From assembly GCA_903884005.1 (NCBI GenBank), contig CAISDA010000005.1:1-64000 (forward strand): DNA of 64,000 bases, given 5' to 3'. Position 1 is the first letter of the stretch. Every line of letters begins with the position of its first letter. The translations under genes and the position numbers were made by a program. Below the pieces are notes generated by a model, which worked only from the letters and a program-made list of their open reading frames with translations, ran no database searches and was not told the origin of the DNA. This DNA comes from an uncultured Ignavibacteriota bacterium (GTDB lineage Bacteria; Bacteroidota; Ignavibacteria; UBA10030; UBA8401). Below are positions 1 through 64,000 of the stretch, piece after piece.

Positions 1-294
1 AGTGGCCATCGATCCGTGATTTATATATTTCTTTATTCAGATAATTTGCTCTTAAACGAAAAAACCCCTGTCGAATGCATCGCGCATTCTCCAGAGGCTT
101 CAAAACAATTCCTATCACACAGATTCATCTGCCTGCTGGTATTGCCGATACTTAATTGTACTATCTAGCAATGCAATAATCGCGCCACAAAATAACACCC
201 TAATTTATGCTGATTTCGATGGTCAGGATGGTTTTGTGTAAATCCCAATTGACACTGCTGCTATTAAAGGTTCCAGTTGATGGTATGAGGATGG
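1..294. other. Left-edge AT-rich stretch without a recognisable gene
   Basis: No reading frame here resembles a known protein. Stops interrupt the frame that leads into the downstream integrase, the nearest being at 286-288. The only structure I see is a hairpin at 59-97. The base composition is more AT-rich than the rest of the window, as expected for decayed mobile-element DNA next to an integrase remnant. Confidence 0.5.
59..97 (-). terminator. Rho-independent terminator (minus strand)
   Basis: Read on the minus strand this is a stem of about 14 bp with a two-base internal mismatch, built from CCTCTG..GAATGC pairing with GCATTC..CAGGGG, followed by six T. No minus-strand gene is recognisable just upstream, so it may have served a gene that has since been lost. 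Confidence 0.5.
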
Positions 295-933
295 GTGGAC
301 CAATGGGGTGCTGGGGGGGGGGTCACTAAAGATGAGATTAAGAGTCTGCTCGAATGCGCGCAGACGCACTTCCTGAGATATTACGAGCTGTTTTTGTTCT
401 ACCTGTTGACCGGCATGCGCCGCTCGGAACCAATGACTCTTCAATGGAAGGATATCGATTTCGAGGCACACATGATCATGCTGGACCCCGACCTGGTCAA
501 GACGCATCGACACATTATCATGCTCCCTCTGACAGAGGAGATACTTCGTTTACGGAAACAGGCAGGAGAGGTGAAACCGTTCGACATATACCCCGATAAG
601 GCATCTGAGAATTACGCCAAGTTGCGTGTCATGGTCAATCTCGAATGGTCCTCAATCAAGACCTTCCGCCGATCTACAACTTCGTTCCTTCGTCTCTTGA
701 AGATCCCTGGCATCATCATCGCATACATCATGGGGCACAGCGAGGAAGTGGCTCTTAATAATTACTTTGACATGGGTGTGCCGGAATTGCTTGACGTGAT
801 GAGTCCGCTTCAGCAGCTCCTTCCTTCGTACAACCCGGTTGATGCGAAAGCCGAGGCTGCCTTAAAGTCGCAGCTGATAAAGGACGGCATTCGAATCGCA
901 AAAGATAAAAATAAATCCCACCTGCCGAATTAA
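295..933 (+). CDS. Tyrosine recombinase / phage integrase, N-terminally truncated
   Basis: This is the C-terminal catalytic domain of a tyrosine site-specific recombinase. Catalytic positions are visible: Arg42 in TGMRRSE, Lys69 in the beta-hairpin, Arg125 in KTFRR, His148 in MGHSE and the nucleophile Tyr157 in NNYF. The usual first His of the HxxR box is Lys122 here, a substitution seen in some integrases. At 212 residues it lacks the N-terminal arm-binding and core-binding domains of a typical 300-400 residue integrase. The start is a GTG just before a run of ten G at 313-322, and the frame is closed by a stop at 286, so the 5' part is missing. It points toward the 3' end of tRNA-Pro, the usual arrangement for an element integrated at a tRNA. 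Probably an inactive remnant. Confidence 0.75.
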   Translation: MDQWGAGGGVTKDEIKSLLECAQTHFLRYYELFLFYLLTGMRRSEPMTLQWKDIDFEAHMIMLDPDLVKTHRHIIMLPLTEEILRLRKQAGEVKPFDIYPDKASENYAKLRVMVNLEWSSIKTFRRSTTSFLRLLKIPGIIIAYIMGHSEEVALNNYFDMGVPELLDVMSPLQQLLPSYNPVDAKAEAALKSQLIKDGIRIAKDKNKSHLPN

Positions 934-984
934 GATCAAAACCATGCGCCAATATATCTACAAAGAATGGAAATTTTTGCGAAA

Positions 985-1006
985 GTGGGGGCACAGTGGG
1001 GGCACA
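985..1006. repeat. Two tandem 11-bp repeats
   Basis: The unit GTGGGGGCACA occurs twice in succession between the integrase end and tRNA-Pro. It could be part of an attachment or recombinase arm site, but with only two units this is a guess. Confidence 0.4.
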
Positions 1007-1043
1007 GTCAGCGTTTCCCTGTATACAATGAACAATCGGTCAT

Positions 1044-1080
1044 TAAAAAACCCTCTTTCTGATTCAGAAAGAGGGTTTTT
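1044..1080 (-). terminator. Bidirectional terminator after tRNA-Pro and the integrase
   Basis: A near-perfect inverted repeat, AAACCCTCTTTCTGA against TCAGAAAGAGGGTTT with a one-base loop, has A and T runs on its two sides. It lies just downstream of the minus-strand tRNA-Pro and also downstream of the plus-strand integrase, so it can stop transcription from both sides. Confidence 0.85.
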
Positions 1081-1083
1081 ATG

Positions 1084-1157
1084 TCGGGGCGACAGGATTC
1101 GAACCTGCGACTTCTTGGTCCCAAACCAAGCGCTCTACCGGGCTGAGCTACGCCCCG
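1084..1157 (-). tRNA. tRNA-Pro (anticodon UGG)
   Basis: The minus strand folds into a full 74-nt cloverleaf: acceptor CGGGGCG/CGCCCCG with discriminator A, D-arm stem GCTC/GAGC, anticodon stem CTTGG/CCAAG with loop TTTGGGA (anticodon TGG), and a T-arm with TTCGAAT. CCA is not encoded. A good sigma-70 promoter lies just upstream and a terminator just downstream, so it is a single-gene unit. Confidence 0.97.
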
Positions 1158-1173
1158 ATTTGTGATAGGTATA

Positions 1174-1202
1174 AGTATACGCAATTTTCACGGCGCATTC
1201 AA
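1174..1202 (-). promoter_or_regulatory. Sigma-70-type promoter of tRNA-Pro
   Basis: On the minus strand, TTGAAT and TATACT are separated by exactly 17 bp and placed about 17 bp before the first base of the tRNA. The match and position are as expected for a housekeeping promoter of a stable RNA gene. Confidence 0.7.
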
Positions 1203-1223
1203 GAACAAAATTACTGTGACTTC

Positions 1224-1297
1224 AGTAACTCGCACCGCTTCGCGATGCGGGCGAGAGACGATCTCGCCCGACAACGCGCACCACCCGCATGTTACTC
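1224..1297 (+). repeat. Dispersed palindromic repeat, copy A
   Basis: Starts with AGTAACTCGC, followed by a first stem close to CGCACCGC/GCGGTGCG and a second stem GGGCGAGA/TCTCGCCC, and ends near GCATGTTACTC, a degenerate version of the inverted terminal repeat. It sits between the 3' end of clpB and tRNA-Pro. Confidence 0.75.
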
Positions 1298-1312
1298 TTT
1301 TTGTGAAACGTG

Positions 1313-3979
<2,667 letters not shown>

Positions 3980-4040
3980 ACATCATCTCCGTTAGTGTGA
4001 TTCGTTGCGAATGCCACGGACATTGTTCTCCTGCAAGGCT

Positions 4041-4160
4041 GCACTGCACATCGACAGCGGGGCGAGATACCATCCCGCCCTCCATGCACATCGATGCAAC
4101 GGCAGTGATATCCTTCCGAAAAAATAGTTTGCCGCAGACGAACAGACTGCGCTCTCAATA
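4041..4160 (+). repeat. Dispersed palindromic repeat, copy B
   Basis: The left hairpin is degenerate. The GGGGCGAGAT..ATCCCGCCC stem, the segment ATGCACATCGATGCAACGGCAG and the right-hand tail GCCGCAGACGAACAGACTGCG match the other copies. It fills the gap between dnaK's terminator and the clpB start, so a clpB promoter would have to lie in or beside it. Confidence 0.75.
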
Positions 4161-4220
4161 ACAGCACCGAGCGCCATGAACCACCCGCAGAGCAAAAGCA
4201 CATGCCGCCCGAGACAGTTA

Positions 4221-4260
4221 CACAAAAGGCGATCTCCGCTGAGGAAAATCGCCTTTTGTG
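4221..4260 (-). terminator. Terminator after dnaK
   Basis: A 13-bp perfect stem, CACAAAAGGCGAT with ATCGCCTTTTGTG, closes a loop of about 14 bases, 57 bp past the dnaK stop. The T-rich right arm suits a rho-independent terminator on the minus strand. The symmetry means it could also act the other way. Confidence 0.7.
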
Positions 4261-4316
4261 ATATACGCTGCAGTCCTCCGCATTGTACTATGTCGACCGC
4301 TTATGCGATGTCTCCG

Positions 4317-6248
4317 TTATTTTTCATCGACAACTTCGAAATCTGCATTTTCTACTTTCTTGTCGTCCTTCTTGCCCGATGCCGATTGCGACGGACCCTG
4401 CTGAGCGCTCTCGGGATTCGGCTGCGCGGCGCTTTCCTGCTGCTTTGCCGCTTCGTACATTTTCGACGACGCATCGTTCCAGATCGTGTTCAAGACTTCC
4501 ATCTTCTCCTTGATCGCAGCGGGATTGTTGGCCTTCACCGCTTCATCCAGCTCATTGGCCGCCGTTTCGATCTTCGCCTTCACGTCCTCAGCCATCTTGT
4601 CGCCAAGCTCCTTCATCTGCTTGCGCGTCGAGAAGACAAGGTTGTCCGCTTGATTTCTCACTTCGATCTCTTCCTTGCGCTTCGCATCGTCGGCCGCATG
4701 CGCCTGGGCATCCTTCTTCATCTTGTCGACTTCCTCTTTACTCAGGCCAGACGACGAGGTGATGCGGATGCTCTGTTCCTTGCTTGTCGCCTTGTCTTTC
4801 GCCGTCACATGGAGCATCCCGTTCGCATCGATGTCGAAGATGACTTCGATCTGCGGAACACCGCGCTGTGCTGGCGGAATGCCGTCCAGATGGAATCGTC
4901 CGAGCGTGCGATTGTCGTTCGCCAATGGACGTTCGCCCTGCAACACGTGGATCTCGACCGAGGTCTGACTGTCCGCCGCGGTGCTGAAGATCTCGCTCTT
5001 GCGCGTCGGGATCGTCGTGTTGGCGTCGATCAATTTTGTCATCACGCTGCCGAGCGTTTCAATGCCAAGAGACAGAGGTGTCACATCCAACAGCAGCACG
5101 TCGGTGACGTCGCCCGAGAGCACGCCGCCCTGAATTGCAGCGCCAATGGCGACGACTTCATCCGGATTCACGCCCTTGTGGCCTTCTTTTCCGAACATCT
5201 CCGTCACGAGCTGCTGCACGCGGGGCATGCGTGTCATGCCGCCCACGAGTATAATCTCGTCGATCTGCGACGGCTGCAGTCCCGCATCCTTCAACGCCTT
5301 TTCCACCGGGGGCATGCAGCGCTTGATCAGATCATCCACGAGCTGTTCGAACTTCGAACGCGTGAGATTCATGTTCAAATGCTTCGGGCCTTCGGCGGTC
5401 GCCGTGATAAACGGCAGATTGATTTCCGTCTGGGGAAGCTGCGACAATTCGATCTTCGCTTTCTCCGCCGCTTCGCGTAAACGCTGCAGCGCCATCGGAT
5501 CTTTCAACAGATCGATGCCTTCCTGCTTCTTGAATTCGTCGGCGATGTAATCCACCAGCCGCTGGTCGAAGTTGTCGCCGCCCAGATGCGTGTCTCCGTT
5601 GGTCGACTTCACTTCGAACACCCCGTCGCCGAGTTCGAGCACCGAAATGTCGAACGTGCCGCCGCCGAGATCGAACACCGCAACTTTCGAATCCTTGTGC
5701 TTCTTATCCATGCCGTAGGCAAGCGCAGCAGCCGTCGGCTCGTTGATGATGCGGCGCACGTTGAGTCCGGCAATTTCACCGGCTTCTTTGGTGGCCTGGC
5801 GCTGTGCATCGTTGAAGTACGCGGGCACGGTGATGACGGCTTCCGTCACTTTTTGTCCGAGATAATCTTCGGCGGTCTGTTTCATTTTCTGCAGGATCAT
5901 CGCCGATATTTCGGGCGGCGAGTAGACTCTGTCGCCAATTTGCACGCGCGCCGTGTTGTTGTCTCCGGTCACGACGTTGTATGGCACCAGCGTCATTTCT
6001 TCGTTCACTTCGTTCATCAGCCGTCCCATGAAGCGCTTGATCGAGAAGACGGTGTTCTGCGAATTGGTCACAGCCTGGCGTTTTGCCGGCTGCCCCACCA
6101 AACGTTCGCCGTTTTTCGCAAAACCGACGACCGAAGGGGTTGTCCTCAACCCTTCAGCGTTTGCGATGACAACGGAATCATTTCCTTCCATCACGGCAAC
6201 AACCGAATTCGTCGTGCCTAAATCTATTCCAATAATTTTACCAGCCAT
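4317..6248 (-). CDS. dnaK: Molecular chaperone DnaK (Hsp70)
   Basis: Cytoplasmic Hsp70 that binds exposed hydrophobic segments in an ATP-controlled cycle with DnaJ and GrpE. Visible signatures are the phosphate-1 loop [13 protein letters not shown] at the N-terminus, the phosphate-2 motif [18 protein letters not shown], the adenosine motif [13 protein letters not shown], and the linker [16 protein letters not shown] leading to the substrate-binding domain. The C-terminus is a charged tail ending FEVVDEK, close to the EEVD-like tail of bacterial DnaK. At 643 residues it is full length. AAGGAG precedes the ATG. dnaJ and grpE are not adjacent. The upstream region carries two CTGCCA-N3-TGTCA palindromes and a long inverted repeat rather than CIRCE. 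Confidence 0.98.
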
Positions 6249-6323
6249 AGTATGTTCTCCTTAGGGTCATTGAATTGTGTCACTAATTCTACAGGATATC
6301 TTGCAATCACCGTGCCAATAAAA

Positions 6324-6368
6324 CATGCCCAAATTCGCTTGTATTTGGAAGACGAATTTTCGGGCATG
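6324..6368 (-). promoter_or_regulatory. Long inverted repeat upstream of dnaK
   Basis: CATGCCCAAATTCG pairs with CGAATTTTCGGGCATG across a loop of about 15 bases, with a one-base offset. It lies 76-120 bp before the dnaK start. It could form a hairpin in the dnaK leader or be a repressor operator. It does not match the CIRCE consensus. Confidence 0.5.
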
Positions 6369-6378
6369 CTTCCCATTT

Positions 6379-6443
6379 CTGCCAAATTGTCAGTAAATAG
6401 GGTTTTTTACTGCCAACAACCGTTTATCCTGCCAGCATGTCAT
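6379..6443. promoter_or_regulatory. Paired CTGCCA-N3-TGTCA palindromes in the dnaK-birA gap
   Basis: CTGCCA-AAT-TGTCAG is at 6379-6393 and CTGCCA-GCA-TGTCAT at 6429-6443, exactly 50 bp apart and so about five helical turns. A further half-site, CTGCCA, begins at 6410. The spacing and symmetry suggest a dimeric regulator binding on one face of the DNA. Position favours control of dnaK, but birA diverges from the same gap. Confidence 0.5.
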
Positions 6444-6565
6444 TAAAATAAAATGATTTCCTTCGAAGGAAGCGTCAATATCCTTTATAGCCAAGTGTCT
6501 ATTACTCTATAAATTAAGCACTTCAGGCGAGCGACGACATATTGTTCGCTTTTTTTCAGACATCC

Positions 6566-6595
6566 TTGACTTTCGGTATAACTTTTGATTACTTT
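6566..6595 (+). promoter_or_regulatory. Possible sigma-70 promoter of birA
   Basis: TTGACT at 6566 is followed after 18 bp by TACTTT at 6590. This places transcription start some 30 bp before the ATG at 6630. The -35 is good and the -10 is weak. Confidence 0.4.
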
Positions 6596-6629
6596 AACTG
6601 TCATTTTTATAACGGCGTACACAATTCCG

Positions 6630-7457
6630 ATGCCCACTGCACACACGGCTATTCCTTTGACGAACACGGCGATCGCTGCCGGACTGCAGACCGCATTCAT
6701 CGGAACGACGATGATCGTTCTTGATACTGTCGCATCAACGAACGATTATGCAAAGGGTTTGAGTAACGAAGATGGGCCGCACGGTACAGTAGTTATTGCA
6801 GAGGAGCAGACAGCAGGCAGAGGCCGGTTCGGACGCCGCTGGCAATCGTCCGCGTCGATGAACCTTCTGTTCTCTGTGCTGCTGAGGCCTGAGAGCATTC
6901 ATGCAGAAAGGATCCCTCTCGTTCCATTTGCCGCTGCGCTTGCCGTGGCGGATGCAATTGAGACCGTCACCGCGTGTGATGTCGAGTGCAAGTGGCCGAA
7001 CGATCTGCTCATCTCGAAAAAAAAAGTCGCAGGCATGCTTCTCGAATCGTCAATGAAGGGCAGTGCAATTGAAAAGCTCGTGCTCGGCATTGGCGTGAAT
7101 GTGAATCAGACGGTTTTTTCCGCAGACATTTTCCCGTCTCCGACATCTCTTCTGATTGAAACCGGATCGGTTATTGACAGGTCGTTTCTTTTGCAGCGGG
7201 TGCTTGAAGCGTTGGAGATCCGGTACATGCAGTTGATGAGCGCGTCGCCTGCATCTGTGCTGAGTCTCTGGAAGTCCCGCACGACGATGTTCGGCACGAC
7301 GGTAACGGTGAGGCAATTGGACGGCGTGCTCTCGGGCAGTGCCGAAGACATCGCCGAAGACGGGGCTCTGCTTCTGCGAACAGACAACGGCGTACTGCAT
7401 GCGGTTCGTGCAGGCGACGTTTCACTGGGGTACCAGCAGCCATTTTTGGAACACTAA
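6630..7457 (+). CDS. birA: Biotin--[acetyl-CoA carboxylase] ligase
   Basis: Activates biotin with ATP and attaches it to the lysine of biotin carboxyl carrier proteins. The catalytic core starts at DTVASTNDYAK and includes the biotinyl-AMP loop EEQTAGRGRFGRRW, then KWPNDLL and GIGVNVNQT. There is no N-terminal helix-turn-helix, so this is the monofunctional type that does not act as a repressor. I chose ATG 6630; a TTG in frame at 6585 falls inside the likely promoter, and an ATG at 6708 would remove the first strand. It is followed 37 bp later by coaX, with which it is probably cotranscribed. Confidence 0.92.
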   Translation: MPTAHTAIPLTNTAIAAGLQTAFIGTTMIVLDTVASTNDYAKGLSNEDGPHGTVVIAEEQTAGRGRFGRRWQSSASMNLLFSVLLRPESIHAERIPLVPFAAALAVADAIETVTACDVECKWPNDLLISKKKVAGMLLESSMKGSAIEKLVLGIGVNVNQTVFSADIFPSPTSLLIETGSVIDRSFLLQRVLEALEIRYMQLMSASPASVLSLWKSRTTMFGTTVTVRQLDGVLSGSAEDIAEDGALLLRTDNGVLHAVRAGDVSLGYQQPFLEH

Positions 7458-7494
7458 CGGATGATGTTCTTTCCACACTCTTGATATCACTCTC

Positions 7495-8283
7495 ATGATC
7501 CTAGCAATCGACATCGGCAACACGCACACAGTCGTCGGCATTTTCGAGAAGCACAAATTATTGGGCGACTGGCGAGTGACGAGTTTTGTCTCGCGAACGG
7601 AAGACGAACTGGGAGCCCTTGTCCGGACATTTTGTGAGGGCGCCGGCATCTCGTTCAAAAAGATCACGGCCGTCGGCATTTCCTCCGTCGTGCCGAACCT
7701 GACCGACATTGCCATCTTAATGTCGAAGAAATATTTCAAGCTCAATCCGATCGTCGTGTCCGCGTCTCTCCCGTTGGGACTGAAAATTCTGTACGAGGAT
7801 CCGCACGCCGTTGGCGCCGATCGGCTGTGCAACGCGGTTGCCGCTCACGCTAAATTTAAGGGCCCGCTCGTGATCGTCGACTTCGGGACTGCGACCACAT
7901 TCGATGTCGTCTCCGATAAGGGCGACTACCTGGGCGGCATTATTTCGGCGGGTATCGAAACCTCTGCAGGCGAGCTTCATCGCCGCGCGGCAAAACTGCC
8001 GAAGATAGACCTCCACTTCCCCCCGAAGATCATCGGCACCAATACGGTGCATAGCATGCAGGCGGGAATTCTCTATGGTGCGCTCGATGCGATGGAATCC
8101 ATGATACGCCGCATCTCGAAAGAATTGGACGACTATCCGACGGTCATCGCCACCGGCGGCTTTTCACAATTCATGACGCAGCAGTCGAAGCTCATCAATA
8201 AATGCGAGCCGACGCTCGTGCTGGACGGCATACGCATCGTCGTCGAACGCATGCAGGCTCTCGAAGCGAAGAAGAAAAAATAA
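7495..8283 (+). CDS. coaX: Type III pantothenate kinase
   Basis: Catalyses the first step of coenzyme A synthesis, phosphorylating pantothenate. It is a member of the ASKHA fold: phosphate-1 motif AIDIGNTHTVVGIF at the N-terminus, the family motif GADRLCNAVAAH, and phosphate-2 motif VDFGTATTFDVV followed by YLGGIISAGI. The length of 262 residues is typical. This type needs a monovalent cation and is insensitive to CoA feedback in characterised members. It follows birA, so two cofactor enzymes share a transcript. The ribosome site is weak. Confidence 0.95.
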   Translation: MILAIDIGNTHTVVGIFEKHKLLGDWRVTSFVSRTEDELGALVRTFCEGAGISFKKITAVGISSVVPNLTDIAILMSKKYFKLNPIVVSASLPLGLKILYEDPHAVGADRLCNAVAAHAKFKGPLVIVDFGTATTFDVVSDKGDYLGGIISAGIETSAGELHRRAAKLPKIDLHFPPKIIGTNTVHSMQAGILYGALDAMESMIRRISKELDDYPTVIATGGFSQFMTQQSKLINKCEPTLVLDGIRIVVERMQALEAKKKK

Positions 8284-8319
8284 GCGTTGTTGTTCTCGCC
8301 CCGGTTCGGCGCAGCAGCA

Positions 8320-8352
8320 TTGCAGGGCGAAGTGCCATCTCGCCCCTGTTGT
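8320..8352. repeat. Dispersed palindromic repeat, partial copy C
   Basis: Only the second stem survives, as GGGCGA-agtgccatc-TCGCCC followed by CTGTTGTTTTT. It lies between the converging coaX and yraN and may now work as a terminator for coaX. Confidence 0.5.
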
Positions 8353-8354
8353 TT

Positions 8355-8720
8355 TTAAAACGCATTGGGAAAGTATGTTGTGGACGCCCCGCCGCCTTCT
8401 GCAGTAACGGCGAGCACATCGAACCGGCACGGGGTGTGTTCAAGATGGTGGAGCCAGATGTAGCCTTCGGCTGTGCGCCGAAGCAGATGCTGTTTAAGCG
8501 GGGTAACTGATTCTTCCGGTGTGCCGAACGTGCGGCCTCGCCTCGTTTTTACTTCAACGAAGACAAGCTCTCCGTTATCCTGCACGATGAGGTCGATTTC
8601 GCCGTGCCTGAATATGAAATTCTTTTCGAGTATCGTGCATCCCCTCTGGAGGAAGAACCGCTCCGCGAGCCCCTCTCCGGCTGCACCGAGTATCTTTTTG
8701 TGCCGCGTGTTCTTTTCCAT
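8355..8720 (-). CDS. YraN/UPF0102 family protein
   Basis: Small protein with a restriction-endonuclease-like fold. The core motif is visible: GEIDLIVQDNGELVFVEVKT, the D..ExK arrangement of metal-dependent nucleases, after an N-terminal helix GAAGEGLAERFFLQRG. At 121 residues it has the usual family size. The cellular role is not established. It converges on coaX and lies downstream of sdaA on the same strand with a 64-bp gap. Confidence 0.9.
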   Translation of the reverse strand: MEKNTRHKKILGAAGEGLAERFFLQRGCTILEKNFIFRHGEIDLIVQDNGELVFVEVKTRRGRTFGTPEESVTPLKQHLLRRTAEGYIWLHHLEHTPCRFDVLAVTAEGGGASTTYFPNAF

Positions 8721-8784
8721 CCGTGCCCCCGGTTTGTCATCCTCTCTGCACCGGAAAAGTACAACTTGTTTTCGATGAATTCAA

Positions 8785-9990
8785 CTATTCCTCCATCTGT
8801 CCGTCGAACAAGGCCAATCCTCCCGTCGACGTTTCACGATAGAGACTCGGCAGGTCTTTGCCGGTGCGCTTCATGGTTTCGACCACCTTGTCGAAACTGA
8901 TCCGGTGACGGCCGTCGGAAAGCATCGCAAAGACATTGTGTTCCAAAGCCCGTGCGGCGGCAAACGCATTGCGTTCGATGCATGGTATCTGCACAAGGCC
9001 CGCAACGGGGTCGCAGGTGAGTCCCAGGTGATGCTCCAGTCCCATCTCGGCGCTGTATTCGATCTGAAACACGGTTCCGCCGAAGAGCTGCGTTGTCGCG
9101 GCAGACGCCATGGCGCACGCGGTGCCGATCTCTCCCTGGCACCCCACTTCGGCGCCCGAGATCGATGCGTTCGCTTTCACGACATTCCCGAACAAGCCCG
9201 CGGCTGCGATGGCACGATGAATTTTTTTATCGCTGAAGTTGTGTTCGGTCTTCAGATAATACAGCACGGCAGGCAGCACGCCTGACGATCCGCATGTGGG
9301 CGCGGTGGCAATAATTCCCCCAGATGCATTTTCCTCGCTCACCGCCAGCGCATACGAAAACAGGAGCGCGCGCTTCCGCAGCGATTCGGTGTGGCTCGAG
9401 GCCTTGACGTAGTAGGTGGCGGCTTTCCGGGGCAGGTTCAGAATTCCCGGCATCACGCCTTCGTTCTCGAGTCCGCGTTGAATGGCGTTCTGCATCACGG
9501 TCCATACTTCGGCAATATAGTCCCACAGGTCCGGCTCTTCGAATTCGTTCACATACTCCCAGAACGAGCGCCCGTTCTTGTTGCAGTACTTGAGAATGTC
9601 GTTCATGAACGAAGTGGGATACACGTCGATGGATTCTTTTTCTGCCTTTTCATCGACGACGGCTCCCCCGCCGATGCTGAAGGCGATCCACACGTCGATC
9701 GACCGGTGCTGCTCATCGAACGCCTCGAACCTCATGCCGTTCGGATGCCTCGGCAAAAACACCGTCGGTTCCCACTGGAGTTCGATCGACTTTCCAGTGA
9801 AGACGCCAAGGATCGCCGTATCGGTGAGATGGCCCTTGCCGGTTGCCGCGAGGCTTCCGTACAGCGTCACTGCATACGACGCGGCGCCGGGATGTCGTTG
9901 CAAAAAAAATTCGGCCGCTTTCCGGGGCCCCATGGTGTGCGAACTCGACGGACCAAGTCCGATCCGATAAATATTTTTGATGCTTTCCAT
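8785..9990 (-). CDS. sdaA: L-serine ammonia-lyase, iron-sulfur type, single chain
   Basis: Deaminates L-serine to pyruvate and ammonia with a [4Fe-4S] cluster instead of PLP. The N-terminal beta domain begins YRIGLGPSSSHTMGP, and the catalytic alpha domain carries TCGSSGVLPA, GCQGEIGTACAMASA and CDPVAGLVQIPC, supplying the cluster cysteines. Alpha and beta domains are fused in one chain of about 401 residues. I start at ATG 9990. A start 14 codons upstream exists, but those codons are the translation of a terminator hairpin that belongs to the decayed segment behind it. Confidence 0.93.
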   Translation of the reverse strand: MESIKNIYRIGLGPSSSHTMGPRKAAEFFLQRHPGAASYAVTLYGSLAATGKGHLTDTAILGVFTGKSIELQWEPTVFLPRHPNGMRFEAFDEQHRSIDVWIAFSIGGGAVVDEKAEKESIDVYPTSFMNDILKYCNKNGRSFWEYVNEFEEPDLWDYIAEVWTVMQNAIQRGLENEGVMPGILNLPRKAATYYVKASSHTESLRKRALLFSYALAVSEENASGGIIATAPTCGSSGVLPAVLYYLKTEHNFSDKKIHRAIAAAGLFGNVVKANASISGAEVGCQGEIGTACAMASAATTQLFGGTVFQIEYSAEMGLEHHLGLTCDPVAGLVQIPCIERNAFAAARALEHNVFAMLSDGRHRISFDKVVETMKRTGKDLPSLYRETSTGGLALFDGQMEE

Positions 9991-10010
9991 ATGCCAATCG
10001 CTGGTGAAAT

Positions 10011-10049
10011 AAAAAAACGGTTTCCATCTCAATGACGAAAACCGCTTGA
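10011..10049 (-). terminator. Terminator downstream of the hicB relic
   Basis: On the minus strand CGGTTTTCGTC pairs with GATGGAAACCG around a short ATTGA loop, followed by seven T. Its sequence is nearly the same as the terminator at 10764-10799, which suggests duplication. Confidence 0.7.
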
Positions 10050-10068
10050 GTGCATGAATGAGGAGGTA

Positions 10069-10311
10069 TTATGCTACGTCTTTTACTGTAAGATCAATTC
10101 CATCAATTTGAGGAAGCGATAAATTTTTTGCAACACGAAGTAATATCCAATCTTCAAGAATCAGTTCCAATTCATTTCTACACTCTTCAAGTGAAGGCGT
10201 ATTTGCATACACACATTCACATTCCTTTACTTCACCGTATTACGATTTGTCATCCTCAAGAATTTCATAGTGTGCATGCTTCATTGCCGAGCCAAAATAA
10301 TCAGTAAGCAT
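10069..10311 (-). pseudogene. HicB-family antitoxin relic with an in-frame stop
   Basis: From ATG 10311, preceded by a strong AGGAGAG ribosome site, the frame reads MLTDYFGSAMKHAHYEILED and meets TAA at 10240-10242 after 23 codons. It then continues open for 56 more codons as YGEVKECECVYANTPSLEEC and on to a second TAA at 10069. The joined product would be 80 residues with the HicB core: EILEDD, then an aromatic-Gly-Glu strand, then a SLEEC helix. The stop stands where the family usually has Tyr or Phe. No HicA toxin is adjacent. Codon use and AT content differ from the neighbours, which suggests acquired DNA. A start at the Met ten codons in would fit the family equally well and is also cut by the stop. 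Confidence 0.75.
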
Positions 10312-10370
10312 TTGTATGCTCTCCTTTTCTCCAATGATACGGTATCACGTTCGACGATATGTTTTTTTTC

Positions 10371-10399
10371 GCAGGTGCGAGATGCCATTTTGCCTTACA
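10371..10399 (+). repeat. Dispersed palindromic repeat, degenerate copy I
   Basis: GCAGGTGCGAGATGCCAT followed by TTTGCCTTAC matches copy H (GCAGGCGAGATGCCATCCCGCCCTAC) with several changes. Terminal repeats are not recognisable. Confidence 0.4.
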
Positions 10400-10549
10400 A
10401 TAGCTAACGCCTTCGAATGGAATGATATCCACTATGATCTAATCTAAAGATAAGACTTCATCCGTTGGGATTCAACAAGCGGAATTATTCCTCCAGCTTC
10501 ATCGATGGGCTCACCGAATTTTTGCCTTTATATATCATATGCCATCTAT

Positions 10550-10759
10550 TATGACTCCCTGGCAGGGGCGCTGCTCGGATGGGCCGGCGGCTTTCTGACA
10601 CCGCTCCTCTTGAGCACCGGCACGGCGAACGAGGTGGGACTCTTTGGGTACATCGTGCTGCTCGATGCGGGTTTGATCGCCATTGCACTTCGGAAAACAC
10701 AATGGTATGTGCTCGAACCATTGACATTTCTGGGGACATGGGATATCCGTTGCCTGTAA
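10550..10759 (+). pseudogene. Fragment of a DUF2339 membrane protein gene
   Basis: The plus strand encodes GALLGWAGGFLTPLLLSTG, then NEVGLFGYIVLLDAGLIAI and LEPLTFLGT. This order is what I know from the multi-spanning DUF2339 family, whose members have several hundred residues. Only about 60 residues remain, with no plausible upstream or downstream continuation. The adjacent hicB relic and paired terminators mark the whole 10.0-10.8 kb stretch as decayed. Confidence 0.65.
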
Positions 10760-10763
10760 TAAT

Positions 10764-10799
10764 AAAACGGTTTCCGTCTCAATGACGGAAACCGTTTTT
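10764..10799 (-). terminator. Terminator of the nuo operon
   Basis: AAAACGGTTTCCGTC pairs with GACGGAAACCGTTTT around a five-base loop, with A and T runs on both sides. It lies 27 bp past the nuoN stop and can work in both directions. Confidence 0.85.
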
Positions 10800-10825
10800 G
10801 TCAATAGTTGTAGTTCAACAGGATA

Positions 10826-12319
10826 TTACTTGATCCCGAACATCGCCACCGAATATTGCGCGAACTGCACGAGCGGACCGAAATACAGTCCAAGCAGTAT
10901 CGTCGGCACGAGCAGGATCAGCAGCAGCGCGTAGGTCGGCATGCTGATCGGAATGAGCGAGGTCTCTCCGGTGGATTCTCTCAGGAACATATTGCGGAAG
11001 ACGCGCGCATAATAATAGAGCGACACCACGCTGTTGAGCACGCCAACGATCGCAAGCGCGACCATTTTTGCATTGATCAATGCGGCGAAAATATACAGCT
11101 TTCCGATGAAGCCTGCTGTCGGCGGCAGTCCCGTGAGCGACACGAGGAATATCGCCATGCCAACCGCCAGGAACGGCGAGCGGGCGCCAAGCCCCTTGTA
11201 CGATTCCATCGTCTCGTTGCCCGTGTTGTTCGAGACGAGGATGACAACGTAAAATGCGCCAAGGTTCATGAACATGTAGATCACAAAATACAGCATCGTC
11301 GCCGAAAATCCGTCGTTGCCGAGCACGACCAATCCGAGCAGCATGTATCCGGCGTGGGCGATGCTCGAGTACGCCAGCAGGCGCTTCACGTTATCCTGCC
11401 AGAGCGCCACAAGATTACCGAGCGTCATTGTGAGAATAGACAGGACAATCAGGATGCTCTGTGCGTCGATCCCGTGCAGCAGCGACCATGCGCCGGGAGT
11501 TCCCAGCGCACCGGTGTCTATGAAGACAACCTTGAACGCGCGCATGAGCATGCCGAAGCCGGCGGCTTTCGACGCCACGGACAGGAATGCCGTGATCGTT
11601 GTGGGCGCGCCTTCATACACATCGGGCGTCCAGAAATGGAACGGCACCGCCGAAATTTTATAACCGAATCCGACAAGCAAAAAGATGCCCGCGATCAGCA
11701 CGGCCGGCGAACTTGCGCCCCCGTGTGCGAGGACAGTGTTGATCGTGAAAATATTGAGCGACCCCGTCAGCCCGTAGATGAGCGAAATGCCGTAGAGCAT
11801 GACGCCGGAAGAGAACGCGCCGTAGAGAAGATATTTTAGCGACGCTTCGGACGAATTTTTTTGCGCTTTCATCGATCCGGACAGAATGTACGAGGTCAAG
11901 CTGGACAGTTCCAGTGTCACATACATCACCAAGAGGTCGGTGGCGCTGACCATGAGGAACATGCCGAGCGCCATGGCGCTTAAGAGCGCGTAATATTCGC
12001 CCTGGCGAGACTTCATTGCACTCACTTCGTTGGAACCGAGCGAGAAGAGCACGACGAACGATGAACATGCCAGAATGACCATCTTGAAGAAATTCGAGAA
12101 TGGGTCGATGGCCAACGCGCCGTTGAAGACGGACACGGACAATCCCGCTTGTGTGGCGAGGCCGATAGCCGCGGCAGCAAAGCCGCCAAGCACAATGCCG
12201 GCAACGAGCCCCGTTCTGTTCTTATAGAGGAGGTCGGTCAGGATCGCCGCGCAGAGCGTCATCGTAAGCGCGATTTCCGGCTTGATGAATGCGAGATTAA
12301 AGAGTATTTGTGCGAGCAT
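10826..12319 (-). CDS. nuoN: NADH-quinone oxidoreductase-like subunit N
   Basis: Membrane antiporter-like subunit of complex I, part of the proton-pumping arm. About fourteen hydrophobic segments are predicted. The core proton_antipo_M region includes YVTLELSSLTSYIL and PFHFWTPDVYEGAP, with conserved charged residues in the membrane. It is the last gene of the operon and ends before a strong terminator. I start at ATG 12319 (MLAQILFNLAFIKPEI); 16 further in-frame codons upstream lack the expected hydrophobic character. The 498-residue length suits NuoN. Confidence 0.94.
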   Translation of the reverse strand: MLAQILFNLAFIKPEIALTMTLCAAILTDLLYKNRTGLVAGIVLGGFAAAAIGLATQAGLSVSVFNGALAIDPFSNFFKMVILACSSFVVLFSLGSNEVSAMKSRQGEYYALLSAMALGMFLMVSATDLLVMYVTLELSSLTSYILSGSMKAQKNSSEASLKYLLYGAFSSGVMLYGISLIYGLTGSLNIFTINTVLAHGGASSPAVLIAGIFLLVGFGYKISAVPFHFWTPDVYEGAPTTITAFLSVASKAAGFGMLMRAFKVVFIDTGALGTPGAWSLLHGIDAQSILIVLSILTMTLGNLVALWQDNVKRLLAYSSIAHAGYMLLGLVVLGNDGFSATMLYFVIYMFMNLGAFYVVILVSNNTGNETMESYKGLGARSPFLAVGMAIFLVSLTGLPPTAGFIGKLYIFAALINAKMVALAIVGVLNSVVSLYYYARVFRNMFLRESTGETSLIPISMPTYALLLILLVPTILLGLYFGPLVQFAQYSVAMFGIK

Positions 12320-12385
12320 GAATTTCAAGAGCTGATGAATGAAAGCCGGACTGCATGTCCGGCTCAAACAATGAGTGATTCGATC

Positions 12386-13993
12386 TTACCGTCCGACGAG
12401 CGCCATCCCCGCGCCGCTGCGCACGAATTCGACGAGCGCGTTGGCCGATGTGTTCATTAAGTTGATGATGGGCATCGGATAGATGCCCAAAAAGATCACG
12501 ATGACAGCCAGCGGCACCAGCGAGATCAGTTCACGCGTGTTGATGTCCGTCAGTCCGTTCCATTTTTCAGGAAGCGTGCCGAGGAACACGCGCTGCAGTG
12601 TCCACAGCATATAGCCGGCGGTCAGGACAATGCCGAACGCCGATGCGATGGTCAGGTAGCGGTATGTCTGGAACGCGCCCAGGAACACGAACGCCTCCGA
12701 GACGAAACCGCTCATACTCGGAAGCCCGAGCGCCGCAAAGAATGCGATGACCATGACGGCCGAATACTTCGGCATCTTGTTCATCAACCCGCCGAAATCG
12801 TTGAGTCCGCGCGTGTGGGCGCGGTCATACAGGACGCCCACAATAAGGAAGAGCATTGCCGTGATCGTGCCGTGATTGAACATCTGGAAGATCGCGCCGA
12901 CCATGCCCTGTGAATTGAAGGCCGCCATGCCGAGGATCACGATGCCCATGTGGCTGACGGACGAATACGCGATGAGCTTCTTGAAATCCGTCTGCGCCAT
13001 CGCGCACAGCGCGCCGTAAATAATGTTAATGAAGCCAACGAACGCCAGCGGATACGCGAAGTAAATTGCCGCATCGGGAAAGATCGGGAATGCGATGCGC
13101 ATGAGGCCGTAGGTTCCCATTTTCAGCAGCACGCCTGCCAGGATCACGGAGATCGCCGTGGGCGCCTCAACGTGCGCATCGGGCAGCCATGTGTGGAACG
13201 GGAAGATCGGCACCTTGATGGCGAAACCGATGAAGAGCGCGACGTACGCATAGTAGCGCATGCTTGTGCCGAGACCGCCCAGGAGCGATGCCGGGTCGAA
13301 ATTCGCGGGATTCATCATCGCCAGCATGTTGAACGTGTGCATTTTCATGCCCGTCGACGGATCGATCACGCTGACGCTGAAATACAAGGCGAGCATCGCC
13401 AGCAGCATGAGCACCGAACCGAACAGCGTATAGATGAAGAATTTAATGGCCGCATATTCGCGCCGCGGTCCGCCCCACACGCCGATCAGGAAGTACATCG
13501 GGAGCAGCATCACTTCCCAGAAGATATAGAAGAGGAAAAAGTCGAGCGACACAAAGACGCCCATCATGCCGGTGTTGAGCAGCAGCAGGAGCGCGAAGAA
13601 TCCCTTCACACTCTTCTCAATGTTCCACGAGGCGATCGTTGCAACGAACGACACGAGTGCGGTGAGCATCACCATCGAGACGCTGATGCCGTCTATACCG
13701 AGGAAGTAATCGATCTTCAGCCGGCCGAGAATCGCCAGACTCTGCACGTCGATCCAGGGAATGAATTCCTTGAACTGCATGCCGTCCACCGTGTTGATCC
13801 CCGCAAGGCCGCGGTTGAAATATTGGAAAATGACGACGGACAATGCCATCTGCAGTATCGTCACACCAAGGGATGTCCAGCGCATCGCGGTTTTGTTGTT
13901 TTTGGGAAGAAGCAAAACAACGATCATTCCCAGCACCGGAAGAAATGTGATCCATGTCAGGATGCCGACGTTAAGAAATTTAAGTTCCATCAT
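12386..13993 (-). CDS. nuoM: NADH-quinone oxidoreductase-like subunit M
   Basis: Second antiporter-like membrane subunit of complex I. Typical NuoM signatures are FYIFWEVMLLPMYFLIGVWG, with the key membrane Glu, FHTWLPDAHVEAPT and KKLIAYSSVSHMG. About fourteen membrane segments fit 535 residues. It lies between nuoL and nuoN with short gaps (54 bp before, 66 bp after) and is clearly part of the same transcript. Confidence 0.96.
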   Translation of the reverse strand: MMELKFLNVGILTWITFLPVLGMIVVLLLPKNNKTAMRWTSLGVTILQMALSVVIFQYFNRGLAGINTVDGMQFKEFIPWIDVQSLAILGRLKIDYFLGIDGISVSMVMLTALVSFVATIASWNIEKSVKGFFALLLLLNTGMMGVFVSLDFFLFYIFWEVMLLPMYFLIGVWGGPRREYAAIKFFIYTLFGSVLMLLAMLALYFSVSVIDPSTGMKMHTFNMLAMMNPANFDPASLLGGLGTSMRYYAYVALFIGFAIKVPIFPFHTWLPDAHVEAPTAISVILAGVLLKMGTYGLMRIAFPIFPDAAIYFAYPLAFVGFINIIYGALCAMAQTDFKKLIAYSSVSHMGIVILGMAAFNSQGMVGAIFQMFNHGTITAMLFLIVGVLYDRAHTRGLNDFGGLMNKMPKYSAVMVIAFFAALGLPSMSGFVSEAFVFLGAFQTYRYLTIASAFGIVLTAGYMLWTLQRVFLGTLPEKWNGLTDINTRELISLVPLAVIVIFLGIYPMPIINLMNTSANALVEFVRSGAGMALVGR

Positions 13994-14047
13994 AGTAATT
14001 GTGATATAGGGTGACGAGTATGAAATTATAAAATTAAATTTCGATTA

Positions 14048-16120
14048 TTACACCGCGCGGTAAAAAAAGAACAGCACCACGATCCCGAGTATGGCAAACA
14101 CGATATACGACTGCACGCGGCCGGTCTGCACTTTGCGCAGCACGAGGCCGAATGTTCCCGCCACGGTGGCGGTCAGATTGACGAAACCGTCCACGACGAT
14201 CGAATCGAATTTTCCGCTGACAACTGCGCCCATCTTCGTGACCGATCCCGCGCCGTTCACGATGCCGTCTACGATCTTTCCGTCGAACCATGCGAAGAGG
14301 GCGGCAATGCCCTTTACTCCCGCAACCGCAGTCGCATCATAGAGTTCGTCGAAATACCATTTGTTGAGGAGAAATTTGTGGACGGGTGCCATCGATTCCG
14401 CCACCGCATCGGCACTGATCTTCTTCCAGTGATAGGTCAGGAACGAGAGCAGGATGCCCGTACCTGCCACAAGCAGTGAGAAGAGCATGGCGGTGTTATG
14501 CGCGTGGTGGAGCGCTTCTTCAAAAATCTCTGTGGACGCTGCGGCCATGTCCAGCGGCACCACTGTCGCGGGACGTTCGATGGCGTGGAAGAACCAGCCG
14601 CTCGATGCGCCGATGGGATTCAGGCTGTAGAAAGCGAAGAACGAGAGCGCGGCAAGCAGCATCAGCGGCAGCGTCATCGCAAGCGGCGACTCGTGCACAT
14701 GCTCGAGCCGCGAAGGGTCTTTGTGGTCGCCCATAAACGCAAGGATGACGATGCGGAACATGTAAAATGCGGTCAATCCGGCCACGAGAAATCCGATGAT
14801 CGGGATCAGCATGTGGCCCGTGAGCGACCCGTAGGCAAGCGTCCCGGCGAGGATCTCGTCCTTGGACAGGAAGCCCGATGTGAGCGGCACTCCGGAGATG
14901 GCGAGCGTGAACATGACGAACGTCCAGAATGTGATCGGCATCTTCTTGCGAAGTCCGCCCATATTCATGATGTCCTGTGCGTCCGTATGATGATCGTGCG
15001 CATGATGAAGCGCATTGTGCATCGCATGGATCACCGAGCCCGCGCCGAGGAAGAGTCCGGCTTTGAATGCCGCATGCGTCACCAGGTGCATGGTGCCGGC
15101 CGAGAACGCGCCGACGCCGAGGCCCATGACCATGTAGCCGAGCTGGCTGACGGTCGAATAGGCGAGCACTTTTTTAATGTCTGTTTGAGCGATGGCGATG
15201 GTGGCGGAAATGAATGCCGTGATCGCGCCGACATACGCAATGACCATGAGCGCATCGGCTGTGAGCATCGGGAACGTGCGGGCGATAAGATACACGCCGG
15301 CGGCTACCATCGTTGCGGCATGGATCAACGCGCTCACCGGTGTCGGGCCTTCCATTGCATCGGGAAGCCACACATGAAGCGGAAACTGCGCGCTCTTGCC
15401 GACCGCGCCGCAGAAGATCAGGAGTCCCGATGCCGTCATCCACCACGCGCTCTGGAACGGTATCATGCCGCTCCCAATCGCCGCGTACACACCTTCGTAC
15501 GTGAGCGTGTGGTAGTTGGCCCACAGGACCAGGATGCCGATCAAAAATCCGAAGTCGCCGACTCGGTTCACGACGAACGCCTTTTTCGAAGCGTCGGACG
15601 CCGATTTTTTCTCATACCAGTGACCGATGAGCAGATACGAACTTAATCCGACGAGTTCCCAGAAAATATACATCGACAGAAAATTATTCGCGATGACGAT
15701 GCCGAGCATGGAAAACGAAAAGAGGCCGAGGTTCGCGTAGTAGCGCGAAAACCGGATGTCGCCCTCCATGTATTTAGAGGAGAACAGATTGACCAGAAAA
15801 CTGATGAGCGTGACAACGACGAGCATGACCGCCGTGAGATTGTCGATCATGATGCCGAGATCGAATTTCAGCGGACCGATGAGCGTCACATTCCCGAGGC
15901 TGATCCAGGTGAACGTAAAATTGAGGAGCTCATCGTGGAAGAAGTTGACCTTCGCATAGAGGATGGTCACCGACAGTGCGAGCGCCGCGCCGTTTAAGAA
16001 GATGCCGATCACGTCGCTTTGACGCGCGAGCTTCTTTCCAAAAAAGATAAGAATGAGAAAACTCACGAGCGGCAAAAAGAGCACCGCAACGGACAATTGC
16101 AGCAATAACGATTGAGTCAT
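14048..16120 (-). CDS. nuoL: NADH-quinone oxidoreductase-like subunit L
   Basis: The largest and most distal antiporter-like subunit of complex I. It has the NuoL N-terminal extension, MYIFWELVGLSSYLLIG, the LHVWLPDAMEGPTPVSALIH signature and KKVLAYSTVSQLGYM. A His-rich loop with ALHHAHDHHTDAQD sits near residue 370. The C-terminal part, after the core, should form the long lateral helix and a final membrane anchor. At 690 residues it is somewhat longer than the E. coli protein. A 109-bp gap separates it from nuoK, the longest in the operon. Confidence 0.96.
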   Translation of the reverse strand: MTQSLLLQLSVAVLFLPLVSFLILIFFGKKLARQSDVIGIFLNGAALALSVTILYAKVNFFHDELLNFTFTWISLGNVTLIGPLKFDLGIMIDNLTAVMLVVVTLISFLVNLFSSKYMEGDIRFSRYYANLGLFSFSMLGIVIANNFLSMYIFWELVGLSSYLLIGHWYEKKSASDASKKAFVVNRVGDFGFLIGILVLWANYHTLTYEGVYAAIGSGMIPFQSAWWMTASGLLIFCGAVGKSAQFPLHVWLPDAMEGPTPVSALIHAATMVAAGVYLIARTFPMLTADALMVIAYVGAITAFISATIAIAQTDIKKVLAYSTVSQLGYMVMGLGVGAFSAGTMHLVTHAAFKAGLFLGAGSVIHAMHNALHHAHDHHTDAQDIMNMGGLRKKMPITFWTFVMFTLAISGVPLTSGFLSKDEILAGTLAYGSLTGHMLIPIIGFLVAGLTAFYMFRIVILAFMGDHKDPSRLEHVHESPLAMTLPLMLLAALSFFAFYSLNPIGASSGWFFHAIERPATVVPLDMAAASTEIFEEALHHAHNTAMLFSLLVAGTGILLSFLTYHWKKISADAVAESMAPVHKFLLNKWYFDELYDATAVAGVKGIAALFAWFDGKIVDGIVNGAGSVTKMGAVVSGKFDSIVVDGFVNLTATVAGTFGLVLRKVQTGRVQSYIVFAILGIVVLFFFYRAV

Positions 16121-16229
16121 AGGAACAAGTCTGAAATATTAGAAACGATAACTAAAAATCCGATTCGTTGTGCGCGCGATGCATGTTGCTTCCTGCACCG
16201 CGCACGGTGTGCCGCCGTTAGGGTGCGCC

Positions 16230-16544
16230 TTACTGCTTCATCGCACTGATCTCGTCGACGTTCACGGTGTTGAAATTCTTGAAGATGTTCAGCACAATTG
16301 CCAATCCGACCGCCGCCTCGGCCGCCGCCAGGATGATGACGAAAATTGCCGCCATCTGCCCGTCGATCTGCAGTCCGTTATAGCGCGAGAATGCCAAAAA
16401 ATTGATGTTGGCGGAATTGAGGATCAGTTCGATCCCCATCAGCACCATGATCGCGTTGCGGCGTGTGACGACCGCGAACAGCCCGAGCGAAAAGAGCACC
16501 GCGCTGACGATCAGGAAATGTTGTAATGAGACATGAAGAGCCAT
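16230..16544 (-). CDS. nuoK: NADH-quinone oxidoreductase-like subunit K
   Basis: Small three-helix membrane subunit of complex I. The family segment GIELILNSANINFLAFSRY carries the conserved membrane Glu used in proton transfer, and AAAEAAVGLAIVLNIF carries the second. Its 104 residues are the usual length. It lies 25 bp after nuoJ. Confidence 0.96.
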   Translation of the reverse strand: MALHVSLQHFLIVSAVLFSLGLFAVVTRRNAIMVLMGIELILNSANINFLAFSRYNGLQIDGQMAAIFVIILAAAEAAVGLAIVLNIFKNFNTVNVDEISAMKQ

Positions 16545-16569
16545 TGGTGCACGATATTAATGAATGAAA

Positions 16570-17088
16570 TTATTGTGTTTTTTCGCGGCGCGCGATCATT
16601 GCCGCCCCGATGATCGCCACCAGGAGTACGACAGAGGCGACTTCAAACAACAGCATATGCGTCGTGATGAGCGCCTCGCCGATCTTCGGAGCCGTTGTTT
16701 TCACGACGAGAAAATCGGTGGTCCCCGCTCCGAGCCAGTGCGTGGCAAGAATGATCGAGCATAATATGCCGGCCGTGAGCACGACCAGGATCGCGGCGGG
16801 CACCACCTGCAGCGTTCCGGTCTTGATGTCCACGCTGACGACTTTGTTTGTGAGCATGACGCCGAACAGGATGAGCACGAGAATGCCGCCCACATACACC
16901 ATCAATTGCGTGATGGCGAGGAAATCCGCGTTGAGCAGCACATACAATCCCGCGACACCGAACAATGTGAACAGGAGCGAGAACGCCGCGTAGACAATGT
17001 TGCGCGAGAAGACCACAATGCTTGCCGAAGCGAGCACCGTTGCCGCGAGAACGTAAAAAATAATGTCAAACAGTTGGACCGAATTCAT
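16570..17088 (-). CDS. nuoJ: NADH-quinone oxidoreductase-like subunit J
   Basis: Five-helix membrane subunit of complex I. The start FYVLAATVLASASIVVFSRN and the segment NADFLAITQLMVYVGGILVL, which includes the helix with the pi-bulge in structural studies, are diagnostic. At 172 residues it is normal in size. It lies between nuoI and nuoK. Confidence 0.95.
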   Translation of the reverse strand: MNSVQLFDIIFYVLAATVLASASIVVFSRNIVYAAFSLLFTLFGVAGLYVLLNADFLAITQLMVYVGGILVLILFGVMLTNKVVSVDIKTGTLQVVPAAILVVLTAGILCSIILATHWLGAGTTDFLVVKTTAPKIGEALITTHMLLFEVASVVLLVAIIGAAMIARREKTQ

Positions 17089-17156
17089 GGCTCGTTACGA
17101 TTGAGTGGAAGATTGTTGTTCCTGTTTCTGTGCCGGGCGGTTCCTGTCGCTGCCGG

Positions 17157-17792
17157 TCATGCTGTTCCCTTGTCTCCGGATGCCGGCGCTGCCGGTTTCG
17201 CCGCCGGAGCTGGCGCCGATGCGCCTTCTGCGGCCTTCTGATCTGCCGCAAGCTTCGCCGCGGCTGCAGCTGCCGCTTTTTTCACCGTCGCTTCCTCGTC
17301 CGCCTTCTTCAATTTTATCTGCGCCGTTTCAATTTCCGCGGGGGTCATTGTGGCGAAACTGTAGATCAGGTTCGAGCGGTCGTATTCCGAAAATTCGTAT
17401 ACGTCCGTCATCACGATGCATTCGGTCGGGCACGGGAATGTGCAGAGTCCGCAGTAGCAGCATTTCGCGATGTCGATGTCGAACTGCGGCACATAGAGGC
17501 GCTTCTTCGTATTCCTCGAGGTCATGCCGAGGTCCACATCGGGTGCCGATTTGATGGTCTTGATCGTGATGCAGTCGACCGGACACGCCTTCGCGCATTG
17601 GTCGCAGCCGATGCAGTCGTCCATGTTCACATAGAGGCGGTTGCGGACCCGTTCGGGCATCACCATCTTCACGTCGGGATACTGCACCGTCACCGCGGGG
17701 GTGAATAAATGCCCGAATGTGATGCCCATGCCGATGAGCGCCGTGTGCACCCCGTCGTAGATCCCTTTGAAATATTCTGCTACTGGATTCAT
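17157..17792 (-). CDS. nuoI: NADH-quinone oxidoreductase-like subunit I with an Ala/Pro-rich tail
   Basis: Ferredoxin-like peripheral subunit that carries two [4Fe-4S] clusters toward the quinone site. The two motifs CIGCDQCAKACP (Cys60, 63, 66, 70) and CYCGLCTFPCP (Cys114, 117, 121, with Cys111 before) are complete. After residue 150 there is an unusual tail of about 60 residues, Lys/Glu-rich and then made largely of Ala, Pro and Lys, with no known counterpart in the core subunit. In complexes without NuoEFG this subunit and NuoB and NuoD form the whole exposed electron entry end, so the tail may help dock the electron donor; that is inference. Confidence 0.95.
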   Translation of the reverse strand: MNPVAEYFKGIYDGVHTALIGMGITFGHLFTPAVTVQYPDVKMVMPERVRNRLYVNMDDCIGCDQCAKACPVDCITIKTIKSAPDVDLGMTSRNTKKRLYVPQFDIDIAKCCYCGLCTFPCPTECIVMTDVYEFSEYDRSNLIYSFATMTPAEIETAQIKLKKADEEATVKKAAAAAAAKLAADQKAAEGASAPAPAAKPAAPASGDKGTA

Positions 17793-17816
17793 ATCGTCAT
17801 TAAAATTATTGAAACA

Positions 17817-18863
17817 TTACAGTACCATGATCGCGCCGACGAGCACCACACAGACGAGTGCGAACGGCACCAATACTTTCCACGACACATACATCAACTG
17901 ATCGACGCGCAGACGCGGAAGCGTCCAGCGCAGCCAGACATTAACAAAGACAAGGAGCATTCCCTTGAACGTGAACCAGAACAGGTCCCATATCGGACCC
18001 GACATGAACGAGCCGAACGGGCTCGACCATCCGCCGAAAAAGAGGACGACGGCGATCGCCGAAACGACGAACAGGTTCGCATATTCAGCCAGGTAGAAAA
18101 TGGCGAATTTCATTCCTGTATACTCCGTGTTGTAGCCCTGCACCAGTTCCGATTCGGCTTCGGGAATATCGAATGGCGTACGGTTTACCTCGGCCATCGA
18201 ACACACGTAATAGATGAGCGCAAGCACGATCATGACGGGGAGCAGAAAAAGTTTGTGTCCCAGCGGAAGCGGTCCGCCGAAGATGAGCCAATTCTGTATG
18301 CCGCCCGCCTGAAATTTCGTGATCTCATTCATGTTCATTGTGCCGGTGATCATCACCACGGCAAGCACGGCAAGCGCGGCGGGAATCTCATAGCTGATGA
18401 TCTGCGAGGCGGAACGGATCGCGCCGAAAAGCGACCATTTGTTGTTCGAGGCCCAGCCCGCCATCAGGATACCCACCACGACAACCGCTGAAACGGCGAT
18501 GATATAGAAGAGACCGAGGTCGAGGCTGCTGCCGGCGTACGCGCTGGAGAACGGCAGCACGGCGAACGCGGCATAGGTTCCGATGAAGACGACATAGGGC
18601 GCAAGGATGAACAGCAGCTTGTCGGCCGCAGTGGGAATGATATCTTCCTTCTGCAGCAGCTTTAACATGTCAGCGAACGGCTGCAATACGCCGTGCCAGC
18701 CGGTGCGCATGTAGGCAAGACGATCCTGTATGTGGGCGGCGATCTTCATTTCCGAATAGAGCGTCACCAGGGCATACACAAGCACGAACACGAGCGGCAG
18801 TACGCCCAGAAGCAGCTGTGTCAGGATCGAATCGCCGAAGATTGATTGTAGAAACTGGTCCAT
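17817..18863 (-). CDS. nuoH: NADH-quinone oxidoreductase-like subunit H
   Basis: Membrane subunit that joins the peripheral arm to the membrane arm and helps form the quinone chamber. About eight membrane segments are present, with the family motifs DRLAYMRTGWHGVLQPFAD and DIPEAESELVQGYNTEY and the following AEYANLF. The 348 residues are typical. It lies 24 bp before nuoI. Confidence 0.96.
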   Translation of the reverse strand: MDQFLQSIFGDSILTQLLLGVLPLVFVLVYALVTLYSEMKIAAHIQDRLAYMRTGWHGVLQPFADMLKLLQKEDIIPTAADKLLFILAPYVVFIGTYAAFAVLPFSSAYAGSSLDLGLFYIIAVSAVVVVGILMAGWASNNKWSLFGAIRSASQIISYEIPAALAVLAVVMITGTMNMNEITKFQAGGIQNWLIFGGPLPLGHKLFLLPVMIVLALIYYVCSMAEVNRTPFDIPEAESELVQGYNTEYTGMKFAIFYLAEYANLFVVSAIAVVLFFGGWSSPFGSFMSGPIWDLFWFTFKGMLLVFVNVWLRWTLPRLRVDQLMYVSWKVLVPFALVCVVLVGAIMVL

Positions 18864-18905
18864 TATGGTCTGAAAATATTTGAGAGAAAAAAAAGACTCT
18901 GTGTG

Positions 18906-20066
18906 TTATCTGTCCACTTCGCCGAGTACAATGTCTGTGCTGCCGAGGATTGCCACGAGATCGGCGATCATGGCGCCCCGCGATATTTCCGTGACGACGC
19001 TCAGGTTCACAAAACTCGGCCCGCGCGCCTTGATGCGGTACGGCGAGCCGGTACCGTCGCTGATGATGTAGAAGCCCAATTCGCCTCTCGGCGCTTCGGT
19101 GCGTCCGTACGCTTCGCTTGCCACAGGCATGATGCGTTTTGGCAGCGCCGCTTTCACGTCGCCTTCCGGCAGCTGCGCGAGCGCCTGCTCGATGATGCGC
19201 AGGGACTGTTCCATTTCATGCACGCGCACGATGTTCCGGTCCCAGCAGTCGCCCACCGTACCGACCTCGCCTCTGCCCACGCAGACATCCCAATCGATTT
19301 TATGGTAGACCGAATACGGATCGTCGCGGCGCAGATCCCAGTCCACACCCGATCCCCTGAGCATCGGCCCCGAACATGCATAATTGATGGCGACTTGTTT
19401 CGGCAGCACGCCCACATTCGCCGTGCGCGAAATGAAAATTTTATTGTATGTCAGCAGTCCGTTCAGCTCGACGATGTTCGGCTTCAGGTATTCGCAGAAG
19501 GCCTTCGCCTTCTCGACCCATCCCGGAGGAAGGTCGTGCGAGAGTCCGCCGATCCAGAAATAATTATAGAGCAAGCGCGCGCCGCAGACCTCTTCGAAGA
19601 GGTCCAGAATGCGCTCGCGGTCTTTGAACAATAAGAGGAACGGAGTGAACGCGCCGATGTCGATGCCGTATGTGCCGATCGCGATCTGATGGCTGGCAAT
19701 GCGCTGCAACTCGGCCATGATCACGCGGATGTATTCGACGCGCTCGGGCACCTGGATCTTCAGCAGTTTCTCCGCCGCCACGACATAACTGAATTCGTTG
19801 CCCATCGAAGAGACATAATCCATCCGGTCGACGTACGGCACGACCTGCTGGTAGTTGCTCATCTGTTCGGCATGCTTTTCAAAGCACCGGTGAAGGTACC
19901 CGAGATGAGGGATCACATCGACCACGATTTCGCCGTCGACGACAAGCTCGAGCCTCAGCACGCCGTGCGTCGACGGATGCTGGGGGCCCATATTGACGAT
20001 CATCTCTTCCGTGCGAAGAGTCGTGCCTCGGGATGTGGCAGGCTGAGAATGGTGCGTTTCTATCAT
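18906..20066 (-). CDS. nuoD: NADH-quinone oxidoreductase-like subunit D
   Basis: 49-kDa-type peripheral subunit, related to the large subunit of [NiFe] hydrogenases, forming much of the quinone site. [20 protein letters not shown] near the N-terminus contains the His that lines the quinone pocket; [20 protein letters not shown] and the C-terminal [20 protein letters not shown] region are also typical. NuoC is a separate gene, not fused as in E. coli. 386 residues. Confidence 0.97.
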
Positions 20067-20112
20067 TGGCAGTTGGTTTCTTAAGATCTATGGTGACGGC
20101 TGTACGACAATG

Positions 20113-20589
20113 TTAATACGGCACGCGCATGCCGTTGTAAAATTCGGGCACTTCATAATCTTTCCGCAACGGATATCCTTCCCAATCGTACGGCAGCAGG
20201 ATGCGTCGCAGATCGGGGTGACCCGTGAACATGACGCCGAACAGGTCATACGCTTCACGTTCATGCCAGTTGGCGGTCTTCCAGACAGATTCGATGGAAG
20301 GAACTTCGGGCCGGTCCGTGGGCACTGACACTTTCAACACGAGCTTGTGCTTCAACGTCATCGATGCGAGATGATACACGACCTCGAGCGTTCCCTTCCT
20401 GTCAACGCCCGAAAGGCATGAAAGAGAATCGATCTGCATTGCCTTATCATCCCTGAGGAAAAGGGCGATGTCGCAGATCGACTGGGGGGCCACAACGATG
20501 AACGGATCAACGGCGGCATCGGCCTTCACGAGCAGCACCGCCTCGCCGAATTTTTTCTGAAGACTCTCTGAAATTTCCTGAAATGTCAT
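20113..20589 (-). CDS. nuoC: NADH-quinone oxidoreductase-like subunit C
   Basis: 30-kDa-type peripheral subunit that packs against NuoD. The family signature WHEREAYDLFGVMFTGHPDL followed by RRILLPYDWEGYPLRKDY is intact. 158 residues, a compact form. It lies 46 bp before nuoD and 69 bp after nuoB. Confidence 0.95.
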   Translation of the reverse strand: MTFQEISESLQKKFGEAVLLVKADAAVDPFIVVAPQSICDIALFLRDDKAMQIDSLSCLSGVDRKGTLEVVYHLASMTLKHKLVLKVSVPTDRPEVPSIESVWKTANWHEREAYDLFGVMFTGHPDLRRILLPYDWEGYPLRKDYEVPEFYNGMRVPY

Positions 20590-20658
20590 GACGTTTCACT
20601 TGGTTGTGGACGACTGTTGTCCGTGTCTCGCAGCGCCAGTGCGCCGGTAATAAAATTT

Positions 20659-21150
20659 TTATGCGTGCTTCTTTGCCATGCTCTCGTTACGGACCTTTTC
20701 CTGGAGCTTCATGAGGCCCTCAATGAGCGCTTCCGGACGTGGAGGACATCCGGGAATGTAGACATCCACCGGTATTACCCTGTCCACGCCCTTGAGCACA
20801 TGATAGCCGTGTTCCCAATACGGGCCGCCGCAATTGGAGCAGCTTCCCATGGACAGCACGTACCGCGGCTCGGGCATCTGGTCGTACAGGCGCTTGATGC
20901 GGGATGCCATTTTCAGCGTCACGGTGCCCGAGACGATCATCACATCCACCTGCCGCGGCGTCGCGCGCGGAATGACGCCGAAGCGCATCATGTCGAAATT
21001 CGACGCCGATGCCGCCATCATTTCGATGGCGCAGCATGCGAGTCCGAACTGCATCTGGTAGAGCGATGACAAGCGCGCCCAGTTGAGAAGACTGTCCAGC
21101 GACGTCACGAGAACGTTGCTTTTTTCAAACTGTTTGTCGAGAAGACCCAT
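20659..21150 (-). CDS. nuoB: NADH-quinone oxidoreductase-like subunit B
   Basis: Carries cluster N2, the last iron-sulfur centre before quinone. The ligands are visible: the tandem cysteines Cys39-Cys40 in [10 protein letters not shown], Cys104 in [12 protein letters not shown] and Cys135 in [14 protein letters not shown]. It has the length (163 residues) of the family and lies 58 bp after nuoA. Confidence 0.97.
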
Positions 21151-21208
21151 TGTGATGTTCCGTTACCCTGCTTTTGACGCCGCGATTACGCCGCGGCTGG
21201 ACTCTTAT

Positions 21209-21646
21209 TTACGCTGTGATATTTTCTTTCAATGCTTCATACTGCACAACGCCCACCTTATCCACATATTGCGACGTCTTGGGCACCGGCTTATCCCATT
21301 CGAGGTCGCCCTTCACCCACACGTAGGCGTATCCCACAACAAGGATCCCGAGGAACACCAGCATTTCGACGAATGCGAATACACCATAGCTCTTGAAGAC
21401 CATCGCCCACGGGAACAGGAACACAACTTCAACTTCGAACAAGAGGAAGATGAGGGCGATGACGTAAAAGCGGATGTTGAATTTGACCCATGACTCTCCG
21501 ACCGGCTCTTCACCGCATTCGTAGGTCGAGAGTTTTTCGGCATAGGGACGGCTGGGCCGGATGATCCATGCCGTGACCAAACCAGCGCCCGTAAAGAGAG
21601 CGCCCAGAATGAAGAAAATCAAAATTCTGCCAAAATCTGTCAGCAT
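21209..21646 (-). CDS. nuoA: NADH-quinone oxidoreductase-like subunit A
   Basis: Three-helix membrane subunit and first gene of the operon. The motif [20 protein letters not shown] contains the conserved Cys-Gly-Glu loop at the quinone entry, and [17 protein letters not shown] follows. 145 residues. All eleven subunits follow in the order A-B-C-D-H-I-J-K-L-M-N; no nuoE, nuoF or nuoG occurs in the window. Confidence 0.96.
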
Positions 21647-21719
21647 AATGCTCGATGATTAAGTATGTAAATTGTGGTGTTAACGGTAACTGATCGCATG
21701 CCGGGTGGGACAAAAAGAA

Positions 21720-21750
21720 GGCGCCGCAATAAGTATACGATTGCGGCGCC
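21720..21750 (-). terminator. Terminator after the TPR protein gene
   Basis: GGCGCCGCAAT pairs perfectly with ATTGCGGCGCC around a nine-base loop; on the minus strand it is followed by TTCTTTTTG. It separates the TPR gene from the nuo operon, so nuoA needs its own promoter in 21650-21720. Confidence 0.8.
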
Positions 21751-21824
21751 GTACTTGGTTACATTTCGCTGTCGTTCGTTCGAAAATGATACTGGCAAAA
21801 TTTTTTCACCGCTGCACTCCGAAA

Positions 21825-22523
21825 TTAGCCGTTTGTTTCGTTCATCTCAAGAAGGAACCGTTCTGCATCGCGTGCGGCGGCACTCTGAGCATATTCTTCT
21901 TTCACAAGTTTATAGAGTTCGATGGCACGGGCCTTATCGCCGGTCTTCACGTAGTTGCGGGCTGCACAGACCAGGTTGTCGGCTGCATTCGGATCTGTTG
22001 AACTTTTCTTGCCGGCTTTTTCGTAATATTTGGCCGCCTGCGCAAAATCGCCTTTCGCCTCGTAGCACGACGCTTCACCGGCGATCGCGGAGATGGAAAC
22101 GAAGTCCACGCTCGTGCTCACGCTTTCGAAGAGTTCGAGCGCCTTTTCGTAGTTCTGGATGTTAAAATACGCATTGGCCAGATAAAACTTCGAGATGTTT
22201 CCGGCCTTGGTCGAACCGTAGTTTTCAACGATCGTCTGCAGTCCGGGAATATTCTTCTCCGGCAGGCCGTTGATTGCCACCTGATACTGTCCGTTGTCGT
22301 AATACTCGAACACCTTCGCAAGGTCGTTCATGGCCTTTTCGTTGTTATTGCGGGCGTTGTTCACGTAAAACCAACCGCCAAGCACGAGAGCCAGCACGAT
22401 GAGGCCGAATGTGCTCAGCCGTTTCTTGTTCTCTTCAAACCATGTTTGAGTTGTGTAGTATTTCGTGAGGAGCGTGTCCTCTTTGATGACGCGTTGCGCT
22501 AACTTTTTCTGTTTGCGGAGCAT
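21825..22523 (-). CDS. Membrane-anchored tetratricopeptide-repeat protein
   Basis: 232 residues with a basic cytoplasmic N-terminus, one membrane segment near residues 36-56 (FGLIVLALVLGGWFYVN), then TPR-like repeats outside the membrane: SKFYLANAYFNIQNYEKALE, ASCYEAKGDFAQAAKYYEKA and CAARNYVKTGDKARAIELYK. The arrangement is like YfgM-type proteins, which assist folding at the translocon, but sequence alone does not settle this. I start at ATG 22523. Longer frames run into tRNA-Arg, whose translation gives the familiar false peptide SVAQLDRALASEAKGFGFES. Confidence 0.85.
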   Translation of the reverse strand: MLRKQKKLAQRVIKEDTLLTKYYTTQTWFEENKKRLSTFGLIVLALVLGGWFYVNNARNNNEKAMNDLAKVFEYYDNGQYQVAINGLPEKNIPGLQTIVENYGSTKAGNISKFYLANAYFNIQNYEKALELFESVSTSVDFVSISAIAGEASCYEAKGDFAQAAKYYEKAGKKSSTDPNAADNLVCAARNYVKTGDKARAIELYKLVKEEYAQSAAARDAERFLLEMNETNG

Positions 22524-22569
22524 GATAGTATAAGATTGAAGTGAAACAAAAATACATGAGCAGTAATGG

Positions 22570-22643
22570 TACACCCGTCGGGATTCGAACCCGAAACCTT
22601 TGGCTTCGGAGGCCAACGCTCTATCCAGTTGAGCTACGGATGC
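22570..22643 (-). tRNA. tRNA-Arg (anticodon CCG)
   Basis: The minus strand folds into a 74-nt cloverleaf: acceptor GCATCCG with CGGGTGT (one G-U pair at the end) and discriminator A, anticodon stem TTGGC/GCCAA with loop CTCCGAA (anticodon CCG), and T-loop TTCGAAT. CCA is not encoded. The TPR gene follows 46 bp downstream. Confidence 0.95.
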
Positions 22644-22699
22644 ATGATGACGCACAATCCCGGTGAAGCGACCGACTTCTGTACGCTGAAAAGCAATTT

Positions 22700-22728
22700 A
22701 ATGTACCAAATAAATATTTTTGATGCAA
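22700..22728 (-). promoter_or_regulatory. Possible promoter of tRNA-Arg
   Basis: On the minus strand TTGCAT and TACATT are 17 bp apart, about 57 bp before the tRNA. The rest of the 278 bp between the tRNA and the next gene shows no other structure that I can identify. Confidence 0.35.
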
Positions 22729-22921
22729 GGGAATTTCAATCATGGATGCATAAACTCATCAGTCGACTTCCGCACATCGCACGGGTGCGCCATGGGAGCG
22801 TTGCATCCGAAACGGCCGGGCGGCGGAACAAATGCGGCGGCGCTCTCGTCTACACAGACATAGAGAGAACGGAATATGCTCGCTCACGATTGTTCCCATA
22901 GTCATCATCCAGGAGGTTGTC

Positions 22922-23989
22922 ATGAAAGCATTTCTCATCGCAGGATTCATAGCGCTGTTGATGGCATCGGCGGCGGCTACCGCCTCTGCCGCCGAACCGC
23001 AGGAAAAAAAAATTCGGAAGGTCGTCACGATACAAAAACGGTTGGGTGGCGCCTGGCTGGGCGTGGCACTGCGCGATGTGACCGAAAATCCGCCGGCCGA
23101 TAAAAAGCCCGCCGTCAAGGAAGGCGCACTCGTTGCCGAAGTTGTGGACGAGAGCCCGGCCGACTCTGCCGGCATCAGCGCCGACGACATCATCGTCGAA
23201 TTGAACGGCACACCGGTGGCCTCCGCCGATGACGTGATCAAACGGGTCGGCGGCATGAAAACGGGCGAGACGGCCACGGTTGTCGTGCTGCGCGACGGCG
23301 CGAAAAAAACATTCTCCGTTACACTCGGCGCGCGCCCCGAAATGGAAACACGCACGGAAATGAACATGCCGTCTCTGCCGCACATGGGCATGCCGGGCAT
23401 GAATGGAATGAACATGCCGCATGCTGGCATGCCGGGCATGAAGGGAATGCACATGCCGCCGATGGCACCGATGCAACAGCATGCAGGCATCGAAGGCATG
23501 CAGCTGATGGAACTCACCGATCAGCTCGGAAAATATTTCGATGCCCCCGACGGCAAGGCGCTGCTCGTCACCACTGTAAAAAAGAACAGCAATGCGCGCA
23601 AAGCAGGCATTGAAGCCGGCGATGTGATCTACAAGGTCGGCAAGATGGACATTGAGGATTTCCGTGATATCCACGAGGCCCTGAGGGGTGCCAAGGAAGG
23701 AACGACCGTCGACGTGCTGCTTATACGCAAAGGAACCCGAAAGACGGTGAAGCTCGAAGTCTCGAAACACGACGGCATGATGATGAACTGTCCGGAAGCA
23801 TGCCCGCAGCCGGGAAATTTCCGCTTCGAACAATTCGGAATTGATCCCGATCAAATGCACCGCATGCTGAAAGACCTCAAGCCGGAACTCGACAAAATCC
23901 GGAAGGAAGTGCGCATCCGCATACACGGCGGCACTGCCGGCGCAGAGGAAGAAAAAGAAGAAACGGAAGAGTCTGGAACAGAGTTGTAA
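22922..23989 (+). CDS. Periplasmic double-PDZ protein with a Met-rich linker
   Basis: 355 residues with a signal peptide at 1-23 (cleavage near ASA). PDZ 1 covers about 43-137 (GAWLGVALRDV, GISADDIIVELNG), and PDZ 2 about 198-280 (KAGIEAGDVIYKVGKMDIED). Between them, residues 141-196 are a linker with about 16 Met plus His, in imperfect repeats of GMPGMxGMxMP. The C-terminus is acidic (EEEKEETEE) and a Cys pair lies at 290 and 294. It resembles the PDZ part of HtrA proteases, but no protease domain is present, so it is probably an adaptor or scaffold. The Met/His linker could bind Cu(I) or Ag(I); this is inference. GGAGG lies seven bases before the chosen ATG. Confidence 0.88.
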   Translation: MKAFLIAGFIALLMASAAATASAAEPQEKKIRKVVTIQKRLGGAWLGVALRDVTENPPADKKPAVKEGALVAEVVDESPADSAGISADDIIVELNGTPVASADDVIKRVGGMKTGETATVVVLRDGAKKTFSVTLGARPEMETRTEMNMPSLPHMGMPGMNGMNMPHAGMPGMKGMHMPPMAPMQQHAGIEGMQLMELTDQLGKYFDAPDGKALLVTTVKKNSNARKAGIEAGDVIYKVGKMDIEDFRDIHEALRGAKEGTTVDVLLIRKGTRKTVKLEVSKHDGMMMNCPEACPQPGNFRFEQFGIDPDQMHRMLKDLKPELDKIRKEVRIRIHGGTAGAEEEKEETEESGTEL

Positions 23990-24001
23990 ATTGAAACAGG
24001 T

Positions 24002-24039
24002 GAGGCACGCACGTTCTTTTCATAATGCGTGCCTCTTTT
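24002..24039 (+). terminator. Terminator after the PDZ gene
   Basis: GAGGCACGCA pairs with TGCGTGCCTC around a 14-base loop and is followed by TTTTC. It begins 13 bp after the stop codon. Confidence 0.85.
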
Positions 24040-24049
24040 CAGCACTTCG

Positions 24050-24245
24050 CCGTCGTGCAGGGCGTAATGGTATCTCGACCTGCTATGAAAATACTCGGCG
24101 GCATTTACTCCTGAGTAACTCACAAAAACGTGCACCGCTTCGCGGTGCGGGCGAGATAACATCTCGCCCTACATGCGCACCGATGCAACGGCAGCGAGTT
24201 GCTTCGAGAAAAAAGTTTGCCGGTGGCGAACAGACTGCGCTCTCT
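24050..24245 (+). repeat. Dispersed palindromic repeat, copy D (composite)
   Basis: The best copy of the core spans 24114-24203: AGTAACTC, then stem CGCACCGC-like/GCGGTGCG, then GGGCGAGAT-aac-ATCTCGCCC, then ATGCGCACCGATGCAACGGC, ending GCGAGTTGCT as the inverted terminal repeat. It is preceded by a decayed second unit (24050-24105) that has the TATGAAAATACTCGGCGGCAT module also present in copy E, and followed by the tail ending GCGAACAGACTGCGCTCTCT shared with copy B. It lies between two converging genes. Confidence 0.85.
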
Positions 24246-24284
24246 ATTAAAAAGACCGCGCCGCAGGCGCACTATCCCCGCTCC

Positions 24285-25136
24285 TCAGTTGATGATCACC
24301 GGGGCAATGAAGGTTCGCACAATATCGATGTAGTGCTCCTCCCCCAGTTTGAGCGGTATCTCCGAATGGTTCGCCCCCGGCACGCGAAGAAACGTTTTCG
24401 GCTCGTTGGCATTGTCGAACACCACCTGCCCATTCTGTTGAATGTCGATGAACGTGTCGCTTTCGCCGTGCATGAGCAGCAGCCGTGCATGGACGCGCTT
24501 GATCTTCTCCGCATTATCATACACTCCGCGCATCACGTACGAACTCGGCAGGTCGAGCAGATATCCGCTCTTGGCGAGCGCCGACGAGGACGCAAACGGC
24601 GCTTCGAGTATGAGAGCGGCGGGTGACTGGACGTTGGCGGCGAGATGTACCGCGGCGGCGCATCCGAGTGAAAAGCCGTAGTAGACGATCCTCTTCGCAT
24701 CCACCTCCGGCCGCGACTGCACATAGTGCAGTGCGGCCGCGGCATCGGAATAGATCCCCTCTTCGGACGGTTCCCCCTCGCTCATGCCGAATCCCTGATA
24801 ATCGTACACGAATACATTCGCCCCCGTGCGATATAGGAGCTCCACACGGTCCCAATAAAATTGCAGATGATCCTTGTTCCCGTGGTGATAGAGGACGGTA
24901 TACGTCTGCAGCGGAGCATGCGACTTCACGAAATAGCCGTAAATTTTATTTCCCTGCGATTCAAGGACCACCTGCGTTCGGCATGACTCGGGAATCACGG
25001 TCGTGCGGAGCGAATAGAACGATAACTTCGTTTGATGGAAGAGCGCATCGTCCAGATTGAAGCAGCCGTTCACAGCACATGCCGCACACACGGCGCATGC
25101 AAGAAGAACGAGAGATTGCCGAATGCGATCGTTCAT
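24285..25136 (-). CDS. Exported alpha/beta hydrolase
   Basis: Serine hydrolase of the BAAT/abhydrolase kind. The nucleophile elbow is YGFSLGCA (GxSxG), the acid is likely Asp in HGESDTFIDI, and the catalytic His lies in GANHSEIP. The oxyanion region YHHGNKD and VYDYQGFGMSEGEPSEEG are typical of the family. The N-terminus is a hydrophobic export segment ending near CAVNGC, possibly a lipoprotein site. I chose ATG 25136 because GGAGGTGA lies five bases before it; that ribosome site overlaps the stop codon of the upstream lipoprotein gene, so the two are translationally linked. The substrate cannot be told from sequence. Confidence 0.85.
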   Translation of the reverse strand: MNDRIRQSLVLLACAVCAACAVNGCFNLDDALFHQTKLSFYSLRTTVIPESCRTQVVLESQGNKIYGYFVKSHAPLQTYTVLYHHGNKDHLQFYWDRVELLYRTGANVFVYDYQGFGMSEGEPSEEGIYSDAAAALHYVQSRPEVDAKRIVYYGFSLGCAAAVHLAANVQSPAALILEAPFASSSALAKSGYLLDLPSSYVMRGVYDNAEKIKRVHARLLLMHGESDTFIDIQQNGQVVFDNANEPKTFLRVPGANHSEIPLKLGEEHYIDIVRTFIAPVIIN

Positions 25137-25141
25137 TGGTC

Positions 25142-25795
25142 TCACCTCCCCCCCAGATGGCAGAGTACGCCGAAGTACAGTCCGATATTTCCATGCTCAT
25201 TCACAGAGCCGGCTCCCTCGAAGACGCCGTGGCCGGTGAAATGATTTGCAGCGAGCCATTTTATTTCGCCCTGCGCATCCATCACGCCGCTCAAGGGGAA
25301 CTGCATGCCGAGAAACGGCGCAAAGAAATACTCGGCGCCATGAAATTGCAGCGTGTGCTCGGTGCCGGTATACACAAGCGAGCGGGCGCCAATGCGATAG
25401 CTCGCGTTTACGCTGGCATGCGCAAGGAATAGTGACTGGGGATCCGGATTCAGCGTCGTGAAATAAAGGCCCTGAAGCTTCATTGTGATCTCTGGAACGG
25501 GACCGTGCTCGCTCAGGAGGCGCGCCGCAGCGCCGACATCGAATCCAATGTCGCTGAATAAGAGCGCGGTGATGTGAACATTCGCCGCGGCTGTGATGTC
25601 CGGTGTGATGCCGTACGCGAATCCGGCATTCAAATAAGGAACGGGAAATGTGATCCCCGCTGCGGGTATAACGGGGCCGCCGAGGGAGGCGGTGATGGCG
25701 CTTGTGTGATCATCGAGTACGCGCACGGGCTGCGTGACTCCGCAGCCAGCGATGCAGATCGCGGCTGCAGCGCTCAGAAAGAGTCTCGTGTTCAC
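25142..25795 (-). CDS. Predicted lipoprotein of unknown function
   Basis: 217 residues with a lipoprotein signal, lipobox IAGC ending at about residue 18. The mature part is rich in alternating hydrophobic and aromatic residues (FPVPYLNAGFAYGITPDITA, FAPFLGMQFPLSG), as in small outer-membrane beta-barrels, and ends with LYFGVLCHLGGR. I do not recognise a named family. It starts with GTG after AGGAG at a six-base spacing. Coupled to the downstream hydrolase. Confidence 0.7.
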   Translation of the reverse strand: MNTRLFLSAAAAICIAGCGVTQPVRVLDDHTSAITASLGGPVIPAAGITFPVPYLNAGFAYGITPDITAAANVHITALLFSDIGFDVGAAARLLSEHGPVPEITMKLQGLYFTTLNPDPQSLFLAHASVNASYRIGARSLVYTGTEHTLQFHGAEYFFAPFLGMQFPLSGVMDAQGEIKWLAANHFTGHGVFEGAGSVNEHGNIGLYFGVLCHLGGR

Positions 25796-25811
25796 GGATC
25801 GCTCCTGTGAA

Positions 25812-26474
25812 TTATTTTTTCATGACCAGCGTGATGCCGTCGGACATGGGAAGCAGGCTGAGGATGATGCGGTCGTCGTCCCGAAGCTTCCGGTTCAGCC
25901 GATCGATCTCCGCGGTCTCTGCATCCATTCCTTCACCGGCAAGCACTCTCCCGTACCAGAGGACGTTGTCGATCATGATCAGCCCTTTGGGACGAAGGAG
26001 CTCGAGGCTTCGCTCGTAGTAGATGTCGTAATTGATCCTGTCCGCATCAATGAAAATGAAATCGAACGTCCCGGCTTCGCCCGCACCAAGCAGCTCATTG
26101 ATCGTCAGAAGCGCCGGAGCAAGTTTGAGCGTGATCTTTTCTGCGACTCCTGCGGCTTCCCAATAGCGGCGCGCAATTGCCGTGACCTCGGCATTGATGT
26201 CGCATGCGATCACGCGTCCGTCCGGCGGAAGTGCAAGCGCAACGCTCAGTGCGCTATAGCCGGTAAAGACGCCGACTTCCAATGTTTTTTTTGCCCCGAT
26301 CAGTTGCACAAGAAACGCCATCAACTGTCCCTGTTCGGGTACGATCTGCTGCTGTGCGCCGGGCTTCGTGGCCGTCTCTTCGCGAAGTGTGCGGAGCAGT
26401 TCCGGTTCGCGCAGCGAAACGGACAGCATATATTCCAATAATTCATCGGAAAGAGTAAAATTTTTTTCATCCAT
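25812..26474 (-). CDS. SAM-dependent O-methyltransferase (family 3)
   Basis: Class I methyltransferase related to catechol and caffeoyl-CoA O-methyltransferases. The SAM loop is LEVGVFTGYSALSVAL, the acidic strand IACDIN, and the metal-binding part is FIFIDADRINYDIYYE followed by IMIDNVLWYGRV. 220 residues from ATG 26474. An upstream in-frame ATG exists, but neither has a convincing ribosome site. Lies 17 bp before the lipoprotein gene. The acceptor is unknown. Confidence 0.88.
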   Translation of the reverse strand: MDEKNFTLSDELLEYMLSVSLREPELLRTLREETATKPGAQQQIVPEQGQLMAFLVQLIGAKKTLEVGVFTGYSALSVALALPPDGRVIACDINAEVTAIARRYWEAAGVAEKITLKLAPALLTINELLGAGEAGTFDFIFIDADRINYDIYYERSLELLRPKGLIMIDNVLWYGRVLAGEGMDAETAEIDRLNRKLRDDDRIILSLLPMSDGITLVMKK

Positions 26475-26583
26475 GGCAGGGCAACACCGTCCTTCATTAA
26501 ATGTCATCGGGTACGGAAGCAGACACACTCACTGCTCCCTCGTACACATCGTACACGATAGTAAATTCCCGGGAAAGACGCCA

Positions 26584-29835
<3,252 letters not shown>

Positions 29836-29849
29836 AGCATTTTTCCGTC

Positions 29850-29885
29850 AAAAAAAAGCCTCCACAGCAAGAACGTGGAGGCTTT
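29850..29885 (-). terminator. Terminator between the URO-D gene and carB
   Basis: AAAGCCTCCAC pairs with GTGGAGGCTTT, and on the minus strand eight T follow. It ends the 29996-35257 gene run 110 bp past its last stop codon. Confidence 0.85.
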
Positions 29886-29995
29886 GAGAACTACTGGTTA
29901 ATAATATTTTCCGTGCCCATGGTCATTGTCGTTCCTGATAGGGGTCAAATTTTGCATTGTATCAGTATACGAAATTTTTTGCTCCGTTTCAAAAC

Positions 29996-30967
29996 TTATC
30001 GGTGTAAAGTTTTTTCCCCGCCGCATGACCTGAATGCGTCTATGCACGCCTGGTAATTCCCGGGGCTCATGCCGATGGAGTGATATTCTTCGACATAGCC
30101 GATGAACCCGCCGTTGGCGGCGCGGAGATTGCCGATGAGCCGTTCGGCCTCGCGGAAAATATCGGCGCGCGTTCCGGTGATGGACGTGGTCTGATAGCTG
30201 ATCGGGCACACGAAACACACGCGGCCCCGGAAGCGCGCGCCGAGTGCTTCCATGTCGTACAGATTCGGCTGGCTCAGGTTGAGCATATCCACGCCGATCT
30301 CGATGAGGTCGGGAATGATCTCTTCAATGTATCCACAGCAATGGAAATACACATCGAGGCCGCGGGCATGCGCACAATCGAATTGATCTTTATAGCGCGG
30401 CTTGAAGAACGTGCGCCATTGGTCCGGAGAGATGATCAGCGTCTCCTGCGTGCCCCAATCGTCGAAGAACGCAACGCCGTCGAATCCTTTTTCAGCGGCG
30501 CGCGCGATGACGGCCTTTTCAAAACCGAAGACGACATCAGCCAGACGTTCCATCTTGTCCGGCTCCATGCAGAGGTCTTCAAGCGACGCCGAGAATCCGC
30601 GAAGCGCGCTCATCACCGTGAATCCTGTAAGCACGAGACTCGCACAGTAATACGTGCCGTCTCCATAGAGTGCGCGGGCCGCGTCCAGACCGTCGAACCG
30701 ATGCTCGTCTGACGGGTCCGGAAGGCGCATGGTATCGAGCGCATTCCAGTCTTCGACAAGCACGGTCTTCGGCTGACCCATCGTCTCATCCCGCCGTTCC
30801 CAGTCGAATCCCCACTCCGAGCGGTCCTTCTTCTCGCCCATGAAATGGCGGACAACATCGACGAGCACGATGTCCGACTGGTCCTGGTCTTTATTGAAAA
30901 AAAGGATGGGAACACGGTCCGGGGACCGAAAACGAATTGCGCGGTGCACGCGTTCACGAGGAGTCAT
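29996..30967 (-). CDS. Uroporphyrinogen decarboxylase (URO-D) family protein
   Basis: TIM-barrel protein of the URO-D superfamily. It starts TPRERVHRAIRFRSPDRVPI, typical of the corrinoid-methyltransferase side of the family, and has a metal-binding-like segment DVYFHCCGYIEEIIPDLIEI. The true HemE signature RQAGRY is missing, so I do not call it a haem enzyme. Related proteins demethylate methylated compounds with a corrinoid protein, but no corrinoid protein is adjacent. 323 residues. It ends the run that begins with the 140-residue protein at 35257. Confidence 0.8.
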   Translation of the reverse strand: MTPRERVHRAIRFRSPDRVPILFFNKDQDQSDIVLVDVVRHFMGEKKDRSEWGFDWERRDETMGQPKTVLVEDWNALDTMRLPDPSDEHRFDGLDAARALYGDGTYYCASLVLTGFTVMSALRGFSASLEDLCMEPDKMERLADVVFGFEKAVIARAAEKGFDGVAFFDDWGTQETLIISPDQWRTFFKPRYKDQFDCAHARGLDVYFHCCGYIEEIIPDLIEIGVDMLNLSQPNLYDMEALGARFRGRVCFVCPISYQTTSITGTRADIFREAERLIGNLRAANGGFIGYVEEYHSIGMSPGNYQACIDAFRSCGGEKTLHR

Positions 30968-31025
30968 TGTGTCATCCCTTCAGCATGAGATCGAGTACAG
31001 ACTGCCGGACGTTGTCCGTGCACCC

Positions 31026-31394
31026 CTATTCCTGTATGATGACAAATGCAGCGGCGCTGGTGTCGGTATGCGTGAGAGAAAGCATGATGGATCTCGCACC
31101 GTATTGGTCGGCCGTGGGACCGTGGAGGCGGAACGACGGCTTGCCCTGCGCGTCGTTGACAACCTCCACATCTTTCCAACGGAACGAGCCGGCCCAGCCG
31201 GTGGCGATCGCCTTGCTGAACGCCTCCTTCGCGGCAAAGCGGGCGGCATAATGCTGGGCGGGAAACGCCTTGGCCTCACAATAGGCGATCTCGTGGTCAG
31301 TGAAGAGTTTCGACGCAAACGACCCGCCAAACCGCTCGAGCGACGCCTTAATGCGCTGTATGTCCACGATGTCCACGCCGATGCCGAGTATCAT
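31026..31394 (-). CDS. acpS: Holo-[acyl-carrier-protein] synthase
   Basis: Transfers 4'-phosphopantetheine from CoA to acyl carrier protein. The Mg-binding Asp8 in GIGVDIVDIQRI and the helix ARFAAKEAFSKAI with the second metal ligand are present, as is the C-terminal LSLTHTDTSAAAFVI. 122 residues, normal. Four bases separate it from the upstream HAD gene. Confidence 0.95.
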   Translation of the reverse strand: MILGIGVDIVDIQRIKASLERFGGSFASKLFTDHEIAYCEAKAFPAQHYAARFAAKEAFSKAIATGWAGSFRWKDVEVVNDAQGKPSFRLHGPTADQYGARSIMLSLTHTDTSAAAFVIIQE

Positions 31395-31397
31395 GGA

Positions 31398-32087
31398 TTA
31401 TATCCGTATCTGATTTTCGTTCTGCACGATCTGCAGCAGTTCCGAGATGTCGTTCACTTCATAATCGGCATTCGATACGCCTGTGCCGAATGTGTCGCCG
31501 TACCGCGCAAAGACGGTTTTCATGCCGACCTTTGCCGCGCCGACGACATCGCGCTCCTCCCAATCGCCGATCATGAGGGCTTCCTCTCCGTGCACATCGA
31601 GCAGCGACAGCGCCCGCTTGAACGGCGCAGGATGCGGCTTGCGCTCCTTCGTATCGTCGAAGGTCACGACATGATCGAAGATGTGATGAAAATTCAGGTA
31701 CGCCAGCCGCAGCCACGCCTCGCGCGCCGGAGCATCAGACACGACGGCGAGCTTCATTCCCATTTTCGCAAGTTCGATGAGCGTCAAATACACATGCGGA
31801 TAAGGAACAAGCGCCGCTTCGCGCGCGCGGCGGTAGGCAATGACGCCCGCCGAGAGGATCTTGAAATCGACCTTGTTGAATTCGTCGTACAACAACTGAT
31901 CGAACACATTCTGAAATTCGATGCCCTTCTCTTTATAGATGGCATTGATCCGGTCGTGGAGGTCTTCACTCGTTAACTTCAGCCCTGCGTCTATCATGGC
32001 GCCGATGGCGGCGTTGATCGCCTGGCGTTTCATCGCCATAAAATCCACGAGCGTATTGTCGAGGTCGAACACGACTGCTTTGATCAT
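31398..32087 (-). CDS. HAD-superfamily hydrolase
   Basis: Predicted phosphatase. Motif I is FDLDNTLVDF with Asp8 as nucleophile and Asp10 as acid/base, motif II lies at LAVVSDAPARE, the Lys at KERKPHPAPFK, and motif IV is GDWEERDVVGA. A helical cap is inserted after motif I. The substrate is unknown. I chose ATG 32087, which overlaps the aroQ stop in an ATGA junction; upstream codons in the same frame are inside aroQ. 229 residues. Confidence 0.87.
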   Translation of the reverse strand: MIKAVVFDLDNTLVDFMAMKRQAINAAIGAMIDAGLKLTSEDLHDRINAIYKEKGIEFQNVFDQLLYDEFNKVDFKILSAGVIAYRRAREAALVPYPHVYLTLIELAKMGMKLAVVSDAPAREAWLRLAYLNFHHIFDHVVTFDDTKERKPHPAPFKRALSLLDVHGEEALMIGDWEERDVVGAAKVGMKTVFARYGDTFGTGVSNADYEVNDISELLQIVQNENQIRI

Positions 32088-32527
32088 GATGTCTGTGTTG
32101 TGTGATGAGAGTGGGCAAGCGTTGTCACTGCGAGCCTGTAGCCGGTGGAACCAAAACCGGAGAACTGCGCCTTGCACACCGGGGCGATCACCGAATGCCG
32201 CCGGAATTCTTCGCGCATGTGAATATTGGAGAGGTGAATTTCGATCACGGGAATCGACACGGCCGCGAGCGCATCGCGTATCGCGTAGGAATAATGCGTG
32301 TAAGCCCCGGGATTGATGAGGATACCGTCGTACGGCGAGCCGATGGTCGATTGTATCACATCGATGATGGCGCCTTCATGATTGGACTGGAAAAATTCGA
32401 ATGCAACGTCCGGGAACGACGCGCGCAGATCGTTCTCGATATCGGCGAGCGTCTGCGTTCCGTAGATCTGCGGCTCGCGCACCCCCAACAAATTCAAATT
32501 CGGCCCGTTGATGACAAGTAATCGCAT
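32084..32527 (-). CDS. aroQ: 3-dehydroquinate dehydratase, type II
   Basis: Third step of the shikimate pathway. The N-terminus LVINGPNLNLLGVREPQIYG carries the catalytic loop with Arg and Tyr, INPGAYTHYSYAIRDAL and PVIEIHLSNIHMREEFRR the rest of the active site. 147 residues and probably a dodecamer, as in the family. Overlaps the HAD gene by four bases. Confidence 0.96.
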   Translation of the reverse strand: MRLLVINGPNLNLLGVREPQIYGTQTLADIENDLRASFPDVAFEFFQSNHEGAIIDVIQSTIGSPYDGILINPGAYTHYSYAIRDALAAVSIPVIEIHLSNIHMREEFRRHSVIAPVCKAQFSGFGSTGYRLAVTTLAHSHHTTQTS

Positions 32528-32551
32528 AGCTCAAGATTTTCATTCCGACGT

Positions 32552-32842
32552 TTATTCCAGCCCCATTTGTTGCGGCCCGGATTTGCGCAGCTTCGAGAGC
32601 TCATCGTCGATGAAGAGCCGCACTGCTGGTTTCACATACACATTTTCCAGGCCAAGCTCGTTAAGCCCCTGGCCGATCACCGACGCCTTGCGCGCCGCAT
32701 GAAATTTTTTGTTGACCACGATCAGGCGCTCATCCCGGAGGATGCAGTAGCCTCCGTCGAAGTCGCCTTTTTCGTACCGGATATGCACGCCCATTTCCAT
32801 CGCAAGCGCTTCGATCTCTGCCAACATCTCATCGTCAATCAT
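32552..32842 (-). CDS. Conserved hypothetical protein, 96 aa
   Basis: Small acidic/basic soluble protein with no membrane segment. Segments such as GVHIRYEKGDFDGGYCILRD and ERLIVVNKKFHAARKASVIG look like a compact alpha/beta unit; I have no named family for it. It lies in a tight operon, seven bases after the membrane protein gene and 25 before aroQ, and may be cotranscribed with both. Confidence 0.75.
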   Translation of the reverse strand: MIDDEMLAEIEALAMEMGVHIRYEKGDFDGGYCILRDERLIVVNKKFHAARKASVIGQGLNELGLENVYVKPAVRLFIDDELSKLRKSGPQQMGLE

Positions 32843-32848
32843 GCCGTG

Positions 32849-33367
32849 TTATTCCGCCCCATTCGGTCGTTCAAACGGCCGCCACACCGCGATCACGATC
32901 ATTGTGTAGTATGTCAGATTCGCTATCACGGGCAATCCCGACAGCGCCGTGAGCCGGCGGAGGTACGCCTTCCGGAATTCCTCGAGGGGCCAGTCGCCCC
33001 AAAAATTGAGGCCGATCATTTTCCAGTCGAGTTTGAGCGACCAGAGTTCCACCGGAACGAAAACGAAAAAAAGGATCGCGCACATCAAGAGCCAGCCATG
33101 CTGCTTCCACGCCACCGTTGCGGTTGCTGTAAAGCCGATCGCCCCGATGAGCGCCGCACTGTAGCCGCCCATCACCAGCAAGGTCGCATAGCTGATGATG
33201 CGGTACAATTCGCGTTCGAACAACGGGTCAAGATTCGTCTTCAACTCGATCGTGCCGAATTGGAGCAGCTCGTTGCCCAGCATCGCACGGGTCGACAGCG
33301 CCCCCAGCCACACGACGGCGCCGAACATGAACAGTGTCAGAAATAGTTTTGTCGAAATTTTTTCCAT
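32849..33367 (-). CDS. Small multi-spanning membrane protein, 172 aa
   Basis: Four hydrophobic segments are visible (near residues 8-28, 58-82, 90-108 and 145-165). The loop between the third and fourth carries many charged and Trp residues (VELWSLKLDWKMIGLNFWGD). I do not recognise the family. It lies 15 bases after the muramidase-like gene and belongs to the same run. Confidence 0.72.
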   Translation of the reverse strand: MEKISTKLFLTLFMFGAVVWLGALSTRAMLGNELLQFGTIELKTNLDPLFERELYRIISYATLLVMGGYSAALIGAIGFTATATVAWKQHGWLLMCAILFFVFVPVELWSLKLDWKMIGLNFWGDWPLEEFRKAYLRRLTALSGLPVIANLTYYTMIVIAVWRPFERPNGAE

Positions 33368-33381
33368 ATCCCACGCAGGTA

Positions 33382-34617
33382 TTATTGATACAGCAAATAT
33401 TTTTTTCGCTTCGCAAGAAATTTTTCCCTGTCCGTGCTCCAGCCGGCCACGACCTCCGCCACCGGCGTCTTGTGTTCCAGCGCCTTGCGCACGGTGTCCG
33501 TCCCCATCACCTTGTCGAACATGTCGTTCCGTTCCGGGCTTCCGCGAAAGATGCTGGAATCCGGATAGAGAGCGAACAGCGTTTCGATGGCATACAACTG
33601 CATCGTGACCAGATTTGCCCTCGTTCTGTCCGGCAGGTAGACCTGCACGCCGCCGAGCTGCTTGTCTTTCATCGCTCCGTAGTATGGTTTGTATGTCAGC
33701 GGCCGAAAGAAGAACCCGGGCAGCTGCCTGGCGTTCATCGCATCGGCAAATTTTTTAGAGTCGATCCACGGCGCGCCGATGAGCTGGAACGGCATCGTGT
33801 ATCCCACGCCGATATTGATCGCATCCAATTCTCCCAGAATGCCCGTGGCGGAATAGAAGAGCGCCGTCTCTGCATTCGGAATATGCGGCGACGTGGGCAC
33901 CCACGGCAAACCGGTGTCCTCCCAATTCATCGCGCGGCTCCATCCTTCCATGGCAACCACCGTCAGCGCGCATTTTTTCCCGCCTGCGAGCAAGCCTTCA
34001 TTGTTCAGGTATTCTGCGAGCTCTCCGCATGTCATGCCGTACACATAGGGAATCGGATATTGGCCCACGAACGAACGGAACGTCATATCCAATATGTTTC
34101 CCTCAACCCTGTTCCCGGTGAGCGGATCGGGCCTGTCGAGCACGACGAACTCCTTGCCATACTCGGCAGCCGCCTCCATGGCGTAGGCCATTGTGTTGAT
34201 GTACGTGTACGACCGGGCGCCTATGTCCTGAATGTCGTAGACCAGAACGTCCACATCCTTCAGCATGTCCTGCGTCGGCTTGCGCGTCTTGCCGTAGAGC
34301 GAATACACGGGAACGCCCGTGCCCGGATCGACGAACGTATCGACATGCCCTCCGGCGGTCACATCGCCGCGTACGCCGTGTTCGGGACCGAAGAGCGCCG
34401 TCAATCGCACACCCGGCGCCGCAGCCAGCACATCCACCGTCGCCTGAAGCGCGTTCGTCACTGCCGTCGGATTCGTTATCAATCCGACGCGTTTGCCCTG
34501 CAGTATTCGGTAGTTCGATCCGCGCAGCACATCGATGCCGGTCTTCACCGCCGGCGCCGGCTGGGCGGCCGACACACATACTCCAAGAAAGACGAGAAGC
34601 AGCAGGAGTGTTTTCAT
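33382..34617 (-). CDS. NamZ-like exo-beta-N-acetylmuramidase (DUF1343)
   Basis: Exported protein of the DUF1343 family; the characterised member NamZ removes terminal MurNAc from peptidoglycan fragments. Visible features are a signal peptide (residues 1-19), VGLITNPTAVTN, LTALFGPEHGVRGDVTAG with the conserved Glu-His pair, VYDIQDIGARSYTYINTM, EFVVLDRPDPLTGNRVEGN and VGYTMPFQLIGAPWID. 411 residues from ATG 34617, whose ATGA overlaps the stop of the small membrane gene. The upstream 75 in-frame codons are rich in His and Arg and have no export signal, so I leave them out. Confidence 0.88.
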   Translation of the reverse strand: MKTLLLLLVFLGVCVSAAQPAPAVKTGIDVLRGSNYRILQGKRVGLITNPTAVTNALQATVDVLAAAPGVRLTALFGPEHGVRGDVTAGGHVDTFVDPGTGVPVYSLYGKTRKPTQDMLKDVDVLVYDIQDIGARSYTYINTMAYAMEAAAEYGKEFVVLDRPDPLTGNRVEGNILDMTFRSFVGQYPIPYVYGMTCGELAEYLNNEGLLAGGKKCALTVVAMEGWSRAMNWEDTGLPWVPTSPHIPNAETALFYSATGILGELDAINIGVGYTMPFQLIGAPWIDSKKFADAMNARQLPGFFFRPLTYKPYYGAMKDKQLGGVQVYLPDRTRANLVTMQLYAIETLFALYPDSSIFRGSPERNDMFDKVMGTDTVRKALEHKTPVAEVVAGWSTDREKFLAKRKKYLLYQ

Positions 34618-34838
34618 TTGAATAAATTTTGTATGATCGACCGATCGGGGCGTATCACCGTAGTGAGGAGGATGACCGCAACGACCAGCAGCGCCATCAC
34701 CAGCGTGCTGAGCACCATGCCAAGCACGGAAAACGGAGGGTCGATCGCAAGCAGCAGCGCAAAAAGCACCGTCACGGTGACGATGATGCGGACGACGCGC
34801 TGCATCGACATAAACGATGATTCGGTGGAGGTGCTCAT
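34614..34838 (-). CDS. Small two-helix membrane protein, 74 aa
   Basis: Two hydrophobic helices (VVRIIVTVTVLFALLLAI and MVLSTLVMALLVVAVILLTT) after a short Ser/Thr-rich N-terminus. Four-base ATGA overlaps with the genes on both sides show it is translated as part of the operon. No family recognised. Confidence 0.7.
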   Translation of the reverse strand: MSTSTESSFMSMQRVVRIIVTVTVLFALLLAIDPPFSVLGMVLSTLVMALLVVAVILLTTVIRPDRSIIQNLFK

Positions 34839-35257
34839 GCATTCGCCTTTGTGTCGATCGAATAATTTTTCAACCAGCTCAGGTCATGCACCAATTCCAT
34901 CATCGCCTCAAATGCCGGGGCCGTGACGGCGCAATATGCCTGCGTGAAACCTCTGCGGTCATCGGCAGGCATCGTGTCTGCGATCGTCTGCATCAGTGCG
35001 AGCGCCTTCAGGCTGTTCGATTCGAATTCTTCAGACAACTTGCCGTACCCCTCGCCGAGCGGGCCGATCCGCTTCATCACGCCGAACGTCTTGTGCAGAA
35101 ATTTGGACGTGAAACACAGATCCGCCAGCGCATCCTGCAGGGAATGCGATTCCGCGGCCTCAACAAGCAGTGCGCAATCTGCCGCATGCTTCAATTGATC
35201 CCCCGAATACTGCTGCACGGCTTCGATGAACGTGTGTGTGTGTTCGCTTATGAGCAT
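34835..35257 (-). CDS. Hypothetical helical protein, 140 aa
   Basis: First gene of the run toward 29996. The protein looks all-helical, with Leu/Ala-rich amphipathic stretches (ADCALLVEAAESHSLQDALA and ALALMQTIADTMPADDRRGF), and has three Cys. It has no membrane segment or signal. No named family. Its stop overlaps the next start by four bases. Confidence 0.72.
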   Translation of the reverse strand: MLISEHTHTFIEAVQQYSGDQLKHAADCALLVEAAESHSLQDALADLCFTSKFLHKTFGVMKRIGPLGEGYGKLSEEFESNSLKALALMQTIADTMPADDRRGFTQAYCAVTAPAFEAMMELVHDLSWLKNYSIDTKANA

Positions 35258-35297
35258 GGTATGATGCGGAAATGTACATGTATCGTATCAATATAAA

Positions 35298-35353
35298 AGG
35301 AACGCGCGCGATATGCAATATGCGGCGCGTACGCATCGCGCGATACGCGTTCT
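35298..35353 (-). terminator. GC-rich hairpin after rarD
   Basis: On the minus strand GAACGCG with an inner ATCGCGCGATGCG region pairs with ATATCGCG and CGCGTTC, imperfectly, and CTTTTATA follows. It lies 47 bp after the rarD stop and is likely its terminator. Confidence 0.45.
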
Positions 35354-35399
35354 CGATCGCCGTGTGCCATCCAATCTCACGTCGGATGCGAGAAACGAA

Positions 35400-36296
35400 T
35401 CACCCCTCTCCCATTTCCGGAAGCGGCTCAACGTACGTGCGATTGGCGACGTAGTTTTCAACAAGGAACACGACAAGAGCGGCCCAGACAATACCAAAGC
35501 CGATCAATTGATTGTAACTGAACGGCTCCTTGTAGATGAACACGCCGATCAGGAATTGAATCGTCGGCGCAATGTATTGAAGCAACCCCACGACCCAGAG
35601 CGGAATGGAACGCGCCGCTGATGCGAACATGAGCAAGGGAATTGTTGTCACAAATCCCGCGCCGATCATGAGTGCGTCCGAAGTGATGCCCGTATGAAGA
35701 AATGCGGCCGTGCTGCCGGCTTCGGCAAAAATAAGATATCCAAGCGCGGGGATAAAAAGAACGCCCGTTTCTACGGTTAATCCATACAGCGAGCCAAGCG
35801 GTGAGATTTTCTTGATCAGTCCATAGAAGGCGAACGAAAAAGCCAGAGAGAGCGCAATGTACGGCGGGCGCCCATACACATACGTGAGATACGCCACGCC
35901 AAGCGCGGCGAGAACCACAGGGAACCACTGCGCCATACGCAGTCGTTCTTTAAGGAAGATGACGCCCAGCAGGACGCTCAATAACGGATTAATAAAATAG
36001 CCGAGGCTGGCTTCAACAATGAAATTTGCATTGACCGCCCACACATACACCAGCCAATTGATGCCGATGAGAACGGCGGCAATTGTGTATATGCGCAGCA
36101 CTGTGGCGTTGATGGTCTTGCGAAATTCACCCCATTGTTTGGTGAATACAACATACACGACCAATAACAGGCACGACCAGATGATGCGATGCCCGATCAA
36201 TTGGATTGCAGCGACGTGATGAAGCAACTTCCAATAGATGGGGAAGAATCCCCACGCAATATAGGCGCCGACGCCGTATAAAATTCCTTTGTTCAT
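35400..36296 (-). CDS. rarD: EamA-family transporter, RarD type
   Basis: Inner-membrane protein with about ten segments arranged as two EamA halves. GILYGVGAYIAWGFFPIYWK at the start and the following HRIIWSCLLL region are typical of RarD. The second half has GLLQYIAPTIQFLIGVFIYK. The substrate is not known with certainty in this family (it has been linked to chloramphenicol sensitivity). ATG 36296 has GGAG five bases before it; the upstream 46 codons are not part of the family. 298 residues. Confidence 0.9.
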   Translation of the reverse strand: MNKGILYGVGAYIAWGFFPIYWKLLHHVAAIQLIGHRIIWSCLLLVVYVVFTKQWGEFRKTINATVLRIYTIAAVLIGINWLVYVWAVNANFIVEASLGYFINPLLSVLLGVIFLKERLRMAQWFPVVLAALGVAYLTYVYGRPPYIALSLAFSFAFYGLIKKISPLGSLYGLTVETGVLFIPALGYLIFAEAGSTAAFLHTGITSDALMIGAGFVTTIPLLMFASAARSIPLWVVGLLQYIAPTIQFLIGVFIYKEPFSYNQLIGFGIVWAALVVFLVENYVANRTYVEPLPEMGEG

Positions 36297-36453
36297 GTAT
36301 GCTCCAGCTCCTATGGCGGCGTGATGATTGTGCCGGGTAGAAAAACACATAAAAGACAATTGCGAATACCGGGCAGCGCACGGGCAGCGCGGATATTCAT
36401 AACTCATCCCGCGGTCGGGAACTTCATCGGCCACAAATAATTCATGTGCGCGC

Positions 36454-37155
36454 TCATGCTTCTTCGCTAACGGGCTGCAGGCACTGCTCCCCTTCGTTTC
36501 GCGTGTTGTTCACGTAGCGCGACACGGGATACGCCTTCATTTTGTCCGCAGGGTACGGTACAAGAAGTGCTGTGAGCGCATCGGTGTCGTTGTTGGACGG
36601 GTCCAGCCATGCTTCAAAGCTGTCAGCGGGTATGATGACCGGCATACGGTTGTGTATCGGCATCATGAGTTCGTTCGGCTCCGTGGTGATAATGCTGAAA
36701 CTCGGATGCTCCTGTTCCTCTGCATCCTTCCAGACCGAATACACGCCCCCCAGCATGAACGGGGATTCGTCCTTCATCCGTATGCACATCGGATACCGTT
36801 CCTTGCCCTCCCCCTTCTTCCATTCGTAAAACCCGTCCACCGGCACCAAACACCTGCGCGCCTTGAAATACGGCGCGAAAAGCTTGCTCGTTGCGATACG
36901 GTCGGCCCTCGCGTTGAACGACGGGAATGCCGGATCGGGTTTCCCCGTCTTCGACCAATGCGGAATGATCCACCATTGGGCTTCGAGCGTCTGCAGTCCG
37001 CCCTGGCGCTTGACGACGATCGGGAGCTTCTGCATCGGCGCCGCATTATAGCGCGGCACCGTGAGATATGGTATGTTCTTGTCGTTCAGCGAGCGCATCA
37101 ATTCGAATGTCGCGAAGATCTTCCGTCCGCTGATGATGATGTATCGTCCGCACAT
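36454..37155 (-). CDS. yedK: SRAP-domain protein YedK (HMCES-like)
   Basis: Forms a covalent link to abasic sites in single-stranded DNA and protects them. The catalytic Cys2 follows the initiator Met (MCGRY), which fixes the start. NAAPMQ, the FNARADRI segment, RCLVPVDGFYEW and the active-site His in PIHNRMPVII are all present. 233 residues. It lies next to a toxin-antitoxin module, seven bases after its antitoxin. Confidence 0.95.
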   Translation of the reverse strand: MCGRYIIISGRKIFATFELMRSLNDKNIPYLTVPRYNAAPMQKLPIVVKRQGGLQTLEAQWWIIPHWSKTGKPDPAFPSFNARADRIATSKLFAPYFKARRCLVPVDGFYEWKKGEGKERYPMCIRMKDESPFMLGGVYSVWKDAEEQEHPSFSIITTEPNELMMPIHNRMPVIIPADSFEAWLDPSNNDTDALTALLVPYPADKMKAYPVSRYVNNTRNEGEQCLQPVSEEA

Positions 37156-37162
37156 ATGCTGC

Positions 37163-37402
37163 TTATCGTTTTTCGTATGACGTAGCGTAATAATCCAACA
37201 GGTTCCGTATTATTTTCTGATACTGCACATTTTTTTTTTTTGCCAAGTGTTTGAAAAATTCCACGCTCGATTTATTCAGATTGATCGTCACTTTAATATT
37301 TTCTTCCTTTTTAAATAGAATTTTATCGGGCGGAGGCAAAAAGTCCTTCACGATCAGTACTTCGCCGAGCGGTTCATTCGTGTATTGAATTTTCTTTTTC
37401 AT
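37163..37402 (-). CDS. brnA: BrnA-like antitoxin
   Basis: Antitoxin of a type II module. The C-terminal half, VTINLNKSSVEFFKHLAKKK followed by KIIRNLLDYYATSYEK, fits a ribbon-helix-helix DNA-binding domain that would repress the operon; the N-terminal part (LIVKDFLPPPDKILFKKEEN) would cover the toxin. I start at ATG 37402, six codons inside the longest frame, because this ATG would have overlapped the original toxin stop. About 79 residues. Confidence 0.8.
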   Translation of the reverse strand: MKKKIQYTNEPLGEVLIVKDFLPPPDKILFKKEENIKVTINLNKSSVEFFKHLAKKKNVQYQKIIRNLLDYYATSYEKR

Positions 37403-37416
37403 AAATTTCCTTTCCT

Positions 37417-37659
37417 TCAATAACCGGCGCCGATAATTCTAATAGTGGCATTGCGAGAGGTAAATCGGACTGTCAGGATACCATGCTCCACAACTCCAAA
37501 ACAATAATATCGGTTCTCGATGCCGCTGTGTTTGATGTCGACAGCAATTATACGATGCGGATCGGCAAAAGCATACTGGGCGGTCTCAAAAGCCATGTGA
37601 TGCTTCTGTCTATTTTGGGAATTCTTGTCCTTATCCCATTCAAAATTGACTATTGCCAA
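37417..37659 (-). CDS. brnT: BrnT-like toxin ending early
   Basis: RelE-like ribonuclease toxin. The family pattern FEWDKDKNSQNRQKHHMAFE and the later FADPHRII and TVRFTSRNATIRIIGAGY are intact. The frame ends at TGA directly after GAGY. Reading on, the next codons give RKG-Asn-Leu and then a TGA that overlaps the brnA ATG. Many BrnT proteins that I know have GAGYWRKG here, so the TGA probably replaced TGG. The product would lack the last six residues of the expected form, and its activity is uncertain. It starts with TTG after AAGGTGA. Confidence 0.78.
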   Translation of the reverse strand: MAIVNFEWDKDKNSQNRQKHHMAFETAQYAFADPHRIIAVDIKHSGIENRYYCFGVVEHGILTVRFTSRNATIRIIGAGY

Positions 37660-37749
37660 TAGATCACCTTATTGGAATACACACAAATATACATACTTTC
37701 ATATGTATCGTCAAGGCGAACACCCACTCTCACAAACTGAACCAGGCGA

Positions 37750-39672
37750 TCAATTGACCGGTTCGGCTTTGCCGACGAGGTGGCTGTACTTGCGGCTATA
37801 GCTAAAATAAATGATCAACCCCACTGCGAGCCAAATCAGGAAACGCATCCAATTCGTCCAGCCCAGTTCAGACATTAAGTAGAAGCAGCTGATGAGCCCG
37901 AGCACGGGTATGAGCGAAAGATTTTTGGTCCAGCACAGGGCTGTGATCACGGCGGTGACAATGAAAAAGAGCCAGAGCGGAATGTGGTGCTTGAACACGT
38001 CCCACCCGGTAAGGAACATTTTTTCTTTGGGCAGCTTCATCGCACGCATGAGCGAACGATACTCGGGCTCGTCCATTGCGCTCAGTATTCCGACGGCGGA
38101 CGAATCGGTAACGCTCGTCTTCGTCTTAATGGCAAGGGCAAGCGAGACGGTAAATTTTTCTTCCTGTGAAATGCCGCCAATGAATTCGGCCGGCGTCTTC
38201 AATTTTCTTGCCTGGAGAAAATCCGAGACGCCGTCCGTGTTCAAGAACGACACGGCAACGACCGTCCCCAGGGCAAGCACCGGTATGATGTATTTTGAAT
38301 TCACATACGGTGTCTTAAATTTGCGCTCGGTCTTCGTGTCGCTGATCTGCAGCTGGAGCACTCCCCCGCAGACGAGCACGAACGCGAAGAGCGTGCCGAT
38401 GCTCGTCAAGTCCGTAACCTCGGTGAGATTCATGAACAGCGCGGGCACGGCGACGACGAAGCCTGTCAGTACGGTCGAGAACGACGGTGTCCTGTATTTG
38501 GGATGAACGCGTGAAAAAATTTTCGGCAGCAGGCCGTCCCTGCTCATGCTCATCCATATGCGCGGCTGGCCGAGTTGAAACACAAGCAGCACGCTCGCCA
38601 TGGCGACCACGGCGCTGACGGCGATGATGCCGGAGAGGTAATGGAGGCCCAATTTTTCGAACGCGTATGCAAGCGGATCGCCGACGGCCAACTCGCTGTA
38701 ATGCACCATGCCCGTGAGCACGAGCGCAATAAGCACATACAGGATCGTGCAGATGACGATCGAATAAAACATCGCCCTCGGCAGATCGCGCTGGGGATTG
38801 TTGCATTCCTCGGCCGTGGTGGAGATCGCATCGAAACCGATGTATGCGAAGAACACCGCCGAAACGCCTTTCATCACGCCGGCAACGCCGTTCGGCGCGA
38901 ACGGGTGCCAGTTTTTCGTATCAACGTAGAATGCCCCTATTGCGATCACGCCAAGGATCACGGCAAGCTTCACCGCCACCATGATGTTGCTCGCCTGCTT
39001 CGATTCCTTGATGCCGATGTACACGAGCCACGTGATCAACGCGGTGATCAAGAGCGCGGGAAGATCGGCGACACAATGAACGCCGAAGAGCACGGGAGCG
39101 GTGCTCCAGGCGACATAGGCCGATCGCAGCGTTTCAGGCACGGCGTCCAGCGCCGCACCCTGCGCCAGCATGGCTGCAACAGTGTCGTGACCGCGAAGCG
39201 CGCTTAAAAAATCCATTGTGAAATATTCGGGGATGTTGAATCCCATCGTCGCAAGCAGACTCGTGAAATAATCGGACCACGAGATCGCGACAGCAATATT
39301 GCCGATGGCGTATTCCATGAGCAGATCCCAGCCGATGATCCAGGCGATGAGCTCGCCGAATGCGACATACGAATATGTGTATGCGCTGCCGGCCACGGGG
39401 ATCATGGACGAAAATTCGGCGTAGGCGAATGCGGAGAACGTGCACGCGATCGCGGTGAAGATGAACAGGAAGATGACCGCGGGCCCGCCGGCATAACTTG
39501 CATTGCCGATGGTGCTGAAAATGCCGGCGCCGACGATGGCGGCAATACCGAAGGCGGTCAGGTCTCTGACCGTCAGATTTCGTTTCAACGATCCGAATTC
39601 GCCGTCTTGTCCTTCTGCGTCGAGCAAAATTTGGGGAATGTTCTTTTTTCGGAAGAGGGAGGAGATCGTCAT
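37750..39672 (-). CDS. APC-family amino acid permease with an inserted loop
   Basis: Cationic-amino-acid-type transporter with about twelve to fourteen membrane segments. GIAAIVGAGIFSTIGNASYA in the first helix is the APC substrate-binding unwound segment; FFAYIGFDAISTTAEECNNP and DLPRAMFYSIVICTILYVLI are typical of CAT proteins. At 640 residues it is longer than usual. The extra part, about residues 480-560, is a soluble stretch (LQARKLKTPAEFIGGISQEE on to DEPEYRSLMRAMKLPKEKMF) placed between two late membrane segments. Confidence 0.88.
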   Translation of the reverse strand: MTISSLFRKKNIPQILLDAEGQDGEFGSLKRNLTVRDLTAFGIAAIVGAGIFSTIGNASYAGGPAVIFLFIFTAIACTFSAFAYAEFSSMIPVAGSAYTYSYVAFGELIAWIIGWDLLMEYAIGNIAVAISWSDYFTSLLATMGFNIPEYFTMDFLSALRGHDTVAAMLAQGAALDAVPETLRSAYVAWSTAPVLFGVHCVADLPALLITALITWLVYIGIKESKQASNIMVAVKLAVILGVIAIGAFYVDTKNWHPFAPNGVAGVMKGVSAVFFAYIGFDAISTTAEECNNPQRDLPRAMFYSIVICTILYVLIALVLTGMVHYSELAVGDPLAYAFEKLGLHYLSGIIAVSAVVAMASVLLVFQLGQPRIWMSMSRDGLLPKIFSRVHPKYRTPSFSTVLTGFVVAVPALFMNLTEVTDLTSIGTLFAFVLVCGGVLQLQISDTKTERKFKTPYVNSKYIIPVLALGTVVAVSFLNTDGVSDFLQARKLKTPAEFIGGISQEEKFTVSLALAIKTKTSVTDSSAVGILSAMDEPEYRSLMRAMKLPKEKMFLTGWDVFKHHIPLWLFFIVTAVITALCWTKNLSLIPVLGLISCFYLMSELGWTNWMRFLIWLAVGLIIYFSYSRKYSHLVGKAEPVN

Positions 39673-39697
39673 CGGTCAGCGATTAAGTGATAGAAAA

Positions 39698-41254
39698 TTA
39701 AAATGGAAACTCTACCGGGATTTCTTTTTTCTCTTCGACGTGCTTTTGCTCGGGTTTCTTGGCTTTCCCGTGCACACTGCTTGCTTCCACAAAGATCGCC
39801 TTATTCGGCTTCACGGGGCAGGCGTGTTCGCACGCACCGCATCCGACGCAGAGTTCCTCTGTCATCTTCGGCAAGAAGAGTCCGTCCGTCTTCACCATTT
39901 GAACGGCTTTCGTGGGGCAGTGTTCAGAGCATGCTCCGCAATCCGTTTTTTTAGTGATAACGATGCAGTCCTCTTTGATGAATTTCGCCCGGCCGAGCTG
40001 CACTTCCTTCTTCTCGGAATTCGTCAGCGGCAGCAGTGCGCCCGAGGGGCAAACGGTCGTGCACACGGCGCATTCATACGCACAGTATGCCAGCGTGTAA
40101 TCCATTTTCGGCTGGAACATTCCCGTGACCCCGTATTCAAGAAATGACGACGTGATCACTTGCGACGGACACGCGGCGATGCAGAGATAACACGACGTGC
40201 ATGCGCTGGTGAAATGCGCCCGGCTTCGGGAACCGGGCGGAGTGACGACGCCGCGCAATTCAAACGCCGGCTGTACCGACGGCGCCGCCTGCGCCCGATC
40301 GAGCGAAACAACCGAAGTTGCAGCCGCCAGCAGCGCGGCCGATTGTTTCAGGACGTCCCTCCGCTTCGGATTTACGGACGATGCGGGCTCCGACCCCTTC
40401 TTCCCATACCGCAATGTGTAGTGGATGCCGATGGCGGGACACGCATCGATGCAGTTGTAACAGCTCACGCAGCGCGGAAAATCGACCTCCCTCTTTTTGT
40501 AATCGATGCACTCGGCCTTGCAGATCTTTTCGCACAGGCTGCAGTCCTTGCATTCCCCGAGATCGAATGTCAGCCGAAAGAGAGAGACGCGTGAGAGCAG
40601 GCGCAGCACTGCGCCAGTGGGACATACCGAATTGCAGAACAGGCGTCCGTGAAAATATGCCATCCAGAAGAGAATGCCTGCCGATGCCGCCGTCACAACG
40701 AAGACGGATCCAGCCACGGTGCGAAATGGCACCGCGTAGACGAAGTAGAGGTGAAGCCTGTCGGAGGCCCAGGCAAGGGCGTTGTTCGATCCGACAATGC
40801 CGGGACGGAACAACGTGTACGCGATCCGGCCAAAAAAACTGTACGGATCCAATAAATCGACGAGCAGCACGCTTCCGGCACACAAAAAGAACACCGACGA
40901 TGCGAGAAACGCGTAATGCACGAGTGTGAACGCCCGCGCATATTTGAATTTTCTCGGGCCACGCGTTCTTCTCGAGAGCGCGATAACGCCGTCCTGCAGT
41001 GTGCCGAGCGGACAGATCGAGGAACAATAGACGCGCCCCGCGAGGAGCGTGAGCGCGACCACAGCGACTAGTCCGACAATGGGCGTTCCGATGCGGATCA
41101 CCGTCATCACTGCGGGAATAAACTGCAGCGACGCCAGCGAGACGAGCAATGGTATCCGTGAAACATTACTGATGTCGATGAACAACAATAACACTGCACA
41201 AAAAAAAGCGGCCGAAACCCCGACACGGATCCTCTTCAAGTATTGATACATCAT
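39698..41254 (-). CDS. Membrane polyferredoxin (NapH-like plus ferredoxin fusion)
   Basis: Several membrane helices come first, with NapH/CcoG-like motifs CSSICPLGTLQDG and CNSVCPTGA. Two [4Fe-4S] motifs follow (CKDCSLCEKIC and CVSCYNCIDACP). A twin-Arg-like stretch, KRRDVLKQSAALLAAATSVV, then leads into a second ferredoxin part with CTSCYLCIAACP, CAYECAVCTTVCP, CGACSEHCP and CVGCGACEHACP. That makes eight Cys clusters, in effect a NapH-type and a NapG-type protein fused. It probably moves electrons across or along the membrane. The upstream 33 in-frame codons overlap dispersed repeat E, so I start at ATG 41254 (41251 is equally possible). DUF362 follows upstream on the same strand. Confidence 0.82.
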   Translation of the reverse strand: MMYQYLKRIRVGVSAAFFCAVLLLFIDISNVSRIPLLVSLASLQFIPAVMTVIRIGTPIVGLVAVVALTLLAGRVYCSSICPLGTLQDGVIALSRRTRGPRKFKYARAFTLVHYAFLASSVFFLCAGSVLLVDLLDPYSFFGRIAYTLFRPGIVGSNNALAWASDRLHLYFVYAVPFRTVAGSVFVVTAASAGILFWMAYFHGRLFCNSVCPTGAVLRLLSRVSLFRLTFDLGECKDCSLCEKICKAECIDYKKREVDFPRCVSCYNCIDACPAIGIHYTLRYGKKGSEPASSVNPKRRDVLKQSAALLAAATSVVSLDRAQAAPSVQPAFELRGVVTPPGSRSRAHFTSACTSCYLCIAACPSQVITSSFLEYGVTGMFQPKMDYTLAYCAYECAVCTTVCPSGALLPLTNSEKKEVQLGRAKFIKEDCIVITKKTDCGACSEHCPTKAVQMVKTDGLFLPKMTEELCVGCGACEHACPVKPNKAIFVEASSVHGKAKKPEQKHVEEKKEIPVEFPF

Positions 41255-41288
41255 TCCAGCAGCACTTTCGTTAGAATTGAATAACTTC

Positions 41289-41480
41289 AGTAACTCGCTC
41301 TTATTGTAGGGCGAGCTGTCAGCTCGCCCTGCTATGGAAATACTCGGCGGCATATGTGGTGCGTGTAGGGCGAGCTGTCAGCTCGCCCTCTCGCGAAATA
41401 ACATTTCGCCCTACATGCGCACCGATGTAACGGCAGCGAATTACTTCAAGAAAATAGTACGCCACTGGCGAACAGACTGT
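41289..41480 (+). repeat. Dispersed palindromic repeat, copy E (composite)
   Basis: Left end AGTAACTCGC at 41289 and right end GCGAATTACT at 41436-41445, with the tail GCGAACAGACTG beyond. Inside are two identical 26-base units at 41305-41330 and 41364-41389, each a perfect stem GGGCGAGCTG/CAGCTCGCCC, and a third hairpin at 41391-41411. The stem bases differ from those of other copies at paired positions, so pairing is kept. It separates the polyferredoxin gene from the DUF362 gene. Confidence 0.85.
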
Positions 41481-41511
41481 GTGACTCAGCGTGTGAAGCC
41501 GGCGGATCCCG

Positions 41512-42444
41512 TTACACCGTAATGCGTTTAATGTTCAAGTTTGCCAGATCGATGCGGCCAATTTTTTTCTCGGCGGCAATGGCGATATGCCGGATATCGG
41601 CCGGCTCCCATCCGAACAATTTCGTGGCTGCCGCATCGGCTGCCACCATGTCCGTCGAGACCAACAGCGATTTCATCGTGACCACATCGTCTGCCGAGAC
41701 GCCGCGGGGCCCGTTTTTCTTCATCACGGTATAGGCATCCACAACATTGAGCGTCGGTTTATGAAATGCGGCGAAATCGGCGATGCATTGATGGAGATCA
41801 TTGCGATGCCACTCCTTGCGGTCCCATACGATGCCCATGAGATTTTTCATGCAGACGGTCAGCTTTGCCCCGCCGTGATTTTTCAGGACAGGCACATTGA
41901 TGAAGACGTCCGATTCCATAATCAGTTCATGGACCTTCGCGTTCGGAAGTTTATCCGTGCCCGCCACGGTCACTTTTTGATAATAGTTTTCGGTATCGGC
42001 TGGGGCGATGCGGGCGCCAGCATCCTTCGCGGCGCGTTCGATGCCGCTGTTCGCATACGCACTTTTCCAGTCGTCGCATGTATGGTCGAACACCGTCACC
42101 TGCTTCGCGCCTGCGGCGTAGCAATGCTTGATGATCTGCGCGACCAATTTCGGATTTGTGTTCGCGCCGCGGTCGGGCGAGACATCCCAGCCGATGTTCG
42201 GCTTCACCACGACCATTGCGCCCTTCCACACGAACTGCTTCATGCCGCCCATGGCCTCCATGGCTTTGTCGAACATCACATCGGGCTCCCCGCCTTTCAC
42301 AGCGACAAGATCATACGGCGAGGGCGAGGGCGAGCCCGGCATCGGCGTGCCGGCGAACGCTTCGGCATATTTTCCCAGCGCCGGCATCGCGCCCGCTGCA
42401 AGTGCAGCGTATACACTCTTCTTGAAAAATTCTTTTCGATCCAT
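41512..42444 (-). CDS. DUF362 protein with a Tat-like N-terminus
   Basis: 310 residues of the DUF362 family, which is often found beside ferredoxins. The N-terminus DRKEFFKKSVYAALAAGAMP resembles a Tat signal with Arg-Lys in place of two Arg. The body has MVVVKPNIGWDVSPDRGANT, TVFDHTCDDWKSAYANSGIE, INVPVLKNHGGAKLTVCMKN and NLMGIVWDRKEWH, all typical. The molecular role is unknown; with the adjacent polyferredoxin a redox function outside the cytoplasm is plausible. Confidence 0.85.
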   Translation of the reverse strand: MDRKEFFKKSVYAALAAGAMPALGKYAEAFAGTPMPGSPSPSPYDLVAVKGGEPDVMFDKAMEAMGGMKQFVWKGAMVVVKPNIGWDVSPDRGANTNPKLVAQIIKHCYAAGAKQVTVFDHTCDDWKSAYANSGIERAAKDAGARIAPADTENYYQKVTVAGTDKLPNAKVHELIMESDVFINVPVLKNHGGAKLTVCMKNLMGIVWDRKEWHRNDLHQCIADFAAFHKPTLNVVDAYTVMKKNGPRGVSADDVVTMKSLLVSTDMVAADAAATKLFGWEPADIRHIAIAAEKKIGRIDLANLNIKRITV

Positions 42445-42581
42445 TGCATGCTCCCTTCGATTAAATAGCTATGATCTATCTCTCTTCCATATTCATTGTG
42501 CAGTGATACGTTCGTGTGTCTCCGGAATCGGGCGGGAAACCGACTCGCCCCGAGAGTGACATGATTGGCAGTGAATCGATG

Positions 42582-45500
42582 TCATTTTATCGGATACGGC
42601 GGCTTCGCCGGGAACACGAACGGTTTCTTCTTCAAATTCTCGAGCGCCGTCTGTATTGCCGTATCCAATTGCCGATCGCGGCCGGCCATCACCGATGCCG
42701 GGTCGTTATCGATCAGGATGGTCGGATCGGCGCCGTGATTTTCAACGATCCACTTTCCGCTGCTGTTGTAAAATGAATTATTGGACTGTTCCACTTTGCC
42801 GTTATCGATCGTCGCTTGTCCGTTCAGGATGCCGACCAGCCCGCCCCACGACGGGACGCCGACGACTTCGCCGAGGCCGTTGGCTTTGAAATCCTCCACG
42901 AATGCCTCGCCGTCCGATCCGTTGTTCTCGTTCGAAATGAGTACGTAATTCCCGTTGCCCGCGCTGCCCGGATAGCGGAATGGAGCCATTCCCTGCAGAC
43001 AATTGAATGAGGTCATCTTCCGTTCCAATTTATCGATCAGAAAATATTCCGTCCACCCGCCCGAATTTCTCCGGACGTCGATAATGACGCCCTCTTTATA
43101 ACGGAACGCCCTCCAGAATTTGTCGAACTCGCCGATGCCTCCCGAGCCCATTGCATTGATGTGCATGTATCCGAGCTTGCCGTCCGATACCTTCAGCACA
43201 TGCTCGATGTTGTCTGCAAGCCAGCGGTTGTACCGAAGGGCGGGGGTGTAGCGCACGGGTTCGACCGTATAGGTCCGGGCGCCGTCCATCGACGGTTCGG
43301 CGTTCACACTGACCGTCACTTTTTTTCCGGCCGTCATCTGGAGCAGCTTGTTGTAATCTTCGGGAACACGCAACGGCCTGCCATCGATGGCGACAATGTA
43401 GTCTCCCTCCTTCACGTCGATGTCGGGGCGCACCAGGGGGCCGGTGAGGTTGCGGTTGTAATCCGTCGGTCCGTAGATCTTTTCCAGCGTATAATATCCT
43501 GATTTCTTGTCCGCCGCAAGGTCGGCGCCCAGCCAACCTGTGTAGACTGTCGGGGATGCGGGGGGCGGTTCGCTCATATCTCCGCCGCTGACGTAGGTGT
43601 GCGAGACGCACAATTCTCCCACCATTTGCTGCAATGTCCAGTTGAGCTCTTCGCGCGACGAGAGTTGCGGAATATACGCCCGATACCTGTCGCCGATCGC
43701 CTTCCAGTCGCGTCCGTGCATGTTGGTGTCGTAGAAGAAATCGCGATACCATCGCCACGCATCGTTGAAGATCTGCGTCCACTCCTTATACGGCTCGACG
43801 GTGTATGTCATACCCGTGAGGTTCACGCGCTCGCCGGCGGATTTCGACGAAAACGCCTTCTCGAATGTCGTCACGAACACATCGTCGTCCTTTTGAATGG
43901 CGAGCTGCTCGCCGTTGGGCGACACTTCGGCGTTCCTGATCTTCTCGGCCATGACGGCTTCTTTTTTCTGTTCCATGTCGAAGATATGGAGATCCCATTT
44001 CGTGGCAGCACTCGGCGTGAAAATCTCCTCATACTCCGCTTCCGTAAATTTCGGAACGGAGCACCATGCTACTTTCCCCTTGCCCGCCTTCAGATAAAAA
44101 TAATTGCCCGCGGGGATCGGAAGTGGAAATGTGCGCCCGCGGAGCCCGGCGAGATCGATCGAGACCGCCTCGGGTGTCGTTTTCTTTTCGGACGCCGATT
44201 TATCCGCAGTGGTTTTCTCCGTCACATTCTTCACCGCGGCCGGCTGATCGGCAAACGGCGGCGCTTCGCCCGGGCGGAGCTGCACCGCCATGATCTGATG
44301 CGGCGCAGACACGACATGATTGTCTTCGTAAAAATCCATTTGCAGATCGAAATTCCGGCTCGAGATAAAATAGAGATACTTGCCATTCGCATCGAAACAG
44401 GGATACAGATTGTCGTAGAAATCGTCCGTGACGGCGGTGCGGTTCCGGCTCTGCGTATCATAGACGAAGATCTGGCTGTTGCGGTTGGGCTGGACGAAAC
44501 TGTAGCAGACCCACCGGCTGTCCGGCGACCAGTTATAATCGCTGATCTCCCAGTAGAATTCGTCGTTCTTCATCTGATGCGATTCGTCGATCTTTGTGAC
44601 CGATTTTGAATCGACATCGAGGATGAAAAGAGCGAACTCTTTGTTGCCGAAGAGTATCTTCTTCCCGTCGGGCGACCACAGCAGGTGGTAGTTTTTTTTA
44701 TTCAAGTCCTTTGTCAGAGGCAGCCATTCGCCTCCCTCTTTTTTCTGCAGATACATCTGGTATTCGCCGCTCTTGTCCGAAAAGAATGCGACCCACTTTC
44801 CATCCGGCGACAGCTGCGGATACTGTTCGCGCGTGCCGGGAGAGGCCGAAAGGTTCACGGGCAGTCCTTTCTCCGTCTGCGCGGTATAGATGTCGCCGCG
44901 CGCCTCGAGCACGATGCTCTTTCCGTCGTTCGCCGGGCTCACGGAATGGATGTACGTTTTCGGATTGATAACGCGTGTCCGTACCGACCAACGGTCCGAG
45001 GGAATCGTCACCTGTATCTTTTTCACCGACTGCGTTTTCAGATCCATCACATGAATGTACCCGTCGTGCATAAAAACGATCTGCTGCCCGTCCGTTGACG
45101 GCATCATGACATCGACGTCGGCATACGCCGAGATCTGATCGATCTTCTTCGTCGTTAAATTTTCGCGGTAGAGATTGGCCACGCCGTTCGTGCGGTCCGA
45201 GACAAAATACATCTCGTCGGCGCCCGTCCACATCGGATACGCGTTCTTGCCGACGTAGTCCGAGACCGGCGTGAAGGCCTTCGTCCCGAAGTCATACATC
45301 CAGATGTCGACATACTGCCCGCCTTTGTACCGTTTCCAATAATATTCTTCGGCGCCTCTGCGGCAGTAGAGCATTTTTTTCCCGTCCGGCGAAAAACTGC
45401 AGAGCACGCCGCGGTCTATCGGAAAGCGCTCCGGCGCCGAGCCCGCCTTGTTCACAAAAAACAGGTTCGGGTCGCGCCCGACGACGTTTTCCATCATCGA

Positions 45501-45872
45501 CCGGAACACGATGCGTTCGCCGTCGCGCGTCCAGCCGAGGCTTTGCGCGCCGCTGACGGTGTATGTGACCCGCACCGGCTGGCCGCCGTCGGACGGAATG
45601 GTATAGACAGCGCTTGGGCCGTCGTACGTGCCCGTAAACGCGATGGCTGCGCCATCCGGAGAAAATTTCGCCGAGTATTCATTGCCCGGTGCCGAGGTGA
45701 TGCGCGAGGCCGTTCCGCCCGCGGTCGTGGTCAGCCAGAGATCTCCCTCGTACGTGAAGACAATCTTGTCCCGGAAAATATCGGGATTCTTCATGAACCG
45801 GCCCTCGTCCGCGGCAACGGACAGGGACGCACATGCGCACAGTAGGATCAACAATGAAACGACTTTACTCAT
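42582..45872 (-). CDS. Tricorn-type S41 peptidase
   Basis: 1096 residues with a signal peptide (1-20). Residues from about 25 to 500 are PD40/TolB-like propeller repeats (SPDGAAIAFTGTYDG, SPDGKKMLYCRRG, LSPDGKWVAFFSDKSGEYQM). A lower-complexity Lys/Thr-rich segment follows, then the tricorn core domain (IFNDAWRWYRDFFYDTNMHG), a PDZ domain (KEGDYIVAIDGRPLRVPEDY) and the S41 catalytic domain with the nucleophile in NENNGSDGEAFVEDF. Such proteins degrade peptides in the periplasm in bacteria with a signal peptide. It stands alone between two DUF362/GH38 regions. Confidence 0.92.
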   Translation of the reverse strand: MSKVVSLLILLCACASLSVAADEGRFMKNPDIFRDKIVFTYEGDLWLTTTAGGTASRITSAPGNEYSAKFSPDGAAIAFTGTYDGPSAVYTIPSDGGQPVRVTYTVSGAQSLGWTRDGERIVFRSMMENVVGRDPNLFFVNKAGSAPERFPIDRGVLCSFSPDGKKMLYCRRGAEEYYWKRYKGGQYVDIWMYDFGTKAFTPVSDYVGKNAYPMWTGADEMYFVSDRTNGVANLYRENLTTKKIDQISAYADVDVMMPSTDGQQIVFMHDGYIHVMDLKTQSVKKIQVTIPSDRWSVRTRVINPKTYIHSVSPANDGKSIVLEARGDIYTAQTEKGLPVNLSASPGTREQYPQLSPDGKWVAFFSDKSGEYQMYLQKKEGGEWLPLTKDLNKKNYHLLWSPDGKKILFGNKEFALFILDVDSKSVTKIDESHQMKNDEFYWEISDYNWSPDSRWVCYSFVQPNRNSQIFVYDTQSRNRTAVTDDFYDNLYPCFDANGKYLYFISSRNFDLQMDFYEDNHVVSAPHQIMAVQLRPGEAPPFADQPAAVKNVTEKTTADKSASEKKTTPEAVSIDLAGLRGRTFPLPIPAGNYFYLKAGKGKVAWCSVPKFTEAEYEEIFTPSAATKWDLHIFDMEQKKEAVMAEKIRNAEVSPNGEQLAIQKDDDVFVTTFEKAFSSKSAGERVNLTGMTYTVEPYKEWTQIFNDAWRWYRDFFYDTNMHGRDWKAIGDRYRAYIPQLSSREELNWTLQQMVGELCVSHTYVSGGDMSEPPPASPTVYTGWLGADLAADKKSGYYTLEKIYGPTDYNRNLTGPLVRPDIDVKEGDYIVAIDGRPLRVPEDYNKLLQMTAGKKVTVSVNAEPSMDGARTYTVEPVRYTPALRYNRWLADNIEHVLKVSDGKLGYMHINAMGSGGIGEFDKFWRAFRYKEGVIIDVRRNSGGWTEYFLIDKLERKMTSFNCLQGMAPFRYPGSAGNGNYVLISNENNGSDGEAFVEDFKANGLGEVVGVPSWGGLVGILNGQATIDNGKVEQSNNSFYNSSGKWIVENHGADPTILIDNDPASVMAGRDRQLDTAIQTALENLKKKPFVFPAKPPYPIK

Positions 45873-46061
45873 AGGAATGCTCTTTCATGTAGGAAACAGA
45901 CAGTCGGAAAATTGAATAATAGTATGAATGTAACAACATTTTTTTTTAATCGCACGAAGAAATGAGCCGGATGCAAAAAAAAAATGCTCCGCCTGAAGAA
46001 TATCTCCCGCTGACAGAACACGGGACGGGACGGCAGAACAACTCGACGTGTAAATGGCTCA
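45873..46061. other. Gene-free stretch upstream of the S41 gene
   Basis: No reading frame of note. It has a run of nine T near 45940 and one of nine or ten A near 45976, and should hold the promoter of the S41 gene. I found no convincing -10/-35 pair. A dispersed repeat follows directly. Confidence 0.4.
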
Positions 46062-46190
46062 AGTAACTAACTCCGAAAGACTTGCACCGCTTCGCCGTGC
46101 GGCCGAGATACCATCTCGCCCTACATGCGCATCAATGCAACTGAAGCGGGCTACTTCGAGAAAAAAATACGCCGCAGGCGAACAGACCGG
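46062..46190 (+). repeat. Dispersed palindromic repeat, copy F
   Basis: Left end AGTAACT, first stem GCACCGC-ttc-GCCGTGC, second stem near GGCCGAGAT-acc-ATCTCGCCC, then ATGCGCATCAATGCAACTGA, right end GCGGGCTACT, and the tail GCCGCAGGCGAACAGAC. It sits 101 bp past the GH38 stop. Confidence 0.85.
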
Positions 46191-46290
46191 GCCTGTACTT
46201 GTTTTGCGATACATTTAAAACGACACCATCCGCCGTGCAATGCGTGAATGCAACGCGCGGCGGATGGCTCACGGATTCCGTCATTCGGAT

Positions 46291-49065
46291 CTACTGTTCC
46301 GTCCTGAATTTTACTGTCACAATTTTCTTCGGCCCGACATCGACAGCAAACCCGCTCCGCGAGCGAAGCGGAAGAGAGGAAATGAATTTTTCTTCCAGGG
46401 TGACCAGTTCGGCATTCGCGATCGGTATGAAAAAATCGAGCGTCGAATGATGGGCCTCCTCCGTGGGGTTGTAAAGCCGCACGATGTACGCGCCCGGCTC
46501 CCGCGCATCGGATTCCTTCACACAACTCACAATGAGATATTTCGATGAGACCGTCAGCATGGACAGCACCGCCGGCAATGTGCCCGCGGTGTACCCGACT
46601 TCGCATACACGCACTTCGTTATTGAACCGCAGCGCTTCTTCGTAGACATTGCCATCGGTCCATGTGCCCGCATGAGGATAGAACGACATCGCATACGTCT
46701 GTTCACCAAGGCATTGCGAACCTTTTTGGTGGGAATAATCCTGCAGCGAACTGGGCTGCACAATGTTCGTGTATGCCCTGAACAGCGTGATCGCCAGCGT
46801 GCGGCGGGCGTCGTTCAGCATTTCGTATTCCTTCAGTCCGGCCACAAGAACAGCGGCACCGGTCGTCCCGTCATTCACATCCACAAAATGATGCATCGGA
46901 TAATCGTACATCGGCTGCTCCACCCACGCCGTCGTATCGGGACGTGCAGTCGAACGCGCCACGACATCGAATTGTCCCTCGCCGTAGGAATACTGAGCGT
47001 CGATCCCGGTCGGGAACATCATGCGCAGACGGTGGCACTCGGCCGTGTTCACCACGCGGACGTGCAGATCGACGCGATGGGAGGATGCATTCAGCGTCAC
47101 ACGTACTTCAACGGGCATCGCGATTTTTTTTCCCTCTTTGACTGTGCGCGCGGCAAGATCACGCGGCAGTTTCATGGTATGCCGTATCACACAGACCGCG
47201 GACAGTTGTCCGTTGGTTTCGAGCGCGACGGACGGTGTCGATCGGAGCGTGGTGATGAACGGTGCAACGGCCTTGTGCGTCCAGGCATACCCCGCCTCGC
47301 CTTCATCAAACATATATCCGATATTTTCATAGTTCCTCTTCATGGCCTTGTCCACAACAGTCAGCGCGCCGTTCGCCTGCACCGTGACCTTGAGATGCTC
47401 GTTCTCCAGTATCGGCAGTCCGTGGCTCATGCGTCCGATCTTTTTTCCCTTAGCGGGGCCCCCCTTTTTTACCGGTTTCACATGCAGGGTTGTATACCCG
47501 AAGCCGGGAATTTCCCTGAGATCAAGCAGACAACGATACCTCTTCATTCTGAAATACATCGGCCTGTCGATCATCTGCTCGAGGGCGTGGTCCACCGATG
47601 AATTCGAAATCGCCTGCATCGGCACAGTCCTGCCCGCGTCGTCCGTTACTTCAATTGCGCCGGCATCCAGATCCGCCGGCACGTCCGCGCTCACGTCAAC
47701 GATCTCATTCCGTTCATACTGCAGCGGATTCATTGCCACAAGGTGGATGCTGTTCGGATCGTGTGGGGACAGGTCGACATTCTTCGCAAAATATTTTGCT
47801 GCGCGCTCGAAGACACCCGTGGATATTTCGATCACGCGTTTCGAACGGCTCATCATGTCTTCGTGTATCGCGTCCAGGCTGCATCCGCCGATGGAGTCGT
47901 GCGCCGAATTTTCGATGAGCGCGGTCCATGCCATCGAAAGATACTTGTCGCCTATCGGCATCCCGGCCATTCCCGCAAAGGCATTGAACGGCTCCGCATA
48001 AAATTGGAGCCACTTTTCCGCTTCGAAATTTTTCTGTTTCAGGTACATCCGGGCGGAGGTCGTATAGGCGTACATATTCCCGCTGCGATTGTCGAACTGG
48101 CTGCTGCGCCGCTCGCCGCGCACGACGGGAAGGTGCTCGGGCTGTGCGGACGAGAGCAGCCCCTGTGCATAGTCTTCAAGCGTGCTGTGCACCACGTCGA
48201 CCTCGGGCATCAGTTCACGGATGTCGCGGATGATACGCGGCGTCTTCGGATTCGGACCGCTCGAATCGTGTCCTTCGGCCCAAAACACATGCGGCGTGGT
48301 GAAATCATTGACCTGATTCCGGATAATGGCTTCGACTGACGGAACGATATTCTCCCTGAAGTACCCGTCCACGGGATTAAGCACATAGTAATCTTCCGCG
48401 GACATGGCCGGATCGGCAAAATGAAACGGCGTTCCGCCTGTTGTCCATTTGTATTCGACATCGGCGATCGCTTCGTTATGGACCACCGGCCGATAAATGT
48501 AGAAATAAAAATTGTACCGCGGCATCGTTGAAAAGCGCGACGTGAGCACGCGCATGCCGTCGGCGCCTTCCCACATAAATTCGGCGTGAGTGCTGTCCAA
48601 CGAATTGACGCCGCGATAGAACATGATGACGTCCACTCCGAACTGCGCATACAGCTGCGGCAATTGGGATATCTGCCCCCATGAGAACGGAGAATACCCG
48701 ACTTTCATGACGTGTCCAAACGGCGCGCAGGTCTCGTGGCCCAGCAGAAGATTACGCACGAGGTTCTCTCCGCCGACAAGGAATTCGTCGGGCAGCACGT
48801 ACCATGGCCCGACGAGGAGCCGGCGCTCTTCGACATATTTTTTAAGCAGGTCTTTTTTTCCCGGACGCACGGCAAGATAATCATTCAGCACGATCGACTG
48901 ACTGTCCAGATGAAACGCACGGTATGTCGGATCGGCCCCGAGAATCTCCAGCACCGCGTCTATCATGTCGACCAGCATCTGTCTGTTTTTTTCGAACGGA
49001 AAGCGCCATTCACGGTCCCAGTGCGTGTTGGAGATGACGTGAAATATTCTGTCTTTTATTTCCAT
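46291..49065 (-). CDS. Glycoside hydrolase family 38 alpha-mannosidase
   Basis: Removes alpha-mannose units with a zinc ion in the active site. The N-terminal catalytic domain begins ISNTHWDREWRFPFEKN, with zinc ligands His15 and Asp17; YSPFSWGQISQLPQLYAQFG and FWAEGHDSSGPN are further family positions. The middle three-helix part and the C-terminal beta-sandwich domains (LKVTVQANGALTVVDKAMKR) complete the 924 residues. No signal peptide, so it should work in the cytoplasm on imported oligosaccharides. It is the last gene of the sugar importer cluster. Confidence 0.93.
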   Translation of the reverse strand: MEIKDRIFHVISNTHWDREWRFPFEKNRQMLVDMIDAVLEILGADPTYRAFHLDSQSIVLNDYLAVRPGKKDLLKKYVEERRLLVGPWYVLPDEFLVGGENLVRNLLLGHETCAPFGHVMKVGYSPFSWGQISQLPQLYAQFGVDVIMFYRGVNSLDSTHAEFMWEGADGMRVLTSRFSTMPRYNFYFYIYRPVVHNEAIADVEYKWTTGGTPFHFADPAMSAEDYYVLNPVDGYFRENIVPSVEAIIRNQVNDFTTPHVFWAEGHDSSGPNPKTPRIIRDIRELMPEVDVVHSTLEDYAQGLLSSAQPEHLPVVRGERRSSQFDNRSGNMYAYTTSARMYLKQKNFEAEKWLQFYAEPFNAFAGMAGMPIGDKYLSMAWTALIENSAHDSIGGCSLDAIHEDMMSRSKRVIEISTGVFERAAKYFAKNVDLSPHDPNSIHLVAMNPLQYERNEIVDVSADVPADLDAGAIEVTDDAGRTVPMQAISNSSVDHALEQMIDRPMYFRMKRYRCLLDLREIPGFGYTTLHVKPVKKGGPAKGKKIGRMSHGLPILENEHLKVTVQANGALTVVDKAMKRNYENIGYMFDEGEAGYAWTHKAVAPFITTLRSTPSVALETNGQLSAVCVIRHTMKLPRDLAARTVKEGKKIAMPVEVRVTLNASSHRVDLHVRVVNTAECHRLRMMFPTGIDAQYSYGEGQFDVVARSTARPDTTAWVEQPMYDYPMHHFVDVNDGTTGAAVLVAGLKEYEMLNDARRTLAITLFRAYTNIVQPSSLQDYSHQKGSQCLGEQTYAMSFYPHAGTWTDGNVYEEALRFNNEVRVCEVGYTAGTLPAVLSMLTVSSKYLIVSCVKESDAREPGAYIVRLYNPTEEAHHSTLDFFIPIANAELVTLEEKFISSLPLRSRSGFAVDVGPKKIVTVKFRTEQ

Positions 49066-49114
49066 GATCGTCCTTTGATAAATTCGTCAGTGCATGAGCG
49101 CAGCCGGCTGCCGG

Positions 49115-50494
49115 TCAGACCGGCATAAAAAGGTTATGCACGATGAGTGCTTCGGGCACGCCGCCGGGCAGGATGAACGATGCGGCGTCGAAATTGTGGC
49201 CCTTCGATTTCTCGAACGGTACGGCGATGCACAGGCCTATACCGGCCGCCCGAATGGCGATTGTGCCGCTTTCGCTGTCTTCAAACCCGGCTACGCGGTT
49301 GAAGTGATCCTTTGGTATGCCCAGAACGTGCAGCGCAATGCTGTAGAGATCGCGATGCGGCTTGAGCCGGATCTCGCTCGAATCGTTCGCGGTAACGAAC
49401 CCGTCGTAGATGTTGGTGTACGATGAAAATTGTTGACGGAGGAAATGTTTCTTTTCTTCAGGAACATTCCAGTGATTGATCTGTTGTTGTATCACATGGC
49501 ACACTTCGCTCATAATGATATTCGCCTCATAACGGATCGAGGAGGTCACGACCGATATCTTCAGCGGGTGCTGTTCAAAATACACGCCCAGGTCGGCCAC
49601 CCGATTCCGTGCGGCGCGAAGCACTCCCTCGTCGTACCGCGTGCCCGTCTTCTGCCCGAGGTCCGCCGCCAGATCATCGAATGCGCCGGCCGCGGCCGTC
49701 CCGAGCCATCCTTTCATCAGCGCGAGTGCGATGCCGATTCCGGGCATCGGCTCTATAAGTCGCTTCCCGGCACTGCCGAGAAATTGTCGGGCCAGTGCTT
49801 CGCCTTTCCCTGCCTGTATTTCCATAAGCATTGCATGATAGATCTGGTAATAAATGTCGATGCCAACGCGGACCATCGCGGTTACGCTTGAGGCCCGGAA
49901 CCCCGATCCGTATTTGCCGAGAAATGAATCGGTGATTGCATCACTCGCGGCCGGCGTGAATTGCTTAGACACGGTGAGTTCATCGAGTTGTGTGTCTGAA
50001 AGCATATCCAGGCAGCCAAGGTTCGCGAGGTTGTTTTTCACTTCGGCAACGCGCTGCTCGTCCTGTCCGAGGATGATCGTCCACAGCGCCGAATACAGAT
50101 ACGATCGCCGCAGGTGGGCGGGATCGATCATGGTTGCATACTTCGTGATGAGAAATTCGACGTGCTTCGTTGTACTGTTGCCGATAATGTTCGGATAATC
50201 CAGCGCATGGTCCAGTCCCGCCCATTCGCCGGCGGTCAAACGTCCGGATATTTTTCGGACCATGGATTCGAGCGAGTGAATGCAGAGTTCTTCGGTCGTC
50301 GTTGTTGTGCCATCCATATCCATCACGACCGCGACCAATGGTCCGGCCGGCACGGTGATCTTTGGTGCAAGCGGCACTATGTCATACTGCGGATGAATGT
50401 AGTCGGCATTCGGAAGCAATGCGAACTCCGCGCCCAGATTTCCGATCAAGCGAGCGGCTTCTTCTTTTGTTATGATGCTATTTTTACTGGTCAT
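49115..50494 (-). CDS. Large HAD-family sugar-phosphatase-like protein
   Basis: 459 residues, about twice the size of a common HAD phosphatase. Motif I is VVMDMDGTTTTTEE with Asp59 and Asp61; motif II is near SVVTSSIRYEAN; the Lys lies in RLKPHRDLYSIAL and motif IV in AGFEDSESGTIAIRAAG. Between motifs I and II there are about 230 residues of mainly helical sequence, far more than a normal cap. The motif IV style matches beta-phosphoglucomutase-like enzymes. Its position between importer and mannosidase suggests action on a sugar phosphate, but the substrate cannot be named. Confidence 0.8.
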   Translation of the reverse strand: MTSKNSIITKEEAARLIGNLGAEFALLPNADYIHPQYDIVPLAPKITVPAGPLVAVVMDMDGTTTTTEELCIHSLESMVRKISGRLTAGEWAGLDHALDYPNIIGNSTTKHVEFLITKYATMIDPAHLRRSYLYSALWTIILGQDEQRVAEVKNNLANLGCLDMLSDTQLDELTVSKQFTPAASDAITDSFLGKYGSGFRASSVTAMVRVGIDIYYQIYHAMLMEIQAGKGEALARQFLGSAGKRLIEPMPGIGIALALMKGWLGTAAAGAFDDLAADLGQKTGTRYDEGVLRAARNRVADLGVYFEQHPLKISVVTSSIRYEANIIMSEVCHVIQQQINHWNVPEEKKHFLRQQFSSYTNIYDGFVTANDSSEIRLKPHRDLYSIALHVLGIPKDHFNRVAGFEDSESGTIAIRAAGIGLCIAVPFEKSKGHNFDAASFILPGGVPEALIVHNLFMPV

Positions 50495-50538
50495 ATGCGT
50501 ACGTTATTGGTAAATGTCTGCAACACTGGCTGCGCCAT

Positions 50539-50669
50539 AGTAACTCGCACCGCTTCGCGGCGCAGGCGAGATAACAGCTCGCCCTACAAGTTCTACGATG
50601 CAACAACGAGTGAAAATTAATTACGAGTGACTATACTGAAAAAACCACGCCGCTTGCGCATCAGCCGCG
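50539..50669 (+). repeat. Dispersed palindromic repeat, copy G
   Basis: AGTAACTCGC, first stem GCACCGC-ttc-GCGGCGC, second stem GGCGAGATaacaGCTCGCC, then CTACGATGCAACAACGAGTG and a tail with ACGAGTGACTATAC also seen in copy H. It lies between the second permease gene and the HAD gene, inside an apparent operon. Confidence 0.75.
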
Positions 50670-51485
50670 CTATTTATTGGCGCCGGAAAAAACACCCCGT
50701 TCGAAATGCTTCTGCATCGCTGCGAAGACTACGATCACCGGGATCACCGCAAGCACCGCGCCTGCGGCAACGTAGCGGTAATTATCGACGAATGTTCCGA
50801 TCATATAGCTCAGGCCCACCTGGAGCGTATAATGTTCGGGGCTTTTTAAGACAACCAGGGGCCACAGAAAATCGCCCCACGCGCCGATAAAAGTAAAGAT
50901 CGTCAGTGTGGCGATGGCGGGTGTTGTCATCGGCAGCATGACGCTCCACCATAACCGCAGCGGCGAGACTCCGTCCAGGACCGCCGCCTCCTCGATCTCT
51001 TTCGGTATCGCCAGGAATGCCTGGCGCATCAGGAAGATCGCAAACCCTTCGACGGCAAACGGGAGCACCACGCCAATGAGCGTATCGGCCAGGTGCATTT
51101 TCAAAATCGTGGTATACAGCGGAATGATCGTCACTTCCTTGGGCGCCATCATCGTCGCAAGCACGAACAGAAAAATGAGGTTCCGCCCTTTGAACCGGTA
51201 ACGCGCCAATGCAAATCCGGCCAGCGATGCCAATGTCACATTCAGAACGACGGACGCTGCCGCGATGATGATACTGTTCAGCGTATATGCCAGGAAGGGA
51301 ACCGCGTTCCACACGCCGGTATAATTTTGCAGAACGAATTTTTTGGGCCACAGCACAGGCGGGAACGAGAACAATTCCTCGGCCCCTTTGAACGACGTGC
51401 TCACCAGCCATACGAACGGCAGCAATGCAAAGAGTCCGAAGACGGTCATCACCGAATACAGCGATATGGTCCGCAGATATTTCAC
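50670..51485 (-). CDS. Sugar ABC transporter permease (MalG type)
   Basis: Inner-membrane permease with six predicted helices. The cytoplasmic EAA loop, where the ATPase docks, is EEAAVLDGVSPLRLWWSVML. 271 residues, typical of the CUT1 carbohydrate family. It overlaps the preceding permease gene by four bases. No ATPase gene is in the cluster. Confidence 0.93.
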   Translation of the reverse strand: MKYLRTISLYSVMTVFGLFALLPFVWLVSTSFKGAEELFSFPPVLWPKKFVLQNYTGVWNAVPFLAYTLNSIIIAAASVVLNVTLASLAGFALARYRFKGRNLIFLFVLATMMAPKEVTIIPLYTTILKMHLADTLIGVVLPFAVEGFAIFLMRQAFLAIPKEIEEAAVLDGVSPLRLWWSVMLPMTTPAIATLTIFTFIGAWGDFLWPLVVLKSPEHYTLQVGLSYMIGTFVDNYRYVAAGAVLAVIPVIVVFAAMQKHFERGVFSGANK

Positions 51486-52327
51486 GAGGCACGCTCCATG
51501 AGCCGAACGTTCACATACGAAAAGGCAAGCGTCGCAGCAAAGAGCACCATGCCGACGGCCGAACCGTAGCCGAGGTCGAAGCGTTCGAACGCCTGGCGGT
51601 AGAGCAACGCAACAAGCGTCTTATTGGCGATCGGCGCTCCGGGGATCATGATGTACAATTCGGTGAACATTTTGATCGCCGCGGTCGACGATATCACGAA
51701 GACGAGTGTCAGCGTCGGCCTCAGCATCGGCAGAAGAATATGTGCCGTGTGCTGGTATGCATTCGCCCCGTCGATGCGGCCAGCCTCTTCAATTTCCTTC
51801 GGAATAACGGCAAGCCCTGCCAGGAACATCATCATATAATACCCGATGCCCCGCCACACGGTAAGGATCATGATCGAAATGATGTTGGTGGGATACTGAG
51901 AAAGCCATTTCACCGACGGCAAAGAAACCAGCGAAAAGATATAATTGACGATGCCTGTTTCTTCGGCGAACATCCATCGCCATATGATGCCGACGATCAC
52001 GATCGGCGTAACGACGGGAATGAAATACACAAGACGGAATACCGTCGCGCCGCGCAGTGCACGCCGCACGGTAAGCGCAAGCAGCAGCGACAACGCCATC
52101 AGCACGGGTGTTACCAGGACATAGACGAATGAATTGAGCAGCGTCCACCAGAAATTACTGTCCGAAAAAAGCCGCCGATAATTATCGAACCCGGCAAACA
52201 CATGTTCGTGAAAAAAAGAATAATGCAGGAAGCTGTAATAGCAAATCTGCCCCATCGGCACTGCGACAAAAAACAGCAGCAGTCCGATCGCCGGTGCAAG
52301 AAATATATAAGGTACGTAACGGTTCAT
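51482..52327 (-). CDS. Sugar ABC transporter permease (MalF/UgpA type)
   Basis: Permease partner with six helices; the EAA loop is EIEEAGRIDGANAYQHTAHI. The N-terminal YIFLAPAIGLLLFFVAVPMG is typical of CUT1 family permeases. I start at ATG 52327 (52336 is possible); the longest frame would overlap the binding-protein gene. About 281 residues. Confidence 0.92.
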   Translation of the reverse strand: MNRYVPYIFLAPAIGLLLFFVAVPMGQICYYSFLHYSFFHEHVFAGFDNYRRLFSDSNFWWTLLNSFVYVLVTPVLMALSLLLALTVRRALRGATVFRLVYFIPVVTPIVIVGIIWRWMFAEETGIVNYIFSLVSLPSVKWLSQYPTNIISIMILTVWRGIGYYMMMFLAGLAVIPKEIEEAGRIDGANAYQHTAHILLPMLRPTLTLVFVISSTAAIKMFTELYIMIPGAPIANKTLVALLYRQAFERFDLGYGSAVGMVLFAATLAFSYVNVRLMERAS

Positions 52328-52356
52328 GGTCTGCATATTCTGAAGTGTACCCTGCT

Positions 52357-53652
52357 TTACCGTATCGGCACGCTTGCAAGCACGTCGTTCCACTCGGAGG
52401 CGGCACGGTCCAGCGCCTCCTTTGTGCTCATTTTGCTAAGACATGCGTTCTGAATCGCCTCGTCGAACGAGTCGCGGAGGCGGTCAAACTCTGGATGCTG
52501 CAAATACGCCCGCAGCCGTCCGGCGGTCGGCAGTTCCTGCGCTCCGAGCACACGCCCGCGGCTTTCAAGCGAACCGTCATCACGCGAAAAGAACGGATCC
52601 GCATACGCTCCGGCGACCGATGGATAGGTCGTCGTTAATTTCGCGAACGCCAATTGGTTCTGCACATTCGTCACGAACAGGGCGAAGTCCGCGGCTTCCG
52701 TCTGGTGCGCCGATGTGGACATGACCGCAATTGCCATAGCAGCCAGTTCATGTTTTCCCGATGCTCCGACGACGACCGGTGCGACCTCGGTCTGCGCATA
52801 GATCGCCGGTGCGTTCACGCCAATGCGCTTGAGAAAAACGGGACCCGTGAACATCATTGCGGTCTGTCCCGATTGATACGATTCGACGATCATGGACCCT
52901 GGTTTCATGATCGACTCGCTCTGAAGATAGCCGCTGCGGTAGAGTGCGACCCACTGATCGATGAGCGCAACGCCCCGCGCGCTGTTGAAAGCGGCATGCG
53001 TAAGCGATGAATCGGCCATCATGACGCCTTCCGACTCGAGCATCATGGGCAGGTAACTGTCCTTGCCGATATTCCAAAATGATGCGAACTTGCCCGTTCT
53101 ATCCTTATAGTGTTTAATGAACTCCACAAGCTGTGTGAAATTTTTCGGCAGATCGGATCGTGAAAATCCGGCGTCGGCCATATACTGTTTGTTATAGATA
53201 AGGATATATGTGTTCAGATACCACGGGAGGGCCACAATTTTTCGGTCGAATGTGCAGAGGGCCAGCGCGTTGGGAAGAAATGACGATGGGCCGTGTGCGA
53301 CGGCGGCGGAAAGATCCGTCAGAGCATCCATCCCGTAAAATTTTGCAAGAAAATCGGCCGAAAGATTCACGACATCGGGCGCATTGCCTGCGGCGGCCGA
53401 GGCCAGCAGCTTTTGGATTGCCGCGTCGTAGGGCACGTCGACCCAGCGGATCGTCCGGTCCGGATGCTGCCGCTCATAGTCCTGGATCATCGCATGAATA
53501 TACTCGTCGAATGTCGGCGACAACTGCAGCGTCCAGAATTCGATAACAGTGCGTGTCTCGGTCTTTGCACACCCCGGAACGGAGCAGCATAGTCCTGACA
53601 GGACTGCCACGGCAGTGCAAAAAAGGAGGAAATGTTTTGTGATCTGTTTCAT
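52357..53652 (-). CDS. Sugar-binding lipoprotein of the ABC importer
   Basis: Family 1 extracellular solute-binding protein, a lipoprotein with a signal peptide ending VPGC. TVIEFWTLQLSPTFDEYIHA at the start of the mature part, NAPDVVNLSADFLAKFYGMD, and ALPWYLNTYILIYNKQYMAD are typical positions. About 431 residues. It leads the importer operon and should set its specificity, likely an oligosaccharide with mannose given the GH38 enzyme, which is inference. Confidence 0.9.
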   Translation of the reverse strand: MKQITKHFLLFCTAVAVLSGLCCSVPGCAKTETRTVIEFWTLQLSPTFDEYIHAMIQDYERQHPDRTIRWVDVPYDAAIQKLLASAAAGNAPDVVNLSADFLAKFYGMDALTDLSAAVAHGPSSFLPNALALCTFDRKIVALPWYLNTYILIYNKQYMADAGFSRSDLPKNFTQLVEFIKHYKDRTGKFASFWNIGKDSYLPMMLESEGVMMADSSLTHAAFNSARGVALIDQWVALYRSGYLQSESIMKPGSMIVESYQSGQTAMMFTGPVFLKRIGVNAPAIYAQTEVAPVVVGASGKHELAAMAIAVMSTSAHQTEAADFALFVTNVQNQLAFAKLTTTYPSVAGAYADPFFSRDDGSLESRGRVLGAQELPTAGRLRAYLQHPEFDRLRDSFDEAIQNACLSKMSTKEALDRAASEWNDVLASVPIR

Positions 53653-53715
53653 AGACATGGATAGGCGGCACAACACGAACTCTCTGAACTACTCGAATCG
53701 GTCTTTAAATACCAA

Positions 53716-53741
53716 TGAGGGCCGCCTCACGGCGGCCCTCA
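53716..53741 (-). terminator. Terminator after the large exported protein
   Basis: TGAGGGCCGCC pairs with GGCGGCCCTCA around a four-base loop, 24 bp past the stop of the 53765 gene; TTGGTATTT follows on the minus strand. It separates that gene from the sugar importer operon. Confidence 0.75.
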
Positions 53742-53764
53742 TCCTATTGATTACCACAGTACGA

Positions 53765-56700
53765 TTACTTCAGCAGCATCAACTTACGCACGCTGGTGAA
53801 TTGCGTTCCGTCGGCGCCTCTGGCTTCCAGACGGTAGAAATACACGCCGCTGGCAAGGTGCGAAGCATTGAATGAAACGGCATGCACGCCCGAGAGCAGA
53901 TCGCCATTGACGAGTTCGGTAACGCGCTGTCCCAGAAGATTGAAGACCGTCAGCGTCACGTTCGCTTTCACCGCAAGGGAGAAGCGGATGGTCGTGGCCG
54001 GATTGAAGGGGTTCGGATAATTCTGCGCAAGCGCATAGCCTTGCGGCATCATCTCTTCCTTACCCACCGACGTTGTCGTTCCTTTTTTGTAATACGCTGC
54101 GATCCAGAGATCGGTGTCGATCAACCAGGAGAACGTCGGATTGAACACGCTGCCAAAGTCGTTATAACCGCCGTCGCTGAATTTTTCCCACACACGGTTC
54201 GCGTTATCGCCCTGACCGTCCTTGTCGAGATACATGGCGATTGTGTCGTTCGCCGTCGTTGTGAATTCAAAGCCAATGAAGACGGGGCCGTTCACCTTGA
54301 TCGGATAATCAAGGATAATGGTGTTTCCCGCTTTTGTCGTATCGATCTTATCGGCCATGATCATCACGGACACGAGAGTCGAATCGGGCTTGCCGGACGA
54401 CGCAACCGTCTTCACGACAAGGTTCACCGTGTCTGGATCGCCGACAATTTTTTTGTATGCAAAGTGCACCTTGAAACCCGAGAGCATATCATTCTTCTTC
54501 AAGGGGAAGCGCTCGTACTTGCCCACATCGCCATAACTGTTCGTGCCGGCAATGAATCCTACGCCGTACGGGTTCTTCAGCAGCGTAGCGGTGTTGCCAT
54601 AGAACAGCGTGTCGAGTGTGCTGACAACCAAACTCGCATTGTTCGTGAATGCGGCCAGGCCGTTGTTTGTGCCCATGATGAACGCAAGGAAATTATCGTT
54701 TGCCAGCGGAAGCATTGCCACTGCGCCCGTGCCGTTGCCGTTGGATTGTTTTCCAATGGAGGGCGAAGAGAACGCAAGTTTTGCGGCGGATGGAACGGTG
54801 ACATCGACAATGGAAATGCGTTCGTCGGTGTACGGCGGCCCATCGTTCGGATAGTAGCACATCACATATTTCTTGCCGAGGCGTTCAAAGTACTTGATCG
54901 CCGTGACATCCGTGCCGACCACACCGGTCGAGATGCTGTCCACGACCGCACCGGCGGCGCTGTAATGATACAATGCGCGACCGTACGATTTGACATAGAG
55001 CGAACTGTCCGATGCGAGCGCTGCGCTCGGAACCGATCCGAGATTGCCGTTCGCCAGCGTGATCACCTGGGCGGTGAAACTTGCGCCTTTGGTGGCCGTT
55101 GTAAATTTGACGACCTTGTTCATACCGGAGACTGCTGCGAATACTTTCAGCGTATTGTCGCTTGCTTTACCGAAGACGCTGAAGATATCGCCCACGCGGC
55201 CGCCGACCACAGCCGAGAGCACCGTGTCTATGACCGTCTTGGCAGAATCCGATTCACTGTTCCAGCGGTACAGTTTGAATGATGATACTGAAATATCGGT
55301 CGTCATGTTGCCGGCAAAGATCACGCCGTCATCAGACACGTCCACGAAATCGAGTGGGAATGTTCCGCCCGTGACCGAAGCTGCCGGCATCATCACGCCG
55401 ACGCTGTCGCCCTTCATGGCGTCGAACACAACGATCTTCGTTCCGCCATTGCGCGCAACAACATAGAGGCGGTCTTTGCCGCCGACCTTGCCGTATGCCA
55501 TGCCGCGTTCATAGTTCCCCGTGGAGAATGTTGATGGGAACGTTCCGGCCGCCTGCGTCTTTGCCCAATACGGATAGAGAGGATCGGACGGCGGAACCAC
55601 CAGTTTCACGATCTTGTAGACGGCACTCGACACATCGCTGGTGATCATGCCCGCCGCGTATGCGATCGCTTTGAATGTGACCGAATCGCTGCTGATCTTG
55701 ACAGAATCGACAAACAGTTTTGATGCTGTGGATGCGGCAGCCGAATCGGGTGTGGTGCCGTTCAATGTGTAATAGATCTTCGCGCCGGGCGAGTTCACAG
55801 TGATTTTCACCCAGAACGCGGAATTATATGTGCCGGCGGGCGGATTGAAAACTGGAACAGTGATCTGCTGCGGTGGCGCAAATTTATACGCACCGATGCC
55901 GTTGTTGGTTCCGAGCACATAAATGTTCTCAGTGGCATCGCTGTTACCCTTGACGCTCACATCGCCCGTGGCATTACTGTTGCCCACCGAACCCATCGAC
56001 GGCGATGTCGCGACAAGGGCAGCTCCGGCAAGGCCTGTTGTCACATCGAATATCTTCGCATTCTCGTTCGCCGCGCCGGTATGATATATCGCCAGATATT
56101 TTTTTGCGCCGATCTCGAAGTACCGCAGGGCATTACTGCCGGTGCCGATTACACTGGACGAGGACGAATCGACAAGCGTCCCGTTTATCAGATAGCGTTT
56201 CACATTGTTGCCTTGCGCTTTGATGTACAGCTCCGTTGCAGTCAGGTTAGGAGAGATGGATGGCGTGCCCCCTCCGGACCCGTTCCCGCTGAGCGTGAGC
56301 ACTGTGGAGGTGAATGTCGTCCCCTTGTCGGCGGTCGTCAATTTGATCACCTGTGTGCTCGATGCTCCAACAGCCCAGATCGCAAGCGAATTATCCGCAG
56401 CCGAGCCGGTAACCGTAAACTTATCGCCGAGCCGCACTTTTGCCGTGAATGCGGCGGCTAATTTAGGCTGCGCGCTTTCAGAAGACCATTGATAGATCCT
56501 GAATGTCGTATCGGAACCGGTACCAACCACCAAATTACATGCGTAGATAATTCCGTCCGCAGAGACATCAACATCATTGATCTTCAGCGTTCCGGAAGCG
56601 ATGGCATCAAATCCCGTGACGTCAAGCACACCAACGCTGTCGCCGGTAGCGGCGTTGAGCACATAGACGTTGTTGGATATTTTGCGATCAACAAGATACA

Positions 56701-57826
56701 TCCGATCGACCGAACCATACGTTGCCGGATTCACTTTATATGAAGCGATGCCGTTATTAGTGGCAAGCACATACACAGTCACAGTATTGTCGCCGTTCAC
56801 TTTGATGCCGAGATCGCCTGTGCCGTTCCCGTTGCTCACGGCACCGAGCGTCGACGATGCACCCACAAGGATCGCATTAGCGAGCCCGGCTGTGATGTCG
56901 ATGATGCGGACGTTTTCATTCGTCGCGCCATACGCGTAGACGGCAAGATATTTTTTCCCGCCGGCCTCGAAATACCTGAGCGCGTTGCTCCCTGTGCCGA
57001 TGATGCTGCCGGACACGGAATCAACGAGCGTGCCGTTTGCCTGATAGCGTTTCAGGTATGTGCCGTTCGCTTTAATGAACAATTCAGTGCCTGTCGTATT
57101 TGGGCACACAGCCGGGGTGGTGCCAAGCGCTGCTCCCGTAAGAGTAATTGTGTTCGGGGTGAATGTCGCACCATTATCTGTCGTCGTAAATTTCATGACC
57201 TTCGATGTGCCCGTACCTGCCGCCCAAATCACGAGCGAATTATCGGCGGTGGAACCCGTCACCGTAAATTTGTCGCCGAGGCGTATCTTTGTCACATAGC
57301 TGACGGCCACCTGCATCGTCGCCGTTTCACTCGTCCATTTATAAACCATAAAGACTGTATCAGCGCCGGCGCCTGATGTCAGACCACACGCAAAGATAAC
57401 ACCGTTCGAAGAGATGTCGGCATCGTTAATCTTCAACGTACCGAGTCCGGCAGCGGCAAATCCCGTACTGTCGAGCACACCCACGCTGTCGCCAGTTGCG
57501 GCATTCAACACATATACAAAATTCGACACTTTTCTATCAACGAGCAGCATCCTGTCGTTGGCCCCGATCGTTCCGAACGCCATGCCGCGCTCGGTATTGG
57601 CGGTGCCCATGAAGGACGGATAATTCGCACCTGCCTGCGATTTTTCCCATACTTTCGCAAAGGGCTGCAGCGTAATCGTTCCTGTTGCAAATCCGCGTTC
57701 GGTATTGGCAGTCCCCATGAACGTAGGGTAATTTGCTCCGGCGGCGGATTTTTCCCAAAGCTTTGTTTGGGTGAACGCGGTGCCTGCCCATACCAAAAGA
57801 GCAAGTAGTAATGTTAACTTTTTCAT
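53765..57826 (-). CDS. Large exported repeat protein with T9SS sorting domain
   Basis: 1353 residues. Signal peptide at 1-20. Then two short near-identical units (WEKSAAGANYPTFMGTANTE and WEKSQAGANYPSFMGTANTE), and three long modules that begin MLLVDRKVSNFVYVLNAATG, MYLVDRKISNNVYVLNAATG and LYVVARNGGTKIVVFDAMKG; each is about 300 residues and beta-rich, as in a propeller. Between modules two and three there is a chitobiase/HEX C-like domain (PPAGTYNSAFWVKITVNSPG). The C-terminus has the Por sorting domain (NYPNPFNPATTIRFSLAVKA, GVYFYRLEA) for secretion by the type IX system. GGAG precedes ATG 57826; the 44 upstream codons have no export signal. Function unknown, probably surface adhesion or binding. 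Confidence 0.88.
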   Translation of the reverse strand: MKKLTLLLALLVWAGTAFTQTKLWEKSAAGANYPTFMGTANTERGFATGTITLQPFAKVWEKSQAGANYPSFMGTANTERGMAFGTIGANDRMLLVDRKVSNFVYVLNAATGDSVGVLDSTGFAAAGLGTLKINDADISSNGVIFACGLTSGAGADTVFMVYKWTSETATMQVAVSYVTKIRLGDKFTVTGSTADNSLVIWAAGTGTSKVMKFTTTDNGATFTPNTITLTGAALGTTPAVCPNTTGTELFIKANGTYLKRYQANGTLVDSVSGSIIGTGSNALRYFEAGGKKYLAVYAYGATNENVRIIDITAGLANAILVGASSTLGAVSNGNGTGDLGIKVNGDNTVTVYVLATNNGIASYKVNPATYGSVDRMYLVDRKISNNVYVLNAATGDSVGVLDVTGFDAIASGTLKINDVDVSADGIIYACNLVVGTGSDTTFRIYQWSSESAQPKLAAAFTAKVRLGDKFTVTGSAADNSLAIWAVGASSTQVIKLTTADKGTTFTSTVLTLSGNGSGGGTPSISPNLTATELYIKAQGNNVKRYLINGTLVDSSSSSVIGTGSNALRYFEIGAKKYLAIYHTGAANENAKIFDVTTGLAGAALVATSPSMGSVGNSNATGDVSVKGNSDATENIYVLGTNNGIGAYKFAPPQQITVPVFNPPAGTYNSAFWVKITVNSPGAKIYYTLNGTTPDSAAASTASKLFVDSVKISSDSVTFKAIAYAAGMITSDVSSAVYKIVKLVVPPSDPLYPYWAKTQAAGTFPSTFSTGNYERGMAYGKVGGKDRLYVVARNGGTKIVVFDAMKGDSVGVMMPAASVTGGTFPLDFVDVSDDGVIFAGNMTTDISVSSFKLYRWNSESDSAKTVIDTVLSAVVGGRVGDIFSVFGKASDNTLKVFAAVSGMNKVVKFTTATKGASFTAQVITLANGNLGSVPSAALASDSSLYVKSYGRALYHYSAAGAVVDSISTGVVGTDVTAIKYFERLGKKYVMCYYPNDGPPYTDERISIVDVTVPSAAKLAFSSPSIGKQSNGNGTGAVAMLPLANDNFLAFIMGTNNGLAAFTNNASLVVSTLDTLFYGNTATLLKNPYGVGFIAGTNSYGDVGKYERFPLKKNDMLSGFKVHFAYKKIVGDPDTVNLVVKTVASSGKPDSTLVSVMIMADKIDTTKAGNTIILDYPIKVNGPVFIGFEFTTTANDTIAMYLDKDGQGDNANRVWEKFSDGGYNDFGSVFNPTFSWLIDTDLWIAAYYKKGTTTSVGKEEMMPQGYALAQNYPNPFNPATTIRFSLAVKANVTLTVFNLLGQRVTELVNGDLLSGVHAVSFNASHLASGVYFYRLEARGADGTQFTSVRKLMLLK

Positions 57827-58010
57827 CATTACTCCAAATGTGAATGATATGAATGTGAACTGACAACGGTGACAAAAAAAATTTGTGCATCCAGGACGGT
57901 ATGCGCGGCTCCGTCCACGGTCAGGCAACGTGTGAACGGGCGACAGACCAATATCCAAATTTATCTCGTTCGGCTCTACTACATCATAGGGTAGTGTCCA
58001 TTCTGCGCGT

Positions 58011-59426
58011 TCAGGTCCTCCAGAACAATTTCTTCTTCGTAAAGAAACTCGTCAGAATTGCCACCATGGCAGTGATGAACGTTCCTTTCGCCAGCCCCAC
58101 CCATGCGGCCTGGGGCAGCGCGCCGATCGCTGCATCGATGCCGGTCAGCGCCATGACGGGCATCACGACGGTTGCGCCGGCAATGTAGGCGATCATGGGA
58201 TTCTGGCCGTTCTGCACGAGAAGAGCGACAACGCGCCCGCGCCGGAAGACATCGATCACAATGGACAATGCGACATATGCCATGATCGCCAGCCCGTCCA
58301 TCACAAAGTAGTAACTCAGCGTGGGGTGGTCTTTTTTAATGCCGCCCTCGAACGCTTCAAAGCATAATCCGAGCAGGAGCCAGTAGATGCCCCAGCGAAG
58401 CAGATCCTGATAGTGCCGGCCGATCGTTGTCCGATCGTTGGACAACAGGAAGAGAGCACAAACGGCATACACCGAATCGACAATGACGGTCACCGTGGTC
58501 ATGCGCATGAAGAGGCCTGTGACCGTGATCACAACAATCATCAGCATGAGAACGAGCAGGATGCTCATGCTGCCCGAGTGCGGCCGGGCCGGCTCGGTCT
58601 CCGCCGAATGCAGGTATGACCGCATCAGGTCGCCGGCGATCGACCCCGGAATGACAATGAAGAGATACTGGAGATAATACAGTTTGTACGCCCATGGAAA
58701 CGCCGACTGTGCCCACAACCACTGGTTCCAGCTTCCATCGACGCTTTGCGTGAGGCGGAGAGCAAGGAGAACGCCGAGGATGCCGAGGCGGACCAGGAGC
58801 GCATTTCGCGTCCAGAGCCAAATAAGCGATCCGAAGACCGCGGTATTGGCAAGCACGATAATAATGATGTCGCTCCGTCCGACGGAAAATCCGCTCCCGT
58901 TCGGATACGTGAGCACGGCAAGCAGCAGCGCCGAACCGCCGTAGCCGGCCGCTTTTACCGCCGCGCGTATCCAGACGGGAACGGATGCCGGCAAACGGAG
59001 GAGCATCTGAAAGAGCAGCACGAAACCGAGCATGCCTGTCATCCAATCCAGCCATGTCGGTTCCGGATGCAATGAGTACGGCTTGATATGCTGTATGAAA
59101 ATGGCAAACCACACGAGCAGGACACCGCGCTGCAGGATCTGGAGCAGGATCTTCCACTGGGGCGCGCCGCTGTCGATTTTTTTCTGCAGCGCGAACGGAA
59201 ACGCGGCTCCCATGGAAAAGAGAAATAATGGGAACACAAGATCCACCCAGGTAATACCCGGAAGGTTGGGATTAAAAATGAATGCCGGCGGCGGCACCTG
59301 CGCGTGATACATCCACGCCGGCAGCGGCACGATATAATGAATGGCGCCCGAGAGTATCATCAAGAGGATCGCCAGGCCGCGCAGGGCGTCCAGCGCATCG
59401 GCGCGGCGTTGTGGTGCATTGATCAT
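58011..59426 (-). CDS. DUF5009 / HGSNAT-like membrane acyltransferase
   Basis: About eleven to twelve membrane segments. The start ADALDALRGLAILLMILSGA and PGITWVDLVFPLFLFSMGAA are typical of the COG4299/DUF5009 family, related to heparan-alpha-glucosaminide N-acetyltransferase. Such proteins are often near glycan-use genes; here GHL10-type enzymes are adjacent, which supports a role in acetylating sugars, but this is inference. ATG 59426 has GGAG eight bases before it; a GTG at 59480 is less likely. 471 residues. Confidence 0.86.
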   Translation of the reverse strand: MINAPQRRADALDALRGLAILLMILSGAIHYIVPLPAWMYHAQVPPPAFIFNPNLPGITWVDLVFPLFLFSMGAAFPFALQKKIDSGAPQWKILLQILQRGVLLVWFAIFIQHIKPYSLHPEPTWLDWMTGMLGFVLLFQMLLRLPASVPVWIRAAVKAAGYGGSALLLAVLTYPNGSGFSVGRSDIIIIVLANTAVFGSLIWLWTRNALLVRLGILGVLLALRLTQSVDGSWNQWLWAQSAFPWAYKLYYLQYLFIVIPGSIAGDLMRSYLHSAETEPARPHSGSMSILLVLMLMIVVITVTGLFMRMTTVTVIVDSVYAVCALFLLSNDRTTIGRHYQDLLRWGIYWLLLGLCFEAFEGGIKKDHPTLSYYFVMDGLAIMAYVALSIVIDVFRRGRVVALLVQNGQNPMIAYIAGATVVMPVMALTGIDAAIGALPQAAWVGLAKGTFITAMVAILTSFFTKKKLFWRT

Positions 59427-59515
59427 TTCAGGAACTCCGGAGTACAATTCGTTCTTTGATGTAACACTGATGCTGTTCACAAATGGGACAATCGCCCAGT
59501 ATTAGTTACCACGAT

Positions 59516-61426
59516 TCATTTCATGACGATCAATTTTCGCGTCTGCGAAAACCCACCCGCCGTGAGTGTGTAAAAATACACGCCGCTCGACATGCGAGAG
59601 GCGTCCATTGTCACGCTGTACCGTCCGGCACCTTGCGGCGCATCGACCAGTATCCGCACTTCCCTGCCCATGATGTCGAACACGCGCAGCGTCGCATGGG
59701 CGGGCGCCGAGAGCGTGTACGAGATGATGGTCGACGGATTGAACGGGTTCGGATAATTCGACATCAATTCAAAACGCGCCGGGGCTGATTCGCTGCGTTC
59801 GGGTGCCGCCGCCACACCCAGCACAGCATCGGGAGACAGCACACGGTTCACCATCACCATCATCGCGTCGGCCACCACATAGCGCCCCGGTTCGAGCTGC
59901 GAATTGTCCAACTTCACCACCGTGCGCACGCCGGCCTGCAGCTTCACCGTCCCCACTTTATACCATCCCTTTTTTGTCAGGTCGCTTTGATCCACAATAA
60001 CGGACATGGAATCGTGATCGGAGTAGAGCGTATAGCGCGCATGCGCGGTCCATGGCGTATTGGGAACACGATAGGCGTAGACGTCATAGTTGGCTGTTGT
60101 CGGAACCGTCCACCGATACACAATGGACGCGGCTGTGACCGTGTCGGAGGTTCGCATGACGGCGCCTTTGAATCCCTTCATCTGGTACGGCGACCATGCG
60201 CCCGAAGACGAAGCGCCCGGATCATCTTCATTCACGATCAGTGCGGCGGGGCGCCAGGCCGAATGGCCGCGGTCGGGTACGATCGCATGCTGCTTGTAGT
60301 ATGTCGCCTTCAGCGTGTCGCCGAGCCGATTGTTGTTCTTGCGCAATCCCTCGTAGTAGAAAAACGCCTCGCCGTTGACACCGTTGTCACGATTCGCCTT
60401 CACCGCCTGCAGCAGATAGTCGGGCGCCATTACGTATTCCGTCGAACCGGTTCCGAGATTCATGAGAATGCCGGGAAACAATTTCGACTTATTGGCGGAT
60501 CCCACAAGGCTCAGGGATTGGTACAACTCGTAGGAATAGTCTGCAAACGAGTACCGATAGAGCTGCGGGATGTAGTGGTCGGGAATTCCCATGAGAAGCC
60601 AGTTGTATGAGTCCTGCAGGTATTCCTGATAGGACCAGGGGTACTGCGACGGGCTGGAGGCAACGACCAGATGACCGCTTTGTTTTTTGATGAATGTGCG
60701 AACGCCGGCATACCACTGATTCATTTTGTCGGCACGCCATCGCATCCACGCCGCGTCTGTGAATACGGACGGCGGTGCGCTTCCCGCATGGTCCGCCTTA
60801 TAGAGGGCAACGGTGACCGAATCGTATCCGCCCTCGACAGGCATGGCGGGGATCCGGTCCGAAAATTCGACGCCGTCCACATCATACTTCACGATGACTT
60901 CTTTGATCAGCGAATTCATAAATGTTTGAACATCCGGGTTCACCGCAGACATCCAGTCGAATCCGTTCTTGTTGCAGATCTGTCCGTCGGCCGAGCGGAG
61001 AGCCCACGACGGATATTTCGCAAGGATGTGTCCGCCGCGAGGGAAACTATTGTCCGAATACCATGCGGCGAAGCCGTATTCAAACCAGGGATAGACCTCG
61101 ATGCCGACGCGGTGCGCCTCGATGACGACACGGTCGAGCGGGTCGCGTCCCTTGAATTGCGCATGGATCGATTGTCCGAACATGCTGTCCATGACGGCGC
61201 TTTGATACTGTGTGTAGGCGCCATTCCACACCACGGTGAGAACGGCATTGACACCGATGGAAGCAAGATAATCCATTGCATCGGCGATGTTTTGGTCGGA
61301 GAACAGCACATTGCTGTCCACATTCGTCAGTTTCACTCCGCGAAATTCCTCGAGCTGCTGCGGCAGTACAGGCGCAGCGCACAACAACACTGCCGCAAGA
61401 AGAGCACAATACGTTCTTGATACCAT
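59516..61426 (-). CDS. GHL10-type glycoside hydrolase with T9SS sorting domain (paralogue 1)
   Basis: About 636 residues. Signal peptide to residue 22. The catalytic part is a GHL10/DUF187 TIM barrel, as in YngK: EEFRGVKLTNVDSNVLFSDQ, IEVYPWFEYGFAAWYSDN, DVDGVEFSDRIPAMPVEGGY and DHYIPQLYRYSFADYSYEL. A beta-rich domain like the golvesin/xly type follows (YDVYAYRVPNTPWTAHARYT), and the Por sorting domain ends the protein (NYPNPFNPSTIISYTLSAPA). ATG 61426 has AGGGAG four bases before it; the 25 codons upstream are translated repeat H. Substrate unknown. Confidence 0.88.
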   Translation of the reverse strand: MVSRTYCALLAAVLLCAAPVLPQQLEEFRGVKLTNVDSNVLFSDQNIADAMDYLASIGVNAVLTVVWNGAYTQYQSAVMDSMFGQSIHAQFKGRDPLDRVVIEAHRVGIEVYPWFEYGFAAWYSDNSFPRGGHILAKYPSWALRSADGQICNKNGFDWMSAVNPDVQTFMNSLIKEVIVKYDVDGVEFSDRIPAMPVEGGYDSVTVALYKADHAGSAPPSVFTDAAWMRWRADKMNQWYAGVRTFIKKQSGHLVVASSPSQYPWSYQEYLQDSYNWLLMGIPDHYIPQLYRYSFADYSYELYQSLSLVGSANKSKLFPGILMNLGTGSTEYVMAPDYLLQAVKANRDNGVNGEAFFYYEGLRKNNNRLGDTLKATYYKQHAIVPDRGHSAWRPAALIVNEDDPGASSSGAWSPYQMKGFKGAVMRTSDTVTAASIVYRWTVPTTANYDVYAYRVPNTPWTAHARYTLYSDHDSMSVIVDQSDLTKKGWYKVGTVKLQAGVRTVVKLDNSQLEPGRYVVADAMMVMVNRVLSPDAVLGVAAAPERSESAPARFELMSNYPNPFNPSTIISYTLSAPAHATLRVFDIMGREVRILVDAPQGAGRYSVTMDASRMSSGVYFYTLTAGGFSQTRKLIVMK

Positions 61427-61436
61427 GAAACTCCCT

Positions 61437-61536
61437 AATAATTCGCACCGCTTCGCGGTGCAGGCGAGATGCCATCCCGCCCTACTGTGCTGCGATTCCA
61501 CAACTATTGATCAATGATCCCGAGTGACTGTACAGC
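61437..61536 (+). repeat. Dispersed palindromic repeat, copy H
   Basis: First stem GCACCGC-ttc-GCGGTGC is perfect; second stem is GGCGAGATgccATCCCGCC with one mismatch. Terminal repeats are weak (TAATTCGC on the left, GAGTGACT on the right). It lies between the first two GHL10 paralogues. Confidence 0.75.
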
Positions 61537-61562
61537 GCAGAAATTGTTTTCATGAGCAACCG

Positions 61563-63446
61563 TTATTTCAACAGCAGCATCTTGCGCGATTGGACGAACG
61601 ATCCCGCCGTGAGCATGCAAATGTAGACTCCGCTCGAGAGCGCCGACGCGTCGAAGTGCACTGCATACTTTCCCGCAGGCTCGGTTTCGTTGACAAGCGT
61701 GGCCACCGTGCGCCCAAGCACATCATGCACGGAGAGCAGCACGGTCTCTCGTTGAGCAAGAGAGTACGACACCGTGGTGGACGGATTGAACGGATTGGGA
61801 TAAATGCCGGACAATTCACATTTCTCGGGTACGGCGCCGGGTTCGTGAAATTGCCGGTCGACCGAAAGCACAACTTCCGGAGATAAGGCGCGGTTCACCA
61901 GCAGCATCACCGCATCGGCGGTGACGTACCGCCCCGGTTCCAGCTTGCTGTTGTCGATCTTCATGACCGGCCGCGTTCCCGCCTCGCGGTACACCGTCCC
62001 AATTTTCTGCCATCCTTTTTTCGTGAGATCGCTTTGGTCGACTGTTACCTTTACAGAATCCTTCTGCGAGTAGAGCGTATAGACAGCCTGCTGCGTCCAC
62101 GGTGTGTTCGGAACGGAATATGCATAGACGTCGTAGTATGCAGCGGTGCTGATGGCGAACGAGTACACAATGGAGGCCGCATTCAGCGTATCGGCGGTGC
62201 GGAGGATCGCCCCCTGATATCCCTTCATCGAATATGTCTGCCAAGCGCCCGATGTGCGCGCGTCGGCGTCTGTCTCATTCTGGATCTGCGCCTTCGGTCT
62301 CCATAATTTCCCATTGCGATACGGCAGACGGGCAGGCGTTTTATACTGGCCATTCTTGAGGAAAGTGCCGACGCGGTCCGCATTGGCGCGCAATCCTTCG
62401 TAAAAGAACTGGCACTCCCCCTTCACGCCTTTGGCGCGATTCGCCGAGATCATCTGCCCAAGGAATGTCGTATCGACAACATATGTTCCGACTCTGGAAA
62501 GAATGCCGGCGGCATACGCGGATGGATTCAGCCGTCCGATATCGCTCCAGGATTGATTGAGCGCATACGTGTAGTCGGAAATATTATACTGGTAGAGCTG
62601 CGGGATCAAATTATCGGCGAGTCCCAATTGCATCCACTTCTTCGAGTCCTGCAGCAGCTGCGGATAGCCCCAGCTGTTCGGCGTCGGTGCAACAGAAAGG
62701 ATCATGTTGGCGCTCCGCGCCTTGACTGAATCGCGCAGCGCGGCAAGATACTGCGTCATCTTGTCTGCGCGCCACTGCATCCACGCCGCATTATTATAAT
62801 CGGTCGGTGGGACGGCTCCGGCATGCTCCGCCTTGTAGATGGCAACGGTCACCGAGTCGTACCCGCCTTCAACAGGCATGGCAGGCAGGCGGTCGTCGCC
62901 CTGTATACCGTCGACGTCGTACGTGTCCATCACCTCGGTCAACAGCGAGGTCATGAATCGCTGCGGACCAGGATTGATGGCGGACATCCAATCGAATCCA
63001 TTGTCGACGACCAACGCACCCCCGCTGGTTTTCAATGCCCATGCGGGATACTTGGCAATGATGTGGCCGCCATTCAAACTGTATGAGGTCGAGAATCCGA
63101 ATTCAAACCAGGGTATCACTTCAATGCCGTTGCGATGCGCTTCGATGATCAATCGGGATAGAAAGTCGCGGTTGACGAATGGCGACGACGGCAGCACCGC
63201 TTCCCCGAATTCCCGTTTCATCACCGGGCTGGGATACAGCGTGTATCCCTTGTTATAGACAACCGGAAAGACGACGTTCACGCCGATCGACGCAAGATAG
63301 TCCATCGCATCGATGATGCCCTGGTCCGAGGAAAGGACATTGCTGTCCACGTTCGTTATCCAGACGCCACGGAGTTCATCGGCCACTTGCGCCGTGAGCG
63401 TCAGGGAACAACAACCAAGCATACAGAGAACTACAAATCGCTTCAC
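61563..63446 (-). CDS. GHL10-type glycoside hydrolase with T9SS sorting domain (paralogue 2)
   Basis: 627 residues with the same plan as the neighbour: signal peptide (1-19), barrel with DELRGVWITNVDSNVLSSDQ, IEVIPWFEFGFSTSYSLNGG, DVDGIQGDDRLPAMPVEGGY, then the golvesin-like domain (YDVYAYSVPNTPWTQQAVYT) and the Por domain (IYPNPFNPSTTVSYSLAQRE). The two proteins are clearly paralogues by tandem duplication. At the position EFSDR of paralogue 1 this one has QGDDR, so substrate use may differ. Confidence 0.88.
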   Translation of the reverse strand: MKRFVVLCMLGCCSLTLTAQVADELRGVWITNVDSNVLSSDQGIIDAMDYLASIGVNVVFPVVYNKGYTLYPSPVMKREFGEAVLPSSPFVNRDFLSRLIIEAHRNGIEVIPWFEFGFSTSYSLNGGHIIAKYPAWALKTSGGALVVDNGFDWMSAINPGPQRFMTSLLTEVMDTYDVDGIQGDDRLPAMPVEGGYDSVTVAIYKAEHAGAVPPTDYNNAAWMQWRADKMTQYLAALRDSVKARSANMILSVAPTPNSWGYPQLLQDSKKWMQLGLADNLIPQLYQYNISDYTYALNQSWSDIGRLNPSAYAAGILSRVGTYVVDTTFLGQMISANRAKGVKGECQFFYEGLRANADRVGTFLKNGQYKTPARLPYRNGKLWRPKAQIQNETDADARTSGAWQTYSMKGYQGAILRTADTLNAASIVYSFAISTAAYYDVYAYSVPNTPWTQQAVYTLYSQKDSVKVTVDQSDLTKKGWQKIGTVYREAGTRPVMKIDNSKLEPGRYVTADAVMLLVNRALSPEVVLSVDRQFHEPGAVPEKCELSGIYPNPFNPSTTVSYSLAQRETVLLSVHDVLGRTVATLVNETEPAGKYAVHFDASALSSGVYICMLTAGSFVQSRKMLLLK

Positions 63447-63459
63447 GCCAACTCCATTG

Positions 63460-64000
63460 TCATTGTGTCACAGAGGGAAAATCCGCATGCTCTTTATACA
63501 GTGTTTTGAAAAATGCGGGATATCGTTTCAATCCTTCATAGAAAAAAAATACTTCGCCGCGAATTCCGTTGCGACGGTTTTCTTCGATCATCTGCCGAAG
63601 CAATGATTCGGACGGATAGTAGCTGCCGACCTTCAGCAGAATGCCCGGGTAGCAGCGATCGCGTTTGTCCCGATCCACCTGACCGGCGTATATGGCGTGC
63701 AGCTCGCTGCAATACGGAGCCATGTCGTAGCGATAGACTTGGGGAATGACAAGGTCCGCATAGCCGCCATTGATCCATGCCGGCCAATCCTGCAGGTACT
63801 CTTCCTTGCTCCACGGGTAGATGCTCGGCGCCATCGTGACAAGAATATCGCGGTTGAATGCTTTCACCGTACGATAGAGGCGTTTCATGAATACATTCAA
63901 CAGATCAGCACGCCACTGCACCCATGCCGTATCCCGGCAGTCGGCCGGAGGGTTGTGTCCGTTGTGGTCCGCACGGTAGAAGCCGACGGTCACACTGTCG
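63460..64000 (-). CDS. GHL10-type glycoside hydrolase (paralogue 3), 5' end outside the window
   Basis: The visible 178 or so residues are the C-terminal half of the barrel: DSVTVGFYRADHNGHNPPAD, VTMAPSIYPWSKEEYLQDWP and ADLVIPQVYRYDMAPYCSEL. The protein stops soon after the barrel (FPSVTQ), so unlike its neighbours it has no golvesin-like or sorting domain. It is followed 13 bp later by paralogue 2, and the two are probably cotranscribed. Confidence 0.85.
   Translation of the reverse strand, partial: DSVTVGFYRADHNGHNPPADCRDTAWVQWRADLLNVFMKRLYRTVKAFNRDILVTMAPSIYPWSKEEYLQDWPAWINGGYADLVIPQVYRYDMAPYCSELHAIYAGQVDRDKRDRCYPGILLKVGSYYPSESLLRQMIEENRRNGIRGEVFFFYEGLKRYPAFFKTLYKEHADFPSVTQ

Follow-up and report, generated by a model that had tools for sequence, protein, structure and literature searches.

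A DUF362 protein and a fused NapH-NapG polyferredoxin (PFD), encoded next to each other in an uncultured Ignavibacteriota bacterium, form a conserved two-gene unit that joins a known type of relay to a protein family of unknown function. The genes lie in a stretch of 64,000 nucleotides (contig CAISDA010000005.1), referred to here as the window. Among 395 genomes of the phylum, the DUF362 subfamily was detected in 40 and PFD in 42; both were present in 40 genomes, DUF362 only in none, PFD only in 2, and neither in 353. The genes were adjacent and co-directional, with the DUF362 gene first, in 39 of the 40 pair genomes. The earlier note on this DNA, made from the letters alone, had tied its case to a pairing conserved in other genomes, and such a pairing was found.

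Conservation of the gene pair

The pairing exceeds chance (Fisher p of 7e-53 for the 395 genomes, a value that ignores shared ancestry). Given the relatedness of the genomes, the stronger argument is that the two genes occur together in a patchy manner within families. Within family f1, the pair was found in G000, G001, G003, G004, G012, and G016, and no orthologue-level match to either gene was obtained in G002, G005 to G011, G013 to G015, G017, G018, G020, and G021. At thresholds of E <1e-40 for PFD and E <1e-50 for DUF362, 41 relatives contained PFD in 15 cases and the DUF362 subfamily in 16, and the genes were adjacent in 14 of the 15; in G012, each of the two genes runs into the end of a contig. 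G019 holds the remaining DUF362 gene, truncated at a contig edge, and yielded no PFD orthologue. Both genes occurred in the same 18 of 148 genomes across the phylum, all 18 of which are contained in the 395-genome set; up to nine candidates per genome were scored in the former search and the three best in the latter. Beyond the phylum, the search covered a plasmid collection. Two pair genomes depart from the usual arrangement: the adjacent genes of G247 are separated by a gap of ~670 bases, and those of G193 are located on separate contigs, neither of them near a contig end.

In a survey of 28 gene neighborhoods, some of them short, the most frequent third gene was present in 7. These 7 loci, all from family f7, carry upstream of DUF362 a divergently transcribed gene for a membrane protein of ~170 to 200 codons; the two of these proteins that were scanned matched no Pfam model. 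Each of the remaining recurring neighbors was present in at most 4 of the 28 loci. Since no third gene is widely conserved, the operon does not reveal an electron donor or acceptor, and the proposal of the earlier note to find one from conserved neighbors did not yield a candidate. In the window, the pair is adjoined by a gene for a PDZ-bearing tricorn/S41 protease (Pfam).

Organization of the locus

Both genes are read from the minus strand, DUF362 first and PFD downstream, and lie where the earlier note had placed them (Table 1). The DUF362 protein belongs to PF04015, with a score well above the gathering cut-off of 24 bits. The open reading frame of PFD extends in the list from 39698 to 41353 on the minus strand (551 aa). 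The real start is probably the ATG at 41254, because the open frame of the nearest homologue (L021, 84% identical) itself opens at the equivalent MMY and because the 33 extra codons overlap a copy of a palindromic repeat that is dispersed in the genome. An exact search of the genome with the repeat pattern gave 79 matches, versus 0 with the reversed control.

Table 1. Features of the DUF362-PFD locus, with positions in the window
Feature	Position	Strand	Basis
DUF362 protein, 310 aa	41512..42444	-	PF04015 (E 2.7e-52, 178.2 bits); orthologues in 40/395 genomes
Tat-type signal of DUF362, residues 1-31 (region end approximate)	42352..42444	-	Motif count in paired sequences
Dispersed palindromic repeat, copy 1, between the DUF362 and PFD genes	41306..41332	.	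Repeat search
Dispersed palindromic repeat, copy 2, between the DUF362 and PFD genes	41365..41391	.	Repeat search
PFD, fused NapH-NapG polyferredoxin, 518 aa from likely start	39698..41254	-	Pfam, NCBIfam, homologue comparison
NapH-like membrane half	40400..41254	-	Fer4_5; hydrophobic stretches
First CX3CP motif (C110, C114)	41009..41026	-	Cysteines invariant 40/40
Second CX3CP motif (C240, C244)	40619..40636	-	Cysteines invariant 40/40
Two [4Fe-4S] motifs of NapH half (C268-C305), predicted cytoplasmic	40439..40552	-	Eight cysteines invariant 40/40
Internal Tat motif KRRDVLK and weakly hydrophobic fifth segment, residues ~330-360	40274..40366	-	R332 in 40/40
NapG-like half, four [4Fe-4S] motifs (C385-C512), predicted exported	39818..40201	-	16 cysteines invariant 40/40; NapG match
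C-terminal tail E-F-P-F-COOH, proposed docking peptide	39701..39712	-	F-[P/G]-F counts

Architecture of PFD

In Pfam, PFD matched several Fer4 dicluster models as well as Fer4_5, which represents membrane modules of the NapH type. The NCBIfam equivalogs NapG (residues 326 to 544) and NapH (best stretch, residues 220 to 319) also matched, with both scores far under the cut-offs (66.8 versus 269 in one case and 65.7 versus 234 in the other). These matches uphold the view of the earlier note that one protein combines a NapH-like half with a NapG-like half. Kyte-Doolittle analysis identified hydrophobic stretches at residues 39 to 116 (probably two segments), 141 to 172, and 202 to 235; a fifth segment stays under the hydropathy cut used.

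Twenty-eight cysteines are invariant in the 40 aligned homologues: 8 in the NapH half (C268-278 and C295-305), 16 in the NapG half (C385-395, C424-435, C463-479, and C502-512), and 4 in the two CX3CP motifs. A further cysteine, C282, is near-invariant (29/32 and 8/8 rows). PFD has six ferredoxin-type [4Fe-4S] motifs, two predicted to be cytoplasmic and four predicted to be exported. The earlier note had given eight clusters, a count that has to be corrected because it included the CX3CP motifs. In a passage of PMC5928378, these motifs are judged likelier to form disulfides than to hold clusters in relatives, because NosR contained no more than eight iron atoms. The NapH half combined two CX3CP and two [4Fe-4S] motifs in 40/40 homologues, as in NapGH-type modules, and the sequence motifs of the other half correspond to a Tat-directed part with four [4Fe-4S] motifs. 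In one genome (G103), the PFD equivalent is split into a NapH gene and a NapG gene, the latter with its own ATG and twin-arginine.

Tat-type signals

The twin-arginine-like stretch that the earlier note had placed between the two halves of PFD (K330-R331-R332) proved to be conserved, R332 being invariant in 40/40 homologues and position 331 being R in 28. As in the polytopic polyferredoxins of Tooke et al. 2017, PFD is a fusion in which a twin-arginine immediately precedes the weakly hydrophobic last segment, the segments being assigned by hydropathy only and K-R replacing R-R in 12/40 sequences.

The description of the DUF362 protein as a Tat-like protein preceding PFD also held: the gene is upstream in the direction of transcription, and the product has a Tat-type start (DRKEFF) with RK, not RR. 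Among 31 paired DUF362 proteins, 27 matched [DNKHE]RR.F and 3, including that of the window, contained RK; the last one has MRRRDF, which escaped the pattern. TatC was detected in 14/15 pair genomes, including that of the window (the exception is 71% complete), and also in 38/41 of all relatives.

C-terminal tail and partners of PFD

An F-[P/G]-F end was present in 35 of 36 DUF362-linked PFDs, in 0/8 PFDs linked to a reductase, and in 0/718 other ORFs, the latter being ORFs of >=150 codons called mechanically in six frames of the same loci and mostly not genes. The tails were read in DUF362-positive genomes whose locus DNA was examined; the 36 cases are the 32 DUF362-linked rows of the alignment and tree (including the nonadjacent pair of G193) plus G012, G016, G037, and G103. 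In a table of 31 tails, F occupied positions -1 and -3 in all 31, position -2 was P (28) or G (3), and position -4 was acidic in 29 and Q or N in the other two. Positions -6 to -18 form a degenerate linker in the same rows, which extend 37 to 42 residues beyond the last cluster cysteine; reductase-linked PFDs end 19 residues after that cysteine (8/8). The sole miss is the divergent pair of G025 (L085), which is included in the tree as a very long branch and is outside the 31-row table: its PFD ends with NPYG, 33 residues past the last cysteine, and C220 of its DUF362 protein is absent too. The tail of G012, read separately, is EFPF. The same DUF362 gene also precedes the separate NapH and NapG genes of G103, where the tail (DFGF) is located on the NapG half. 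The tail is similar in style to the acidic -PF end by which bacterial SSB docks into partner proteins, and it may be a plug joining the relay to DUF362.

PFD paralogues adjoined an aldo/keto reductase gene in 8/8 cases, from Parabacteroides, Bacteroides, G373, G377, and G420; G377 and G420 are the two genomes with PFD only. The reductases have a Tat-type start in those translated and an Fe-S dicluster domain in the two scanned. The relay therefore resembles a module that serves exported redox partners. Reductase-linked PFDs are the same relay as the PFD of the window (~35 to 40% identical, with all 28 cysteines), but they lack the C-terminal tail and have an aldo/keto reductase instead of DUF362 as the partner. 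G373 and one Parabacteroides distasonis strain contain both kinds, the DUF362-linked copy with the tail and the reductase-linked copies without it. In a tree of 40 PFDs, with a root placed for drawing only, the reductase-linked sequences formed one group next to G268 (96/89), indicating that the partner switch and the loss of the tail were one evolutionary event rather than eight. L147 (the PFD of G012, frameshifted between two pieces) and L075 (a split gene) are outside the 40-row alignment and tree.

The DUF362 subfamily

Members of PF04015 and the protein of the window have K, N, K-x-H, and K-N-x-x-G residues in common. The latter differs from the family at large in being short, having a Tat-type start, carrying C108 and C123, and being tied to PFD. 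Among 31 paired proteins, C108 and C123 were present in 31/31, C220 in 29/31, and H213 in 30/31. The corresponding positions were mostly L (C108), T (C123), T (C220), and T (H213) in 18 unpaired rows (14 distinct) drawn from genomes without a PFD orthologue; the numbering of this comparison alignment runs seven higher than the residue numbers cited here. Paired and unpaired proteins share K81, N83, K188, H190, K200, N201, G204, D223, and D236.

No recognized electron-carrying motif was found in DUF362, which counts against a redox role, and CxxC was present in 0/31 paired proteins. DUF362 is reported to occur with Fe-S domains in passages of PMC5742341 and PMC7955657. We considered the possibility that the protein borrows clusters that DUF362 carries elsewhere by itself. 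The motif CxxCxxCxxxC was found in 0/14 distinct unpaired DUF362 proteins from relatives, and this clade therefore does not support the idea.

AlphaFold2 models based on seven-row alignments were too poor to help (mean pLDDT of 44.9 for DUF362 and 34.5 for PFD). The DUF362 model gave generic Rossmann-type matches (Foldseek best E of 1.3e-3 with an alcohol dehydrogenase; best VIA Z of 6.8), and LarA-type structures were absent among the 50 matches listed of each search with this low-confidence model. Comparison with the sequences of solved structures gave no real match for DUF362 (best E of 1.7) and 23 matches at E <=0.001 for PFD, to ferredoxin-type parts of other complexes.

Proposed mechanism and alternative explanations

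The earlier note had suggested a membrane electron-transfer unit. This is still the best reading: the unit stands, on the conserved pairing, and the electron transfer is what we infer. On balance, we consider it probable that PFD and the DUF362 subfamily constitute one dedicated two-protein extracytoplasmic redox unit, fed by quinol and docked through the tail. Sec would insert PFD through the NapH half and Tat would finish the process, so that two [4Fe-4S] motifs would face the cytoplasm and four the periplasm. PFD would take electrons from menaquinol at a NapH-type site, a cytoplasmic donor being also possible, and pass them along the four exported clusters. The last residues of PFD, usually [D/E]-F-[P/G]-F-COOH on a variable linker, would dock into Tat-exported DUF362, which has no CxxC-type cluster motif and would receive electrons at the conserved Lys, His, and Asn residues plus C108 and C123 (and C220). 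More tentatively, the proteins of the DUF362 subfamily could act as terminal enzymes in a periplasmic reductase system, coupled to quinol and so far undescribed, in which the relay picks its enzyme via the F-[P/G]-F plug and switched relays lost the plug; we regard this extension as possible rather than probable. A strict NapGH-type partner combined with the proposed short, mutable contact point offers a direct handle on the function of the subfamily and may reveal a rule by which modular relays recognize their enzymes.

The subfamily-specific invariant cysteines of DUF362 would also suit a role of PFD in maturation, in which PFD keeps DUF362 active by cysteine reduction or metal loading, as NosR may do for its enzyme, and DUF362 is not a redox enzyme. 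NosR is described in a passage of PMC5928378 as acting in the activation of NosZ as well as in electron transfer. We consider such a role unlikely, given that the pair has no additional, widely conserved neighbor and that the enzymes next to paralogous PFDs contain an Fe-S domain themselves, as would suit the direct relay of electrons. Electrons could also flow in reverse, from DUF362 as an exported dehydrogenase or oxidase through PFD into the quinone pool, since NapH-like modules are used both toward reductases and from oxidases (PMC8238504). However, the characterized NapGH, which has the same architecture, is described as working from menaquinol outward (PMC5928378, in the passage cited), and we consider the reverse direction unlikely for PFD.

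Rather than docking into DUF362, the hydrophobic end of PFD might mark the protein for recognition by a PDZ-type protease of the periplasm or by another quality-control factor. C-terminal hydrophobic tags of a similar sort are known for DegS, and the protease gene adjoining the pair in the window would fit such a role. The tricorn/S41 protease was not among the recurring neighbors, however, and reductase-linked PFDs lack the tail even where both kinds occupy one genome; we thus give the tag little credence. Finally, DUF362 might work like lactate racemase, with a nickel-pincer nucleotide, PFD serving only to keep the center reduced. DUF362 is placed with the LarA superfamily in Pfam clan CL0471 (according to a passage of PMC11770544), LarC, which serves in the synthesis of this nucleotide, was matched in 12/15 pair genomes, and one nonsignificant alignment positioned H190 and K200 of DUF362 on the H and K of LarA-type sequences. 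Comparison with LarA-type profiles, which are of low diversity, was not significant (E of 0.23 to 0.42). LarC was not matched in two pair genomes listed as 100% complete, G003 and G016, although each holds a weak Lar_N match, and this speaks against a strict need for the cofactor. Such a function appears very improbable to us.

Comparison with known systems

The published passages on DUF362 that we consulted, mostly from outside subscription journals, contained no assigned function and no pairing with a polyferredoxin. In literature of the same scope, we found neither a DUF362-polyferredoxin partnership nor a description of a partner-specific C-terminal tail of PFD. The NapH-NapG fusion as such was already described in 2017: Tooke et al. 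(eLife, PMC5449189) report, in the part of the article considered here, polytopic polyferredoxins with dual Sec/Tat insertion, one of them called a NapH-NapG fusion, and the Tat-dependent translocation of reporters fused to the membrane segments of that protein. The term DUF362 is absent from the main text of that article. The polyferredoxin Q1NSB0 of the MLMS-1 delta proteobacterium (PMC5449189, same part) resembles PFD as a fusion with a twin-arginine before a weak fifth segment and an exported cluster domain; as compared by description, it differs by having seven clusters, three of them cytoplasmic, versus the six ferredoxin-type motifs of PFD.

NapH-like modules are reused with many partners (PMC8238504). 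NapGH, a relay from menaquinol(s) to NapA according to a passage of PMC5928378, resembles PFD in combining a membrane module containing two CX3CP and two [4Fe-4S] motifs with an exported four-cluster part. PFD differs from NapGH in being a single polypeptide and in having DUF362, rather than nitrate reductase, as its partner.

Gene organization of the DUF362-polyferredoxin locus

In this genome, the DUF362 gene and the gene encoding the fused NapH-NapG polyferredoxin are kept apart by two copies of a REP-like palindrome, the pattern of which gave 79 exact matches genome-wide versus 0 for the control. In genome G103, the polyferredoxin is unfused, the NapH and NapG genes overlap by a few bases, and NapG has a twin-arginine of its own and the C-terminal tail DFGF.

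Features of the compared loci
Feature	Record	Position	Remark
REP-like palindrome, GGGCGAG...CTCGCCC	window	41306-41332	between the two genes
REP-like palindrome	window	41365-41391	between the two genes
REP-like palindrome	window	24149-24172	
REP-like palindrome	window	50564-50587	fits with mismatches only
Unfused locus	L075 (G103)	6630-9148	DUF362, then NapH, then NapG
Divergently transcribed membrane protein, ~170-200 codons	L086	11446-12024	just upstream of DUF362; equivalents in L087-L091 and L093
Tricorn-like beta-propeller, PDZ and S41 protease	window	42582-45872	upstream of the pair

Comparison of 28 loci containing the pair revealed the divergent membrane-protein gene in 7, all in family f7; the two copies scanned had no Pfam match. 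The tricorn-like protease was absent from the recurring neighbours of these 28 loci.

Related proteins outside the pair

Since a DUF362 open reading frame of 615 codons in locus L135 has a Por_Secre_tail (type IX sorting domain), the cell surface seems to be the destination of some DUF362 proteins.

Polyferredoxin paralogues lacking the tail adjoin aldo/keto reductases with Tat-type starts in L028, L029 and L140-L144. L027-L029 are plasmid-labelled PLSDB records from Parabacteroides and Bacteroides (NZ_OY725750, NZ_OY725762 and NZ_OY725888), on which tgt, ftsK and further chromosomal-looking genes are present. Despite their label, they are probably chromosome fragments. Both of the two reductases scanned have a C-terminal Fe-S dicluster domain. 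The tailless polyferredoxin and the aldo/keto reductase form a second, putative exported redox pair.
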